Assembly: GCA_009692365.1 (NCBI GenBank)
Contig: SHZJ01000004.1
Coordinates: 1 to 64,000, forward strand
Reading direction: 5' to 3'
Length of the DNA: 64,000 bases
Source of the DNA: Gammaproteobacteria bacterium
GTDB taxonomy: Bacteria; Pseudomonadota; Gammaproteobacteria; Ga0077536
A model generated the notes under the pieces. That model did not search any database. It was not told the origin of the DNA and saw only the letters and a program-made list of their open reading frames with translations. Each line of letters starts with the position of its first letter. The first letter of the stretch is position 1. A program made the translations under genes and the position numbers. Shown here in pieces: positions 1 through 64,000 of the stretch.

Positions 1-1
1 C

Positions 2-1027
2 GCGGATGAAGCGCACTGCAGCCAGTATGGTTTCGGCGGCAAGGGCGACCCGACCTTCGACACCGCGCAAGCCATCGCCGTGATGCTGGAAAAACACGGC
101 ATCGCCTGCGACCTGATGCACGGTTTCAACTGGGACAAGTGGACGACCGGCAAACCCACCGAACGCCTCGCGCTCATCCCCGCCGGACAGGAGCACATTC
201 TCGAACAGGAAGACGGCAAGCAACGCTGGATTCAGGTGGTGACTGAACTTTCCCGCGCCTTCGCCCTCTGCGCCGCGAGCGATGAAGCCACGGCGATCCG
301 CGACGACGTGAGTTTCTTCCAAGCCCTGCAAGCCGCGCTGAACAAGCAGAGCAGCAGCAACCGCAAGACGCCCGAGCAGATCGACGCCGCCATCCGCCAG
401 CTCGTGAGCAAGGCCATCACCACCGAAGGCCAGGTGATCGACGTCTTCACCGCCGCCGGATTGCCCAAGCCAGACATCTCCATCCTCTCCGACCAGTTCC
501 TCGCCGAAGTGCGCGGCCTGAAGCACAAGAACGTCGCCGCCGAGCTGCTTGAAAAGCTGCTCAAGGACGAACTCAAAGTCCGCTCCAAGCGCAACCTCGT
601 GCAGAGCCAGGTCTTTTCCGAGAAACTCAAGAAGACCCTCAACGCCTACCACAACCGCGCCATCTCCACGATGCAGGTCATCGAAGAGCTGATCAAACTC
701 GCCAAGGACCTCGACGCCGCCGGTAAACGCGGCGACGACCTAGGCCTAACGGATGACGAAATTGCTTTCTACGATGCGCTTGCCGTCAACGATAGCGCCG
801 TTATCGCGATGGGCGACGACAAGCTCAAGCTCATCGCGGCTGAGTTGGTGGCGCAGGTAAAAAAGAGCATGACTATCGACTGGAATCTGCGCGAAAGCGC
901 GCGCGCGCGGATCAGAGTCATGGTGAAACGCATTCTGAACAAGCATGGCTATCCGCCGGACTTGCAAGCAGAGGCGGTGAAGACCGTGCTCGCGCAAGCG
1001 GCGCTTTTTTGCGCTGAATGGGTGTGA
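2..1027 (+). CDS. hsdR: Type I restriction enzyme R subunit (HsdR), C-terminal part; gene begins left of the window
   Basis: Frame is open from base 2; reads ADEAHCSQYGFGGKGDPTFDTAQAIAV (HsdR DEAH-box context) and continues into the 315-aa ORF with an HsdR-like helical C-terminal domain. Confidence 0.85.
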   Translation, partial: ADEAHCSQYGFGGKGDPTFDTAQAIAVMLEKHGIACDLMHGFNWDKWTTGKPTERLALIPAGQEHILEQEDGKQRWIQVVTELSRAFALCAASDEATAIRDDVSFFQALQAALNKQSSSNRKTPEQIDAAIRQLVSKAITTEGQVIDVFTAAGLPKPDISILSDQFLAEVRGLKHKNVAAELLEKLLKDELKVRSKRNLVQSQVFSEKLKKTLNAYHNRAISTMQVIEELIKLAKDLDAAGKRGDDLGLTDDEIAFYDALAVNDSAVIAMGDDKLKLIAAELVAQVKKSMTIDWNLRESARARIRVMVKRILNKHGYPPDLQAEAVKTVLAQAALFCAEWV

Positions 1028-1032
1028 TCCTG

Positions 1033-1072
1033 AGCCGCGCCACGCCACGCCACGCCACGCCACGAGCGCGGC
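1033..1072. repeat. Short tandem repeat (CACGC x4 plus CACG) inside a GCCGCGC/GCGCGGC inverted repeat, just after the hsdR stop
   Basis: Direct reading of gccgcgc(cacgc)4cacgagcgcggc. Confidence 0.6.
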
Positions 1073-1179
1073 CGAGCGGCTAAAACGGCGGGCGCCACAG
1101 CGTGCAGCGTTTACGAGGTTCACCTAAAAGACCGACCCGCCGCCTAGTTTCTGTGAGCATGACGGCCTTGGATTAAGCC

Positions 1180-1890
1180 TCAGCGCAAACCCAGAAAGTC
1201 GGTCAGCAGATGGGCAAACGGGGCTTGGTCAGGTGCGTTTTGATAGCTCTCCAGGGCGAGTGCACGGATGGCGGGTGGGATGTCGAAGGTCTCTTCGAGG
1301 GTCATCTCGCGCATGAAATCCGAGGTAAATTCCGGGTGCGCCTGGATGCCCAACATGCGCTCGCCCAGGGTAAAAATAGCTTGGGGACAGTGGGCGGTGC
1401 TGGCAATTATTTGGGCGTCGGGGGGGAGGGTCAGGACTTGATCCTGATGCGCCATGTGCAGTTTTAGCAGGCCTGAAGGCCACGCCAGGCCCGGCATAGG
1501 GCGGTGTACCTGATGCTCGATATTGCCCAAACCCCAGCCCTCGTTGCTGCGCATGGTGTGCCCGCCAAACGTGCTGGCTAACAGCTGATGACCAAAACAA
1601 ATCCCGACCAAAGGTGCGCCCGTGCCCACAATGCTGCGCACGCAGGCGGTGAGCGGCGCCATCCACGACACCGGCTCGTAGACGGCGGTTCGTGAGCCGC
1701 TGATCAGCCAGGCATCACATTCTTGCGGGCTGGCGGGCAGTACCCCGCGATGGGTCGCGTAGGGCACGAGATCAAAGCGTGCGCCGGCCGCATCCAGCAG
1801 GGCGTTAAACATGTCGGGATAGTCGCCGTGGCGGCCCCGCAGGGGCTCCCAGATCACATCGCAAACCAGCAACCCCAGCCGCGGGATCAC
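1180..1890 (-). CDS. Class I glutamine amidotransferase-like protein (GMP synthase-like / gamma-glutamyl hydrolase-like)
   Basis: GICFGHQLLA nucleophile motif and GIQAHPEF His/Glu motif. Confidence 0.85.
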   Translation of the reverse strand: MIPRLGLLVCDVIWEPLRGRHGDYPDMFNALLDAAGARFDLVPYATHRGVLPASPQECDAWLISGSRTAVYEPVSWMAPLTACVRSIVGTGAPLVGICFGHQLLASTFGGHTMRSNEGWGLGNIEHQVHRPMPGLAWPSGLLKLHMAHQDQVLTLPPDAQIIASTAHCPQAIFTLGERMLGIQAHPEFTSDFMREMTLEETFDIPPAIRALALESYQNAPDQAPFAHLLTDFLGLR

Positions 1891-2771
1891 GGCGGGACTG
1901 CTGCGCCCCAGTTGATCAGGCGGCGCGTATAGGGTTCGATGAACGGCGTGCGGTAACCATCCTCACGCCAGAGCGTGGGGAAATAAGACTCGTCCATTTG
2001 GTTGTCGCCAAAGCGTTTGTAGCGGCTGTAAATGGCGCCCACGTGGTGGGGGTCAAATTGGGTTGCGCTGGACATACAGTGCGCCACCAGTGCGCGCCGC
2101 GGCACGGCGCGGCGGTTGACGTCTGAGCCATGCCAGATCCAGCCGCTGTGGAAAGCGCCGCCACCGGCTTTCACCACGATGGGCACGCGCTCGACCACCT
2201 CGGCCCCGGCGCGGGCCGCGGCTTTCAGCAGGTCGGTGGTGGGATTTTCGGGGGCGTGAAATTGCTCGATCATGCCGGCCTGCCCCCACCGGTGCGAGCC
2301 GCGCACATATTCCACCGTGCCGCCTGCGGCGGTGGTGTCGTCCAGTGCAATCCAGCAGCTCACCCCGTCGGGGATGGTCGTCCACTGCTCGTAGGCGGCG
2401 TCCTGATGAAAGCCCAATGGTTTGCCACCGGGTGGCTTCCACAAGACGTTGTCCTGCCGCAGGCGGGCCCCGGGCCAGCCGCCCAAGCGCGCGCACGCCC
2501 GTCCGATGGCGGGTTGTAGCAGCACGCTGGCCAGGTAACGGTCGGCCTTCCAACCGTTGCAGATTTGGCGGGTGTGGTCCGGGGGGTCGCGGCCCTCGCG
2601 CCAATTAACCTCATCGGGCATCAGCCCGGTTTCCCAGCGACCCTGGAATAATTCCTCGTAGCGTTCGCGCACCAGCGCCACTTCTTCGGGGCTGATGATT
2701 TGCGCCACCGCAATGAAGCCATCCGTGCGGAAAGCGGCGATCTGTTGGTCGGTGAGGTCAAAATTGTTCAT
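1887..2771 (-). CDS. Phytanoyl-CoA dioxygenase (PhyH) family protein
   Basis: 294 aa; GFHQDAAYEQW and GGGAFHSGWIWHGSDVN metal/2-OG motifs; stop/start overlap with the GATase gene. Confidence 0.85.
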   Translation of the reverse strand: MNNFDLTDQQIAAFRTDGFIAVAQIISPEEVALVRERYEELFQGRWETGLMPDEVNWREGRDPPDHTRQICNGWKADRYLASVLLQPAIGRACARLGGWPGARLRQDNVLWKPPGGKPLGFHQDAAYEQWTTIPDGVSCWIALDDTTAAGGTVEYVRGSHRWGQAGMIEQFHAPENPTTDLLKAAARAGAEVVERVPIVVKAGGGAFHSGWIWHGSDVNRRAVPRRALVAHCMSSATQFDPHHVGAIYSRYKRFGDNQMDESYFPTLWREDGYRTPFIEPYTRRLINWGAAVPP

Positions 2772-2844
2772 CTGATCTCCGTGCGGCGTGGCGGCGGCAG
2801 GTCGCTCCAGCTAGATTATCGGCCGCCGCGTGACGAGCTTCGGC

Positions 2845-4203
2845 TCACACGTGGTGGAAATAACGTTGGCGCTCGAAGGCCGACACGTGGCGGCGCATCA
2901 AGGTGTCTTCGTGGAGACAGTTAGCACAGAAGTGGTCCACGAAGCTCGCCCCGAACAGCCCACGGGCGAGGGGGCTGCGCTGCATGCGCTCGGCGGCTTC
3001 CAGCAGGGTGCGGGGTAGGGGGCCAAACTCGGGGTGTACCTGTTCCCGGCCGATGTCGCGGCTCGCGGGGGGCGGCGTGAGGCCTTGCTCGATGCCATTC
3101 AAACCCGCTCCCAGCAGCATGGCGAAAGCCAGATGCGGGTTCATGTCGGCGCCGGGCAGGCGCAGTTCTAGCCGGGTGTCGGCCGGGGCACCGGTAATCG
3201 CGCGCAGGCCGCAGGTGTAGTTGCCGAGCCCCCAGGTCGCGCTGCGGGGCGCCCAGTTGCCCGGGACGTAGCGGCGGTAGGCGTTCACGGTGCTGGCCAA
3301 CATCGGCATGAGATCCGGCAAGCCCTGCAGCACGCCGGCGATGAAGTGATGCGCCAGCGCTGACAGCCCATTGCCGTCGTCGGCGTGCAACAGCCATTGG
3401 CCGCTCCGGACATCGCGCAGAGAAATAATCGGATGCCCACCCAGCCCCGGATGGTCGTCAGACAGCTGGGCCATGAAGGAGGCGGTGAGGCCCCGCGTAA
3501 TCGCGAACGCCTTGGTGAACAGCTTGAAGAGCGCGGCGTCGTCGGCGGCGTTTAACAGCGCCCGGGTGGGGAGTGCGGCTTCCAGACAGCCCGGCCCGAG
3601 CTCCGCGCAGACGTGATGGAGCGGTACATCGCCGGCGCCCAAACTATCTACATAGTCGCGGATGAAGTGCGCGCCGGTGGCCGGATATAGGCCCGCCCAG
3701 CAGCGGTTTTCCGGCGCATGGGTGGTGAGATTCGCATAGCCTTTGGCGCTCAGACTGGCCGGGGTTTCGGCCAGCAGGATGAATTCAAACTCGCTGCCGC
3801 CACAGGCCTCCAGCCCGAGGTCGGCGGCGCGTGCAATTTGTTGGCCCAGCAGTGCGCGCGGTGAGAGCGCGCGGTTAGCGGCGGTGTAATCCGCCACGAT
3901 GAGCGCGCTATTGGGTTCGAAGGGGTAAGGCCGCAGACTCGCGGGGTCGAGCGCGCAGGGGGCGTGTTGGTAGGGACGGTCGGCGCGCACCGTATCGTTG
4001 GGGCCCCAATAGGGCAAGGCGTCGATGAACGACCAGCCCCGGTGCAGGTACTCGGCGCACAGGCTGGCCGGCAGTCTTTTCTCGCGAAAAACGCCTTCGG
4101 TATCGAACAACCCCGCATGCACGTATTCAATGCCCTGACGCTCCAGAATGAGGCAGGCGGCGGTGGGGTCCGAGGGCGCCCAGCGGGGTGGGGTAATGCT
4201 CAT
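2845..4203 (-). CDS. Glutamine synthetase-family ligase (glutamate-amine ligase-like)
   Basis: 452 aa; GSEFEF, CAELGPGCLEAAL, GGHPIISL and ELRLPGADMNPHLAFAMLLGAGLNGIE resemble the GS catalytic core but are divergent. Confidence 0.8.
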   Translation of the reverse strand: MSITPPRWAPSDPTAACLILERQGIEYVHAGLFDTEGVFREKRLPASLCAEYLHRGWSFIDALPYWGPNDTVRADRPYQHAPCALDPASLRPYPFEPNSALIVADYTAANRALSPRALLGQQIARAADLGLEACGGSEFEFILLAETPASLSAKGYANLTTHAPENRCWAGLYPATGAHFIRDYVDSLGAGDVPLHHVCAELGPGCLEAALPTRALLNAADDAALFKLFTKAFAITRGLTASFMAQLSDDHPGLGGHPIISLRDVRSGQWLLHADDGNGLSALAHHFIAGVLQGLPDLMPMLASTVNAYRRYVPGNWAPRSATWGLGNYTCGLRAITGAPADTRLELRLPGADMNPHLAFAMLLGAGLNGIEQGLTPPPASRDIGREQVHPEFGPLPRTLLEAAERMQRSPLARGLFGASFVDHFCANCLHEDTLMRRHVSAFERQRYFHHV

Positions 4204-4287
4204 GTGTGGAGCCAGAGTAGAGAATGTTTATCCTGATTAACAGACGTGATATATCGGAGCCAGCCCGCAACGCTCCTAGGAGGATCA

Positions 4288-4701
4288 ATGCCAGACATGC
4301 CAACTGGGGTGCAACTCAATCAGAGCCACGCCTCCACCGACGACTTCATCACCCGGACCCATGTGCTGCCCCTCCTGACCGACCCCGCGGTGCGCAAAAA
4401 GCTGCTTGCTGAACACGCCGGGAACCCCATCGGGCTCCCCGGCAAAGCCGGCCACGCGGGCGTCCAACATACCGAAGAACTCTCGCGGGTCATCGATAAA
4501 CTGCGCCGCGCGCCGATGGCGGGCAAATATGTGCGGATCTGCGTGCGGTTGCACGCGGACTATCGCATCGGCGTGTGCGCTGGGGTGCGCGGCAAGCCGG
4601 TTAAAATCATGCCGAAGTCCTACCCCTCGGAGGACGCGTGTGAGCATGCCATCTTCTTGCGCCGCGTGACGGAACTGCTGGCCCACTACGGCCTGAAATA
4701 G
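4288..4701 (+). CDS. N,N-dimethylformamidase small (alpha) subunit-like protein
   Basis: AGGAGG 6 nt upstream of ATG 4288; ~137 aa; immediately precedes the large-subunit gene, as in known DMFase operons. Confidence 0.65.
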   Translation: MPDMPTGVQLNQSHASTDDFITRTHVLPLLTDPAVRKKLLAEHAGNPIGLPGKAGHAGVQHTEELSRVIDKLRRAPMAGKYVRICVRLHADYRIGVCAGVRGKPVKIMPKSYPSEDACEHAIFLRRVTELLAHYGLK

Positions 4702-4761
4702 CCGCTCGCCAGCGCGCGACCTAACTCCCAACTGACCCCATCGATGTAAGAGGATTTAGCC

Positions 4762-7146
4762 ATGCTACGCATCACTGGTTATAGCGATTGCTACAGCGCG
4801 TGCCCTAGCGACACCGTCAAGTTTTTCGTGAATTCCGAGAAGAACGAAAGCTATCAAGCCCAGTTGGTCCGTCTGATCCACGGCGATACCAACCCCGAGG
4901 GCCCGGGCTTTAAGGAAGAAGAAATCGCCGCCGCGTGTAACGGCCAGTACCAAGGTCGCGCGCAGAAAATCCACGGGGGCTCCTATGCTGTGATTCCCGC
5001 TGCCACCCGCCTCAACTGCGCTAGCTTCACGGTGCAGGCGTTCATCATGCCGACCACCCCCGGCCCCGGGCCGCATGGCTACTGCCACGACAAAGGTATG
5101 CAGGGCATCGTGACCAAATGGTTAATCGACAAGCAGACCGGTTACGGACTTTTTATCGACGAGGCGGGCTGTTTGGTGGTGATGATCGGCGCGGGCAAGG
5201 GCAAAGTAACGCGGATTTCCAGCGCCAAGCCGCTGCTGCGCAAAGTGTGGTACCTGGTGGCGGCGAGCTACGATGCAGCCACCGGGGCCGTGACGCTTTA
5301 TCAGGAGCCGGTAGTGTCTGCCACCAACGGTGGTCTGGGCATGGCGCTGGTCCATCCGGCCAGCGAGACTAGCGCGGTGGTGACCAGCCTCAGCGCCCAC
5401 GGCCCCGCTGCCAACGATGCCCCGCTGCTGTTGGCGGCGGCCAGTCGGAAAAGCGATTCGGGCCGCGAGATCTGCGGTGGCCATTACCGAGAAGCCACCA
5501 CCCCGGTGGCGCTGCCCGAGCAGGACTGGTGTTACAACGGCAAAATTGATCGTCCGCGCCTCGCGGCCAGCGCCCTGAGCAAAGCAGAAATCGATGCGCT
5601 CGCACGCGGCTTCGAGGGCTGCCCGGCGGCGCTGCGCAGCCGGGTGGTGGGGGCGTGGGATTTCCACGCCAACATCACCACGAGCATCGCCAGCTGCCAG
5701 ATCCTCGACCGCTCGCCCAACCGGTTAAATGGCTTTGTGATCAACCTGCCGGTGCGTGCTATGACCGGCTATAACTGGACCGGCGACGACATCGTCTACC
5801 ACCACGCGCCCACCGAATACGGCGCGATCCACTTCCACGACGATGACATCGACGATGCCCGTTGGGAGACCGATTTTAGCCTCACGCTGCCCGCGACCCT
5901 CAAGAGCGGCGTCTACGCGGTGCGCTTGCGCATTGGTGGCGAAAACACGCCGGAAACGGAGGATTACATCCCGTTTTTCGTGCGCCCGCCGCGCGGCAAG
6001 GCCACCGCAAAAATTTGCTTCATCGCGCCGACCAATAGCTACCTGGCCTATTCAAACGACAACCTCGCCACCAACTCCGTGGTGGCCGAGTTGCTGGCCG
6101 GGCGGGTGCCGATCATGAATGCCTCGGACCTGTTCTTGAACGAGCATCGCGAGTATGGCCTGTCCACTTACTCCTGCCATTCGGACGGCTCGGGGGTGTG
6201 CTACAGCTCGCGGCTGCGGCCCATCTTGAATATGCGGCCGAAGTATCGGCACTGGCTGTCGCCCTCGCTGTGGCAGTTCAACGCGGATATGCACCTCACC
6301 GACTGGCTGGAAGAAATGGGCTTCGAATTCGATGTCCACACCGACGAGGACGTGGACCGCGAAGGTCTCGATCTGCTGGCGCGCTACCGGGTGGTGCTCA
6401 CCGGCAGCCATCCCGAATACTCGTCCGAGAAAATGCTCGACGCCTACACCGCCTACCAGGCCAGCGGCGGACGTTGGATGTACTTGGGTGCCGACGGTTT
6501 CTACTGGTGCAGCCAGTATCATCCCGACAACAGCAACATCATCGAAGTGCGCAAAGGCGAGGCCGGCACGCGGGCGTGGACCGCCAATCCCGGCGAATAC
6601 AACAACGCTTTCGACGGCAAATACGGCGGCATGTGGCGCGCGCGCGGCCGCATCCCCAGCAAAATCTGTGGCCTGACGTTTACCGGCTATGGCTTTGATG
6701 TCTCGACCTACTATCGGCGCGAACCAGACAGCCAGCGGCCGGAATGCAAATGGATCTTCGCGGGCATCGGCGCGGACGAAATCATCGGTGATTTCGGGCT
6801 AGTGGGCGGCGGCGCTGCGGGCCTGGAAATCGATCGCTACGATCTGGAATTCGGCACGCCGCACAACGCCTATTTGCTCGCACGCTCGGAAGGCCACACG
6901 GATCTCATGCTGCAAGTGAACGAGGAAATTCACTTCAGCGTGCGCGGCTACTACGGCGGTGGCGACGAAAATCCGATGATTCGGGCCGACATGATCTATT
7001 ACAAAACGCCTAACGACGGCGCGGTGTTCGCCCCGGGGTCGTTGGCCTGGTGTGGTGCGCTCTCCCATAACGACTACAAAAATAACGTGTCGCGCCTGAT
7101 GAAAAACGTGCTCAAGGGCTTTATGAAGCCCGGTGCATTGCCTTGA
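4762..7146 (+). CDS. N,N-dimethylformamidase large (beta) subunit-like protein
   Basis: 794 aa; LamG/ConA-like N-terminal half and long C-terminal domain (SYLAYSNDNLATNS, LTGSHPEYSSEKMLDAYTAYQASGGRWMYLGADGFYW) recognised as the DMFase beta-subunit type. Confidence 0.8.
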   Translation: MLRITGYSDCYSACPSDTVKFFVNSEKNESYQAQLVRLIHGDTNPEGPGFKEEEIAAACNGQYQGRAQKIHGGSYAVIPAATRLNCASFTVQAFIMPTTPGPGPHGYCHDKGMQGIVTKWLIDKQTGYGLFIDEAGCLVVMIGAGKGKVTRISSAKPLLRKVWYLVAASYDAATGAVTLYQEPVVSATNGGLGMALVHPASETSAVVTSLSAHGPAANDAPLLLAAASRKSDSGREICGGHYREATTPVALPEQDWCYNGKIDRPRLAASALSKAEIDALARGFEGCPAALRSRVVGAWDFHANITTSIASCQILDRSPNRLNGFVINLPVRAMTGYNWTGDDIVYHHAPTEYGAIHFHDDDIDDARWETDFSLTLPATLKSGVYAVRLRIGGENTPETEDYIPFFVRPPRGKATAKICFIAPTNSYLAYSNDNLATNSVVAELLAGRVPIMNASDLFLNEHREYGLSTYSCHSDGSGVCYSSRLRPILNMRPKYRHWLSPSLWQFNADMHLTDWLEEMGFEFDVHTDEDVDREGLDLLARYRVVLTGSHPEYSSEKMLDAYTAYQASGGRWMYLGADGFYWCSQYHPDNSNIIEVRKGEAGTRAWTANPGEYNNAFDGKYGGMWRARGRIPSKICGLTFTGYGFDVSTYYRREPDSQRPECKWIFAGIGADEIIGDFGLVGGGAAGLEIDRYDLEFGTPHNAYLLARSEGHTDLMLQVNEEIHFSVRGYYGGGDENPMIRADMIYYKTPNDGAVFAPGSLAWCGALSHNDYKNNVSRLMKNVLKGFMKPGALP

Positions 7147-7526
7147 GAGCCGCGCCAGAGCGACGCTCGACCGGTGGCCGGGTGGTGGGGTTGCCGCCCG
7201 GAAAAACCTTTATGCCGGCGTTAGAGGGTGGCCCTAGCGAGCTGGAGCAGGCGGTGCTGGGCACGCCCGATCCCGACCGCATGAACCAGCTGGGGGAATG
7301 TCTGTTTACACTCAACAGCCGTCGCTTTGGCCCCATCCCCGGGGCCTATGTGGTGGTGTGCGTGGAGCCCGCGCGCCGTTGGTGCGTAGGGCAGTTGAGC
7401 GCCGACCGCGCACGACCGCTGGTGCTGTTCGACGACCTGATGTTTACCGATCCGGTGCTGGCCCAAGAGGCCGCTGAGGGCCTGCGGACGGCGCGCGGCG
7501 AGGGTCATCCACAACGCAGCATCTGA
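7143..7526 (+). CDS. Hypothetical protein translationally coupled to the DMFase-like gene
   Basis: TTG start overlaps the upstream stop (ttga); 127 aa; no family recognised. Confidence 0.5.
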   Translation: MRAAPERRSTGGRVVGLPPGKTFMPALEGGPSELEQAVLGTPDPDRMNQLGECLFTLNSRRFGPIPGAYVVVCVEPARRWCVGQLSADRARPLVLFDDLMFTDPVLAQEAAEGLRTARGEGHPQRSI

Positions 7527-7802
7527 GTGCTGGTCGCCGGTACGCAAACGTGCCGGTGACCCTTGGTCGAGATCATCGAAGGCGGGGGGCAACGGCACCG
7601 CACCATGGGCGACGCGCTGGCCCGCTCGCCGCTTGCGCGGCCACGCTAGACCCTCGCGCCTCGGCTTTTTCCCGCCGCGTGCACGGGGCAGGGTGGCCTG
7701 CCCACGGGCTGCCGCCCGGCCCCGTCCCCCGCTTCCTGACGGCGCCGCTGGATGGCCAACGCTGCGGGTAGTGATGGCGCCTAGGGACCCACAATCAGTA
7801 TG

Positions 7803-7838
7803 CTGTCGCCGCCTGTCGCCGCCTGTCGCCGCCTGTCG
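7803..7838. repeat. 10-bp tandem repeat ctgtcgccgc, about 3.6 copies
   Basis: Direct reading. Confidence 0.7.
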
Positions 7839-7969
7839 CGCAGCGCGACCCAGGCTAAATATTGTGTGATGAAAGGCCCGCACCCAGCCTTGGGGGCGGC
7901 CATGCGTACCCCAACGGAGCAGCCGAGGCCAATTCGGTCCCCCCCATTGTTTGCATTAGGAGATAGTTC

Positions 7970-9583
7970 GTGAGTAGTTCGTCCTCGTCCAGCTTTGATG
8001 TCCTCGTTGTCGGCGCCGGTTTGTCCGGCCTGTATCAGTTGCACCAACTGCGCGAGCGTGGTTTGCGCGTGCGCGGGTTGGAAGCCGGTACCGACGTGGC
8101 GGGCACCTGGTACTGGAACCGCTATCCCGGCGCACGCTGCGATTCCACCGCCGAGTGTTATCAATATTGGTTCTCCGATGAACTGCTGAACGAATGGAAT
8201 TGGAGCGAGCGCTATCCGGCGCAGGCCGAGACCGAGCGTTACCTTAATTACGTCGCAGACAAATTTGACCTGCGCCGCGATATCCAGTTCAACACCCGCG
8301 TCAGCGCCGCGGATTTTGTCGCCGCCACCGGCCGGTGGACGCTTACCACGCAAACGGGAGAGCACTTTGACGCGCAGTTTCTGGTGCTGGCGACGGGTGG
8401 CCTGTCCACCCCCGCGCTACCGTCTATTGCGGGTTTTGAAACCTTCCAAGGCAGCTCTTTTCATACCGGCCGGTGGCCCCACGAGGGGCTGGATTTCACC
8501 GGTAAACGGGTCGGGGTCATCGGCACGGGCGCGACCGGCATCCAGGTCATTCAGACCATCGCCCCGCAGGTGGAACACCTCACGGTTTTTCAGCGCACTG
8601 CCACCTACGCCATCCCCATGCGCAACCCCGAGTACGATGCCGCCCGGATGGCCGAACTGCGCCAAAGCTATCCGGCAATGAAGGAACTCGTGCACAACAC
8701 GTTTACCGGCAATGACTACGATTTCGGCACGGTGTTATTTTCCGACCTCACCCCGGCCGAACGCGAGGAGCGCCTGTGGACCTACTGGCGCGATGGCTCG
8801 CTCAAATTCTGGGTGGGCGCGTTTGGCGAGTTGTTTGCCGACCAAACCGTGAACGATTACGTCTCGGATTTCGTACGTGCGCGCATTCGGGAACGCGTCC
8901 AAGACCCCCAACTCGCCGCCAAACTCTCACCCAAAGACTACGGCTTTGGTACGCGCCGCGTGCCGTTGGAAAGCGGCTATTTTGAAACCTTCAATCGCGC
9001 CAACGTAACCCTGGTCGACACCACCGAAACCCCGCTGGAGTGCTTCACCGCAACCGGGATCAAGACCCGCGCCGGCGAGCACGCGTTGGATGTGATGATT
9101 TTTGCCACCGGCTTTGATGCCGGCACGGGCGCCCTGACCGCCATCGACATTCGGGGCCGGGAGGGGCTGCTGTTGCGCGCGGCGTGGGCGCAGGATGGGG
9201 TGCGGGCGTGGTTGGGTTTGCAGGTCCACGGCTTCCCCAATATGTTCATGATCATGGCCCCGCTGTCGCCGGCGGCGGCTTTCTGTAATGTCCCCACCTG
9301 CTCGCAGCAGCAGGCAGACTGGATCGCCAACTGCATTACCCACACCCGTGCGCAGGGCAGCAAATCGATCGAGCCGAGCGCCCAGGCCGAGGCCGCCTGG
9401 GGCGAGCATCACGACGAACTCGCCAACGCAACACTCGTGCCCAAGACCAAGTCTTGGTACATGGGCACCAACATCGCCGGTAAGCCGCGCCGGCTGCTCG
9501 CCTATGTGGGGGGTGCCAGCACCTATCGCCACGCCTGCGACAAAGTAGCAGCGGAAGGTTACCGCGACAGCGTTTTTAGCTGA
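7970..9583 (+). CDS. Type I Baeyer-Villiger / flavin-containing monooxygenase
   Basis: GAGLSG and GTGATG Rossmann motifs; FQGSSFHTGRWP matches the FxGxxxHxxxWP BVMO fingerprint. Confidence 0.9.
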   Translation: MSSSSSSSFDVLVVGAGLSGLYQLHQLRERGLRVRGLEAGTDVAGTWYWNRYPGARCDSTAECYQYWFSDELLNEWNWSERYPAQAETERYLNYVADKFDLRRDIQFNTRVSAADFVAATGRWTLTTQTGEHFDAQFLVLATGGLSTPALPSIAGFETFQGSSFHTGRWPHEGLDFTGKRVGVIGTGATGIQVIQTIAPQVEHLTVFQRTATYAIPMRNPEYDAARMAELRQSYPAMKELVHNTFTGNDYDFGTVLFSDLTPAEREERLWTYWRDGSLKFWVGAFGELFADQTVNDYVSDFVRARIRERVQDPQLAAKLSPKDYGFGTRRVPLESGYFETFNRANVTLVDTTETPLECFTATGIKTRAGEHALDVMIFATGFDAGTGALTAIDIRGREGLLLRAAWAQDGVRAWLGLQVHGFPNMFMIMAPLSPAAAFCNVPTCSQQQADWIANCITHTRAQGSKSIEPSAQAEAAWGEHHDELANATLVPKTKSWYMGTNIAGKPRRLLAYVGGASTYRHACDKVAAEGYRDSVFS

Positions 9584-9675
9584 GCGCGCGGCCGGGGCGG
9601 GGCGGCGCCACCGCCCCGGCGGCCAAGCTGTGGGCCAGCGGGGGCGGCGAGGGTGCGCCGGCGGCCCGCTAGCGC

Positions 9676-10677
9676 TTAAAAAATGGCCATCGGCCGGGCC
9701 GGTGAGCCGGTGGCGCCGCGGAAAGGGATCGCGCCGAAGGCAAACGCAAAACGATAGGTCTGGCGCTGGATGAGCCCGGCGAAATCGATGTTCTCCAGGA
9801 TGTAGATGCCATTTTCAACCAAGAATTTCTGGTGGTTGGCCGCGAACAGGCGTCCGTCCTGATCCGGGATCGCTTCCACCCCCCAGTTATCGGTGCCAAC
9901 CAGCAGGACTTTTTGGGTGACGACCCAATCCCCGGCGGCAGGCGACAGCCCGGGGATGCCGCGATTGAACTTCGCTTTGTCCGTATGCCAGTAAGCGCCC
10001 CAGCCGGTGTTGATGAACAGGGCGTCGCCCGGCTCGATGTCGCCCTCGCTCATGCCCTGACGGGTGAGCGCGGCGCGCAGGTCTGCCACCGAGATGGCGT
10101 CGCCGACGTCGAGCTTGCGTGGGGCGATGGCGCCGGCGATATCGATGAGAATGCCGCGCGTGAAAATGGGCGGCACGTGCTCGACACCAAGTTTCTTGAA
10201 GCCGTGACCATCGGCGATGTCCGCGTGGCGGTAGCCATTGTAATAGCGGATCTCGGGCTGGCCGTTGGGCGGGGCATACACGGTGCCCATGTGGGCCAGC
10301 GCATCAAACTGCGTCCCGTTTTGGGTAATTTCACCTGCCACATAATCTTCGTTCCAAACCAGCCCGTTCTCGCCCATTGGCCCATAGGTTGGTGAACCCG
10401 GGATCACCAAGCGGTACTGGCGGGCGTAGGGGGTCAACGAAAATAACGGCATGTCGTTGTCGACGACGTGGGTCATGTCCACCACCACGCCGGTTTTGAT
10501 CAGCGCTGCGGCCTGCAGAACTTTGGCGGGATTGAGGCGGTTGGCGGCGCCTATTTGGTCGGTCGGGCCGAATTCCGACGGCCACCAGATTTTGCGCGTC
10601 AAGTCCTCGGCGAGCGCCGGGGGCAGGCAGCAGGGGAGTAGCAGTAGGCACCATAAACAGGTCCGGGGAGTGGGCAT
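9676..10677 (-). CDS. Cyclase family protein (kynurenine formamidase-like), secreted
   Basis: Signal peptide MPTPRTCLWCLLLLPCCLPPALA; NGTQFDALAHMG variant of the HxGTHxDxPxH motif. Confidence 0.8.
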   Translation of the reverse strand: MPTPRTCLWCLLLLPCCLPPALAEDLTRKIWWPSEFGPTDQIGAANRLNPAKVLQAAALIKTGVVVDMTHVVDNDMPLFSLTPYARQYRLVIPGSPTYGPMGENGLVWNEDYVAGEITQNGTQFDALAHMGTVYAPPNGQPEIRYYNGYRHADIADGHGFKKLGVEHVPPIFTRGILIDIAGAIAPRKLDVGDAISVADLRAALTRQGMSEGDIEPGDALFINTGWGAYWHTDKAKFNRGIPGLSPAAGDWVVTQKVLLVGTDNWGVEAIPDQDGRLFAANHQKFLVENGIYILENIDFAGLIQRQTYRFAFAFGAIPFRGATGSPARPMAIF

Positions 10678-10908
10678 CGAGGGCTCCTCTTGGGTTGCGT
10701 GGTGGGCGCTAGAACCGCCTGCGAGAGTGTAACGGACTCCGCGTGGGGGCCAACGGGGGCTGGCCGGCGCCCCTCAGAGCCGGTTGCCGGCTTGCGCTGG
10801 CGGCCATTAACCTCGCCCGCGCGGCAGGGTCGCGCGCGTTCTGCCCCCAGCGGGGGCCGGGACGGCCCCCGTGCGCACTGCCAAGCAGGGTCGGGGCGCG
10901 GGCCCAGC

Positions 10909-11994
10909 TTAGGGGCTGGATCTCGCCGCCGCAGCGGCCAGGCGCACGCGCTGCCCCACATCCGGACTGTCGATAAAAAAACCATCGATCCCGACGCCCA
11001 GGTGTTGCGCCAGTTCCCCGGCTAAATCGCCGTCCATCGCGGGCGAATTCCCCTGCCGATAGGCCGCGGGCAAAAAATAATTCTCGGGTCGGAAGGTCCA
11101 AACGTACACCGCTAAGCCCGCCGCGTGGGCCGCTGCCACCAGCGGCGTGACCTCGCCCCGGGCGGTAATCACGAGGTCTTTCGGCACGCCCACGCCCGCC
11201 GCATAACCCGCCGTATAGGCGAGCCCCTGGGGCGTGAGCAAGTCGGCGTAAGTGCGGCAGTCACCCGCCGCCGCCCAATCGCGGGGCGCGCCGTGGCCCT
11301 CGATGAGCTGGATCAGTGGCACTTTGTAGCCCGCTGCCGGCAAGCGTTGGGTGGCGAGCACCTGCAGATAGGTGGGTTCAAACGACTGGATAAAAATCTG
11401 CGCCGGGTCGGTAAAATCCAGCGCCTGCAGTGCTTGGACCAGCGTTAGCCCTAAATCGATCCCGATGGGTTCGCCGGTCAAACGCCGACCCTCGCGGGCG
11501 AAGTAGGTCGGATGTTTGGTTTCGGGATAGAGGCCGATGGGGCGGCCGGTGTGCGCGGCGCTCGCCCGCACCAGGGCCACGATTTCCGCCAGCGTGGGGA
11601 TGGCGAACTCGCCGTTGTAAGCACAATTGCCCGGCCGTAGGGCCGGAATGCGCTCGGTGGCGCGCAGGGTTTTAATCTCGGCCAGCGTGAAATCCTCACT
11701 GAACCAGCCCCGCACCGTCACCCCGTCGACCGACTTGGTGGTCAGGCGGGCGGCAAATTCAGGGCGGGTGTGGACATCGGTGCTGGAACTCGTGGTGTCC
11801 AGCGAGTGGTCTTCGTGCAGGATCGCGAGCGCGTTTTCATGCCGGGCAATCAGTTCGCCGTCGGCCGTTGCCACGAAATCAGGTTCGATAAAATCCGCCC
11901 CCTGCGCGATGGCCAGCGCATAGGCGGCCAGCGTGTGCTCGGGCCGGTAGGCGCTCGCGCCGCGGTGGGCTATCAGCAGGGGAGTGGGGTGCAT
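10909..11994 (-). CDS. Glycerophosphodiester phosphodiesterase
   Basis: LLIAHRGASAYRPEHTLAAYALAIAQGADFIEPDF motif. Confidence 0.9.
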   Translation of the reverse strand: MHPTPLLIAHRGASAYRPEHTLAAYALAIAQGADFIEPDFVATADGELIARHENALAILHEDHSLDTTSSSTDVHTRPEFAARLTTKSVDGVTVRGWFSEDFTLAEIKTLRATERIPALRPGNCAYNGEFAIPTLAEIVALVRASAAHTGRPIGLYPETKHPTYFAREGRRLTGEPIGIDLGLTLVQALQALDFTDPAQIFIQSFEPTYLQVLATQRLPAAGYKVPLIQLIEGHGAPRDWAAAGDCRTYADLLTPQGLAYTAGYAAGVGVPKDLVITARGEVTPLVAAAHAAGLAVYVWTFRPENYFLPAAYRQGNSPAMDGDLAGELAQHLGVGIDGFFIDSPDVGQRVRLAAAAARSSP

Positions 11995-12086
11995 CGTGCG
12001 TAGCCTACATCAGCGCGATCGCCCCTCGCCACCCTTGCGCGGCGGGGCCGGGTTGCGCTGCGCGCGCGGTGACGCACGGTGACCAG

Positions 12087-12129
12087 CGCACTTCGTTCAC
12101 GGCGCAAGGTCCGGCGTGAACGAAGTGCG
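12087..12129. other. Perfect 15-bp inverted repeat, 13-nt loop (hairpin, possible terminator or operator)
   Basis: cgcacttcgttcacg / cgtgaacgaagtgcg around gcgcaaggtccgg; no T-tract follows on either strand. Confidence 0.7.
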
Positions 12130-12138
12130 ATTGCGGCG

Positions 12139-13218
12139 CTAAATGCGCGGTATGACCTCGCGCGCGAATTCTCGCGCGATTTCCCGCAGATGCATCATGG
12201 GCGGCAACAAGCTGACTTCCCGCAGGCCGGCGCGCTCGGCCGCCCGAATTTTCTCGGCCACTTCCGAAGGACCGCCGGTGATGCAGGTGCCCTCTAACAT
12301 TTCGGGGGTCAAGAGTGCGCGCTCCACGGCCGTGTAGTAGCTGCAATGTCCTTCATGCAACAACTGGTGTTGCTTGTTTTCGGGCAGCGGGATGTTGCGC
12401 ACGCGTTCTAGGTATTGCTCCCAGACGTTCTTCATATAGCCGGGGATAACGTTGTCGTTCTTCACATAACGCCAGATTTCGTACACGAAGTGCAGGGCCG
12501 TGACCACCCACGAACCGGCGGCTTCAATGACCCGCGGCGTGCTGAGCGTCTCGCCCGGCCGCAGCACCACCGCATGGCACAGCGAGGTGGTGTGGTAGCT
12601 GTCGTCTAGCGTGCGGCCGACTTTTGCGGCACCCGCCGCCACCAAATCCAGATTGGCCTTCATGACCTCGGGTTGTTCGTTGAAAACCGAGATCAGCCCA
12701 TCGCCATAAGCGCCCGCCGCGCGCAGCGCCAAGGGGCCGTTGGCGGCCACATAAATCGGGATGTGGTCGAAAGTATTACGCACGCCGTTGGCGTGGTTCT
12801 GCCACGCGATTTCGGTGGTTTTGTCGCGATAGGTGTAGTCGACGTTCTCGCCTTTCAGCATCGTCCGGACGACCCGCAGGTATTCGCGAAATTCCTTCAC
12901 CGGCATCGGGTCTTGGCCCATCACGCGCATGGCGGTGTGGCCCGTGCCGATGCCGAGGAACGTGCGGCCCGGGGCCAGCACGTTGATCGAGGCGATGGCC
13001 GCGGCGGTGGTCGGCGCGATCCGGGTGCCGGTGATCGCTACCCCCGTCCCAAGCTTGATGGTTGAGGTGCATTGCGCGGCGAGCGCCAGCGTGGCGTAGC
13101 AGTCCGACCACATCATTTGGGTATCCGGGAACCAACAGGCGTCGTAGCCCCAGTCCTCGAGGTCTTTCGCAATGCGATAGTCGGAAATGCGGGTTTGAAC
13201 GTGACAGCTGAATTTCAT
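12139..13218 (-). CDS. LLM class flavin-dependent oxidoreductase
   Basis: LAAQCTSTIKLGTGVAITGTRIAPTTAAAIASINVLAPGRTFLGIGTG typical of the bacterial luciferase-like fold. Confidence 0.85.
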   Translation of the reverse strand: MKFSCHVQTRISDYRIAKDLEDWGYDACWFPDTQMMWSDCYATLALAAQCTSTIKLGTGVAITGTRIAPTTAAAIASINVLAPGRTFLGIGTGHTAMRVMGQDPMPVKEFREYLRVVRTMLKGENVDYTYRDKTTEIAWQNHANGVRNTFDHIPIYVAANGPLALRAAGAYGDGLISVFNEQPEVMKANLDLVAAGAAKVGRTLDDSYHTTSLCHAVVLRPGETLSTPRVIEAAGSWVVTALHFVYEIWRYVKNDNVIPGYMKNVWEQYLERVRNIPLPENKQHQLLHEGHCSYYTAVERALLTPEMLEGTCITGGPSEVAEKIRAAERAGLREVSLLPPMMHLREIAREFAREVIPRI

Positions 13219-13275
13219 CTGATGGCTTCCCCGTGGTTGGTCGTTATGGAGTTATTGTGTTCGTCCACCGCGGCG

Positions 13276-14376
13276 TTAAGCCGCCCATGGAATTTTGCCC
13301 GTGACGGCGCGGGCCTGCAGCCGCGGCATCACGTCTTGGGCAAACGCGCGCAGATTGCGTTGGGCTTCTGCTGCGGGCATGCCGGCGTAGCTGAACAGGC
13401 CGATGAAGGCTTCGGCACCAATGCGCTCGGCGTTTTTCACGATGGTTTGGTAGCACATTTCCGGGGTCCCCCAGACCTGTAAATTCATGAAGTAATCGGT
13501 GGCCGCCTCGATGCCACCGCGTTGAATTTTGCTGGCGAATTGACCATAGAACTCGTAGCCCTTTTGGTCTTTGAGGTGGTTTTCGTGGAAGCGGTAGTGG
13601 TCCAGCACGGTTTGCCAGTAACCGCCAATCCATTTTTTAGCCAGTGCGTAGGCGGCGTCGCGGTTCGGATGACACAGCGTCCAGCCGGCGATGATCGGCG
13701 CGGGCGGCGCCTCCCCGTGCAGTTGCGCGTAGGTCTCATTGTACAGGGCGACCTCTTGCTCTACTTGGTCCCAAGGCTTCTGCGGCACCACCAGCAAACC
13801 CACGCCCAGTTGCGCCATGATGGCGATGGACTCTGGAGAAACCGCGGCGGCATAGGTGCGGCCTTTAAAGGTTTTGAACGGGGCCGGGCGGATGTCGGCG
13901 TGGGGCTGCTGCACAAACTCGCCCTGATACTCGCAGTAGCCCTGCTCCAAGCCCGCCAGCACGCATTCGGCGCTCTCCACAAAGCGCTGCCGCGAATCTC
14001 CCATGTCTTGCCGGAAGGCGTCAAATTCTACCCGCCCCGCGCCGCGCCCCAGGCCCAAGATCATGCGCCCGCCGGAGAGGTGGTCGAGCACGGAGATTTG
14101 TTCGGCGATTCGCATAGGGTCGTGCCAAGGCAGCACGATGACCATCGAACCCAGTTTGACGGTGCGCGTGCGCCCTGCCATATAGCTTAAGAACTGGCAG
14201 GGATCTGGGCTCATGGTGTAATCGGTGAAGTGATGCTCGACGGTCCACACGGAGTCGAAGCCCAGTGGTTCGGCGAGTTCTGCGAGCGCCACATCGTTGA
14301 CATAAACCTCGCGGTCGCTGAGCAGCTTGTGCGTGTTCTGGAAAATGACGGACATCCCGGTGTGCATGGGTCGCAA
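13276..14376 (-). CDS. LLM class flavin-dependent oxidoreductase
   Basis: AEPLGFDSVWTVEHHFTDYTMSPDPCQFLSYMAGRTRTVKLGSMVIVLPWHDPMRIAEQISVLDHLSGGRMILGLGRG. Confidence 0.9.
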   Translation of the reverse strand: MRPMHTGMSVIFQNTHKLLSDREVYVNDVALAELAEPLGFDSVWTVEHHFTDYTMSPDPCQFLSYMAGRTRTVKLGSMVIVLPWHDPMRIAEQISVLDHLSGGRMILGLGRGAGRVEFDAFRQDMGDSRQRFVESAECVLAGLEQGYCEYQGEFVQQPHADIRPAPFKTFKGRTYAAAVSPESIAIMAQLGVGLLVVPQKPWDQVEQEVALYNETYAQLHGEAPPAPIIAGWTLCHPNRDAAYALAKKWIGGYWQTVLDHYRFHENHLKDQKGYEFYGQFASKIQRGGIEAATDYFMNLQVWGTPEMCYQTIVKNAERIGAEAFIGLFSYAGMPAAEAQRNLRAFAQDVMPRLQARAVTGKIPWAA

Positions 14377-14610
14377 CTCCTGTCGGTTAAAGTCTGGGTC
14401 GATTGTAACCGGCGCGCGCCCCGCTGACAGCTAGGCTGGCCGGGTGCTTAGCCCTTCATTTCCATGCCCTAGCAGGCAGCTGAAATAGCCGGCTGAAATC
14501 ACACACGCGGGGCGTCAGGCCCGCTAAACTCGGGCCTCGTCGGTGCGGGCCCCCTGCGGGGCGCCCTCTCGAGTCCAACCTCGCCGTCATGGCGCATGGA
14601 GAGAGCAAGC

Positions 14611-15600
14611 ATGAAGATGGGCAAATTGGGCGCGCACGGCCCGCTCGTATCAAGCATCGGACTGGGCTGCATGGGCATGTCGGAGTTCTATGGCCCGGCC
14701 GACGACGCCGCGGCGATTGCGGTGCTGCACCATGCGCTCTCGCTGGGGATTAATTTTTTTGATTCCTCCGACATGTACGGCCCCTATACCAACGAGAAGC
14801 TGCTGGGCAAGGCTTTCTCCGGCATCCGCGACCAGGCGGTCATCGCCACTAAGTTTGGGATCGTGCGCGATGAAGGCGGCGGTTGGCACGGCATCAGCGG
14901 TCGTCCGGCGTATGTGCGCAGCGCCTGCGAGGCGAGCCTAAAACGTCTGGGCACGGACTATATCGATCTGTACTACCAACACCGGGTCGACCCCCAAGTG
15001 CCGATTGAAGAAACCATTGGGGCCATGGCGGAATTGGTGCAGGCGGGCAAAGTGCGCTTTTTAGGACTGTCCGAAGCCAACCCCACTACCTTGCGGCGCG
15101 CCCACCAAGAACATCGGGTCACCGCGCTGCAAACCGAGTATTCGCTGTGGTCACGCGACCCCGAGGATGGCGGGCATTTGGCGACCTGTGCGGAGCTGGG
15201 CATCGCTTATGTCGCCTACAGCCCTTTGGGTCGGGGGTTTTTGTCGGGCCAGATCCGTTCTCCAGAGGACTTGGCGCCCGACGATTTTCGGCGTGTCTCG
15301 CCGCGTTTCATGGGCGAAAACTTTGCCCGCAATCTGAGCGTCGTGCGCCGGATCGAGGATCTGGCGCAGGCGCGGGGTTGCACTAGCGCGCAGCTGGCGC
15401 TGGCTTGGGTGTTGGGGCGCGGCCGGCATGTCCTGCCCATTCCCGGCACCACTAAAATCGCCCGCCTCGAAGAAAACGCGGCCGCCGTCGAGATGACGCT
15501 GACCCCCGTCGAACTCGCCCTGCTCGAGGACGCCGCGCCCAAGGGCTTTGCCGCCGGCGAGCGCTACGACGAGCAACGCATGCCGATGCTCAATCTGTAG
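14611..15600 (+). CDS. Aldo/keto reductase
   Basis: [37 protein letters not shown] motifs. Confidence 0.93.
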
Positions 15601-15609
15601 GGCGCCGCG

Positions 15610-18600
15610 ATGTCCTTGCGTGCGGCAGTTTTTCCACCCGGGGCGGGCCGTCGCCGGGGGTGGGCGTTCGCGCTGCTGCTGCTGGGCGCGCTGCTGGTGG
15701 GTCTGAGTGCGGCACTGCTCGACCCCGCGCGGCAAAAACGCCTGCTGCTGCAGCAACTCGCGCCACTGGTTGAACACATCGACCTCGACTATGTCCGGCT
15801 GACGCCCTGGTCGGTCGATTTGCGCGGGCTCAAGCTGACGGCCCGCGGGGCGCGGCTCGAGGTGGCCCGGCTCCAGGTGGGCATCAACCCGCTGCGCTTG
15901 CTGGGCGACACCCTCAGCGTGCGGCGGCTGAAGCTCAAACACGCGGTGCTGGACCTGGAGGCTTTCGTCGCCCCGCCCGCCGACCCGGCAGCGCTGCCCT
16001 TTCCGGGTTTACTGGCGGCGCTAGACCTCGGTTACGGCCTGGCTTTAGGGCCAGTGTCGGCCGCCTTGGAGGTGCGTCTGCCGGCCGCGCGGGTGGTCAG
16101 CTTGACGCTGGGCGGTGGGGGGGTGCGCCCGCATCAAACTGGCACACTGACCTTCGACCTCCAAGCCGTGCTAGGCCCCGCGCAACAGGTCCACAGCGCC
16201 GGTACGCTCAGCGTGGAGCAACTGTCCTCTGGCGCTTTTCGCGCGCTCCAGAGCGCCGGCACGGTTGAGCTGCAGTGGCCGGGTTTGGCCGCGCCCGAGC
16301 GCTTGGGCTTTACCCTCGGCCTGCAGCCGGAACCGGGCGGCGGCGCGCCCCGCGCTCGCTACCGTCTGGCCCGGGCAGCGCGCGCGGTGGGTGCGTCGGC
16401 GGGACTGCTGGTGCCACCGGCGCCCGAGGTGCTGAGCGTGACGCTGCGCAGCCTGAGCGCGTCCTCACAAGAACGCGCCAAGCTGTCGCTCAACGGCGTG
16501 TATGTGGGGGCATCGGGCTCGCTGCGCGGCGATTTTCAGCTCCTTGCCAACGAGCTGCTGGGCGCGCCGTATGCCGGCGCGGCAGCCCTGCCGAGCGCGA
16601 GCAACCACGCCGCTGGGACCTTCGCCTACGCCGGCCCCAGCGGAATTTTTGAGCTCGATGTCACCAACGACTTGAAACTCGGCGAACTGGCGCGGGTGCT
16701 GGGGACCAACCCGGCGCTGCCCGGCAGCCTCAACCTCCACAGCGCGATTACCCTCGCGGGGCAAGCGCGGCGCGTGGTGGTCACCCGCTTTGAGCACACG
16801 GTGTCGCCCGACGCCGCCCCCCCGGTGCTCATGCTGCGGGCGAACAGCCCGCTCACCCTCGACCCCGCGCAGCCCGCGCGGCTGTTGGCCGCGCCGGCCA
16901 CGCTGGGCGTGGTCGAAGTCACGGGCCTGCCCTTGCCGTGGCTCAACGGACTCTTGGGCGAACTTGCGCTCAGCGCGGGCACGCTGCGCGGCGGCTTTGA
17001 AGTGGCGGCCGACGCCCAGCAGCGGTTGCTGGTCACCCCGGTGGCGCCGCTGCTGGCCGGCCCAGCGACCCTGTCCCGCGCGCAGAGCGTGGTGGCGAGC
17101 GGCTTGACCTTGCAAGTCATGCCGGAAATTCTGCGCTCGAAGCTCTCGCTCGCGGTCTCCTTGAAAGCTTTGGAACTGCGCCAAGACGCCCGCCGTCTCC
17201 TCAATGGTCAGTTACGGCTGCGGCGCAAGCACGCGCCTGACTCACCGGCCCGCTTGGACTTGGCGCTGGATCTGGACCTCGACGCCGTCACGGAGTTGCC
17301 CGGCATCGCGCCCTTGCTGGCCCCATACACCATACCGCGGGGTTTGGCGGCGCACCTTGAAACGGACTTGGCGAGCAGCCCGGGCGAGGTGCGCGTCAAA
17401 AACGTCTTGGTGGGATTGGCGCACGGCAGCGCGCCGGAGTTGTTCAAACTCAAATCCCAGCAGGCGTTCACCGTCGCGCTGGGGGCAGCGGCGCCCGTAC
17501 TGCGTAACCCGCGCGGGGTGCTGGCGCGGGTCGCGCTGAGAAATTTGGATTTGGCCTGGTTGTCGCCCTGGCTGCCGGATGGGGCGTTGGTGGGGCGCCT
17601 GACCCGCGCCGACTTTGGGCTGCTGGAGGAATCTGGGGGGGCGCTGGTGCTCAGCGCCGACGCCCCGCTGGTAATCCGCGACCTCACCGTTACGCGCGCC
17701 GGGGCGGTGCTGGTGGACGCGCTCGCCGTGACCACCGCGCCGCGCCTGAGCTACTCGCCGGCGCAAACCACCCTCGCGCTGGAATCTCTGCAGGTGAGTG
17801 CGCGCGCGACCTCGCTGGTACGCGGGCGCCTGGTGCTTGGGATCCGGCCGGCTGCGGCACGGTTTGAAGCGGCCGGCCAACTCGACCTCGACGGCAGTGC
17901 CCTGTTGCGACAACCCGCGCTGGCGGCCCTCTGGGGCGCGCAGCAACCGGCGCTGAAACTGACGAGCCAACTGGATTTCGACCTCGGCTATACGGCCCCG
18001 CAGCTGGATGTGCAGCGCTTGACGGCGCGGGTGGCCGCCGGCAAATACGCGACGGCGTCGCTCGTCGCCGAGCCCGGCTTGGTAGTGCGCACGACGCTGG
18101 CCAGCACCGAGCAGTTTGCGCGCGCCGTGGTGGGCAGCGTGGCGCTGCAGGTGCGCGATTTGTCCTCCTCCGTGGTGCGCGAATTCGTGCCGATGGGCGA
18201 GCTTCGGTTTGCCGAGATCAACGCCGATTTTCGTTTGGCATCCGACGGCCGCCGGCTGCGTGCCGACAGCGCCGCCCCGCTGCGTTTGGAATCGGTGAAA
18301 CTCGTCAACGCGCAAGGCGCGGCAGTGTTGGCGCCGTTTACGCTGGTGGCGAACGCGGAATTTTCGGCCGTCGGGCGGGTCTACGGGGTGGACGTCCATG
18401 AATTGTCCTGGCAGTTCGAGCAACGCCCCAGTCCGGCCCTGACGGGCAGTTTCACCGGGCGCGTCGAACCGGAAAAAACCGTGGCGGTGCAGGAATTGAA
18501 GCTCGACCTCAAGGCCGACCTGCCGCAGTGGCTGTCCCAACCGATCGGTATGCCGGGGCATAGCCTAGGCAGCGGCCAACTCGTGGCGAAGGTGGCGGTT

Positions 18601-19971
18601 AATCCGGCGGGCGAGATCGCCGCGGCGCTGGGGCTGGAAGCTTTGGCGAGCGGCAAGGCGCTGCCCATCACGCGCATCGACATCCCCATCAATGGCAAGA
18701 TGGCCAGCGATGGTCAGGGTTTTACGTTCGCCGCGCCGCTCACCGCGCAAGGCCGCTCCGGGGTGAGCAACGCGGCCATCGAAGTGAGTTTCAAGCCCGT
18801 TGAGGGCGAACCAAATTTGCTCGATTTCAACCTGCAAAGCGCGGTGTTTTATCTCAATGACCTGCTCGCCACCCTGACCGCGATAGCCCCCGTCGCGGCG
18901 CCCACGGGTGCCGCCAGGGTGCCCGCGCCCCGGGTACGGTTGCGCGTGGACGAGGGGCGCGACCTGCAGGCAGCGTGGGATGTTTTGCCTTATAGCGCGC
19001 GGCTGCGCTTTGAGATCGGCAAGCTTTTTTATACCGACTATCTCGCCTTCGATCGCTTGCAGGGTGAGCTTGAAACCCGCCGCCGCCAGCTCTCGGTCAG
19101 CGAGTTCGGGGCAAATTTCCATGACAGCCTCATCAACCTTAAAGCCGTGATCAAGTTCGACGCTGACCTCCCGGAGCCCTACACCCTGGCGCTAAACGGC
19201 GAGGTGAAGGATTTCGATCTCCAGAAATTCCTCGGCGAACTGGTGCCCGGCGAAAAGGCGCAAGTAGAAGGTCTGTTCGGGGTCACCCTGCTCGCCTCCG
19301 GACCAACGCCCAACCTTGCGCAGCTACGCAATCGGGCCCTGTTCGATTTGCATTTGACCAGCCGCAAGGGGGTCTTTCGACCGCTGTCACAGGCGAGTCC
19401 CCTGCTGCTTGGCACCTCGGGACTCATGGGGCTGTTAGGGGAGGGCTTATCCTACGTCCCCGGCGACGGCTTCGGAGCGGGCGCGGTAGCGCGCTTGGTC
19501 AACTATATCTCGCGCATCGACTACGATTTGGTCGAAATCTATATCCAGCGCAAGCAGTCCCGCCGGCTGCGTTTCACGCGCTTTCTGGTGCAAAGCCCCT
19601 CGGTTTTGTTCCTCGCCGAGGGCCGGGTGGACTATGTGCCGGGCGTTGATCTGCTCGACCGCCCGCTGAGCATGACCGGCTCGCTCAATATGCGCGGGCG
19701 CGGGGCGGCGATCCTCTACAGCCTGAATTTGCTGCGCGATGAGCAAGACGAATTTGCTTACTTCAAGGGGCCCCAATTTTTGATTTCGGGGACGCCCGCG
19801 GAGCCGGTATCCAATTTTTCCGAGATCATTTCGCAGGCCGGCGAAGGCGCGCTGAAAGGTAGCTTCACCCGCCCGCTGGCGGGGCTGATCGGGAACCTCA
19901 AGTTTCGCTGGTTTGGGCCCAAAGAGCCGCCCCGCTCGGTGCTACCGGTCGCGGCGCAGGCGCTTGAGTGA
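15610..19971 (+). CDS. Large AsmA/YdbH-like (DUF748/DctA-YdbH type) envelope protein, 1453 aa
   Basis: N-terminal TM anchor, repetitive beta-rich body, YdbH-like C-terminal region. Confidence 0.7.
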   Translation: MSLRAAVFPPGAGRRRGWAFALLLLGALLVGLSAALLDPARQKRLLLQQLAPLVEHIDLDYVRLTPWSVDLRGLKLTARGARLEVARLQVGINPLRLLGDTLSVRRLKLKHAVLDLEAFVAPPADPAALPFPGLLAALDLGYGLALGPVSAALEVRLPAARVVSLTLGGGGVRPHQTGTLTFDLQAVLGPAQQVHSAGTLSVEQLSSGAFRALQSAGTVELQWPGLAAPERLGFTLGLQPEPGGGAPRARYRLARAARAVGASAGLLVPPAPEVLSVTLRSLSASSQERAKLSLNGVYVGASGSLRGDFQLLANELLGAPYAGAAALPSASNHAAGTFAYAGPSGIFELDVTNDLKLGELARVLGTNPALPGSLNLHSAITLAGQARRVVVTRFEHTVSPDAAPPVLMLRANSPLTLDPAQPARLLAAPATLGVVEVTGLPLPWLNGLLGELALSAGTLRGGFEVAADAQQRLLVTPVAPLLAGPATLSRAQSVVASGLTLQVMPEILRSKLSLAVSLKALELRQDARRLLNGQLRLRRKHAPDSPARLDLALDLDLDAVTELPGIAPLLAPYTIPRGLAAHLETDLASSPGEVRVKNVLVGLAHGSAPELFKLKSQQAFTVALGAAAPVLRNPRGVLARVALRNLDLAWLSPWLPDGALVGRLTRADFGLLEESGGALVLSADAPLVIRDLTVTRAGAVLVDALAVTTAPRLSYSPAQTTLALESLQVSARATSLVRGRLVLGIRPAAARFEAAGQLDLDGSALLRQPALAALWGAQQPALKLTSQLDFDLGYTAPQLDVQRLTARVAAGKYATASLVAEPGLVVRTTLASTEQFARAVVGSVALQVRDLSSSVVREFVPMGELRFAEINADFRLASDGRRLRADSAAPLRLESVKLVNAQGAAVLAPFTLVANAEFSAVGRVYGVDVHELSWQFEQRPSPALTGSFTGRVEPEKTVAVQELKLDLKADLPQWLSQPIGMPGHSLGSGQLVAKVAVNPAGEIAAALGLEALASGKALPITRIDIPINGKMASDGQGFTFAAPLTAQGRSGVSNAAIEVSFKPVEGEPNLLDFNLQSAVFYLNDLLATLTAIAPVAAPTGAARVPAPRVRLRVDEGRDLQAAWDVLPYSARLRFEIGKLFYTDYLAFDRLQGELETRRRQLSVSEFGANFHDSLINLKAVIKFDADLPEPYTLALNGEVKDFDLQKFLGELVPGEKAQVEGLFGVTLLASGPTPNLAQLRNRALFDLHLTSRKGVFRPLSQASPLLLGTSGLMGLLGEGLSYVPGDGFGAGAVARLVNYISRIDYDLVEIYIQRKQSRRLRFTRFLVQSPSVLFLAEGRVDYVPGVDLLDRPLSMTGSLNMRGRGAAILYSLNLLRDEQDEFAYFKGPQFLISGTPAEPVSNFSEIISQAGEGALKGSFTRPLAGLIGNLKFRWFGPKEPPRSVLPVAAQALE

Positions 19972-20134
19972 GGCGCAACCCCGGGGCGCGCAGGCCCCGG
20001 AGTTGCGCGCCGGACTAGCCCGCTGGCGCACCCTTGGAATTGAAGATATCGTGGTGGCGCTTCCAAGCGCGCCCTTCTTTTTTCCAGACCACGAGGTATT
20101 TGGCCCGCGCGAGCGCGCCGCCACCCTCACCGCT
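19747..20134. repeat. Left copy of a 388-bp direct repeat (partner 21721..22108)
   Basis: Gap-free hand alignment at offset 1974, about 17 mismatches (~96% identity); contains AsmA 3' end, terminator and a decayed 3' end of the DUF4440 gene. Confidence 0.95.
19973..20008. terminator. Bidirectional hairpin, left-repeat copy, with one mismatch in the stem
   Basis: gcgcaaccccgggg ... ccccggagttgcgc. Confidence 0.55.
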
Positions 20135-20367
20135 ACGGTTAACAGCTTCCTGTATATCCGTGGTAAATTTAATTCGACCTGCCTGTTGCTTGTCTTTAAC
20201 CAGTTCGTCCAGCCCCGGGGCAGAAATAAGAATAATACCGTTCTTTAATTAACAATTGTTTTTGGATCGACCTCGCTGCCTATAACGTCATTACCAACTG
20301 CGGTCAGGCAAACGCCCGTTACCCGGCCTATATAACCAGAATCGAATACTGTAAATTTTATTATTAC
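20135..20367 (-). pseudogene. Truncated, frameshifted UDP-glucose 6-dehydrogenase (N-terminal fragment)
   Basis: Minus strand reads IIKFTVFDSGYIGRVTGVCLTAVGNDVIGSEVDPKTIVN, then a -1 frameshift near 20244-20250, then NGIILISAPGLDELVKDKQQAGRIKFTTDIQEAVNR; canonical UGD is KI.[22 protein letters not shown]...NGIIPIYEPGLDELV...GRLKFTTD..EAV. No ORF-track entry. Confidence 0.88.
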
Positions 20368-21576
20368 CTAAGATCGTGTCATTAAATGAGCATAAACGTT
20401 TTTATAAAAACTGACACTGTTAGTCCAATTCCTTGTCTGTTCTACATCCAAGCGACCCGTTAAGCGTATCTGTTCCCATTGTGGCGTCTGGTTTAATACT
20501 GCGAGTACGGTTGCCGCCAAGTCCTCGGCATCATTGGCTTTAAATAAATAACCATTGCGCTGATGCTCGATCAACTCTTTATGCCCTCCCACATCAGAAG
20601 CCACCACCAGGCGTCCCTGTGCCATAGCTTCCAGAGGCTTCAAAGGTGTCACCAAATCTGTTAGCCGCATAGACAAGCGCGGATAAACAAAAATGTCGAC
20701 CTGGTTATAGTAATCTTGCACCCGCTCATGGGGTATGCGACCGGTAAAAATGACTTGCCCGTCCAATCCCAATTCTTTTGTCTTCTGTTTAATCAGCGCT
20801 TCTTGGGGGCCGCCGCCGACCAGTAACAAGCGGGTTTCGGGTCGATTTGCTAATATTTTTGGCAATGTTTCCAGCAATAGCGGCAAGCCTTCGTAGGCAT
20901 AAAAAGAACCGATAAAGCCCAAGACGATTTTGTTCTGTAAACCCAACTGCGCTCTTAAAGCTTGATCCGGCTCGACCCCGTAAGTGAACTGCTCTAGGTC
21001 AACCGCATTCGGTATCACGGTGACTTTCTCGGCCGGAATTCCACGCAATACTATATCCGACCGCAGACCCTCGCATATTGTAGTGATAGCATCGACTTGT
21101 TTAAAAACGTAAGTTTCCAGCATTTTTGTCAGGTAATAACGCAAACCACCTTCAGTGGTTGTCCCGTGATCGACGGCCGCATCTTCCCAAAATGCGCGAC
21201 ATTCGTAAGCCACAGGAATGTTATGTCTTTTGGCAACTTTCAGCGCCGCTAAACCATTTAGTGCTGGAGAATGAGCGTGCAGTATGTCGGGTTTTATTCC
21301 AGGGATAATTTCATCCAGCCGTTTTGCCAGCGACTGCACATGAGCCCATTGGTTAAGAATTGGCAGTGTCGCAAGCAGACCTGCGGGTTTTTCTGAACGA
21401 TAGAAAGTAAAGCCGTCTACGGCTTCGATGGAAGCTGTTCCCAGGGGATGTTTAGACGAGGTGACATGAAAAGTCTCCCAGCCCAGTTTTTGCTGTTGCT
21501 CTAAAATAGCTTTGGTGCGAAAGGTGTAGCCGCTGTGCAGGGGGATGGAATGATCGAGAATATGAAGAATTTTCAT
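20368..21576 (-). CDS. Family 4-type glycosyltransferase, exosortase A system-associated (Stp2-like)
   Basis: MKILHILDHSIPLHSGYTFRTKAILEQQQKLGWETFHVTSSKH matches the remembered start of the exosortase-associated GT family; C-terminal GT1 motifs (RIPHERVQDYYNQVDIFVYPRLS...PLKPLEAMAQGRLVVASDVGGHKELI). Low GC. Confidence 0.88.
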   Translation of the reverse strand: MKILHILDHSIPLHSGYTFRTKAILEQQQKLGWETFHVTSSKHPLGTASIEAVDGFTFYRSEKPAGLLATLPILNQWAHVQSLAKRLDEIIPGIKPDILHAHSPALNGLAALKVAKRHNIPVAYECRAFWEDAAVDHGTTTEGGLRYYLTKMLETYVFKQVDAITTICEGLRSDIVLRGIPAEKVTVIPNAVDLEQFTYGVEPDQALRAQLGLQNKIVLGFIGSFYAYEGLPLLLETLPKILANRPETRLLLVGGGPQEALIKQKTKELGLDGQVIFTGRIPHERVQDYYNQVDIFVYPRLSMRLTDLVTPLKPLEAMAQGRLVVASDVGGHKELIEHQRNGYLFKANDAEDLAATVLAVLNQTPQWEQIRLTGRLDVEQTRNWTNSVSFYKNVYAHLMTRS

Positions 21577-21720
21577 ACAACTTAATGATAGTTGGAGTGG
21601 AATGGCGGTGATTATAGCGTGCTTGACGCCTAATGCCGTTTTTTTCCTAGGCCCTGTCTAAAGGCTTTACGCAGCAAATGCGGCACCAGCAAAAGCCTGA
21701 ATTGGCGGCGCGCTGAGCAC

Positions 21721-21945
21721 GACGAATTTGCTTACTTCAAGGGGCCCGAATTTTTGATTTCGGGGACGCCCGCGGAGCCGGTGTCCAATTTTTCCGGGAT
21801 CATTTCGCAGGCCGGCCAAGGCGCGCTGAAAGCTAGCTTCACCCGCCCGCTGGCGGGGCTGATCGGGAACCTCAAGTTTCGTTGGTGTGGGCCCAAAGAG
21901 CCGCCCCGCTCGGTGCTACCCGTCGCGGCGCAGGCGCTTGAGTGA
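21721..21945 (+). pseudogene. Orphan 3' fragment of the AsmA/YdbH-like gene
   Basis: In-frame FLISGTPAEPVSNFSGIISQAGQGALKASFTRPLAGLIGNLKFRWCGPKEPPRSVLPVAAQALE*, duplicate of the C-terminus at 19747-19971. Confidence 0.9.
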
Positions 21946-21946
21946 G

Positions 21947-21982
21947 GCGCAACCCCGGGGCGCGCAGGCCCCGGGGTTGCGC
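21947..21982. terminator. Perfect 14-bp hairpin between converging genes, right-repeat copy
   Basis: gcgcaaccccgggg / ccccggggttgcgc with 8-nt spacer. Confidence 0.65.
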
Positions 21983-21988
21983 GCCGGA

Positions 21989-22453
21989 CTAGCCCGCTGG
22001 CGCACCATTGGAATTGAAGATATCGCGGTGGAGCTTCCAATCGCGCCCTTCTTTTTTCCAGACCACGAGGTATTTGCCCCGATCGAGCGCGCCGCCGCCC
22101 TCACCGCTTAGGGTGTAGGTGCCGACCTCGATCGCCGTGGTGCCGATTTTTTCCACTTCCTGGGATTTCAGTGCCAGGCCTTTGACGCCGGCGTTGAACG
22201 CGCTCTGCCAAAAGGCGGTGATGGCCTTTTGACCCTTCAAGACCTGCGCATTGGGCGGCAGCAGCTTGGCGTTTTTGGCGTACATTTTGCCGATCGCTGC
22301 CGCGTCGGCCCGCGCCGCCGCGGCGCCGAGAGCTTTGTTATTGGCTTTGATGAGGCCGGCGGTATCGCTGGCTTTGATCGCCACGGGTTTAGCCTTGGCG
22401 ACCGCGGCCGTCGCTTTTGCCGCAGATTTTTTCGGGGCTTTGGGTTCTGCCAT
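21989..22453 (-). CDS. DUF4440/SnoaL-like (NTF2 fold) protein with Lys/Ala-rich N-terminus
   Basis: NTF2-like core ...AITAFWQSAFNAGVKGLALKSQEVEKIGTTAIEVGTYTL...KYLVVWKKEGRDWKLHRDIFNSN; N-term MAEPKAPKKSAAKATAAVAKAKP. Confidence 0.85.
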   Translation of the reverse strand: MAEPKAPKKSAAKATAAVAKAKPVAIKASDTAGLIKANNKALGAAAARADAAAIGKMYAKNAKLLPPNAQVLKGQKAITAFWQSAFNAGVKGLALKSQEVEKIGTTAIEVGTYTLSGEGGGALDRGKYLVVWKKEGRDWKLHRDIFNSNGAPAG

Positions 22454-22567
22454 GAGGTGACTCCTACTGGTTGCGTGACAGGTTGGCCGCCTAGCATGGG
22501 CGGCCGGTGCGTGATTGCCTGAAAAGTGTAGACGACCCAGACGGCGCAGGTGTAGAAAATTCGAGAT

Positions 22568-22957
22568 TTATAACCGCGCGGCGATCAACTCCACTTCGAT
22601 CAACCACTCGGGTTTCAATAGTTGCGGCACACACACGGCCGTAGAGGCTGGTTTGTGCTCGCCCAAATGCCGCGCGCGTGCGGTGGCATAGGCGGCGTAA
22701 TTCTCGACCCCCACGACATACGCGGTGAGCTTCACGATGTCACTCACCCGCATATCGGCGTCGCGCACGATGGCTAAGAGATTTTCCCACAGTTGCTCGG
22801 CCTGGTCTTCGATGCGCGGCGACACGATGCCATTAGGACGGGCACCGACTTGGCCAGCGGTATGGAGGACGCGGGCACCGGCGGGGATCACCACCCCATG
22901 GCTGTACACATTGTTAAGCGGCGCCATGATGTCGGTAGGGTTGACGATGCGGTTCAT
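22568..22957 (-). CDS. RidA family protein
   Basis: YSHGVVIPAGARVLHTAGQVGARPNG...KLTAYVVG...RPAST-like C-terminus. Confidence 0.9.
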   Translation of the reverse strand: MNRIVNPTDIMAPLNNVYSHGVVIPAGARVLHTAGQVGARPNGIVSPRIEDQAEQLWENLLAIVRDADMRVSDIVKLTAYVVGVENYAAYATARARHLGEHKPASTAVCVPQLLKPEWLIEVELIAARL

Positions 22958-23150
22958 GCGGGCACTCCTAAAAAGGTCGGTGACTGGTGGGGTAAAAAGG
23001 GCTGGCTAACGCCGACAGATAACAGGGATCGGTCACCGGCACCCAGGGCGGTGACCTGGGCGCTGGGCGGCATGCCGCGGGGGCTGCCACGGCCCGCCGA
23101 CCAACGCGCCCCGCGCGGGCGTCAGGCACGCCGCCTGAGGCCCGCGCTGC

Positions 23151-24317
23151 TCAGTAGGACTTTGGCAGGCCGAGCACGCGTTCGGCGAGGTAGCTCAAAA
23201 TGAGCTCCCGACTGACCGGGGCAATCCGCGGAATCATCATTTCGCGGAAATAGCGCTCCACATGATATTCCTTCGCGTAACCCATGCCGCCGTGGGTGAG
23301 CACGGCGGTCTCGCAAGCGTGGAAGCCCGCCTCGGCCGCCAAGTACTTGGCAGCATTGGCAAAGGCGCCGCATTCTTGGCCGGCGTCGTAGAGGGCGGCG
23401 GCCTTGAAGGTCAGGAGATCGGCGGCCTCTAGTTCCACCCAGCACTTCGCCAGCGGGTGTTGGATGCCCTGATTCTGTCCGATAGGGCGACCAAACACGA
23501 CCCGCTCACGGGCGTAGTTAGTCGCCCGTGCGAGCGCGCAGCGGCCGAGGCCCACGGCTTCGGCGGCGAGCAGAATGCGCTCGGGATTCAGGCCATGCAG
23601 AATGTAGTGGAAGCCCTTGCCTTCTTCGCCGATCAGGTTTTCCATCGGCACCGGCAGGCCGTCGTAGAACACGGCGTTGGAGTCCACCGCCTTGCGACCC
23701 ATCTTGGGGATCTCGCGCACCTCGGTGTAGCGGCGGTCGAGGTCGGTATAAAAAAGACTCAGCCCGTCGGTCTTGCGCTTGACCTGGTCTTTGGGGGTCG
23801 TGCGCACCAGCAGCAGTACTTTGTTGGCGCGTTGGGCCATGGAGGTCCAGTGCTTCTGGCCAAAGACTCGATACCCGTCGCCAACGCGCTCCGCGCGGGT
23901 TTCGAGGCTGGTGGTATCGAGTCCAGCGTTGGGCTCGGTCACCCCAAAGCAGGATTTGTCCTCGCCGCGAATCAGCGGCGGCAACATGCGCTGCTTTTGC
24001 TCCTCCGTGCCAAAAATCACCACCGGGTTCAGGCCGAAGACGTTCAAGTGCACCGCCGAGGCGCCACTCATGCCCGCGCCGGATTCGGCGATAGCCTGCA
24101 TCATGATGGAACTCTCCACGATGCCCAGCCCGGACCCGCCGTAGGCCTCTGGCATGGCGATACCCAACCAGCCGCCGGCCACGACATCGGCCACGAACTC
24201 ATCTGGAAAACGCCCGTCGTTGTCGCAGTGTAGCCAGTAGTTGGCGTCGAAATTAGCGCAGAGTTTAGTGACCGCCGTGCGGATAGCGAGTTGGTCCTGG
24301 GTAAGCTGAAAGTCCAT
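23151..24317 (-). CDS. Acyl-CoA dehydrogenase family protein
   Basis: CFGVTEPNAGLDTTSLETRA, ARERVVFGRPIGQNQGIQHPLA, THGGMGYAKEYHVERYFRE. Confidence 0.92.
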   Translation of the reverse strand: MDFQLTQDQLAIRTAVTKLCANFDANYWLHCDNDGRFPDEFVADVVAGGWLGIAMPEAYGGSGLGIVESSIMMQAIAESGAGMSGASAVHLNVFGLNPVVIFGTEEQKQRMLPPLIRGEDKSCFGVTEPNAGLDTTSLETRAERVGDGYRVFGQKHWTSMAQRANKVLLLVRTTPKDQVKRKTDGLSLFYTDLDRRYTEVREIPKMGRKAVDSNAVFYDGLPVPMENLIGEEGKGFHYILHGLNPERILLAAEAVGLGRCALARATNYARERVVFGRPIGQNQGIQHPLAKCWVELEAADLLTFKAAALYDAGQECGAFANAAKYLAAEAGFHACETAVLTHGGMGYAKEYHVERYFREMMIPRIAPVSRELILSYLAERVLGLPKSY

Positions 24318-24470
24318 CGTGGTCCCCGTTAGAGCGTGCTGACATAAGCCGAATAATACGAACCGAAGCTACGCGCCGGCGCACAATATTGTCAAGGTCG
24401 CGCACCGACTCGCGCCCAGCGGGTAAACCGGCGAAGATCACACTCCCTAATTAGCCAAGGACCTGCCCGC

Positions 24471-25394
24471 ATGGAACCAGATTACGCCGCTGGCTGTGCT
24501 TACACGATGGACGAATATGTGCCCGTGAAGGACGCCCATATCTCGATACTCGACATGGGTTTTTCACGGTCGGACTGCACCTACGATGTGGTGGCGGTCT
24601 GGGACGGGGGCTTTTTTAGGCTCGACGACCACCTAGCGCGCTTCGCCCGCAGCTGCGAGTGCCTGCAGTTGCGCACGCCGCACACGCTCGGCGACATCGC
24701 CACCATCCTGACCGAATGCGTGCGGCGCAGCGGTCTGCGCGCCGCCTACGTCGAGATGATCCTCACCCGTGGCGTGCCGCAGGCGGGCGAACGCGACCCG
24801 CGCCGGGTCACCAATCGGTTCCACGCCTACGCCATTCCCTATGTGTGGATCGCCAATGAGGACCAGCGCGCGCGCGGTCTCCACCTGGTGGTGGCGCGCA
24901 GCGTGGAGCGGATCTCCGCGCGCGCGCTCGACCCCACGGTCAAGAATTTTCACTGGGGTGACCTGGTGCGCGGTCTGTTTGAGGCCTACGAGCGCGCTGC
25001 CGACACCGCCGTGTTGGTCGATGCCAACGGCTACCTCACCGAAGGGCCGGGTTTCAATGTTTTCGCCTGCTATCGCGGCCAGCTGATTACCCCGGCGGAC
25101 GGGGCGCTGCACGGCATCACCCGCCAGACGGTGCTCGAACTCGCGGCCCAGATAGGGGTTGCGGCGCGGGTTGGGCGGGTCGAGCCGGAGATGCTGACCC
25201 AGGCCAGTGAGATTTTTCTGACCAGCACCGCCGGTGGGGTGATGCCGGTGACGCTGCTCGACGGCCAGCCGGTGGGGGATGGGAGCCCCGGTTCCCTGAC
25301 CCTGCGCTTGCGCGAGCTGTATTGGCAGGCGCACCGGGACGGCCAGTGGGTGACCCCCGTCGATTACCGGACGCCGCGTCGCGTCGCGCCGTGA
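24471..25394 (+). CDS. Class IV PLP aminotransferase, (R)-selective amine transaminase-like
   Basis: [75 protein letters not shown] resemble fungal (R)-omega-transaminases. Confidence 0.85.
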   Translation: [307 protein letters not shown]

Positions 25395-25472
25395 GGCATT
25401 TGGCGCGGCAAATTGAGGGTGCTCTGTTATGCTCATGCCCCACCAACTCTCAACCACAGCGAGACAATCCCG

Positions 25473-25916
25473 ATGCGAGAATTAACCCTGGCTGAAGTCC
25501 AAACCCTGCTGAACGAGGGCGTCAACTACGCCCAGTCCATCGGCCGTCCGAGTTCGATCGCGGTCGTTGATTTCGGCGGCCATTTGCGCGGCGGCCTGCG
25601 CCCGGACAAGGGGCGTATTGCGAATATTTTGATCGCCGAGAAAAAAGGCTGGACCGCGGTCGCGTTTCAACGCCCGACGGACATGGTGCGCGACGTCATG
25701 CTGCCGGGGGCGTTCGGCTACGGCTTGCAGCATACCGATGAACGCATTTGCATGGTCGGCGGCGGATTTCCCATTTTTGACGAACTCGGCGAGGTCATCG
25801 GCGGCATCGGCGCGAGCGGCGGAACCATCGAGGAAGACTGCGAGTGTTGCTTGGTTGGCATGCGCAAGTTGGGTTTCAAGACCGAGTTTGCCAATCCGCT
25901 GGCGGCAAAAAAATAG
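25473..25916 (+). CDS. GlcG/HbpS-type heme-binding family protein
   Basis: SSIAVVDFGGHLRGGLRPDKG...GGFPIFDELGEVIGGIGASGGTIEEDCECC. Confidence 0.85.
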   Translation: MRELTLAEVQTLLNEGVNYAQSIGRPSSIAVVDFGGHLRGGLRPDKGRIANILIAEKKGWTAVAFQRPTDMVRDVMLPGAFGYGLQHTDERICMVGGGFPIFDELGEVIGGIGASGGTIEEDCECCLVGMRKLGFKTEFANPLAAKK

Positions 25917-25982
25917 GCCGCGCCGGGTCGGGGTGCCACGCCACCCCGACCCGGCGTGCCCGCGCACAAAGCAGGAGACCCT

Positions 25983-27059
25983 GTGACATCGAAGATCCTC
26001 ATCGAAGCGGTTACCGAAGGTGATCCCACGCAGCTGCCGACGGAGCTTGGCTTCGGGGTGCATTTCACCGACCGCATGTTCTCGCAACGCTACAGCGTGG
26101 AGCGCGGCTGGTTCGACCCGACGATCGGCCCCTACCGCCCGCTGACGCTCGACCCGGCGGCGCAGGTTTTTCACAACGGGCAGATGGTCTTCGATGGCAC
26201 CAAGGCCTATCGGCGTGACGATGGCCGGGTCAATCTTTTTCGGGTGGAACGCAACACCGCCCGCTTCAACCTCTCGGCGCAACGCATGGGTATGCCCACC
26301 GTGCCGGCTGAGTTCCATCTGCAAGCCATCGAACAGCTCATCAGCCTCGAGCACCGCTGGGTGCCCCGGCAAGCCAATACCGCGTTGTATATTCGGCCGG
26401 TCATGATCGCCACCGAGAAGGCCTTGGCGGTGCGCGCGCCGCGCGAGTTCCTGCACTACATTATTTTGAGTCCGGTGAGCCCCTATTTTGCGGGCGGCTT
26501 TGCGGCGGTGGCCGTCTACGTCAGCGACGACTATGTGCGCGCGGTACGCGGCGGCACCGGCGAAGCCAAGACCCCCGGCAACTACGCGGGCAGTATCGCC
26601 GCCACCGAAATCGCGCTGGCCAAAGGTTATCAGCAGGTGTTGTGGCTGGACGCCGTGGAGCGGCGCTACGTGGACGAAGTGGGGGCCATGAACATCGCCT
26701 TTGTCTACGAGGGCAAACATCTGCGCACGCCGGCCTTATCCGGCGCTATTTTGCACGGGGTCACGCGGGAATCCCTGCTGGTGCTGGCGCGCGACTTAGG
26801 CTACACCACGAGTGAGGAGCGCGTCGATTTCGCCGAGGTGCTCGCGGATATCCGAGGTGGCCGGATCACGGAAGTATTTGGCATGGGCACGGGGGCGGTA
26901 ATAGCCCCGGTCGCGCGTCTGGGCTACCTTGGCCAGGATATTGCGATCAACGGTGGTGAGCCCGGCCCAGTCGCCCGCCAATTGTTCGACGAATTGACCG
27001 GCATCCAATATGGTCGCCGGCCCGACCCCTACGGCTGGACCCGCACGCTCAGCGTTTGA
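25983..27059 (+). CDS. Branched-chain amino acid aminotransferase-like (class IV)
   Basis: EAKTPGNYAGSIAATEIALAKGYQQVLWLDAVERRYVDEVGAMNIAFV; GTG start. Confidence 0.88.
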   Translation: MTSKILIEAVTEGDPTQLPTELGFGVHFTDRMFSQRYSVERGWFDPTIGPYRPLTLDPAAQVFHNGQMVFDGTKAYRRDDGRVNLFRVERNTARFNLSAQRMGMPTVPAEFHLQAIEQLISLEHRWVPRQANTALYIRPVMIATEKALAVRAPREFLHYIILSPVSPYFAGGFAAVAVYVSDDYVRAVRGGTGEAKTPGNYAGSIAATEIALAKGYQQVLWLDAVERRYVDEVGAMNIAFVYEGKHLRTPALSGAILHGVTRESLLVLARDLGYTTSEERVDFAEVLADIRGGRITEVFGMGTGAVIAPVARLGYLGQDIAINGGEPGPVARQLFDELTGIQYGRRPDPYGWTRTLSV

Positions 27060-27140
27060 AAGGCGCCGAACGGCCCTGATTTTCCCCACGGCGGCGGCGT
27101 TGAGCGCAACCGTCTTACAACGACAAAGAAGGAGGTCTCA

Positions 27141-27563
27141 ATGGCTTATTCAGTAATGGTAGAACGCACGGTGGCGCTGTCGCGCGAGAAAGTGTTTGCA
27201 ACCCTGATGGACTTCGGCGGCATCATGACGCTCCTGCCAGACATGCTGGAAACCTGCACGCTGGAAGGCAGCGGCGTGGGCGCGCTGCGCACGATTACCC
27301 TCAAGGGCACGCCGGGCAGCGTGGTCGAGCGCCTCGACGGTGCCTACGACGGGCATTACTTCTCCTACTCCATCGTGGCCGAGTGCCCGCTGCCCTTTAA
27401 CCACTACCACGCGGTGGTGATGTTAGAAGACGCCGCTGGCGGGGGGTGTTTCATCCGTTACGGCAGCAACTGGGTCGCCAACGGGGTGCCGCATGCCGAG
27501 GTCGTGACGATGGTCACAGGTTTGTACAACGGCATCGTCGACGCCATCGTCAAAGCGGGCTGA
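27141..27563 (+). CDS. SRPBCC family protein
   Basis: 140 aa; VERTVALSREKVFATLMDFGG...; SD aaggagg upstream. Confidence 0.75.
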   Translation: MAYSVMVERTVALSREKVFATLMDFGGIMTLLPDMLETCTLEGSGVGALRTITLKGTPGSVVERLDGAYDGHYFSYSIVAECPLPFNHYHAVVMLEDAAGGGCFIRYGSNWVANGVPHAEVVTMVTGLYNGIVDAIVKAG

Positions 27564-27654
27564 GTGTAGGGACGTACTTTCCCCGGCGGCTGACGCCGAC
27601 CGGGGAAATCTACCCGGCATCGCGCAGGCGATACCGGGCCAGCCTCGGCCACCC

Positions 27655-28671
27655 TCAGCGAAACGCTGGCATGACTTCCTGGGCAAACAACTCCAGCGAG
27701 CGGGTGCCTTTGTGGGGGTCTAGCCCCGGAAACTGACTGTCCATGATGAAGTCCGTGCACTGATATTTGGCGCAGAACTTCTCCATCTTGCGGGCTATCT
27801 GGTCGGGTGTGCCGATCATGAGTCCGTCGGCCAAAGGCGAAGAACGGATGTCTTCTGCGCAGGTGATCGGCAGCGGCTGGTCATCGCCTTCGGCGTCATT
27901 GGCTTCGGCCAGAATATCCTGATAGAAATCGAACAAGTGAAAGAGGTGGTGCTGGCATTCTGCCCACGCCTGATCTTCAGTGGGCGCGCAGTACACCATG
28001 CGCAGCTGGCAGATTTTGAAGTCGGCGGGGTTGCGCCCGCATTCTTTGAGTGTTTCCACATACAGCGGCGCCGGATCTGGCCCTAATGTTGCCATCAGGT
28101 GGAAGCCGGCCTGCGCCGCGCGCTTGATGGCCTTGGGGCCGCGCGCACCGATCCAAATTGGCGGGTAGGGTTGCTGCACGGGCTTCGGCGAGAGCGTCAT
28201 GCCCTTCACCTGGGTGTACTTGCCGTCGAACGTGACGTTATCTTCGGTGAACAGGCGGGTCATGAGGTCGATGCCCTCGCGCATGCGCGAACCCCGTTCG
28301 CTGCGGTTCAGGCAAAAGGCATTCCACTCGTGATACGAGTAGCCCTGTCCCAGCCCTAAATCGATGCGCCCGTTGGAGAAAATGTCAGCACACACCGTGT
28401 CTTCGGCGGCGCGCGCGGGGTGCAGGAAGGGCAGCAGCAAGATGAACGTGCCGATGCGGATGGTGCTGGTGCGGGTGGCGATGGCCGCGGCCGTGGTCAT
28501 GAGGGCGGGGTTATATCCATCCTCGGTGAAATGATGTTCGGTCAACCAGACGTTGTCGTAACCCAACTCCTCGGCGCGGACGATTTGGTCCAAGATGGCG
28601 CTGTAGAGTTCCGGGAACGGCCGTCGCCATTTGACCGGGTTGCGAAAATCTTCCATGAAGCCGAAGCGCAT
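27655..28671 (-). CDS. LLM class flavin-dependent oxidoreductase
   Basis: AEELGYDNVWLTEHHFTEDGYNPALMTTAAAIATRTSTIRIGTFILLLPFLHPARAAEDTVCADIFSNGRIDLGLGQGY. Confidence 0.92.
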   Translation of the reverse strand: MRFGFMEDFRNPVKWRRPFPELYSAILDQIVRAEELGYDNVWLTEHHFTEDGYNPALMTTAAAIATRTSTIRIGTFILLLPFLHPARAAEDTVCADIFSNGRIDLGLGQGYSYHEWNAFCLNRSERGSRMREGIDLMTRLFTEDNVTFDGKYTQVKGMTLSPKPVQQPYPPIWIGARGPKAIKRAAQAGFHLMATLGPDPAPLYVETLKECGRNPADFKICQLRMVYCAPTEDQAWAECQHHLFHLFDFYQDILAEANDAEGDDQPLPITCAEDIRSSPLADGLMIGTPDQIARKMEKFCAKYQCTDFIMDSQFPGLDPHKGTRSLELFAQEVMPAFR

Positions 28672-28804
28672 AATCTGTCTCCTCAGTGTCGGTAGTGGTC
28701 GAGCCCCCCGATCCTAAACACCTCAGATCGATCCCGCCATCACCACAAGGCTGGCCGGCTGCCCCGGCTCGCTTTAGCATTCGAGTGCCAAGAGGAGGAT
28801 TCCG

Positions 28805-29806
28805 ATGACCGCCTACCAACTGCTGCCCAGCGACGAATTTCCGCACCGGCCCACCGCCGAGCGCCACTTCAACGAGAGCGTATACATGAACGCCTTCGAC
28901 CACACGCGGACGATGGGCGGCTGGATGCGGATCGGGAATCGAGTCAACGAGGGCTATGCCGAATTATCGGTGTGCCTGTATCTGCCCGATGGACGCATCG
29001 CCTGCCAGTTTCAGCGGCCCGCCATCACCCATAACGAGGCCTTCAGCGCCGGCGGTTTGGCGGTCCACATCGATGAGCCGTTGGCCCGTGTGCGCATGCA
29101 CTACGACGGCGAACTGATGGTGATCAGCGACCCCGCTTTGCTCCGCCATCCCAAACAGTTGTTTGCGCAAGCCCAGCGCCTGCCGGCCAGCGTGCGCTGG
29201 GAGCAGGTGGCTACTTCGCCCGCCCACGGTGGTATTCCGCTGGACCCCGCCTCGCCGGGCTTGTACGGGCGCGACTTCTCCCTGGGCCACTTCAACCAAC
29301 ACACGCGGGTGACGGGGGGTATTACGCTGGGTGACACCCACTGGCCCGTCGCGGGCTATGGTTGGCGAGACCACTCCTGGGGCCCGCGCTACTGGCAAAA
29401 CATTCTGTTCGACCGCTTGTATATGGCGAATTTCGGCGCCGATCGTGGGCTCATGTTGCTGAAGATTGCCAACCACAATGGCCAAGTACGCCGCGATGGT
29501 GTGCTGCAGGTGGACGGTCAGTACGAAGAAATCATCGATCTGGATATTTTTAACGACTGGAACGAGGCCAAGGATCCGACGGGCTTCCAGCTGACCGTGC
29601 GCACGGCGAAGCGCGTCGCCCGGATTAACGGCACGGTGCTCAACTGCGCGCCGCTGCGTAACCGGCGCGAAGAAAATGGTCAGTGGCTCGAAACCCGCAT
29701 CGCGGAGTGTTTTACGCGCTTGGAATGGGACGGTCGGCTGGGCTTTGGCATGACAGAATACGTCGAGCGCCTGCACGCTGGCGTGCCGGCCGGGTACCCC
29801 CTCTAG
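28805..29806 (+). CDS. 333-aa lipocalin/tocopherol-cyclase-like protein (DUF7064/7065 type), paralog 1
   Basis: aagaggagg SD; RDHSWGPRYW and FSLGHFNQH motifs; colinear with 31580..32581. Confidence 0.75.
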   Translation: MTAYQLLPSDEFPHRPTAERHFNESVYMNAFDHTRTMGGWMRIGNRVNEGYAELSVCLYLPDGRIACQFQRPAITHNEAFSAGGLAVHIDEPLARVRMHYDGELMVISDPALLRHPKQLFAQAQRLPASVRWEQVATSPAHGGIPLDPASPGLYGRDFSLGHFNQHTRVTGGITLGDTHWPVAGYGWRDHSWGPRYWQNILFDRLYMANFGADRGLMLLKIANHNGQVRRDGVLQVDGQYEEIIDLDIFNDWNEAKDPTGFQLTVRTAKRVARINGTVLNCAPLRNRREENGQWLETRIAECFTRLEWDGRLGFGMTEYVERLHAGVPAGYPL

Positions 29807-29939
29807 CGGCGAACCGGGGCGTCTGACCAGCGAATCAGCGCACCCAGTCGCCGGCGACCTCAGCGATGACGACAAGGATCCGGGCGCGAACACGCCGAGC
29901 ACGCAGTGACTGGCGATGCGGGTGCTCGCGAGGCGGGGT

Positions 29940-31460
29940 TGGCTCTGGCGTTGGCGCGGGACCGGCGCCGGCGGCTAATCAAGCTAAAAGTACCTTGCTT
30001 GCGACGCTGAGCCCTGAAATCCGCACCCCCATGCGTGGGCTGCCCGGCATGACGGCACTGCTGCTGGCAACGCCCTTCCAAGACCGGCAGCAAAGTGACG
30101 CCAAGACCATCGCCCAAGCGGGCAAAAATTGCGCGAGGTCATCGACGACATTCGCGACTTCTCAAAGCTCGACGACGGGCGCTTGACGCGCAGGCTAGCG
30201 CCCTTCCATTGGGGCGAGTTGGGCGAGGACGTCGTCGACCTGTTTGCCGCGCAAGCGGCGCCAAAGCGTATTGAGCTGATAGCGGCGCTCGCGCCTGCCT
30301 GCTAGCAGCTGACCGCTGGTGATGGTAGGCGGCTGCGCCAAGTGCTCAGGAACTGAATCCGTAACGCGGTGAAATTCATCGAGCGGGGGGGAGTCGTGCT
30401 GAGGGTGCGCGCTGGGGTGGCGGAAAACGCGCTGACTCAAATCGGGGTGCGGGATAGCGGGCGCGGGCTTGTTAACGCGGCATTGGACAAAATTTTCGAG
30501 GCGTTTCATCAGGTAGACGGCAGCCCCAGCCAAATGCACGCGGGCAGCGGGCTGGGTTTGGCGATCGTGTGGCAGCGGGCCGGGGCGATGGGCGGGGCGG
30601 TCCGGACCCGCAGTGCGGGGCCGGGTGGGAGCTGTTTTAGGCTGGATTGGCCCGTGGTCTACTACCCTGTGCCGCGCCCACGGGCCAGCGCCGAGGTCTG
30701 GGTGGCGAGCGCCTCGCCAGGCCACGCGGCGGCGCTGGCGGCTGCGCTCCGCGCGCGGCTAAACGGTTAGGGGGTGGCGCAGCCGGCGGCCTTGGCCGCC
30801 GCGCGCTACGCTGGGCCGCGGTCTGATCTCGGGTTGCTCGATCGCGCTTCCCACCGCGAGTCGGCGGCGGTGGTGGCCGCTCACCGGCGCTTCCTGCGTC
30901 GCCGCACGCAGGCCGCGAGCCAGACGGCTGCGCCGCGCCAGTTCCGCCGTCTGCCGCCGCATCGGCGTGACCTCGACGCCCTCCTGGCCGCCGCACCGCT
31001 AGGGCTCGGACACGCGGTCGGCGCGCGGCTCCCGTCGGAGCCCGCGCGGCTGCGCGGCGGGCGCGGACGCGTGCTGGTGGCAGGGGACCACCCCGTTGCT
31101 CAACTGGTGCTGGTCGAGCTGCTGGCCGTGTTAGGGGTGGCTGCCACCTCGCAGCCACGGGTGCCGAAGCCCGGCCCCAATACCGGGCTAGCTTGGCTGG
31201 TCCGCCAACGCCCGGCGACGCGCTGGCCCTGCTGGCCCTGCTGGAGTGGCGGCTGCCCGCGCTGCGCGGCTTCGCGGTGAGCACCTCGATCCGGGGGCGG
31301 GACGCGGCGGCGTCGGGAGGGCCGCACCGACTGCCGTTCGTGGCGGTGACCGCGAGCGCCAGGCCGGGCGACCGGGAGACCTGTCTGGCGGCGGGGATGG
31401 ACAACTATTTAGCCAGGCCCGGCGGGCTGGCCGACCTCGAAGCCGGGCTGATCAGGTGGT
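29940..31460 (+). pseudogene. Decayed hybrid sensor histidine kinase (HisKA + HATPase + receiver remnants)
   Basis: KSTLLATLSPEIRTPMRGLPGMTALLL (H-box with His to Pro), frameshift near 30121-30127, LREVIDDIRDFSKLDDGRL, in-frame stops at 30303 and 30354, IRNAVKFIERG, IFEAFHQVDGSPSQMHAGSGLGLAIV, RVLVAGDHPVAQLVL, LPFVAVTASARPGDRETCLAAGMDNYLARP. Confidence 0.9.
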
Positions 31461-31579
31461 TGCCCGAGCGCTCGCCAGCGCCCGTGGATCGCGCGTGGCT
31501 TTGGCATCGTCCCCGGCCGACATCGCGGTTACAATCGCGGGGCCGCGCCGCCCAGGCGTGGTTCAACAGGAGTCGACAG

Positions 31580-32581
31580 ATGAGCGGATACCGACTGCAG
31601 GCGCAGGATGAATACAACCATCCAGCGAGCGCCGAAGCCAATTTCAATGAGAGCGTTTATCTCAATGCCTTCGATGAGGCCGGTGGCTACGGCGGCTGGA
31701 TGCGGCTGGGGAACCGCGTCAACGAGGGGCGGGCTGAACTCTCGGTGTGTCTGTACCTGCCTGATGGCCAGGTGGCCTGCCAGTTTTTGCGCCCCGCGAT
31801 TACCACCAACGAGCGCTTTGCTGCCGGTGGCTTGCGCTACGCGGTGACGACGCCGCTGTCTGCGGTGCAAATGAATTTCGAGGGCGAAGTGATGGTACTC
31901 GCCGATCCGGCCTGGCTGCGCGAGCCCCGGCTGGCCTTCCAACGCGCCGTGCGCCAACCCTGTGCGGTGGAATTTCGGCACCTTGGGGTGTCGCCCGTCC
32001 ACGGTGGTGAGCCGTTGGATGCCGCGCAGCCAACCATGTACGGGCGAAATTTTTCACTCGGGCACTTCAATCAGCACAGCCGCGCGACCGGCCACATCCG
32101 GGTTGGCGAGCAGGAATTAACCATCAATGGATTTGGTTGGCGCGACCATTCCTGGGGTCCGCGGTATTGGACCAATATCTATTTTTATCGGCTGTTCATC
32201 GCCAATCTCGGGCCCGACCGCGGCTTCATGCTGCTCAAAATTACCGACCGGCAGGGTCACACCCGCCGCTGTGGGGTGCTGCAATACGCTGGCGATTACG
32301 AGGAGATTATCGACCTCGACGTCCTCACCGAGTGGACTGCCGAGAAAGACCCCAAGCACGTTAAATTAGGCGTGCGCACCGCGCGCCGGGCAGTGCGCAT
32401 CGAGGGTGAAATTCTCTCGCTGCTGCCGTTGCGTAATCGCCGGGAGGAAGCGGGGCAGGCGTTGCAATCGCGCATCGCCGAAGGATTCACCCGCTGGACC
32501 TGGGGTGACCGGCAGGGCTTGGGCATGACCGAATACATCGAAGTGCTGGAGCACGGCGTGCCGGTGGGTTATCCGCTGTGA
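31580..32581 (+). CDS. 333-aa lipocalin/tocopherol-cyclase-like protein (DUF7064/7065 type), paralog 2
   Basis: True start judged ATG 31580 (AGGAG upstream; aligns with paralog 1), not 31193 as in the ORF track. Confidence 0.75.
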   Translation: MSGYRLQAQDEYNHPASAEANFNESVYLNAFDEAGGYGGWMRLGNRVNEGRAELSVCLYLPDGQVACQFLRPAITTNERFAAGGLRYAVTTPLSAVQMNFEGEVMVLADPAWLREPRLAFQRAVRQPCAVEFRHLGVSPVHGGEPLDAAQPTMYGRNFSLGHFNQHSRATGHIRVGEQELTINGFGWRDHSWGPRYWTNIYFYRLFIANLGPDRGFMLLKITDRQGHTRRCGVLQYAGDYEEIIDLDVLTEWTAEKDPKHVKLGVRTARRAVRIEGEILSLLPLRNRREEAGQALQSRIAEGFTRWTWGDRQGLGMTEYIEVLEHGVPVGYPL

Positions 32582-32612
32582 GCCGGCGTCTGTGCACGGG
32601 GTCCGCCCCGGT

Positions 32613-33632
32613 ATGAATGCACCGGCCCCAGCCCTCGACCCCTTGGCGCAGATCACCGAGCGGCTGCGGGTGGCGGTACAACGCCGCTTTGGTGCGCAGT
32701 CCGCCGTCGATCGTATCGAGGTGGCCACGCTCGGCGGCTCCAACCGCACGCTGTTATTCGATTTGGTGGAAGGTGCCGCCCGCCGCCGGCTGGTCTTTCG
32801 ACAGGAAACCTATCGCCTGCCCAATTCGCCGTTTATCCCGCCGCAGCCCCAGTTTCGTCTGTTGCAGATCGCGCAAGGCCACGGTGTGCCGGTGCCCACC
32901 CCGGTGTTCGAGTTCGAACCCGAAGACGAACTGGACCGGGGCTATGTGGTGGGCTATGTGGCGGGGGAAACCCTGCCCCGGCGGCTATTGCTGGACGCCT
33001 GCTTTGCGCCGGCCCGCGCCGTGTTCTGCGCGCAAGCGGGCGAGATTCTGGGGCGCTTGCACAGCGTTGACCCGGCGGCAGCGGCATTTTTAGCCACGAC
33101 CCCCGACAGCCAAGACCCACTCGCCGCGCAGTTGGCGCGTCTGGACTACTACGGTGAGGCGCATCCCGCGCTAGAACTGGCTGTGCGTTGGCTGGAACGC
33201 CATCGACCCGCCGCGCCGCGTCGGGTGTTGCTCCACGGGGATTTTCGCAACGGCAACATGATCATGGGCCCGGAAGGCATTCGCGCCGTGCTGGATTGGG
33301 AGTGCTCCCACCTCGGCGCGCCCATGGAAGATCTGGGTTGGCTGTGCCTGCGCTCGTGGCGTTTCGGCCACCATGACTTGCCGGTTGCCGGCATGGGCCT
33401 GCGCGCGGAATTTTATGCGGCTTACGCTGACGCCAGCGGTTACGCGGTGGACCCAGAGGAGGTTCGCTGGTGGGAAATTTTTGGTTTTATCCGCTGGATG
33501 GTGCTCAACATCATGCAGGCACACGGGCATTGGAGCGGCGAACGACGCTCGCCGGCCTTCGCCGCGTGCGGCCGCAATACCTGTCTCATCGAGTACGAGT
33601 TGCTGATGACGCTGCTCGGCCATTACGCCTGA
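32613..33632 (+). CDS. Phosphotransferase (APH) family protein
   Basis: VLLHGDFRNGNMIMGPEGIRAVLDWECSHLGAPMEDLGWLCLRSWRFG. Confidence 0.92.
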   Translation: MNAPAPALDPLAQITERLRVAVQRRFGAQSAVDRIEVATLGGSNRTLLFDLVEGAARRRLVFRQETYRLPNSPFIPPQPQFRLLQIAQGHGVPVPTPVFEFEPEDELDRGYVVGYVAGETLPRRLLLDACFAPARAVFCAQAGEILGRLHSVDPAAAAFLATTPDSQDPLAAQLARLDYYGEAHPALELAVRWLERHRPAAPRRVLLHGDFRNGNMIMGPEGIRAVLDWECSHLGAPMEDLGWLCLRSWRFGHHDLPVAGMGLRAEFYAAYADASGYAVDPEEVRWWEIFGFIRWMVLNIMQAHGHWSGERRSPAFAACGRNTCLIEYELLMTLLGHYA

Positions 33633-33649
33633 TGCCCGCGGAGTAAACC

Positions 33650-33997
33650 ATGCAGCGCGACCAACCCGACGTCAGCGAAATTTTGCGCACCGTGAAGGAG
33701 TTCGTGGACGACATTACCGAACAGCTGGGCGGGCAGGAGCGCTATCACGCAATGTGCGCCAGCTATTTGCTGGCCGTCGCCGGGCGCGAGTTGGCGCTGG
33801 GGCCGACCCTGGACGCCAACGAACGCAGCGCCGCCGGCGCTTTCCCTGACGACGTGGCCGAATTGTCTGCGCGCCTCCGCAGCGGCGAACTAGACGCACA
33901 ATGGGACGCCGCGTTTGCCCTAGTGCTCGACCACGTCATTCACAAAGTCCGGATTTCCAAACCAGAACACCTTCATCCCCTGCATCAAGCCGTTTGA
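33650..33997 (+). CDS. DUF6285-like small protein adjacent to phosphotransferase
   Basis: 115 aa; position and sequence type typical of the small partner gene. Confidence 0.65.
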   Translation: MQRDQPDVSEILRTVKEFVDDITEQLGGQERYHAMCASYLLAVAGRELALGPTLDANERSAAGAFPDDVAELSARLRSGELDAQWDAAFALVLDHVIHKVRISKPEHLHPLHQAV

Positions 33998-34019
33998 TTG
34001 CCTGCCGGAGCACTTAGTC

Positions 34020-34793
34020 ATGAGTTACACCAGAATGCGTTTTTCGCTCGCGGCCGGGATCGCCCGCCTCGTCTTCACCGACGTTGCGCGCCACCACGCA
34101 GTGGACCGTGTGTTCACCCAAGAACTGGCCCAAGTGGCGCGCGCGTGTGAATTGGCGCCGGACTTGCGGGCGGTATTGATAACCGCCGAGGGCCGCGATT
34201 TTTGCGTGGGCGGCGATTTGCGCGAATTCATCGCCGAGCGCGACCGCATTCAAACCCATGTGCTCGAAATGACGGTAGATTTTCATGCCGCAATCCTGGG
34301 CTTTAATCGGCTGCGCGCGCCGGTGGTGGTGGGCGTGAACGGGGTGGCCGCCGGCGGCGGGTTCAGCCTGGTGTGTATGTCCGATCTCGCGCTGGCGGGG
34401 CGCTCGGCCAAGTTTAATGTCGCCTACACCAAATCGGGTTTGACGCCCGACGGCGGGGCCACGTTTTTTCTGCCCCGCATCGTGGGCGCGCAACGCGCCT
34501 TCGAACTCATGGCAACCAATCCCACCCTGAGCGCGCAAGAGGCACAGGCGCTCGGCATCGTGGCTCGGGTGGTGGATGACGAGGCCCTAGCCGACGAGTT
34601 GGAGCAATGCGTGCAGCGTTTGGCGGCCGCGCCGGCGGGCGCCATCGGGCGCCTGAAAACCTTGCTGCGGGCGGGTCAGAGCAACTCGCTGGAACAACAG
34701 TTTGACTTGGAGGCGCGCGCGATCGCGCAGGGCGCGGCGCATCCCGAAACCCAGGCTGCACTGGACGCTTTTTTTCGGCGCAGCCAGTCTTAG
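34020..34793 (+). CDS. Enoyl-CoA hydratase/isomerase family protein
   Basis: FCVGGDLREF, VVVGVNGVAAGGGFSLVCMSDLALAG, GLTPDGGATFFLPRIVG. Confidence 0.92.
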   Translation: MSYTRMRFSLAAGIARLVFTDVARHHAVDRVFTQELAQVARACELAPDLRAVLITAEGRDFCVGGDLREFIAERDRIQTHVLEMTVDFHAAILGFNRLRAPVVVGVNGVAAGGGFSLVCMSDLALAGRSAKFNVAYTKSGLTPDGGATFFLPRIVGAQRAFELMATNPTLSAQEAQALGIVARVVDDEALADELEQCVQRLAAAPAGAIGRLKTLLRAGQSNSLEQQFDLEARAIAQGAAHPETQAALDAFFRRSQS

Positions 34794-34865
34794 ACCAACC
34801 AGCCGCCCGCGTGGATTAAGCAAACGCCTTGGGCTATCGTGCGGGCAACCACTGAGGAGACAGCG

Positions 34866-36071
34866 ATGAACGAGCGATCCCACGCGCCCATGGATGGACT
34901 AGCGTCTAGCGCCTTCGACCTCACGCCCGACCAGCAAAACATTCTGGATGAGGCGGATAAATTCGCGCGCAATGAACTCTATCCCCTGTCCCAACGGATG
35001 GACGACGAAGAATGGTGGCCGGAAGACGTCTTCAAGAAGATTGGCGAGCAAGGCTATTTCGGGATCACCGTGCCCGAGAAATTCGGCGGCGTAGGGCTCG
35101 ACTTCTTCACCAGTGGTCTGGTCTGCCAGGCGATAGCGCGCTGGAACTACGCGCTCTCGCTGTCGTGGGTCGCCCACGAAAATCTCTGCCTCAACAATAT
35201 TTATCGCAACGCCAACGATGAGCAGCGCTATAAGTATTTGCCTGACCTGTGCAGCGGCAAGGCGATTGGCGCCCTCGGCCTGACCGAGCCCGGTGCCGGC
35301 TCCGACGCGCTAGGCTCCATGCGCACCATCGCCAAGCGCGACGGTGGGCATTACGTGCTTAATGGGCGCAAGATTTACATCACCAACGGACCCGTGGCCG
35401 ATGTGCTGCTGGTGTACGCCAAGACTGCGCCCGAGCGCGGCGCGCACGGGATCTCGGCGTTCATCGTGGAGAAAGACTTCCCCGGTTTTAGCGTCGCCCA
35501 GAAAATGAAAAAGATGGGTTTTCGCGGCAGCCAAACCGGTGAACTGGTGTTCGATAATTGCCGGGTGCCGGCCGAGAACCTCGTGGGCGGCGAAAATTTG
35601 GGCGTGGCGGTGGTGATGAGCGGGCTTGATCTGGAGCGCGCGGTGATTTCGCCCATTTGCGTGGGCATTGCCGAGCGTGCCCTCCAGCTATCGATTGAAT
35701 ACGCCAAGACCCGCGAGCAGTTTGGTAAACCGTTGGCGTCTTTCCAGATGATTCAGGCAAAAATTGCCGACATGTATGTCTGGGTCGAAACCATGAGAAC
35801 TTTTTGCTATCGCGTACTCGCGGCCGGCAACGCCTTGGAAGTGGGGGCCGGCGGCCGGGGGCAGATTCACGCGCTAACCGCCGCCTCTTTGATGTATACC
35901 GCCAATACGCTCAACAGCGTGCTCAACGAGGGTCTGCAGATCCACGGCGGGTTGGGCTATATGTGGGAAGCGGAAATCAACCGGCTCTACCGCGCCATTA
36001 AGCTGCTGGAAATTGGTGCCGGCACCACCGAAGTTCGCAAGCTCATCATCAGCCGCGAACTGCTGGCATAA
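34866..36071 (+). CDS. Acyl-CoA dehydrogenase (isovaleryl-CoA dehydrogenase-like)
   Basis: GALGLTEPGAGSDALGSMRT, TREQFGKPLASFQMIQAKIADMY, IHGGLGYMWEAEINRLYRAIKLLEIGAGTTEVRKLIISREL. Confidence 0.92.
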   Translation: MNERSHAPMDGLASSAFDLTPDQQNILDEADKFARNELYPLSQRMDDEEWWPEDVFKKIGEQGYFGITVPEKFGGVGLDFFTSGLVCQAIARWNYALSLSWVAHENLCLNNIYRNANDEQRYKYLPDLCSGKAIGALGLTEPGAGSDALGSMRTIAKRDGGHYVLNGRKIYITNGPVADVLLVYAKTAPERGAHGISAFIVEKDFPGFSVAQKMKKMGFRGSQTGELVFDNCRVPAENLVGGENLGVAVVMSGLDLERAVISPICVGIAERALQLSIEYAKTREQFGKPLASFQMIQAKIADMYVWVETMRTFCYRVLAAGNALEVGAGGRGQIHALTAASLMYTANTLNSVLNEGLQIHGGLGYMWEAEINRLYRAIKLLEIGAGTTEVRKLIISRELLA

Positions 36072-36081
36072 GGCTAACCAG

Positions 36082-36993
36082 ATGAGTGAGATACCCCCCA
36101 GCGAGACGCCAGACACGGCGCCACCGGCCAACGACAGCCAAGCCGAACTGATGGTGCTTCCGACGGCCTTCGCGGCCGATTTTCTGCGCGACAAAGTCGT
36201 GGTGGTGTCGGGTGGTGGGAGCGGTATAGGCCGGGCTACCGCGTGGCTGGCGGCTCGCTTGGGCGCGGTCGTCGTGGTGTGCGGTCGCCGCAACGAAAAG
36301 CTGCTCGCGGTGGTGGAAGTCATGCGTGATCTGGGTTTCGATGCGGATTACGAGCCCGTGGATATCCGCGAACGCGCCCGGGTCGAGCGCGCCATGCGCA
36401 ATATTTGGGACCGCCATGAACGGGTTGATTTACTGGTCAACAGCGCGGGTGGGCAGTTTCCACAAGCGGCGCTCGACTATTCGGAAAAAGGCTGGAATGC
36501 GGTCATCAACACCAATCTTTCCGGCACTTGGCACATGATGCAGCAGGCCGCGCTGCAGTGGCGTGAGACCGCGACGCCGGGGAGCATTGTCAATGTGGTC
36601 GTGGTGCCGCAGGGCTTACACGGGGTGGCGCACACCTGCGCGGCGCGCGCCGGCGTCATTGCCCTGTCGCAGGCGCTGGCGGTGGAGTGGGCACCGTTGG
36701 GTGTGCGGGTGAATTGTGTGGCGCCCGGCGCGATTAAAACCGAAGGCTGGGCGGTGTATTCCGAAGCTGCGCGCAGCAAATATCCCCTGACCAACCCCCT
36801 GATGCGGGCGGGCACCCCGTGGGAGGTGGCGCAGGCCATCGTCTACCTCGGCGGGCCGGCGGGCAGTTTCATCAACGGGGAAGTGCTGACCATCGACGGC
36901 GGCGGCCAGCACTGGGGCGAGATTTGGACCGGCGGGAAGCCCGAATATTACGCTCGCGCAACCCGCGCTTGGGACGAGGGTGCCAGCGCATAG
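36082..36993 (+). CDS. SDR family oxidoreductase with atypical active site
   Basis: VVVSGGGSGIGRATAWLAARLGA; YxxxK position reads TCAAR. Confidence 0.88.
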   Translation: MSEIPPSETPDTAPPANDSQAELMVLPTAFAADFLRDKVVVVSGGGSGIGRATAWLAARLGAVVVVCGRRNEKLLAVVEVMRDLGFDADYEPVDIRERARVERAMRNIWDRHERVDLLVNSAGGQFPQAALDYSEKGWNAVINTNLSGTWHMMQQAALQWRETATPGSIVNVVVVPQGLHGVAHTCAARAGVIALSQALAVEWAPLGVRVNCVAPGAIKTEGWAVYSEAARSKYPLTNPLMRAGTPWEVAQAIVYLGGPAGSFINGEVLTIDGGGQHWGEIWTGGKPEYYARATRAWDEGASA

Positions 36994-37039
36994 CCCCGGT
37001 CGCCGCCCGCTGCCGAGCGCGCCGTGGGCCCGCGCTCGC

Positions 37040-37423
37040 CTAGCCAAATAGACGTTTGAAAAAACCCTTCACGCCGGTGCCCGCCTCGGCGGCGGCGGTC
37101 TGGCTCGCGGCTGGGCTGGGGCGCGGCGGCCGCGGTGCACGCGGTGCACGCTCAGAGTCGCCGCGGGTTAGGGGCTTTTCCGAGCGCGGCTGTGAGGCAT
37201 CGACTCGTAGCTCGCGGCCGTGCACTTCTTTGCCATTGAGGGTCTCGATGGCCTGTTGGGCCTCGCTGTCGTTAGCCATCTCCACGAAGCCGTAGCCGCG
37301 TGAGCGGCGGGTACGCTTGTCAAAAATGACTTCGGCGGCCACGATTTGGCCAAAGGGTTCAAAAATGGCGCGCAGTTCTTCGTCGCGGACGTCGTAAGAG
37401 AGATTGCCTACGTAGATATTCAT
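37040..37423 (-). CDS. RRM-domain RNA-binding protein
   Basis: NIYVGNLSYDV (RNP2) and SRGYGFVEM (RNP1); disordered linker and C-terminal GVKGFFKRLFG. Confidence 0.93.
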   Translation of the reverse strand: MNIYVGNLSYDVRDEELRAIFEPFGQIVAAEVIFDKRTRRSRGYGFVEMANDSEAQQAIETLNGKEVHGRELRVDASQPRSEKPLTRGDSERAPRAPRPPRPSPAASQTAAAEAGTGVKGFFKRLFG

Positions 37424-37653
37424 TCGATAGCTCTAAATTTTTACAGGATCATCGGTGCGCGGCGGTTAGCGCTCGGGTGCGTGAGGAGGGCGGCATGTCT
37501 TGCGTTCGGAGGATCGACGACCACTGTGGCTGGGCCACGCTGTGCGGTGTCGGTAGGCGAATGGATGCAAGGATGAGGTAGTCCGTCGAAAACCCGAAGG
37601 CCGCGGCGCGGCATGGTGTCTGGGGGTGCGCTACCCGGCGGGCAGTCGCGCCT

Positions 37654-37680
37654 GCGTGAACTACTGGAGGTGGTTCACGC
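37654..37680. other. Hairpin upstream of the RRM gene
   Basis: gcgtgaacta / tggttcacgc with 7-nt loop. Confidence 0.5.
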
Positions 37681-37806
37681 CCGTTCCTGAGGGCGGTTCC
37701 GGCGCGCGTTTGAGGCACATTCCGCAACCGCAGGCAGGCGTTGCCATTCAAGCACAAGCGCTGGACGATGGCAACGTAAGGTCTGGTTGATAGGGCGAGA
37801 TCAGGC

Positions 37807-39030
37807 TTAGCCGGTAAACGCCTGCAGCCCGGTCTGGGCGCGCCCCAAAATCAGCGCATGGACATCGTGGGTGCCCTCGTAGGTGTTCACGGCTTCGAGG
37901 TTCATGAGGTGCCGAATAACGTGATATTCGTCGGAAATGCCGTTACCGCCGTGCATGTCGCGCGCCAGGCGCGCGATGTCCAGAGCCTTGCCGCAGTTAT
38001 TACGCTTCATCAGCGAAATGGCTTCGGGCGCGCCACGACCCGCGTCGATCAGGCGGCCCAACTGCAGGGCGCCTTGCAGGCCCAAGGTGATTTCGGTTTG
38101 CATGTCGGCGAGTTTTTTTTGTACCAACTGGGTGGCAGCCAGCGGGCGGCCGAACTGGTGCCGATCGAGGGTGTATTGCCGGGCGGCCAGCCAACAGAAC
38201 TCCGCCGCCCCCATCGCGCCCCAGGCAATGCCGTAGCGCGCCCGATTCAGGCAGCCAAACGGGCCTTTGAGGCCTTGGACATTGGGCAGGAGGTGTTGCG
38301 CGGACACCTGCACTCGGTCCATCACGATTTCGCCGGTGGTCGAGGCGCGCAGCGAAAATTTCCCGTCGATCTTGGGCGTCGATAAACCGCTCATGCCGCG
38401 CTCGAGCACAAAGCCCCGGATCACGCCGTCGTCGGTTTTGGCCCACACCACGAACACCGTCGCCAACGGCGAATTCGTGATCCACATTTTATTGCCGGAC
38501 AGTTCATAGCCGCCGTCGACGGCGCGCGCGCGGGTTTTCATGCTCCCGGGGTCGGATCCGGCGTCGGGCTCGGTGAGACCAAAACAGCCGATCCATTCGC
38601 CGGACGCCAAGCGCGGCAGGTATTTTTTGCGCTGTTCTTCCGTGCCGTAGGCGTAGATGGGATGCATCACCAGACTGGACTGCACGCTCATCGCGGAGCG
38701 AAAACCCGAATCCACCCGTTCGACCTCGCGCGCGATCAAGCCGTAGGAAACATAGTTCAGGCCCGCGCCACCATATTGTTCAGGAATGGTCGCACCCAGA
38801 AAACCCAGTTCCCCAAATTCACGCATCAAGCCCGGGTCAAAGTTCTCGTGCCGGTGCATGTCGCGGACCCGGGGTTGCAGACGCTCCTGGCAAAAGGTTT
38901 GCGCGGCCTGACTGATGAGGCGCTCGTCCTCGCTCAACTGTTCGCTGAGGTGCAGAGGGTCCTGCCAATTGAAGGGGCCTTCGGCGGTGGCTTTGGGTGG
39001 CTGGCTTAGTTCGGCGAGGACAGAGTTCAT
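37807..39030 (-). CDS. Glutaryl-CoA dehydrogenase-like acyl-CoA dehydrogenase
   Basis: [89 protein letters not shown]; start at ATG 39030 ([10 protein letters not shown]). Confidence 0.88.
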
Positions 39031-39323
39031 GCGCAGGCTCCGCGGGTGCTGATCTGAATTGGGGCCGCGGGTTGATCCGCAACGGGCACCCTGCCCGTAA
39101 ATAGGTGGAGCGCGCGCGGCGGTCAAATCGGCTTTCTGCCTAGCGGCAGAGCAACTTCGGTCGAGGCGATAATATTGCGCTGCGTCAGCTAGTTCGAGCA
39201 AGGCGTTATTTGCTACCATGCCGCCTCCTTTGACAACCGTTTGCAAGGCTCGCTCTGTGTGCCGCAGGGTCGCGTGACGCGCCCCCCGTCGGGCGGGCAG
39301 CGTGCGCCATCTGGGAGGATGAA

Positions 39324-40073
39324 ATGAAGATCCTAGTCGCCGTAAAGCGCGCTATCGACTACAACGTAAAAGCACGGCCCAAAGCCGATGGTACCGGCGT
39401 TGAATTGGCGAACGTCAAAATGTCGATGAACCCGTTCGACGAAATCGCGGTGGAAGAGGCGCTACGCCTGCAGGAAGCCGGCAAGGCGACCGAGATCATT
39501 GCCGTGTCGGTGGGCCCTGCGACCTGTCAAGAGACGCTGCGAACCGCCATGGCGATGGGGGCCGACCGCGGCATCCTGGTGCAAACAGACAGCGAGGCCC
39601 AGCCGCTGGCGGTAGCCAAACTCCTCAAGGCCATTGTGGAGCGCGAGCAGCCCGGCTTGGTGCTGCTGGGCAAACAGGCGATCGACGATGATTCCAATCA
39701 GACCGGCCAGATGTTGGCGGGGTTGCTGGGCTGGGCGCAGGGTACGTTTGCGTGCACCGTGCTGCCGGAGGGTGATTCGCTGGTGGTGAAACGCGAGGTT
39801 GATGGCGGCATTCAAAGTCTCACGCTCAAGCTGCCCGCCGTGGTCACCGCTGACCTGCGGCTCAACGAGCCCCGCTACGTCAAGCTGCCCAACATCATGA
39901 AAGCCAAGAAAAAGCCCTTGGATATTTTTTCGCCCGCCGATTTGGGGGTCGATATCACGCCCCGTTTGAAACTGGTCAAAGTCAGCGAACCACCCGCCCG
40001 CGTAGGCGGTGTGAAGGTTGCGGATGTCGAAGAACTCGTGGCGAAGCTGCGTAACGAAGCGAAGGTAATTTAA
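39324..40073 (+). CDS. etfB: Electron transfer flavoprotein beta subunit
   Basis: [19 protein letters not shown]...[18 protein letters not shown]...[23 protein letters not shown]. Confidence 0.97.
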
Positions 40074-40075
40074 AC

Positions 40076-41011
40076 ATGACTGCCCTAGTGATTGCGGAAC
40101 ACAACAACCAGACCCTCAACGTCGCTACGCTGTGTGCGGTGGCGGCCGCCGCCCAACTCTCGGGCGGGGTCGATATCCTCATCGCTGGACATCAATGCGC
40201 GGGGGTGGCGGAGCAAGCGGCGCAGGTGCCCGGGGTCGGCAAGATTCTGCTGGCCGACGCAGCGCACTACGGCCATGCGCTGGCCGAGAACCTGGCCCCG
40301 CTGGTGCTGAGTCTCAGCAGCGCCTATTCGCATCTTTTAGCGGCGGCCACGAGCAACGGCAAGAACCTTATGCCCCGCGTCGCGGCGATGCTGGATGTGG
40401 CGCAACTCTCGGACATCATCGCGGTGGTGAGCGACGACACCTTCGTGCGCCCCATTTACGCCGGCAATGTGTTGGCAACGTTCCAATCATTGGATGCGAT
40501 CAAAGCCATCACCGTGCGCATGACAGGCTTTGATGCCGTGCCCGCAACGGGTGGCGCCGCGACTATCGAGGTGGTTGCCAGCCAAGCCGACGCCGGCCTG
40601 TCGCAGTTTGTCAGCGAAGAACTCACCAAGTCATCCCGCCCGGAACTCATGGCCGCCGACATCGTGGTGTCGGGTGGTCGTGGGGTTGGCAGTGCGGAAA
40701 ACTTTGCCCTGATCGAGCGTCTTGCCGACCAACTGGGCGCCGCGGTGGGTGCCTCGCGCGCGGCGGTCGACGCGGGCTTCGTGCCAAACGACTACCAAGT
40801 GGGCCAAACCGGCAAATGCGTCGCCCCAACTTTATATGTGGCGGTGGGGATTTCCGGGGCGATCCAGCATTTGGCGGGCATGAAAGACAGCAAGGTCATC
40901 GTGGCGATTAACAAAGACGAGGAAGCGCCGATTTTTCAAATAGCGGACTACGGCCTGGTCGGTGATTTGTTCAAGGAAGTGCCGGCGCTGTGCGACGCGC
41001 TGGCGCCGTAA
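40076..41011 (+). CDS. etfA: Electron transfer flavoprotein alpha subunit
   Basis: [73 protein letters not shown]. Confidence 0.97.
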
Positions 41012-41045
41012 TTCGGTTCAAACGAGCCACGAAGGGAGCGCGGTG

Positions 41046-42677
41046 ATGGCACGCGAAGCAATGGAGTTTGACGTGGTGATCGTGGGCGGTGGCCCGGCCG
41101 GCTTGGCCTGTGCCATCCGCTTGCGGCAGCTGGCGCAGGCCGCGAGCCACGAACTGAGCGTCTGCGTGCTCGAGAAAGGCTCGGAAATCGGCGCGCATAT
41201 TCTCTCCGGCGCCGTCATTGAACCGCGCGCGCTCAATGAACTGCTGCCGGACTGGGCCGCGCGCGCCGCGCCGCTGAAAACGCCGGTCACCGAAGACCGC
41301 TTCATGCTGCTGACCAAGTCCCGCGCGGTGCGGCTGCCTACCCCGCCACACATGAATAACCACGGCAATTACATCGTGAGCTTGGGCAATGTGTGCCGCT
41401 GGCTGGGCACCCAGGCCGAAGCGGCGGGGGTGGATATCTATCCCGGGTTTGCGGCCGCCGAAGTGCTTTTTCACGCGGACGGCAGCGTAAAAGGGGTGGC
41501 GACGGGTGATATGGGGCGGCGCAAAGACGGCAGCGAAGGTCCCAATTTTGCCCCCGGGATGGAACTGCACGCCAAGCAGACAATTTTCGGCGAGGGTTGC
41601 CGCGGCTCGTTGACCAAAACCCTGTTCGAACGCTTTTCGTTACGCGCTGGCGTGGACCCGCAGGTTTTTGGGTTGGGGATCAAAGAACTGTGGGAAATTA
41701 ATCCTGCGCACCACCATGCGGGGCAGGTTACCCACACCATCGGCTGGCCGATGAACCACAAAACCTATGGCGGTTCTTGGCTGTATCACCTCGAAGATAA
41801 CCTCGTTTCGGTAGGGTTTGTCGTCGGTCTGAATTACACCAACCCGTATCTGAGCCCTTTCGATGAGATGCAACGCTTTAAGACCCACCCGGTCATCCGT
41901 GAGACTTTCGCCGGTGCGCGCCGGGTTTCATATGGGGCGCGGGCCATTAGCGCGGGTGGTTTCCAGTCGATCCCCAAACTCACTTTCCCCGGCGGTTTGT
42001 TGATTGGCGATGGCGCAGGATTCCTCAACGTTCCCAAGATCAAGGGCAGTCATACGGCGATGAAATCCGGCATGACCGCGGCCGCAGCGGTCTTTGATCT
42101 GCTTTGTGCGGCCGACGCGCCGGGCCAGGAAGCGCTGGAATACCCAACTCGTCTGCGCCGCACTTGGCTGTGGGACGAACTGTATCGGGTGCGTAATATC
42201 AAGCCCGCGTTCCATTGGGGACTGTGGCCGGCCATGGCCTATTCGGCGCTCGACAGCCTGGTGTTGCGCGGCAAGGCGCCGTGGACCTTCCACCACCAAG
42301 CCGACCACGAGTCGCTCAAGCCCGCCGCCGAGTGCCCGGTTATCGAGTATCCCCGACCCGACGGCGTGCTGACGTTCGATCGGCTGTCGTCGGTATTTTT
42401 GTCCAACACCAACCATGAAGAAGCGCAGCCCTGCCATCTCACCCTGCGCGATGACACCCTGCCGACCCGGCTCAATCTGCCCTTATATGCCGGTCCTGAG
42501 CAGCGGTATTGCCCGGCGGGGGTGTACGAGTTCGTGCCGGACGGGGCGCACCAGCGCCTGCAAATCAACGCCCAGAATTGCGTGCACTGTAAAACCTGCG
42601 ACATCAAAGACCCCTCCCAGAACATCAATTGGGTGACGCCGGAAGGCGGTGGCGGCCCTAACTATCCAAATATGTGA
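41046..42677 (+). CDS. Electron transfer flavoprotein-ubiquinone oxidoreductase
   Basis: [35 protein letters not shown]-terminal [33 protein letters not shown]. Confidence 0.97.
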
Positions 42678-42690
42678 GCCCCAGACCCCC

Positions 42691-43014
42691 ATGCCAAAGA
42701 TTAATTTTGTGAGCGCGGACGGGGTTACGCGGACGGTGGACATCCCCGCGGGCTGGACCCTCATGGAAGGCGCCATCCAAAACGGGGTAGACGGCATTAC
42801 CGCCGAATGCGGCGGCGGCTGCGCGTGTGCGACCTGTCATGTGCTGGTGTCCACCCCGTGGGCAGAACAATTGCCGCCGATGACGCCGGCCGAAAACGAT
42901 CTTCTGGAATGCACCGCCGTGCCGCGCAGCCCGCAGTCACGACTGAGCTGCCAGATCCCCGTCACGGGGCCGTTGGAGGGGCTTACCGTCCATTTACCCG
43001 AGCGACAAACCTGA
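42691..43014 (+). CDS. [2Fe-2S] adrenodoxin-type ferredoxin
   Basis: CGGGCACATCHV cluster motif. Confidence 0.92.
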   Translation: MPKINFVSADGVTRTVDIPAGWTLMEGAIQNGVDGITAECGGGCACATCHVLVSTPWAEQLPPMTPAENDLLECTAVPRSPQSRLSCQIPVTGPLEGLTVHLPERQT

Positions 43015-43042
43015 GCGCCGGGGCGGGCGCAGCGCGCCCAAC

Positions 43043-44266
43043 ATGAGCGCTATGGTCATCATCGGGGCGGGTCAGGCGGGACTGCAGATCGCCGAATGCC
43101 TGCGCCGGGGTGGCCACGCAGGGCGCTTGACGCTGCTCGGTGAGGAGCCTTGGCCGCCCTACCAGCGGCCACCGTTGTCCAAAAAATATCTCGCCGGGGA
43201 CTTAGCCGACGAGCGGGTCTTCTGTCGCCCGCTCGCGCAGCTGGCCAAGCAGGAAATTGAATTTCGCGCCAATACCCGGGTGGTGGCCATCGACCGCACC
43301 GCCCGTGCGGTGGTGCTCGCGAGCGGCGAGCGCCTGGCCTACACGGGGCTGGCCATCGCCACCGGTGCCCGGCCGCGCGCCCTGCCGGTGGCGGGCGCTG
43401 AGCATCCGGCGGTGTGCTATTTACGGGGCCTGCAGGATGCCCAAGGGCTGCAGGCCAAACTTGTCCGGGCCCAGCAGGTGGTCGTGATCGGCGGGGGCTT
43501 TATCGGGCTGGAGGTTGCGGCGACCGCGCGCGAGGCCGGTAAAACGGTGAGCGTCATCGAGGGTGCCGACCGGCTCATGGCGCGGGCCGTTGCACCGGGG
43601 ATCTCAAGCTACTTTGCGCAAACCCACCGGGCGCGGGGCGTGGACTTGCGCTTTGGCTGCCAGGTGAGCGGTCTGGTGCCCGTCGCGGCCGGGGGCTTGC
43701 GGGTCGAACTCAGCGACGGCGGCGTGCTGCACGCCGATTTGGTCGTCGCGGGGGTTGGCGCTTTGCCAAATCAGGAACTCGCCGCGCAGGCGGGTTTGGC
43801 CTGCGCCAACGGCATCGTGGTGGACGAATACGCGCGCACCAACGACCCCCTCATCGTCGCCGCCGGGGATTGCACGTGGCACGTGAATCGGCGCTATCCG
43901 GCACCGCTGCGGTTAGAATCGGTGCAAAACGCTGTTGACCAAGCAAAAATTGCCGCCTTGAGTTTGCTCGGAGTCGCGCAGCCGTATCAGGATCTGCCGT
44001 GGTTCTGGTCTGATCAATACGATGTGAAGCTCCAAATCGCGGGCTTGTCGCTCGCCCACGACACCACGGTGGTGCGCGGTGGGTCGGAGGCGTTTTCGGT
44101 GTTTTATTTCGCGGCCGGCGCGCTGGTGGGGGTGGATTCCATTAATCGTCCCGCAGACCACATGCTGGCGCGTAAACTACTATCGGCGGGGCGGGCGGTG
44201 ACGCCCGCGCAGGCGGTCGATCTGGCGTTTGATTTAAAAGCACTGCTGCAAGACCCCACCGGTTAG
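43043..44266 (+). CDS. FAD/NAD(P)-dependent ferredoxin reductase
   Basis: IIGAGQAGLQIAECLRRGG, PYQRPPLSKKYL, VVIGGGFIGLEVAATAREAGKTVSVIEG. Confidence 0.94.
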   Translation: MSAMVIIGAGQAGLQIAECLRRGGHAGRLTLLGEEPWPPYQRPPLSKKYLAGDLADERVFCRPLAQLAKQEIEFRANTRVVAIDRTARAVVLASGERLAYTGLAIATGARPRALPVAGAEHPAVCYLRGLQDAQGLQAKLVRAQQVVVIGGGFIGLEVAATAREAGKTVSVIEGADRLMARAVAPGISSYFAQTHRARGVDLRFGCQVSGLVPVAAGGLRVELSDGGVLHADLVVAGVGALPNQELAAQAGLACANGIVVDEYARTNDPLIVAAGDCTWHVNRRYPAPLRLESVQNAVDQAKIAALSLLGVAQPYQDLPWFWSDQYDVKLQIAGLSLAHDTTVVRGGSEAFSVFYFAAGALVGVDSINRPADHMLARKLLSAGRAVTPAQAVDLAFDLKALLQDPTG

Positions 44267-44330
44267 CGGTGGAGACCAGCGCGCGCACCGCCTATTCAAT
44301 GACCAACGACCAGAACAGAACGGGGAGCTC

Positions 44331-44648
44331 ATGCCGAAGATTACTTTTATCGATGTAGATGGCACGTCATACGACGCCATGGTGGATGCTGGCTTGTCGT
44401 TGATGGAGGGAGCCATTAATGTCGGTGTGCCCGGCGTGCTGGCCATCTGCGGCGGCAGTTGCGCCTGCAGTACCTGCCATGGCTATATCGACGATGCGTG
44501 GGTCGCGCTGGTGGGCGGTCCCAATGACATCGAGGACGCCACGCTGGAACTCGCCAACGAGCGTCGTGCGGGCAGCCGTTTGACCTGCCAAGTTCAGGTC
44601 ACTGCGGCGATGGATGGGCTCGTGGTGCACGTGGCGAAAAACGACTAA
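44331..44648 (+). CDS. [2Fe-2S] adrenodoxin-type ferredoxin
   Basis: CGGSCACSTCHGYI cluster motif. Confidence 0.93.
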   Translation: MPKITFIDVDGTSYDAMVDAGLSLMEGAINVGVPGVLAICGGSCACSTCHGYIDDAWVALVGGPNDIEDATLELANERRAGSRLTCQVQVTAAMDGLVVHVAKND

Positions 44649-44755
44649 GCACCGCAGCACTCTGGGGAGTAGCCTCAGCACGGGCCTTCTGCGTCACTCG
44701 CCGGTGGCGGAAGCTCTCTTCAGATTCCCGGCGGCACGGAAACGACACGCAGCCT

Positions 44756-45400
44756 ATGGAAATCCACGTCGCGCAGTTATCGGCCGCGTCTTATCGGGTA
44801 CGGATCGCCCTGCAACTCAAACAGGTGAGCTACCGCAGCGTCGTGCTGTCGCTGACACGTGCCGGCGGCGAGCAGCTTGCCCCGGAATATCGCAGCCTGA
44901 ATCCGCAGGGCTTGGTGCCTACGCTGGTGGACGATGATTTCCTGCTGACGCAGAGCCTGGCCATGGTGGAATATCTCGATGAACGCTATCCCAATCCGCC
45001 GCTGCTGCCCGCCGCCCCCCGGCCCCGCGCGCGCGCGCGCCAGTTTGCGCAGCTGATCGTGAGCGATATTCAGTCCCTGACTGGACTGCGGGTGCTGGGC
45101 TACCTGCGCGCTGAACTGCACCTGCAGCCGGCTGCGCGCAGTTTGTGGTTGCGGCACTGGTTGCTCGAAGGACTAGACGCCTTGGAAATCTGGCTCACGG
45201 CGGAGCGCGCCGGCGGCTACTGCGTGGGCGACAGCGTTACGCTGGCCGATGTTTGCCTTATCCCGTTGCTCTACAGCGTGCGCCGCTTCGGACTCTCGAT
45301 AGAGGACTTTCCCCGCTTGTGCGAGGTGGAGGCGACCTGCCTTGCCCTGCCGCCCTTCCAACTGGCTCACCCCGACAACCTGACCGAGGACCGCGAGTGA
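44756..45400 (+). CDS. Glutathione S-transferase / maleylacetoacetate isomerase-like
   Basis: SAASYRVRIALQLKQVSYRSV, NPQGLVPTLVDDDFLLTQSLAMVEYLDERYP. Confidence 0.9.
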   Translation: MEIHVAQLSAASYRVRIALQLKQVSYRSVVLSLTRAGGEQLAPEYRSLNPQGLVPTLVDDDFLLTQSLAMVEYLDERYPNPPLLPAAPRPRARARQFAQLIVSDIQSLTGLRVLGYLRAELHLQPAARSLWLRHWLLEGLDALEIWLTAERAGGYCVGDSVTLADVCLIPLLYSVRRFGLSIEDFPRLCEVEATCLALPPFQLAHPDNLTEDRE

Positions 45401-45593
45401 ACCCTCGGCGGCAGGCGCCGGCGGGCGGTGTCGGGCCCGCCCCGGTAGTCCGGAGCCGGGTCGCCACGCTGGCCGGCGGGGGCCTATCCCGCGGCGTCCA
45501 AGGTGGGTTGCTTAACACCCGGCCGCGCCGCATTTCCGCGTTAGCCTAGCCACCGAAGGTGGACCGGCCAGCGCCTAACCAGGAACCACTGTT

Positions 45594-47120
45594 ATGACCA
45601 CCATTCGTCAGGACGATCTCATCCGCAGCGTGGCCGACGCGCTCCAGCATATTTCCTACTATCACCCGTTGGACTACATCCAAAACCTCGCCCGGGCGTA
45701 CGCGCGCGAAGCCTCGCCGGCGGCCCGCGATGCCATGGCGCAAATTCTCGTCAATTCGCGGATGTGCGCCGAAGGGCACCGGCCACTCTGTCAGGACACC
45801 GGCATCGTCAATGTGTTCTGCAAAGTCGGCATGAACGTGCGCTGGGATGCTCGTCTAAGCCTCACGGAGATGATCAACGAAGGCGTGCGGCAGGCTTATT
45901 TACACCCAGACAACAAACTGCGGGCGTCGATAGTGGCCGATCCGAGCGGCCTGCGCCTCAACACCCGCGATAACACCCCAGCGGTCGTGCATACAGAACT
46001 CGTACTCGGCGATGAAGTCTCCATTACGGTCGCCGCGAAGGGGGGTGGGTCGGAGAATAAATCGAAGTTCGCCATGCTCAATCCCAACGACTCCATCGTG
46101 GAGTGGGTACTCAATACCGTGCCGTTGATGGGGGCGGGTTGGTGTCCGCCGGGCATGCTGGGCATCGGCATCGGCGGTACCGCAGAGAAGGCCATGCTGA
46201 TGGCCAAAGAAGCCTTGATGGAGCCCATCGATATTCAAGATCTTCAAGCGCGTGGCGCCCAGAACGGCTTGGAAGCGCTGCGGCTGGAGCTGTATGAGAA
46301 AGTCAACGCGTTAGGGATCGGCGCGCAGGGACTGGGCGGACTGACCACCGTGCTCGATGTCAAAATTCTCGACTATCCCACCCACGCGGCGTCCAAGCCC
46401 ATTGCCATGATTCCCAACTGCGCGGCCACCCGGCATGCCCATTTTGTGCTCGATGGCAGCGGGCCGGCCGAACTGGCAGTGCCTAAACTGGCGGACTGGC
46501 CCACCATCAGTTGGTCGGCGGGTGCGAGCGCACGGCGGGTCAATTTGGATAGCGTCACCGCCCAAGACATCGCTACTTGGCGGCCGGGCGAAACCCTCCT
46601 GTTGTCGGGCGCCATGCTGACGGGGCGCGATGCCGCTCATCAACGGATACAAACCCTACTCGAACGCGGGGAGTCCCTCCCGGCGGGCTTGGATTTCCGT
46701 GGGCGTTTCATTTACTACGTGGGCCCGGTGGATCCGGTGCGCGACGAAGTGATGGGGCCCGCTGGCCCGACCACCGCGACCCGGATGGATAAATTCACCG
46801 AAATGATGCTGGCCAAAACCGGGCTGCTGGGCATGATCGGCAAAGCAGAGCGCGGCCCTAGCGGTATCGAGGCCATTAAGCGCCATGCGGCGGTTTACCT
46901 GATGGCGGTCGGTGGGGCGGCCTATCTGGTGTCCAAAGCCATTCGCAAAAGCCGGGTGGTGGCCTTTGCCGATTTGGGCATGGAGGCGGTGTATGAGTTT
47001 GTGGTGGAGGAGATGCCGGTCACGGTGGCGGTGGACGCGCAGGGCACCTCGGTCCACCAAACCGGTCCCGCCGAATGGCGGGCGCGCATTGGTAAAATTC
47101 CGGTCGCGGTTAAGGCCTGA
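45594..47120 (+). CDS. Fumarate hydratase class I
   Basis: CAEGHRPLCQDTGIVNVF, GGSENKSKFAMLNPNDSIVEW, APCPP-like GAGWCPPGMLGIGIGGTAEKAMLMAKEAL. Confidence 0.95.
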   Translation: MTTIRQDDLIRSVADALQHISYYHPLDYIQNLARAYAREASPAARDAMAQILVNSRMCAEGHRPLCQDTGIVNVFCKVGMNVRWDARLSLTEMINEGVRQAYLHPDNKLRASIVADPSGLRLNTRDNTPAVVHTELVLGDEVSITVAAKGGGSENKSKFAMLNPNDSIVEWVLNTVPLMGAGWCPPGMLGIGIGGTAEKAMLMAKEALMEPIDIQDLQARGAQNGLEALRLELYEKVNALGIGAQGLGGLTTVLDVKILDYPTHAASKPIAMIPNCAATRHAHFVLDGSGPAELAVPKLADWPTISWSAGASARRVNLDSVTAQDIATWRPGETLLLSGAMLTGRDAAHQRIQTLLERGESLPAGLDFRGRFIYYVGPVDPVRDEVMGPAGPTTATRMDKFTEMMLAKTGLLGMIGKAERGPSGIEAIKRHAAVYLMAVGGAAYLVSKAIRKSRVVAFADLGMEAVYEFVVEEMPVTVAVDAQGTSVHQTGPAEWRARIGKIPVAVKA

Positions 47121-47134
47121 GCGACGCGCTGGGT

Positions 47135-47800
47135 CTAGATCCCGGCGCCCAAATTTTGCAGGCCGCATTCGCGTTCATCGAGCACTTTGGTCGGGTCAAC
47201 GTAATCATCGTTGTCCGGTAAATTGTGCTCGTAGAGATAATCCTCCAAATCCACCACGTGCCACGCGAAAAACGGCGCCACGCGCAGGGTGCCGTGCGGG
47301 CCGCGCGACACCACGCCCAGCGTGCGGCGGAAATCTGTTTGTTCGGCGCGGATGCCAGTCAACCAGACGTCTGGCGCTAGCTCCTGCAAGGCGCGTGCGA
47401 AGGGCTCAAGTTTTACTTCTTGGGTAAACGCGCCGTGTTGGGGATGGTCCAAACTGGGCACGCCGTCCATGACCGCCGCGCGCCGCGCGCTGGTGACCCG
47501 GGGCGTATAGATCTGCAGATTGAGTTTTAGCCGTCGGGTTAATGCCTCGGCAAAGCGATAGGTCGCCGGGGTGTTATACCCGGTGTCTACCCACACCACG
47601 GGGATGTCGGGCGCGAGGCGCGTGACGAGATGCAGCAATGCCGCGGAGCGTGGTCGAAAATTGGTGGACAGCAGCGGCGCCACGGCCTGGCTGAGGGCGC
47701 GCGCCACAATGTCCTGCGGCTCCAGGCCGTGAAAGTGGTCTGCGGTGGCATAGAGCGTTTCGGCGCCGGTAGCGGTGTTCAGGGCAAGTCGGTTGCTCAT
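47135..47800 (-). CDS. cysH: Phosphoadenylyl-/adenylyl-sulfate reductase
   Basis: VVWVDTGYNTPATYRFAEAL, WLTGIRAEQTDFRRTL, C-terminal ERECGLQ. Confidence 0.88.
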   Translation of the reverse strand: MSNRLALNTATGAETLYATADHFHGLEPQDIVARALSQAVAPLLSTNFRPRSAALLHLVTRLAPDIPVVWVDTGYNTPATYRFAEALTRRLKLNLQIYTPRVTSARRAAVMDGVPSLDHPQHGAFTQEVKLEPFARALQELAPDVWLTGIRAEQTDFRRTLGVVSRGPHGTLRVAPFFAWHVVDLEDYLYEHNLPDNDDYVDPTKVLDERECGLQNLGAGI

Positions 47801-48046
47801 AAAAAAAAGGCCCGTGGCTGATGGCGAGGATCCGTATTATCGGGGGCCACCCGCCGCGGGATTAGTTCAATGCGGCATAAGCTTAGATGGCTGACCTTAC
47901 GCAGCGGCTGCGAGGCTGCGCACTCAGCAGGCTGCGCGGGGGGTCCCCGGGTAGTCCGCTGGCCGCGCCCGTGCGCTCGCGCAACGAGCACAGCGTTTAG
48001 CTGCGCGTGCTAGGGGTAACCGCGGGGCCGACCTGCCACCCACGTT

Positions 48047-49108
48047 TTATCGGTGAGCGCGCCGCGCCTGCACCGCCTCCGCGAGTTGGTCGAGCACCGG
48101 CACGGTCATTTCCCAGGACAGGCAGGCGTCGGTAATGCTTTGTCCGTACACCAGCGGCGTCCCCGTGGAATGGCTCTGCTTGCCTTCGCGCAGGTGGCTC
48201 TCCAGCATCAGACCGCAAATGGAGCGCTCGCCGCCGGCGATTTGCGCGCCAACCTCGGCGGCCACCTGCGGTTGCTTGCGATGGTCTTTGCGGCTATTGC
48301 CGTGGCTGCAGTCGACCATGATGCCCGTTTTGAGCTTGGCCTTGGACAGCGCTTGGATGCACTCGGCGATCGCCGCCGGGTGATGGTTGGGGCCCACATT
48401 GGAACCGCGCAAGATAACGTGACAGTTTTCGTTGCCTTTGGTCGTCACGATGGCCGAGATGCCTTGCTTGGCCACCGCCAGAAAGTGATGTGGATGACGT
48501 GCAGCACCGATGGCGTCCACGGCAACTTGGATGCTGCCGTCGGTGCCGTTCTTGAAACCCACAGGCATCGACAGGCCGGAGGCCATTTCACGGTGGATCT
48601 GGCTTTCGGTGGTGCGGGCGCCGATAGCGCCCCAGGCGATTAAATCGGCGATGAACTGCGGCGTGATGACATCCAGAAACTCGGTGCCGGCGGGTAACCC
48701 GCGCTGCGCCAGTTCCAACAGTAGGCGCCGGGCCGCCCGCAGACCGTTGTTGATATCAAAGCTGCCATCCAGATGCGGGTCGTTGATCAGACCTTTCCAA
48801 CCGATGGTGGTGCGCGGCTTCTCAAAATAAACCCGCATGCAAATGAGCAGGTCCTGGCGGTGGCGTTCGGCCTCGCGTTGCAGTTTGTCGGCGTACTCCA
48901 GCGCCGCTTTGGGGTCGTGGATGGAACACGGTCCCACCACGACCAGCAGGCGATCGTCCGCGGCCTGAATAATGCGCTCGGCGGCTCGCCGCGCCTGCGC
49001 GATGGTCTGCGAAGCGCGCTCCGTCAGGGCAATTTCCTCGAGGAGGATGGCCGGTGGGATCAGGGGCCGGTAGCCGACGATTCTGGCGTCGTCAGTGACC
49101 TGAAACAT
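48047..49108 (-). CDS. 3-deoxy-7-phosphoheptulonate synthase (class I)
   Basis: VVVGPCSIHDPKAALEYA, RVYFEKPRTTIGWKGLINDPHLDGSFDINNGLR, MVDCSHGNSRKDHRKQP. Confidence 0.96.
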   Translation of the reverse strand: MFQVTDDARIVGYRPLIPPAILLEEIALTERASQTIAQARRAAERIIQAADDRLLVVVGPCSIHDPKAALEYADKLQREAERHRQDLLICMRVYFEKPRTTIGWKGLINDPHLDGSFDINNGLRAARRLLLELAQRGLPAGTEFLDVITPQFIADLIAWGAIGARTTESQIHREMASGLSMPVGFKNGTDGSIQVAVDAIGAARHPHHFLAVAKQGISAIVTTKGNENCHVILRGSNVGPNHHPAAIAECIQALSKAKLKTGIMVDCSHGNSRKDHRKQPQVAAEVGAQIAGGERSICGLMLESHLREGKQSHSTGTPLVYGQSITDACLSWEMTVPVLDQLAEAVQARRAHR

Positions 49109-49206
49109 CGTGTGTCATCTCCGAACTTGCAGATAGGTTGAAAGGGCGGGACGAGTCGTTAGGCGCAGCCTGCGATCATTATAGTGGTGGAAGCTAGCGC
49201 TGTGTC

Positions 49207-50955
49207 TCAGCTAAACGCCGGCCGGGCCCGTGGCCGCTTAGCGTGAGCCAGTGCGGTGGCCTGTTCGCTACCCCCCACATGGCGATGGTGGTGCTGGATA
49301 TCACGCCAGAATGCGACGCCGAGCAGGTCGGCATGTTGGGTTAAAAATATCTCGCGCAGGTCGGGTGCGATGGCGAGAAATTTCATGAATTCTTCCGGAA
49401 AGACGTCGTTGGCGTTGACGTGAAACCATGGCCGGGGCCGATATTCGTCCTCATCAAAGCGCGCTGGTGGCACTTCTCGAAAATGACAGTCGGTGACTAA
49501 ACACAGCTCATCGTAGTCGTAAAAAATTACCCGCCCCTGTCGAGTCACCCCAAAATTTTTGACCAGCAAGTCGCCGGGAAAAACATTCGCGCGGGCGAGG
49601 TCTTTGAGCGCCTCGCCGTAATCCAGCACGGCCGCCTGGGCGGCCTGGGTGTCTTGTTCGCGCAGGTAGAGGTTCAGCGGGCGCAAGCGTCGTTCCACGT
49701 AAAGATGGCGGATCACCAGTTGCTCGCCGTCGATGCGGGTGCTCTCGGCTGCCGCTTCCATCAGTTCGGCGAGCACTTCGGGCGCAAACTTAGTCAACGG
49801 AAATTCGATGTCGGTGAACTCTTGGGTATCGATTAGGCGCCCGGCGCGGTCGTGCATGAGCACGAATTCGTAGCGCTCCATGACCTCTTGGCGGCTGGTA
49901 TTCTTCGGAAAGCCGAAGCGGTCGCGAATGACCTTGAACACCAGATCGTAGGAGGGCAGGGTGAAGACTATCATCACCAATCCGCGGTCGCCGGGGGCGT
50001 GCGCGAAGCGGTCGTGGCAGTTGGCCAAGTGGGTAGAAAACAGCTGGTAGCGTTCGGTTTTGCCTTGGCGGATGCGCCCGAGCGCCGTATAGAGCTCGTC
50101 GATGGGCTTGCCGGGTAGCAAGGAATTGATGAAGTACACCGCCCCTTCGACCGGCTCCAGATCCACGAAAAAATACGAGCGGGTAAACCCAAACAGGATA
50201 CTGATGTCGTCGACCGACATCATGATGGCCTCTACCCGCACCCCGTCGGTCGGGTTGTCCAGCATGATCACCAGTGGCGCTGCGTGGGTGGGCCAGAACG
50301 CCCGACCAATCAGATAGGCCCGGTTGGACTGATAAAACACCGCCGGGAGAAAATCTAGGCGCAGGAATTCCTCAGGCGCTGGCTGCCGGCACTGCGCGTA
50401 AGTGGCCAGTTCGGCCTCGATCCTAGCCACATCGCCTGCCAGATCGGCATAGGCGACCTCGAAGGCGCAGTCCTCCAATAGTTGCCGCACGATGGCGCCG
50501 GGTGAGCCCCAGTTGATATAGCTGCGGCATTCCACCGCATGGCGCTGGGCGTCGTGCAGATTAAAGCGCACGTCCACGAATTCGGTTTCGGGATCCGCAC
50601 CCACGGTGTGCAGGATTCGCCGGCTGATGGAATTGAAAAAAGTCTTGTTGAACGCCCCGTCGGGGATCCCGTCCATGCGCGCGCTAAAGAGGTCTTTGAG
50701 CTCGCGCCAGCGTGGCACCAGCAGCACCTCCTCACCGAGCAACCGGGTAATGGCGCCCACGGCGCGCTCGACCGACTTGGTATAGAGCTCGATGCGCTCG
50801 CCGAAGTCGCGTTCCGCGCCGCGCGCATCCCGCGTTTCGAAGCGCTGTTTCGCCCGGCGGGTAATGCGCCCGAAGTTGTCGTTGTACTTAACGAACGCCT
50901 CGCGCGCGATCTGGCCGGCTTCAAACAGCGGCGCGCGAGGGTTCGTCGGCAACAT
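49207..50955 (-). CDS. aceK: Isocitrate dehydrogenase kinase/phosphatase
   Basis: AceK-type sequence adjacent to icd; ATG 50955 preferred. Confidence 0.95.
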   Translation of the reverse strand: MLPTNPRAPLFEAGQIAREAFVKYNDNFGRITRRAKQRFETRDARGAERDFGERIELYTKSVERAVGAITRLLGEEVLLVPRWRELKDLFSARMDGIPDGAFNKTFFNSISRRILHTVGADPETEFVDVRFNLHDAQRHAVECRSYINWGSPGAIVRQLLEDCAFEVAYADLAGDVARIEAELATYAQCRQPAPEEFLRLDFLPAVFYQSNRAYLIGRAFWPTHAAPLVIMLDNPTDGVRVEAIMMSVDDISILFGFTRSYFFVDLEPVEGAVYFINSLLPGKPIDELYTALGRIRQGKTERYQLFSTHLANCHDRFAHAPGDRGLVMIVFTLPSYDLVFKVIRDRFGFPKNTSRQEVMERYEFVLMHDRAGRLIDTQEFTDIEFPLTKFAPEVLAELMEAAAESTRIDGEQLVIRHLYVERRLRPLNLYLREQDTQAAQAAVLDYGEALKDLARANVFPGDLLVKNFGVTRQGRVIFYDYDELCLVTDCHFREVPPARFDEDEYRPRPWFHVNANDVFPEEFMKFLAIAPDLREIFLTQHADLLGVAFWRDIQHHHRHVGGSEQATALAHAKRPRARPAFS

Positions 50956-50969
50956 GCGCCGGGGCGGCC

Positions 50970-52265
50970 TTACAGCCGCTCGATCAGGGCGGTGCCGAAT
51001 TCGCTGCATTTAACTTCGCGCGCGTCCTCCATCATGCGCGCAAAGTCGTAGGTCACGATGCGATCGGCAAACGTGCGGTCCATCGCGTTGAGAACCCTAT
51101 CTGCCGCTTCTGTCCAACCGAGATAGCGGAACATCATTTCGCCGGAGAGCAACAAAGACCCAGGATTGACCTTGTCTTGGTTCGCATATTTTGGCGCGGT
51201 GCCGTGGGTGGCCTCAAAAATGGCGTGCCCGGTGTCATAGTTGATGTTGCCGCCCGGCGCGATGCCGATGCCGCCAACTTGGGCGGCCAGCGCGTCGGAG
51301 AGGTAATCGCCATTGAGGTTGAGGGTCGCGATGACGTCGAATTCGGTGGGCCGGGTGAGCACCTGTTGCAGGGTGATGTCGGCAATCGAATCCTTGACCA
51401 GCAACCGGCCGGCGGCCAGCGCGGCGGCCTGTTCGTCGTTGGCGGCTTGGCTGCCGTGTGCCGCCGCCGTGCGGTCGAACTGCTCCCAGGTGTAGCACTG
51501 TTCGCCAAATTCCTTTTCCGCCACCTCATAACCCCAATTCCGAAACGCGCCTTCGGTGAACTTCATGATGTTCCCCTTGTGCACGAAGGTCAGGCTCTTG
51601 CGCCCATTCGTGAGCGCGTAGCGGATGGCGGCGCGAACCAAGCGCGCGGTACCTTCCTGCGAGACCGGCTTGATGCCGATGCCGGTGGTACCGGGGAAAC
51701 GGATTTTCTTGTAGAGGTCCGGGAAGGACTCGGCCATGATCGATAGAAAACGTTGGTTTTCCGGCGTGCCCTGTTCAAACTCTAGGCCGGCGTAAATGTC
51801 CTCGGTGTTCTCGCGAAAGATGACCATGTCGACCAAGTCGGGGCGCTTGACGGGCGAGGGCACGCCCTTGAACCAGCGCACCGGGCGCAGGCAGACGTAG
51901 AGGTCGAGGATTTGGCGCAGGGCGACGTTTAGCGAGCGAATGCCGCCACCCACTGGGGTGGTCAACGGCCCCTTGATGGCCACGAGGTAGGCCCGACAGG
52001 CGTCTAACGTGGCGTCAGGTAGCCACGAGCCGGTGAGGGTGTTGGCTTTTTCTCCCGCATAGACTTCCATCCAGGCGATGCGGCGTCGGCCCTGATAGGC
52101 CTTGGCGACCGCAGCATCCATCACCCGCTGGCTGGCCCGCCAGACGTCGGCCCCAATGCCATCGCCTTCAATGAACGGGATAATGGGGTTGTCAGGGACG
52201 TTGAGGAGTCCGTTGGTGATAGTAATTTTTGCGCCGTCGGCCGGCGGGGTAAACGTCGTGCTCAA
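50970..52265 (-). CDS. icd: NADP-dependent isocitrate dehydrogenase
   Basis: [56 protein letters not shown] 52265 preferred start ([11 protein letters not shown]). Confidence 0.96.
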
Positions 52266-52405
52266 ATGTGCTGCCTCCCGTGCTGAAATAAAGCCCGGCA
52301 AGTTTTCCACAATTACAGGCGGCTTGCCATGCGCGGGTGTCCAGCGCGGGCGGACCGCCGCTACAACATTGAGTCTAGGACGGCGTTCGCCTATCCTCCA
52401 AGACT

Positions 52406-53917
52406 GTGGCCAACAGCCCTGAGACAAAGCACCCTCCTTTGATTCCAACGCTGAGAATCATCCTCTTCGACCCCGACCGCTACGACCGCGGATTACTCGG
52501 GCTCGCGCTGCGCAGCGCCCAACCAGAGTTCGAGGTCGTTAAAACCGCAACCCTGCTGGAACTCATGCACGAATTGAGCAGCGGCCCCGTGGCGGCCGTG
52601 GTGTGCGACCCTGGGACCGAGTTTGAGCCCCTGTGCGAGATTATCGATTTCGCCCGTCAGCGCGGGCCAGATTTTTTGTTCTGGCTCTTCACGGCGGATG
52701 CCGAGCGCCCCAGCGCGCGTGCCTGTGCCGGCCGCGGCGTGGACGGCCGGGGCTGTAAAGACAGCGCCGGCTATCTCGATATTCCACAGCGCCTGCTCGC
52801 GGGGGTGTTGCAGGCGCGCGAGTGCTTGGCGCGCTGCCCCACGGAGATGAATCTTCTGCAGGGCAGTGCGATGGTGGGCGCGGCGGGGCTCGTCGACCGC
52901 GCCGGCAATTGGCAGACGCTGAACCCGGCGCTCGAGAGTCTGCTCGAGCGACCCCGCTACGAACTGCTGAGGTTAGGTGTGGCCGCGCTGACGCCGGTGC
53001 CCGCGGCGCAGAGCGAAATAGCGCAGCTGCTGCAGGGCCCGCGAGCGCCGTGGGCGTTGGTGAGCGCGGGTGAGACGCAGCAGCTGGCGTTGGCCGTGCG
53101 GCCCGTGGGGGGCGCGACGCGACAGGCGGCCTGGTGGAGTATTGGCGTGGTGGGCCTGGGACCAGCGGCCGAGCCCGTGGCGCCGCTGCCCGACCCGCGC
53201 AACCAAGAACTGGAACAACTTTTGTTTGCCGTCACCCACGACCTCCAGGCACCGCTCAATTCTTTGAGCAGTAATGCACGCTGGCTGGCGCTGCAACCCG
53301 CGCATCCAGACGCCGAGGTGGCCGAGACCATCACTGAAATGGCGGCGCTGGCCGCGCGCATGCAGGCCATGCTCGACGGCATTCTGAGTATCGCCACCGT
53401 GCGGGCCGGGAGCTGCGAGCCGGAAGCCGTAAGCTTGGATGGCGTACTCAGCGATGCGCTGGCAAATTTACGCAGCGATATCGAAGAGGCCGGTGCACGC
53501 GTTGAGCGCCAGCCGCTGCCCACTTTATTGGTCAATCGCCAGCAGATGGTGCAAGTGTTCCAAAACCTCCTCTCGAACGCGCTCAAATTTCGTGGCCCGC
53601 ATCCGCCCCGCGTGCGGATCAGTTCCCAGGAAAGTGGGGAGTGTTTGCGGATCGCGGTGGAGGACAACGGCATTGGCATCGACCCCGCTGACGCCGGCCG
53701 CATTTTTGGGATGTTCAAACGCTTGCACACCGAACGCGAATATCCTGGGCTCGGACTGGGCCTGGCCATTTGTCATCAAATCATCCGCGCCCACGGCGGG
53801 GAGCTTTTCGTGGAATCCGCGCTGGGGCGCGGGGCCTGCTTCGTGATGGAATTCCGCGGCACCGGCCTGCGCTCGGTGATCACCCCGGCCCTGCGTGATG
53901 GGGCGGTTTCACGATGA
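52406..53917 (+). CDS. Sensor histidine kinase
   Basis: [22 protein letters not shown] (H-box), [49 protein letters not shown]. Confidence 0.93.
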
Positions 53918-56043
53918 GCGAGCAAGTGGTTACCTGTCGCGTGTTACTGGTCGAGGACATCGAATCTGAGGCCGCGCTGGTGGCGAAGAACCTGCGGCGG
54001 GTCAGTGGCTGGCGGTTTTTGATTGAGCATTTCGACCGCCTGACGCCGGGCGTCGAGCGGGCGCGGCACGCACGCTACGACGTGGTTTTGCTGGACCTGA
54101 ATCTACCGGACGGGGCGGGTATCGAAGTGTGCCAACGCATGCACGCCGCCGCGCCCCATACGCCCATCATTGTGCTGACCAACCAAAATAGCCCCGAACT
54201 CGGCTTGAAAGCCCTGCGCGAAGGCGCGCAAGACTATCTGATCAAGCGCGAGGTGGATGGGCCGCTGCTGGGGCGCGCCATCCGCTACGCCATCGAGCGT
54301 CACCGCGGCGAGCAGGCGCTGCGTGCCAGTGAGCAGCGCTATGCCCTGGCGGTCAGCGGTGCCAACGATGGGATCTGGGATTGGAATGTGCGCGATGGCA
54401 CGGCCTATTACTCGGCGCGCTGGAAAGCGATTCTGGGCTATGCCGAGTGCGACGTCTCCGAGCGCATCGCCGAATGGCTGGAGCGGATCGACCAACGCGA
54501 CCGGGAACGTTTTGACGAGGCCATGAGCCAGCATCTGGAGGGACAAACGGGCTTCTTCGAATGTGAGTACCGCATCGTGACCCGTGGGGGCGAGATTCGC
54601 TGGGTGGCCTCGCGCGGCGTGGCGATTCGCGACGACGCCGGCGCGGCCAGCCGGATGGCCGGCTCGATGACCGATATCACGCGGCGCAAAGAGACCGAAA
54701 CGCGCCTATTGCACGAGGCGATGCACGACGCACTCACCGGCTTGCCCAATCGCAATCTGTTCATCGATCGTCTAGACCTTGGACTGCGGCGCTATCGGCG
54801 CGATCCCAGCAAGCAATTTGCCGTCTTGTTTTTCGACATCGACCGTTTCAAGCACGTCAACGACAGTCTCGGGCACGCGGCGGGCGACGAACTGCTGCTG
54901 CAGATAGCGGGCCGCCTTCTGGCCTGTCTGCGACCGGGCGATACCCTGGCGCGCTTGGGCGGCGACGAATTCGCCGTGGTGCTCAACGATATTGGCGGCG
55001 CGACCGATGTCATCTATGTGGTGGAACGTTTGCAAGCATCGCTCGCGCAGGTTTTTGAGATCGACGTGCACCTCGTGTACACCTCAGCCAGCATTGGCAT
55101 TGCGATCAGCAGCGAGTCCTATCGACGCCCAGAAGAAATGCTGCGCGATGCGGACATCGCCATGTATCGCGCCAAAGGTACCGGGCAGGCGACCTACGCG
55201 GTGTTCGATAGCGCGATGCACGACCACGCGATGTTCCAACACCGGATGGAAACGGATCTCCGGCGCGCCCTCGACAAGGGCGAACTTGAGGTCTACTACC
55301 AGCCCATTTTAGCCATTGAAACCCAATGCGTGATGGGCTTTGAGGCGCTCTTGCGCTGGCGCCACCCCAGCCGGGGGTTGGTCTTACCCGATGACTTTAT
55401 CGGCATCGTAGAGGACACCAGTTTGGTGGTGCCGGTTGGCTGGTGGGTGCTGGACCGCGCCTGCCGGCAGCTCGCAAAATGGCAGCACCTGTTCCCCCAG
55501 ACCCCCCCGCTGTCGATGAGCATCAACGTTTCCGGCAAGTTGTTCTTAACCGACGACATGGCCAAACGGCTGGCTGCACTGCTGGAAGATCATGGGCTGC
55601 AGCCGGCCTCGCTCCACCTCGAAATCACCGAGCGGGTGGTCATGGACCACGGTGATCTGGTGCTGAGCACCCTCGCAGACTTGCGCGAACTAGGGGTCCG
55701 TCTGCATGTAGACGATTTTGGCACCGGCTACTCCTCGCTTACCTACCTGCAGCGTTTTCATTACGACGCCCTCAAAATTGACCGCTCTTTTGTGTCTACC
55801 ATGGTCGAGTCAAAAGACAGCGTGGCGATCGTCCAAGCCCTGATTTCGCTGGGCGCTACGCTGGGGATGACGGTCGTGGCCGAGGGGATTGAGAGCGCCG
55901 AGCAACTCCGGCGGCTGCGGCAGATGCACTGTCCTGCCGGGCAGGGCTTCTGGTTTTCCAAACCGCTGCAGCAGGACGCGGTGAGCGACTACCTACGCCA
56001 GAATCAGAACCCCGGGCCTGTGCTGCTGCCGGCAACCGGCTAG
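53914..56043 (+). CDS. Response regulator with PAS, GGDEF and EAL domains
   Basis: DVVLLDLNLPDG receiver, RLGGDEFAVVL, GFEALLRWRHP; ATGA overlap with the kinase gene. Confidence 0.95.
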   Translation: MSEQVVTCRVLLVEDIESEAALVAKNLRRVSGWRFLIEHFDRLTPGVERARHARYDVVLLDLNLPDGAGIEVCQRMHAAAPHTPIIVLTNQNSPELGLKALREGAQDYLIKREVDGPLLGRAIRYAIERHRGEQALRASEQRYALAVSGANDGIWDWNVRDGTAYYSARWKAILGYAECDVSERIAEWLERIDQRDRERFDEAMSQHLEGQTGFFECEYRIVTRGGEIRWVASRGVAIRDDAGAASRMAGSMTDITRRKETETRLLHEAMHDALTGLPNRNLFIDRLDLGLRRYRRDPSKQFAVLFFDIDRFKHVNDSLGHAAGDELLLQIAGRLLACLRPGDTLARLGGDEFAVVLNDIGGATDVIYVVERLQASLAQVFEIDVHLVYTSASIGIAISSESYRRPEEMLRDADIAMYRAKGTGQATYAVFDSAMHDHAMFQHRMETDLRRALDKGELEVYYQPILAIETQCVMGFEALLRWRHPSRGLVLPDDFIGIVEDTSLVVPVGWWVLDRACRQLAKWQHLFPQTPPLSMSINVSGKLFLTDDMAKRLAALLEDHGLQPASLHLEITERVVMDHGDLVLSTLADLRELGVRLHVDDFGTGYSSLTYLQRFHYDALKIDRSFVSTMVESKDSVAIVQALISLGATLGMTVVAEGIESAEQLRRLRQMHCPAGQGFWFSKPLQQDAVSDYLRQNQNPGPVLLPATG

Positions 56044-56062
56044 GCCCATGCACTAGTTGTCA

Positions 56063-56944
56063 ATGCTCGCGCTCGACTGCCCACAGGCCACAGCCATTGA
56101 ACTGCCCGACGCCGCCCTGCGGGTTTGGCAGTGGGGCGCCGCGCCCTCGCCGCCGGTGGTGCTGGTGCACGGCTGGGCGGACAGCGGGGCCACCTTCGAG
56201 TTTGTGGCCGCCGGTTTGGCCACCGACTACCGCGTGATCGCCCCGGACCTGCGCGGCTTCGGAGAATCTCCGTGCGCTGGCCGCAACTACTGGTTTGCCG
56301 ATTACCTGCGCGACCTCGACGCCGTGCTCGACGCCACCGTAGGGAGCCAACCGGTGACCTTGGTCGGCCACAGCATGGGCGGCAACGTGTGTGGACTCTA
56401 CGCCGGCGTGCGGCCTGCGCGCGTCGCGAGCCTGGTGCTGCTAGAAGGCTTTGGGATGCCGCCCACCACCCCCGTTGGGGCCCCGGGACGCTACCTGCGC
56501 TGGCTGGATCAACAAGCCGTGCCGCCGACCTTGCGCGACTTCGTGGACGCCACCACCCTGCTCCGGCACCTGCGGCGACTAGCGCCCGCCGCGAGCGACG
56601 CCGTGTTACGCGCGGTGGTGCCCCGCTGGACCGAGGCGCTGCCTAACGGCAGCTTGCGGTTGCGGATGGACCCGCAGCACAAGTTCGTCAACGCGGTGCT
56701 TTATCGGCGCGACGAGGCCGCCGCCTGCTGGCGCGCCACGACCGCGCCGGTCACGCTGGTGGCGGGCGCGCAGTCAGACTTTAGCAACCGGTTTGGCGAG
56801 ATGGACCCCATGGCTGACTGTGCCAGCCACTACCGCGAGGTGACCCAGCACGTCCTCGCCGATTGCGGCCACATGATGCATTGGGAACAGCCGGCAGCCG
56901 TGGCAGCACTCATCCGCACCGCCGCCGCACGGGCGCAGCCGTGA
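56063..56944 (+). CDS. Alpha/beta hydrolase
   Basis: VVLVHGWADSGATF, VTLVGHSMGGNVCGLYAG, ADCGHMMHWEQP. Confidence 0.93.
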   Translation: MLALDCPQATAIELPDAALRVWQWGAAPSPPVVLVHGWADSGATFEFVAAGLATDYRVIAPDLRGFGESPCAGRNYWFADYLRDLDAVLDATVGSQPVTLVGHSMGGNVCGLYAGVRPARVASLVLLEGFGMPPTTPVGAPGRYLRWLDQQAVPPTLRDFVDATTLLRHLRRLAPAASDAVLRAVVPRWTEALPNGSLRLRMDPQHKFVNAVLYRRDEAAACWRATTAPVTLVAGAQSDFSNRFGEMDPMADCASHYREVTQHVLADCGHMMHWEQPAAVAALIRTAAARAQP

Positions 56945-57828
56945 GTCGTCCAACGCCGGCGGCCGGCACGGTATTGCTCATCATCGGCTGCGGTTATCTG
57001 GGGCTGGCGCTGGCCACCCGCGCGCGCGCCGCGGGCCTTACGCTACGCCTCACCACCCGCAGCGCCGCGCGCGTGGCAACGCTAAACGCCGCCGGGCTGG
57101 GTGAGGTTGCGCAGCTAGACCTCGGCGCGGCCGATGCGGCAGCACGGGTCACGGCACTGGCACGCGGGGTGGCCCACGTGGTGTGTCTGCTGCCGCCGAG
57201 TGCGGGCGTGGATGGCGCAAATTCGTGTGCGCCCTTCGCGCAGCTCTGCGCCGTGCTGAGCACGCTCCCCGAGCTTGGCAGCGCCGTGATGGCGTCTAGC
57301 ACCGCCGTGTACGGTGACTGTGCGGGCGCAGTGGTGAACGCCGCCACGCCCTGTACGCCCGATACGCCGCGCGCGCAGCGCCTCTGCGATCTGGAAACCC
57401 ACTGGCGGGGCAGGCCCGAGAACCGCATCGTGCGCCTGGCGGGTCTGTATGGGCCGGGACGCGTGGTGGGAGCGGCAGGCTTAGCCCGCGGCGAGCCGGT
57501 GAGCGGTGACCGCGACGCCTGGCTGAATCTCATCCACCGCAGCGATGCGGCGGCGCTGCTGTTGCGCTGCCTCGCGCCCGCGACGGCGGCGGTGGAGTTG
57601 GGCTGCGATGGCGCGCCGGTGACACGTCGGGATTACTATCACTATCTGGCCGCGCAGCTGGGTCTCCTGCCGCCGCTGTTTTCGGGTTTGCCCGCCGCGC
57701 GCGGCAGCGCCTCCCGGCGCTGCGACCGCACGCTGACGACCCTGCGCACCGGCTGGTGGCCGCAGTATCGAGATTTCCGCGCCGGCCTCGCCGCCGGACC
57801 CCTGCCGGTGCCGGGCCCGTTGGGCTGA
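56941..57828 (+). CDS. NAD(P)-binding epimerase/reductase (YeeZ-like)
   Basis: GTG start overlapping upstream stop; LLIIGCGYLGLALATRARAAGL; SSTAVYGD. Confidence 0.87.
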   Translation: MSRPTPAAGTVLLIIGCGYLGLALATRARAAGLTLRLTTRSAARVATLNAAGLGEVAQLDLGAADAAARVTALARGVAHVVCLLPPSAGVDGANSCAPFAQLCAVLSTLPELGSAVMASSTAVYGDCAGAVVNAATPCTPDTPRAQRLCDLETHWRGRPENRIVRLAGLYGPGRVVGAAGLARGEPVSGDRDAWLNLIHRSDAAALLLRCLAPATAAVELGCDGAPVTRRDYYHYLAAQLGLLPPLFSGLPAARGSASRRCDRTLTTLRTGWWPQYRDFRAGLAAGPLPVPGPLG

Positions 57829-57904
57829 GTGCCAGCCCGCCGGGTCGACGCGGGCGGCGCGGCCGCGCGCCTGACACGCTACCCCCAGCATCAAAGGCGA
57901 GACT

Positions 57905-58252
57905 GAGGCCGAAACCAGGGCCGAGACCAGGGCCGACACCAGGGCCGACATCAGGGCCGACACCAGGGCCGACATCAGGGCCGACACCAGGGCCGACATC
58001 AGGGCCGAGACCAGGGCCGAGACCAGGGCCGAGACTAGGGCCGACACCAGGGCCGACACCAGGGCCGAGACCAGGGCCGAGACCAGGGCCGACACCAGGG
58101 CCGACACCAGGGCCGAGACCAGGGCCGACACCAGGGCCGACACCAGGGCCGACACCAGGGCCGACACCAGGGCCGACATCAGGGCCGAGACCAGGGCCGA
58201 GACCAGGGCCGAGACCAGGGCCGAGACCAGGGCCGAGACCAGGGCCGAGATC
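57905..58252. repeat. Minisatellite, 29 units of 12 bp (agggccga[g/c]a[c/t][c/t])
   Basis: Counted by hand; first unit degenerate; ends 36 bp before the phr start codon. Confidence 0.97.
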
Positions 58253-58288
58253 AGGGCCGCGGCCCGGAACGCAACGAGGCGAAGCGCA

Positions 58289-59725
58289 ATGAGCACCCTA
58301 GTGTGGCTGCGGGGTGATCTGCGGCTCAATGACCAACCGGCCTTACAGTTCGCCGTGGCGCGCGGGCAGCCGGTGATCCCGGTCTTCGTGCTGGAGCCCG
58401 CCGCGCCGTGGTCGCCCGGGGCGGCCAGCCGGGTGTGGCTGCACGACGCGCTCGCCGCGCTCGGTCAGGCGTTCGAGGCCCGCGGCTCGCGGCTGCTGCT
58501 CGGGGTGGGTCCCCCCGAGGTCGTGTTGGCAGAACTGGCCGCCGCGACGGGCGCAACCGCGCTGAGCTTCAACGCCCGCGTGGAGCCCGCCGGGCGCGCC
58601 TGCGACGCCCGCGTGGAGCGGGCGCTGGGCGCGCGCTTAACGGTGCGGGTATTCAACGGTTCGCTGCTGCTGGATCCCGCGCGGGTCGCCACCGGCAGCG
58701 GCACGCCCTATCGGGTGTTTACCCCGTTCTGGCGTCAGGTCCGCGCCCTGCTCGGCAACGCGGAACCCGCCGTGCTGCCCGCCCCGACGCGCTTATTGGC
58801 ACCAGCGGTCTGGCCCGCCACACCGAGCTTGGAAACCTTGGCTTTACTGCCGCAAGTGCGGTGGGACTTGCCCTTGCGGGCGCACTGGCCAGCCAGCGAG
58901 GCGGCCGCCCACGCGGCGATGGCGCGCTTTCTGGACACCGCGATCGAGGGCTACCCCACGGCGCGCGATTTGCCAGCGAGCGCGGGCGTCTCGCGGCTGT
59001 CGCCCTATCTTCATCTGGGCCAGTTGTCGCCCCAGCAAGTCTGGCGCGAGGTGCACCTGCGGGCCGCCGGCGATGGTCGTATGGCGCCTAGTGCCGCCGC
59101 GCTCAGTTGGCTACGCCAGTTGGCCTGGCGCGAGTTTGCGCAGCATCTGCTGTGGCATTTTCCGGCCACCGCGCAGGCCCCGCTGCGCCCGGAATTCGAC
59201 CGCTTCCCCTGGTGCGAGGATGGACCGGGCTTACGGCGCTGGTGTCGCGGGCAGACCGGCTTCCCAATCGTCGACGCGGGGCTGCGCGAACTGTGGCAGA
59301 CCGGTTGGATGCACAACCGCGTGCGCATGATCGTGGCCTCGTTTCTGACCAAAGATTTGGGTCTGCACTGGTTGGAGGGCGCGCGCTGGTTTTGGGACAC
59401 CCTCATAGACGCCAACCTCGCGAACAACACCCTGGGTTGGCAGTGGGTCGCGGGTTGCGGGGCAGACGCCGCGCCCTATTTTCGAATTTTCAACCCGCTG
59501 ACCCAGAGTTTGAAATTCGACCCGCAAGGGGAGTATTTGCGGCGCTGGCTGCCGGAACTGGCGGGTCTATCCAACGCCGACCTCCACGCGCCCGCGCAGG
59601 CCGGGCCGCTCAGCTTGCTCGCGGCGAAGGTGCGGCTGGGACAAGATTACCCGGCGCCGATGCTCGACCATGGGCTCGCCCGGGTGGCCGCGTTAGCCCG
59701 TTTAAAGGCCAGCAAGCGATGCTGA
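58289..59725 (+). CDS. phr: Deoxyribodipyrimidine photolyase
   Basis: LVWLRGDLRLNDQPAL, TGFPIVDAGLRELWQTGWMHNRVRMIVASFLTKDL, NNTLGWQWVAGCGADAAPYFRIFNP. Confidence 0.96.
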   Translation: MSTLVWLRGDLRLNDQPALQFAVARGQPVIPVFVLEPAAPWSPGAASRVWLHDALAALGQAFEARGSRLLLGVGPPEVVLAELAAATGATALSFNARVEPAGRACDARVERALGARLTVRVFNGSLLLDPARVATGSGTPYRVFTPFWRQVRALLGNAEPAVLPAPTRLLAPAVWPATPSLETLALLPQVRWDLPLRAHWPASEAAAHAAMARFLDTAIEGYPTARDLPASAGVSRLSPYLHLGQLSPQQVWREVHLRAAGDGRMAPSAAALSWLRQLAWREFAQHLLWHFPATAQAPLRPEFDRFPWCEDGPGLRRWCRGQTGFPIVDAGLRELWQTGWMHNRVRMIVASFLTKDLGLHWLEGARWFWDTLIDANLANNTLGWQWVAGCGADAAPYFRIFNPLTQSLKFDPQGEYLRRWLPELAGLSNADLHAPAQAGPLSLLAAKVRLGQDYPAPMLDHGLARVAALARLKASKRC

Positions 59726-59843
59726 CCGGCGGCCGGACGGGGCCGGTGGATTCGCCGAGCGTGGCCAAGGTGGGCGTGACGTCGGCCAAGTCGCCGGTGG
59801 TCCTCGCCGGCGCTGATGGCGTGCGTTTGCAGGCCGCTCGGCG

Positions 59844-60317
59844 ATGCTGAACGGCGGCCGGGCGTGGCGGTTGCTGCTGGTGGGGCTGGTCGGCTGGCTG
59901 TGCGGGGTCGCGGCGGGCGCCCAGGAGACGCGCTGGCCGGTCGTCCTCGAACGCGCCGATGGGGTGGCGGTGGAGTTCGCGCTGGCGCGTGCCGCGAGCC
60001 CAACCACGCGCGAGCGGGGGCTCATGGGGCGGCGGCATCTGGCACCCAAGAGCGGGATGATTTTTGATTTTGGCGCCGACGAGGCCATCGTCATGTGGAT
60101 GAAGGACACTTTCGTGCCCCTCGACATGCTGTTTATTTCCGCCGCCGGCGCCGTGGTGGACATCCAATACAACACCACGGTGCTGTCGGAAGCCTACTTG
60201 CCCAGCCAGCACCCGGCGCGCTATGTCATAGAGATTAACGCCGGCGAGGCGCCGCAGTTCGGCCTCCTCCCCGGTGCGCGCTTACGGCTGCCGCCTAACT
60301 TCCCGACCGGCCCTTGA
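59844..60317 (+). CDS. DUF192 family secreted protein
   Basis: SPTTRERGLMGRRHLAPKSGMIFDF...MWMKDTFVPLDMLFI. Confidence 0.93.
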   Translation: MLNGGRAWRLLLVGLVGWLCGVAAGAQETRWPVVLERADGVAVEFALARAASPTTRERGLMGRRHLAPKSGMIFDFGADEAIVMWMKDTFVPLDMLFISAAGAVVDIQYNTTVLSEAYLPSQHPARYVIEINAGEAPQFGLLPGARLRLPPNFPTGP

Positions 60318-60810
60318 GGGTGGCGAGGCCAGCGGCAAACCCCGCCAGCGACAGCGGCACTTCAATGACTTTACGCTCGGCGTCGTGGAACGATACGCTG
60401 ACTTGCGCGCCCGTTTGAAGTTCTTGCAAGAGCGCCGCTTTCAGCTTCAAGCCCGCCCGGCAGCCGTTCGGTTCGCAGCGCTCCACCATCAGCGTCGTGC
60501 GCTCGCCGGCATCGACCCGCAGCGTGACCCCGGGGGGTAGGGAAATACCGAGCGGGAGGCTGAGCAAGGCCACGGGTCGCGTGCTGCCGGCCACAAAGCC
60601 CACCGCGAACTGCAGGACCCGCTGCCCGCCCTCGCGGAGCACCAGATCCTGAAAAATGAAGCAGCCGCCCTCGACCTGCTCATGGGCGGTTTCACAGCGC
60701 GTGGTCCACGCGCCAAATTTCTCGTGGTCTTGCGCCGCTGCGGGGGTGAGCGCTGCGCTCAACAGCAGGGCGGCGCGGGCAATACGCGGGAAATACCGGG
60801 CAAAAAACAT
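60295..60810 (-). CDS. Invasion-associated locus B (IalB) family protein
   Basis: Signal peptide MFFARYFPRIARAALLLSAALTPAAAQDHEKFGAWTTRCE; RTTLMVERCEPNGCRAGL. Confidence 0.85.
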   Translation of the reverse strand: MFFARYFPRIARAALLLSAALTPAAAQDHEKFGAWTTRCETAHEQVEGGCFIFQDLVLREGGQRVLQFAVGFVAGSTRPVALLSLPLGISLPPGVTLRVDAGERTTLMVERCEPNGCRAGLKLKAALLQELQTGAQVSVSFHDAERKVIEVPLSLAGFAAGLATLKGRSGS

Positions 60811-60883
60811 AGCTAGCGGGACCTGACGCTGAGGCGGCTGCAGGGATGACTGGCCGCACTCTATCCCACCGTGGTGGTGGCCG

Positions 60884-61366
60884 TCATGTTTCTCGGCGGC
60901 CCGGCACACGCGCACGAAACCACGCAGGGACCCGCGGATCGGGGTACACATCGAAATGGTCATAGGGCTTGATGTCGATCACCGGCGTGCCGTTGAAAGC
61001 GTCTAGCCGCCGGACCTCCAGCGTGTTGCCGCGGCGCTCGATGAGGTCCACCACCGCCAGCCCGACGGGGTTGGGGTGCGCCGCGCCGCGCCCGGCCAGC
61101 ACCCCGGTCAGGGGCAGTTCGGGGTTGCCGCGTGGATGCGCCAACCAGCCCTCGCTGGGCCGTGCCCGGTCCAGCCAAAACAGCACGATGATGTGCGAAT
61201 ACGCTTCAATGCCCGTCAGCGCCGTGGCAAACCGGGGCGCCACCACGATGCGGCTCACCAGTTCGCGGCGCGCGCGGGCGATGTCGGCATCGGGCAGCGC
61301 GGTTTCAACCCAGCCGATGATTGCTAAATTCACGCTCAAGGCGTCGGGCAGTGGGGTGGTAGCCAT
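60884..61366 (-). CDS. trmO: tRNA N6-threonylcarbamoyladenosine methyltransferase (TrmO/YaeB)
   Basis: [63 protein letters not shown]. Confidence 0.9.
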
Positions 61367-61473
61367 GGCAGCACGCACGGGTCGGGATATTAACCCTACG
61401 GTGCTGGCCGTCTTGGGCGGCGTCAAGCAGCCCGCGCTGGTTCCGCGCGCCTGCGCGCGCTAGGCTCGCCGCC

Positions 61474-64000
61474 ATGATGGAGGGATTGTTTCATCCGGCG
61501 GTGGCCACCTGGTTTGCCCGCGAGCTGGGCGCGCCGACGGTGGCCCAGACGCGCGCGTGGGCGGCCATCGCGGCGGGGGAGCACACCCTGGTGGCCGCAC
61601 CCACCGGTTCGGGTAAGACGCTGGCCGCGTTTCTGGCCGCCCTGGATGCGCTCGTGCGCGAGGGGCTGCGCGGCGAGTTACCGCAGGCCGTCTGCATTGT
61701 CTATCTCTCCCCGCTCAAGGCGCTCAGCAACGATATCCAAATCAATCTCGAGCGCCCGCTCAGCGGTATCTGCGCTGAACTGACTGCGCGCGGCGAGCCG
61801 CCCGTCACTTTGCGCACCGCGGTGCGCACCGGCGACACGCCGCGCGCCGCGCGCGCGTTGATGGGTCGCCAGCCGCCGCACATTTTGGTGACCACCCCAG
61901 AGTCGCTGTATTTGCTGCTCACTAGCGCCAGCGGCCGTGCGATGTTGTCCACCACGCGCATGGTCATCGTGGATGAAATCCACGCCTTGGCGGGGAATAA
62001 GCGCGGCGGCCATCTCAGCCTGTCCCTAGAGCGCCTGGCCGCCTTGACGCCGGTGCCGCCGCAGCGCGTGGGGCTGTCTGCGACCCAAAAACCGCTGGCC
62101 ACGATCGCGCGTTTCTTGGTGGGTCCTAGCGCGCCCTGCACGATCATCGATGAGGGCCATTTGCGTGCGCGTGAACTGGTCATCGAGTTACCGCCCGCGC
62201 CCCTCGAGGCCGTGCTCGCGGGGGAGTCGGCGGCCGACATCCACGACCGCATGGCAGCACTCATTCGCGCGCACCGCACGACCCTGGTGTTCGTCAATAC
62301 CCGGCGCTTGGCGGAACGCGTGGCCCGCGCCCTCACCGAACGTCTCGGCGAGAATGCGGTGACTTCGCACCACGGCAGCATGTCGCGCGACCGGCGGCTG
62401 CTCGCCGAGCAGCGCCTGAAAGGCGGCCAGCTCCAAGCGCTGGTGGCCACCGCGTCGCTAGAACTCGGCATCGATATCGGCGCAGTCGATCTCGTGTGCC
62501 AGTTGGGCTCAACGCGTTCGCTGGCGATGTTTTTGCAACGTGTGGGACGCTCTGGCCACGCCGTGGGCGCGCTCGCCAAGGGTCGACTTTTCCCCCAAAC
62601 CCGCGACGAGCTAGTGGAATGTGCAGCGCTGTTGGATATGACCCGCCGGGGCGAACTCGACAGCATCGAAGTGGTGGGGCCGGCGCTCGACGTGTTGGCC
62701 CAGCAGTTAGTGGCCGAAGTGGCCTGTCGGGACGCCAGTCTGGATGAACTCTACGCCCTGGTCTGCCGCGCCTATCCCTACCGCGACCTGCCGCGCGCCA
62801 CTTTTAACAACGTCATCACGATGCTGGCCGAGGGCTATAGTTTTGCGCCGGGCCGGCGCAGCGCGTATTTGCATCTGGATGCGGTAAACGGCTTGGTGCG
62901 GGCGCGGCGCGGGGCGCGGCTCACTGCCCTGACCTGCGGCGGGGCGATCCCGGATACGGCGGACTACGATGTCATCGCCGAGCCCATGGGCCATGTCGTG
63001 GGCACGGTCAACGAGGATTTTGCCATCGACAGTTTGCCGGGCAGTATTTTCCAATTGGGCAACACGGCGTGGCGAATTTTAAAAGTGGAGGCCGCGGCGA
63101 TGCGCGTGGTGGACGCCGCAGGCCAGCCGCCCAATATTCCGTTTTGGTTTGGCGAGGCGCCCGCGCGCAGCGTGGAGATGTCCCAGGCGGTGTCGCGGCT
63201 GCGCGAGGAATTCATCGCCCGGGTAGATGCCGCGACGGGGGATGCGCGCGTAGCCGTTGAGTCGTGGTTGGCGCTGGAGGTCGGGGCGGGCCCGGTGGCC
63301 GCGCGCCAGCTCTACGACTACCTGCTGGGCGGCTGTCGCGCGCTGGCCGCCATGCCCACCAATAGGCGCTTAGTGCTAGAGCGTTTTTTCGACGAATCGG
63401 GCGGGATGCAGCTGGTCATCCATTCGCCGCTGGGCGCGCGCGTCAATCGGGCGTGGGGACTCGCGCTGCGTAAACGCTTTTGTCGCCAGTTCAACTTTGA
63501 GCTGCAGGCGGCGGCGGTCGAAGACGCCATCGTGATCTCGCTGGGCGCGGTGCACAGTTTTCCGCTGGAGGAGGTGTGGCGTTATTTGAAGGCTGAGACG
63601 GTGCGCGAGGTGCTCATCCAAGCGCTGTTAGACGCGCCGATGTTTGGCATTCGCTGGCGCTGGGTGGCCTGCTGCGCGCTGGCGATCCAACGTTTTCGGC
63701 AGGGCAAGAAAACCCCGCCGCGCCTGCTGCGCATGCAGGCCGAAGATCTGGTTTCGCTAGTCTTCCCAGAGCAATTAGCCTGTGCCGAGAATCTTCAGGG
63801 CCGGCGCGAAATCCCCGACCACCCACTGGTGCAGCAGGCGATTTTCGATTGCCTCAACGAGGTGATGGACATTGCGGGTCTCGAAGCCCTGCTGGGTCAA
63901 ATCGAGGCGGGTGCCATCGAACTGGTGTGTCGTGATCAGGTGGAACCCTCGCCCTTCGCGCAGGCGGTACTCAACGCCAATCCCTACGCCTTTCTCGATG
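61474..64000 (+). CDS. Lhr-like DEAD/DEAH helicase, partial at the right edge
   Basis: Frame open from ATG 61474 to window end; [86 protein letters not shown]. Missing from the ORF track because it has no stop in the window. Confidence 0.95.

What the first reader, a model, noticed from the sequence alone, without database searches (positions are those of the whole stretch)
1180..7526. Dimethylformamidase-like locus paired with a GS-like ligase and a gamma-glutamyl-type amidohydrolase
Seen: small and large DMFase-like subunits plus a coupled 127-aa unknown, divergent from GS-like, PhyH and class I GATase genes. Established: DMFase is an iron-dependent two-subunit amidohydrolase releasing dimethylamine and formate; GS-family ligases (PuuA/GmaS types) gamma-glutamylate amines and class I GATase-like enzymes can hydrolyse such products. 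Inference: a formamide/amide pathway in which the freed amine is trapped as a gamma-glutamyl conjugate, oxidised (PhyH or nearby flavoenzymes), then released. This combination is not one I recognise as described.
Basis: partly seen in the sequence, partly recalled or inferred. Interest (0 to 1): 0.68.

Follow-up and report, generated by a model that had tools for sequence, protein, structure and literature searches.

The report
Possible alternative dimethylamine-degradation gene module
A bacterial gene cluster pairs an enzyme predicted to release dimethylamine from dimethylformamide-like amides with three genes that look like a previously undescribed way to break dimethylamine down by first tying it to glutamate; if true, it would explain how bacteria lacking the known dimethylamine enzyme cope with it.

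Summary
The locus encodes a DMFase large subunit with every iron ligand conserved, a true DMFase small subunit, and a third small gene (the "127-aa unknown") that is a divergent small-subunit paralogue. Divergent from them lie GS1 (glutamine-synthetase-like), PhyH (2OG/Fe oxygenase) and a class I GATase. In relatives the same GS1-PhyH block, usually with a second GS-like gene, sits divergent from DMFase (5 further genomes), from Tmm-Tdm (trimethylamine to dimethylamine; 3 genomes), or beside N-methylglutamate-pathway genes. DMFase and Tdm share one product, dimethylamine (DMA). The window's genome has a methylamine pathway but no DMA monooxygenase (Dmm); its nearest relative has Dmm and lacks GS1-PhyH. 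In 385 sampled alphaproteobacteria, close PhyH relatives occur in 15/35 Tdm+ but 3/350 Tdm- genomes, never with a full-length Dmm catalytic-subunit homologue. Best explanation: a Dmm-independent route in which GS1 glutamylates DMA, PhyH oxidatively demethylates the conjugate, and the GATase hydrolyses it. Substrates and reaction order are inferred, not shown. The ligase/oxygenase/GATase logic is known for aniline; its use for DMA, with a PhyH, was not found in the literature searched.

The parts
1180..1890 (-). Class I glutamine-amidotransferase-like hydrolase (GATase); predicted triad C97, H184, E186
   Evidence: Pfam GATase E 3e-14; best PDB hit gamma-glutamyl peptidase 1 (9k7i, E 7e-16); next to PhyH in L036, L039, L040, L079, L081, L093
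1887..2771 (-). PhyH-type Fe(II)/2-oxoglutarate oxygenase; H122-x-D124 and H214 invariant
   Evidence: Pfam PhyH E 3e-22; alignment A1; predicted fold resembles SnoK/SnoN and amino-acid hydroxylases GriE, H11, EctD
2845..4203 (-). GS1: glutamine-synthetase-like amine ligase; E138, E140, E201, E208, H257, E346, R348 invariant, flap Glu of canonical GS replaced by W317
   Evidence: Pfam Gln-synt_C E 2e-68; below GmaS, GlnA and PuuA equivalog cut-offs; alignment A2; comparison with canonical GS; one clade in tree
4204..4287 (.). 84-bp divergent intergenic region between GS1 and the DMFase operon; AGGAGG at 4278-4283 before ATG 4288
   Evidence: sequence
4288..4701 (+). DMFase small subunit (listed as 4246-4701 from an upstream GTG)
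   Evidence: profile A3 hits 6lvb_B E 1e-18
4762..7146 (+). DMFase-like large subunit; iron ligands Y430, Y470, E552, catalytic H550
   Evidence: DMFA2_C; 6lvb E 6e-187; orthologues in the family
7143..7526 (+). Second, divergent DMFase small-subunit-like protein
   Evidence: profile-profile match to small subunits, control; conserved after the large-subunit gene in relatives

Best explanation
The locus is a two-armed C1-amide/amine module. Arm 1 (DMFase) hydrolyses N,N-dimethylformamide or a related amide and releases dimethylamine (by homology; substrate inferred). Arm 2 is a Dmm-independent route for that amine: GS1 uses ATP to join dimethylamine to the gamma-carboxyl of glutamate, PhyH hydroxylates an N-methyl group so that formaldehyde leaves and gamma-glutamyl-methylamide remains, and the GATase hydrolyses gamma-glutamyl amides back to glutamate plus amine. 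Gamma-glutamyl-methylamide (or freed methylamine) then enters the N-methylglutamate pathway that this genome carries on another contig. Shown: the genes, their conserved catalytic residues, the recurring linkage with dimethylamine-producing and methylamine-consuming genes, and the absence of a Dmm catalytic-subunit homologue in this genome. Inferred: every substrate, the order of steps, and what the GATase acts on.
For: (1) GS1-PhyH block divergent from DMFase in the window, L036, L039, L040, L041 and (contig-truncated) L037. (2) In G003, G005, G008 the GS1 gene is divergent from Tmm and, in G003 and G008, Tdm (NF058570 813 bits over cut-off 675; NF053776 1216 over 1100 for G003); DMFase and Tdm share dimethylamine as product. 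(3) In AT-rich relatives GS1-PhyH lies beside GmaS-like and Mgd/Mgs genes (L078, L099, L101, L102, L104). (4) The window's genome has GmaS (TIGR03105 661 bits over 470; 9qur glutamate-methylamine ligase E 8e-207), MgsABC and MgdA/C/D on C1 but no PF11927 Dmm catalytic-subunit homologue. (5) G004, whose DmfL is 96% identical, has DmmABCD and no orthologue of this GS1 or PhyH (it has only a 44% GS1 relative beside a P450). (6) In Paracoccus aminophilus Dmm is needed for growth on both DMF and TMA (PMC4543880), so some DMA step is expected. (7) 385 alphaproteobacteria: PhyH (>=50% identity) in 15/35 Tdm+ vs 3/350 Tdm- (Fisher 6e-15; 5e-8 without 7 related or previously known genomes); no overlap with full-length HODM homologues. 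(8) Dongia mobilis: PhyH between GmaS-like/Mgs genes and Tmm-Tdm, no HODM. (9) Of 27 GS1 proteins, 18 have PhyH and 6 a P450 within 6 kb; the other 3 lie near contig ends; P450-linked GS1 fall in two separate places of the tree.
Against: No biochemistry. Most DMFase-bearing members of the family lack GS1-PhyH at the DMFase locus. In Dongia PhyH is next to Tmm-Tdm without an adjacent GS1; its GS1-GS2 genes are elsewhere beside a P450. Some alphaproteobacterial GS1-PhyH loci carry a spermidine/putrescine-type ABC transporter, suggesting other amines. About half of the PhyH relatives found have none of the known C1 genes in the fetched stretch. The PhyH/HODM exclusion is weak (p 0.024, 0.10 after exclusions). 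G000 is 93% complete, and DMA dehydrogenase was not searched.
Confidence: 0.58

Rival explanations
1. GS1-PhyH-GATase is a gamma-glutamylation pathway for a different alkylamine or polyamine, and its neighbourhood with DMFase or Tmm-Tdm reflects general nitrogen-scavenging clustering.
For: Alphaproteobacterial versions carry spermidine/putrescine-type ABC transporters and sigma-54 regulators; P450 versions occur on Ruegeria and Paracoccus plasmids; most DMFase loci lack the block.
Against: In the window's own family the block sits beside DMA-producing or methylamine-consuming genes in nearly every case, and PhyH tracks Tdm across alphaproteobacteria.
Confidence: 0.2
2. PhyH demethylates free dimethylamine (or another small methylated amine) directly, and GS1 and GATase serve a separate step such as methylamine or ammonium trapping.
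For: In Dongia and L114 PhyH is adjacent to Tmm with no GS1 next to it.
Against: GS1 is coupled to an oxygenase wherever flanks allow; GS1 and PhyH are adjacent in five AT-rich relatives at loci separate from DMFase; PhyH-fold relatives by structure include free amino-acid hydroxylases.
Confidence: 0.12
3. The DMFase-like enzyme acts on a different amide (for example a ring-opened lactam or N-formyl intermediate made by the neighbouring luciferase-like monooxygenases), so its product is not dimethylamine.
For: A luciferase-like monooxygenase also lies by a second DMFase paralogue in L055, L066, L067, L068; the same fold includes N-acetyl-beta-phenylalanine acylase; Paracoccus aminophilus has a DMFase paralogue not linked to DMF use.
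Against: The closest solved homologue is DMFase itself, not the acylase (E 6e-187 vs 3e-138); a different amide would not explain the Tmm-Tdm association of the same divergent block.
Confidence: 0.15

Closest known systems
Aniline / 1-naphthylamine dioxygenase systems (AtdA1-A5, TdnQ/T, NpaA1-A5)
   Same: GS-like gamma-glutamyl ligase, GAT-like hydrolase of the conjugate and an oxygenase acting together (PMC11335346)
   Different: Rieske dioxygenase and aromatic primary amines there; PhyH (or P450) and, by inference, an aliphatic secondary amine here; GS1 is only distantly similar to 8wwu, which I take to be NpaA1 (E 3e-17)
Dimethylamine monooxygenase DmmDABC
   Same: same proposed metabolic place: DMA to MMA level, downstream of Tdm or DMFase (PMC5520151, PMC4543880)
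   Different: multi-subunit monooxygenase acting on free DMA; absent from the window's genome, present in its sister G004
N-methylglutamate pathway (GmaS, MgsABC, MgdABCD)
   Same: amine first ligated to glutamate by a GS-like enzyme
   Different: no oxygenase; GS1 scores 166 bits against the TIGR03105 cut-off of 470; a genuine GmaS is encoded elsewhere in the same genome
Paracoccus DMFase (DmfA1A2)
   Same: both subunits and all iron ligands
   Different: an extra small-subunit-like gene follows the large-subunit gene
Puu putrescine pathway and the isopropylamine glutamylation enzyme
   Same: gamma-glutamylation, oxidation, hydrolysis (own knowledge; both enzymes are listed as glutamyl organic amide synthetases in PMC11335346)
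   Different: different oxidising enzymes; PuuA model 128 bits against cut-off 650

Membership tests
DMFase (DmfA1A2) | 2-Tyr-1-carboxylate iron site plus catalytic His | tested here: met
   Y430, Y470, E552, H550 align with Y399, Y440, E521, H519
DMFase (DmfA1A2) | small subunit encoded immediately upstream | tested here: met
   profile hit to 6lvb_B E 1e-18
DMFase (DmfA1A2) | hydrolysis of DMF to dimethylamine and formate | not testable with these tools
   needs assay
GS-like amine ligases (glutamyl organic amide synthetases) | GS catalytic domain with conserved metal and Arg ligands | tested here: met
GS-like amine ligases (glutamyl organic amide synthetases) | flap Glu of ammonium-specific GS not conserved | tested here: met
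   W317 in place of the Glu of PGYEAP
GS-like amine ligases (glutamyl organic amide synthetases) | ligation of an organic amine | not testable with these tools
   needs assay
GmaS (TIGR03105) | score above equivalog cut-off | tested here: not met
   GS1 165.9 bits against 469.6
PuuA (NF045547) | score above equivalog cut-off | tested here: not met
   GS1 128.2 bits against 650
PhyH Fe(II)/2OG oxygenase | HxD...H iron triad | tested here: met
   H122, D124, H214 invariant in 15 sequences
Class I GATase / gamma-glutamyl hydrolase | Cys-His-Glu triad | tested here: met
   C97, H184, E186 in the matched motifs
Aniline-dioxygenase type system | GS-like ligase and GAT-like hydrolase together | tested here: met
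Aniline-dioxygenase type system | Rieske dioxygenase | tested here: not met
   PhyH (or P450 in sister loci) instead
Dmm dimethylamine monooxygenase | PF11927 catalytic subunit in the genome | tested here: not met
   none in G000
N-methylglutamate pathway | GmaS + MgsABC + Mgd genes in the genome | tested here: met
   G000 C1 / L218; MgdB not searched separately

The most novel reading that the evidence does not exclude
GS1 plus PhyH (or P450) is a widespread, previously undescribed Dmm-independent dimethylamine route: dimethylamine is converted as its gamma-glutamyl conjugate straight to gamma-glutamyl-methylamide, the entry compound of the N-methylglutamate pathway. It would be used by many proteobacteria that make dimethylamine from TMAO or DMF but lack Dmm, including Dongia and small-genome alphaproteobacteria.
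Probability: 0.38. Interest if true: 0.85.

Novelty: new variant of a known kind. Interest (0 to 1): 0.68.

Why it matters
Dimethylamine is the described bottleneck of methylated-amine degradation: PMC5520151 reports that many marine bacteria, including all SAR11 examined, have Tmm, Tdm and GmaS but no DmmDABC. A glutamylation-plus-oxygenase route would be a concrete candidate for what such bacteria do with it, would add a second enzyme set for DMF and TMA bioremediation, and gives marker genes that are now annotated only as glutamine synthetase and phytanoyl-CoA dioxygenase.

Tried and rejected
Single-sequence PDB search for the small subunit found nothing; a profile solved it. PhyH searched in plasmids: no match. 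The HODM homologues of G003 (and by size those of G001, G005, G008) were first read as Dmm; in G003 the neighbours are a beta-lactamase-like gene and large proteins unrelated to DmmA/B/D, so it was not counted as Dmm; the neighbours in G001, G005, G008 were not read one by one. A role for GS2 as an essential partner was rejected for the window, whose genome has no GS2 orthologue. Literature searches for gamma-glutamyl-dimethylamide or dimethylglutamine in amine degradation returned only unrelated papers, and for dimethylamine with phytanoyl-CoA dioxygenase none; the library holds open-licence papers only. The idea that the nearby BVMO or luciferase-like enzymes are the oxidising partner was set aside because PhyH, not they, is what stays with GS1.

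Full report
What is there. The window's left end holds two divergent operons. Rightward: a DMFase small subunit (ATG 4288-4701), the large subunit (4762-7146) and a coupled 127-aa gene (7143-7526). Leftward: GS1 (4203-2845), PhyH (2771-1887) and a class I GATase (1890-1180) that overlaps PhyH by four bases. The large subunit matches Paracoccus DMFase from end to end, and the two tyrosines and the glutamate that bind iron, plus the essential histidine (PMC7686228), are all kept as Y430, Y470, E552 and H550. The small subunit is invisible to single-sequence search but a profile of relatives finds the DMFase small subunit at E 1e-18. The 127-aa unknown is itself related to the small subunit by profile-profile comparison (negative control), so the enzyme may have two different small subunits; the fold search points the same way but is not significant on its own.

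GS1 is a glutamine-synthetase-type ligase with the metal- and phosphate-site residues kept, but the flap glutamate of canonical GS (PGYEAP) is a tryptophan in all 16 aligned members. It falls well below the curated cut-offs for GlnA, GmaS and PuuA. PhyH has an intact HxD...H triad and its predicted fold resembles natural-product oxygenases and free amino-acid hydroxylases. The GATase's best solved relative is a gamma-glutamyl peptidase and its Cys-His-Glu motifs are intact.

Conserved neighbourhood. In the window's family DMFase homologues occur in 34 of 36 genomes, so DMFase is common there and the divergent block is the variable part. The block is GS1, a second GS-like gene (GS2), PhyH and GATase; the window lacks GS2. 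It is divergent from DMFase in five other genomes, one of them cut off by the contig end. In three others (G003, G005, G008) GS1 is divergent from trimethylamine monooxygenase, followed by TMAO demethylase where the contig reaches it, both above curated cut-offs in G003. In AT-rich relatives GS1-PhyH lies beside GS2 and N-methylglutamate dehydrogenase and synthase genes. The one metabolite that links DMFase, TMAO demethylase and the methylamine pathway is dimethylamine. GS2 groups with GS-like proteins that occupy the GmaS position in Mgs clusters; this is a lead, not a test.

The missing step. The window's genome encodes on contig C1 a GmaS that passes TIGR03105 and matches a solved glutamate-methylamine ligase at E 8e-207, with MgsABC and MgdA, C and D beside it. 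It has no homologue of the Dmm catalytic subunit. The sister genome G004, whose DmfL is 96% identical, has a full DmmABCD set and no orthologue of this GS1 or PhyH. In Paracoccus aminophilus the dmm genes are needed for growth on both DMF and TMA (PMC4543880), so a genome that has DMFase and the methylamine pathway but no Dmm is expected to have something else for dimethylamine. GS1-PhyH fits that place. G000 is only 93% complete, but Dmm is also absent from G002, G010, G018, G021, G027 and G030, all 91% complete or better, which carry GS1-PhyH.

Outside the family. A scan of species genomes found 307 PhyH relatives, the best 80 of which lie in alpha- and gammaproteobacteria, a SAR324 bin and others. 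In cultured Dongia mobilis and relatives PhyH lies between GmaS-like/Mgs genes and Tmm-Tdm, with no HODM in the genome. In a sample of 385 alphaproteobacteria, PhyH at 50% identity or more occurs in 15 of 35 Tdm-positive and 3 of 350 Tdm-negative genomes (p 6e-15, or 5e-8 after removing seven related or previously known genomes); none of the 15 carries a full-length HODM homologue, against 6 of the other 20 (p 0.024, or 0.10 after the same removal). Genomes are not independent, so these p-values are indicative. A GS1 tree gives one clade of 27 proteins; 18 have PhyH within 6 kb and 6 a P450, and the remaining three lie at contig ends; the P450-linked ones fall in two places. Plasmids of Ruegeria and Paracoccus carry P450, GS1, GS2 and GATase together, annotated only as glutamine synthetases. 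A ligase that keeps an oxygenase while its type changes is what one expects if the oxygenase acts on the gamma-glutamyl product.

Mechanism, with status. DMFase releases dimethylamine (by homology). GS1 forms gamma-glutamyl-dimethylamide (inferred). PhyH hydroxylates one N-methyl group, formaldehyde is lost, gamma-glutamyl-methylamide remains (inferred). That compound is the normal product of GmaS, so it could enter the N-methylglutamate pathway directly, or the GATase could release methylamine (inferred). The role given to the GATase follows the aniline systems, where a GAT-like enzyme hydrolyses gamma-glutamylanilide (PMC11335346).

Weak points. No activity is shown. Many DMFase loci of the family lack the block. 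In Dongia PhyH and GS1 are not adjacent. Some alphaproteobacterial loci have spermidine/putrescine-type transporters, so the clade probably serves more than one amine. DMA dehydrogenase was not searched. The substrate of this DMFase could be another amide.

Novelty. Each enzyme family is known, and ligase plus GAT-like hydrolase plus oxygenase is an established logic for aromatic amines. I found no description of it for dimethylamine, of a PhyH in that role, or of its pairing with DMFase or Tmm-Tdm (open-licence library only). I rate it a new variant of a known kind.

Noticed in passing
window 13276-14376 and L055, L066, L067, L068: A luciferase-like monooxygenase near the window's DMFase operon has a 54-55% relative beside a second DMFase paralogue in four genomes, suggesting another conserved LLM-DMFase pairing.
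   Followed up: partly
L087-L091, L225, L227, L232, L233: GS1-GS2-P450 clusters, some with a DMFase paralogue, a sigma-54 regulator and a GATase, occur in the window's family, Dongia, and Ruegeria and Paracoccus plasmids; they look like parallel amine pathways.
   Followed up: partly
L079 2659-5506, L093, L198 4586-7911, L199: Sulfate-activation genes (CysD- and CysNC-like) lie beside PhyH in two distant groups; unexplained.
   Followed up: no
L076 6426-7169, L077, L078: In AT-rich relatives an N-formylglutamate amidohydrolase family gene sits beside GS1-PhyH where other genomes have the GATase.
   Followed up: partly
L094, L103: Records titled Klebsiella pneumoniae (MaE-04nov19-357, MaH-04nov19-186) correspond to MAGs of this uncultured gammaproteobacterial family; the titles appear to be mislabels.
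   Followed up: no
L198 9013-11133, L228: A 1.41-Mb single-contig alphaproteobacterial genome (G112) with Tmm, Tdm, TmoXWV-like and GmaS-like genes has a PhyH orthologue next to a class I GATase and only a weak HODM match.
   Followed up: partly
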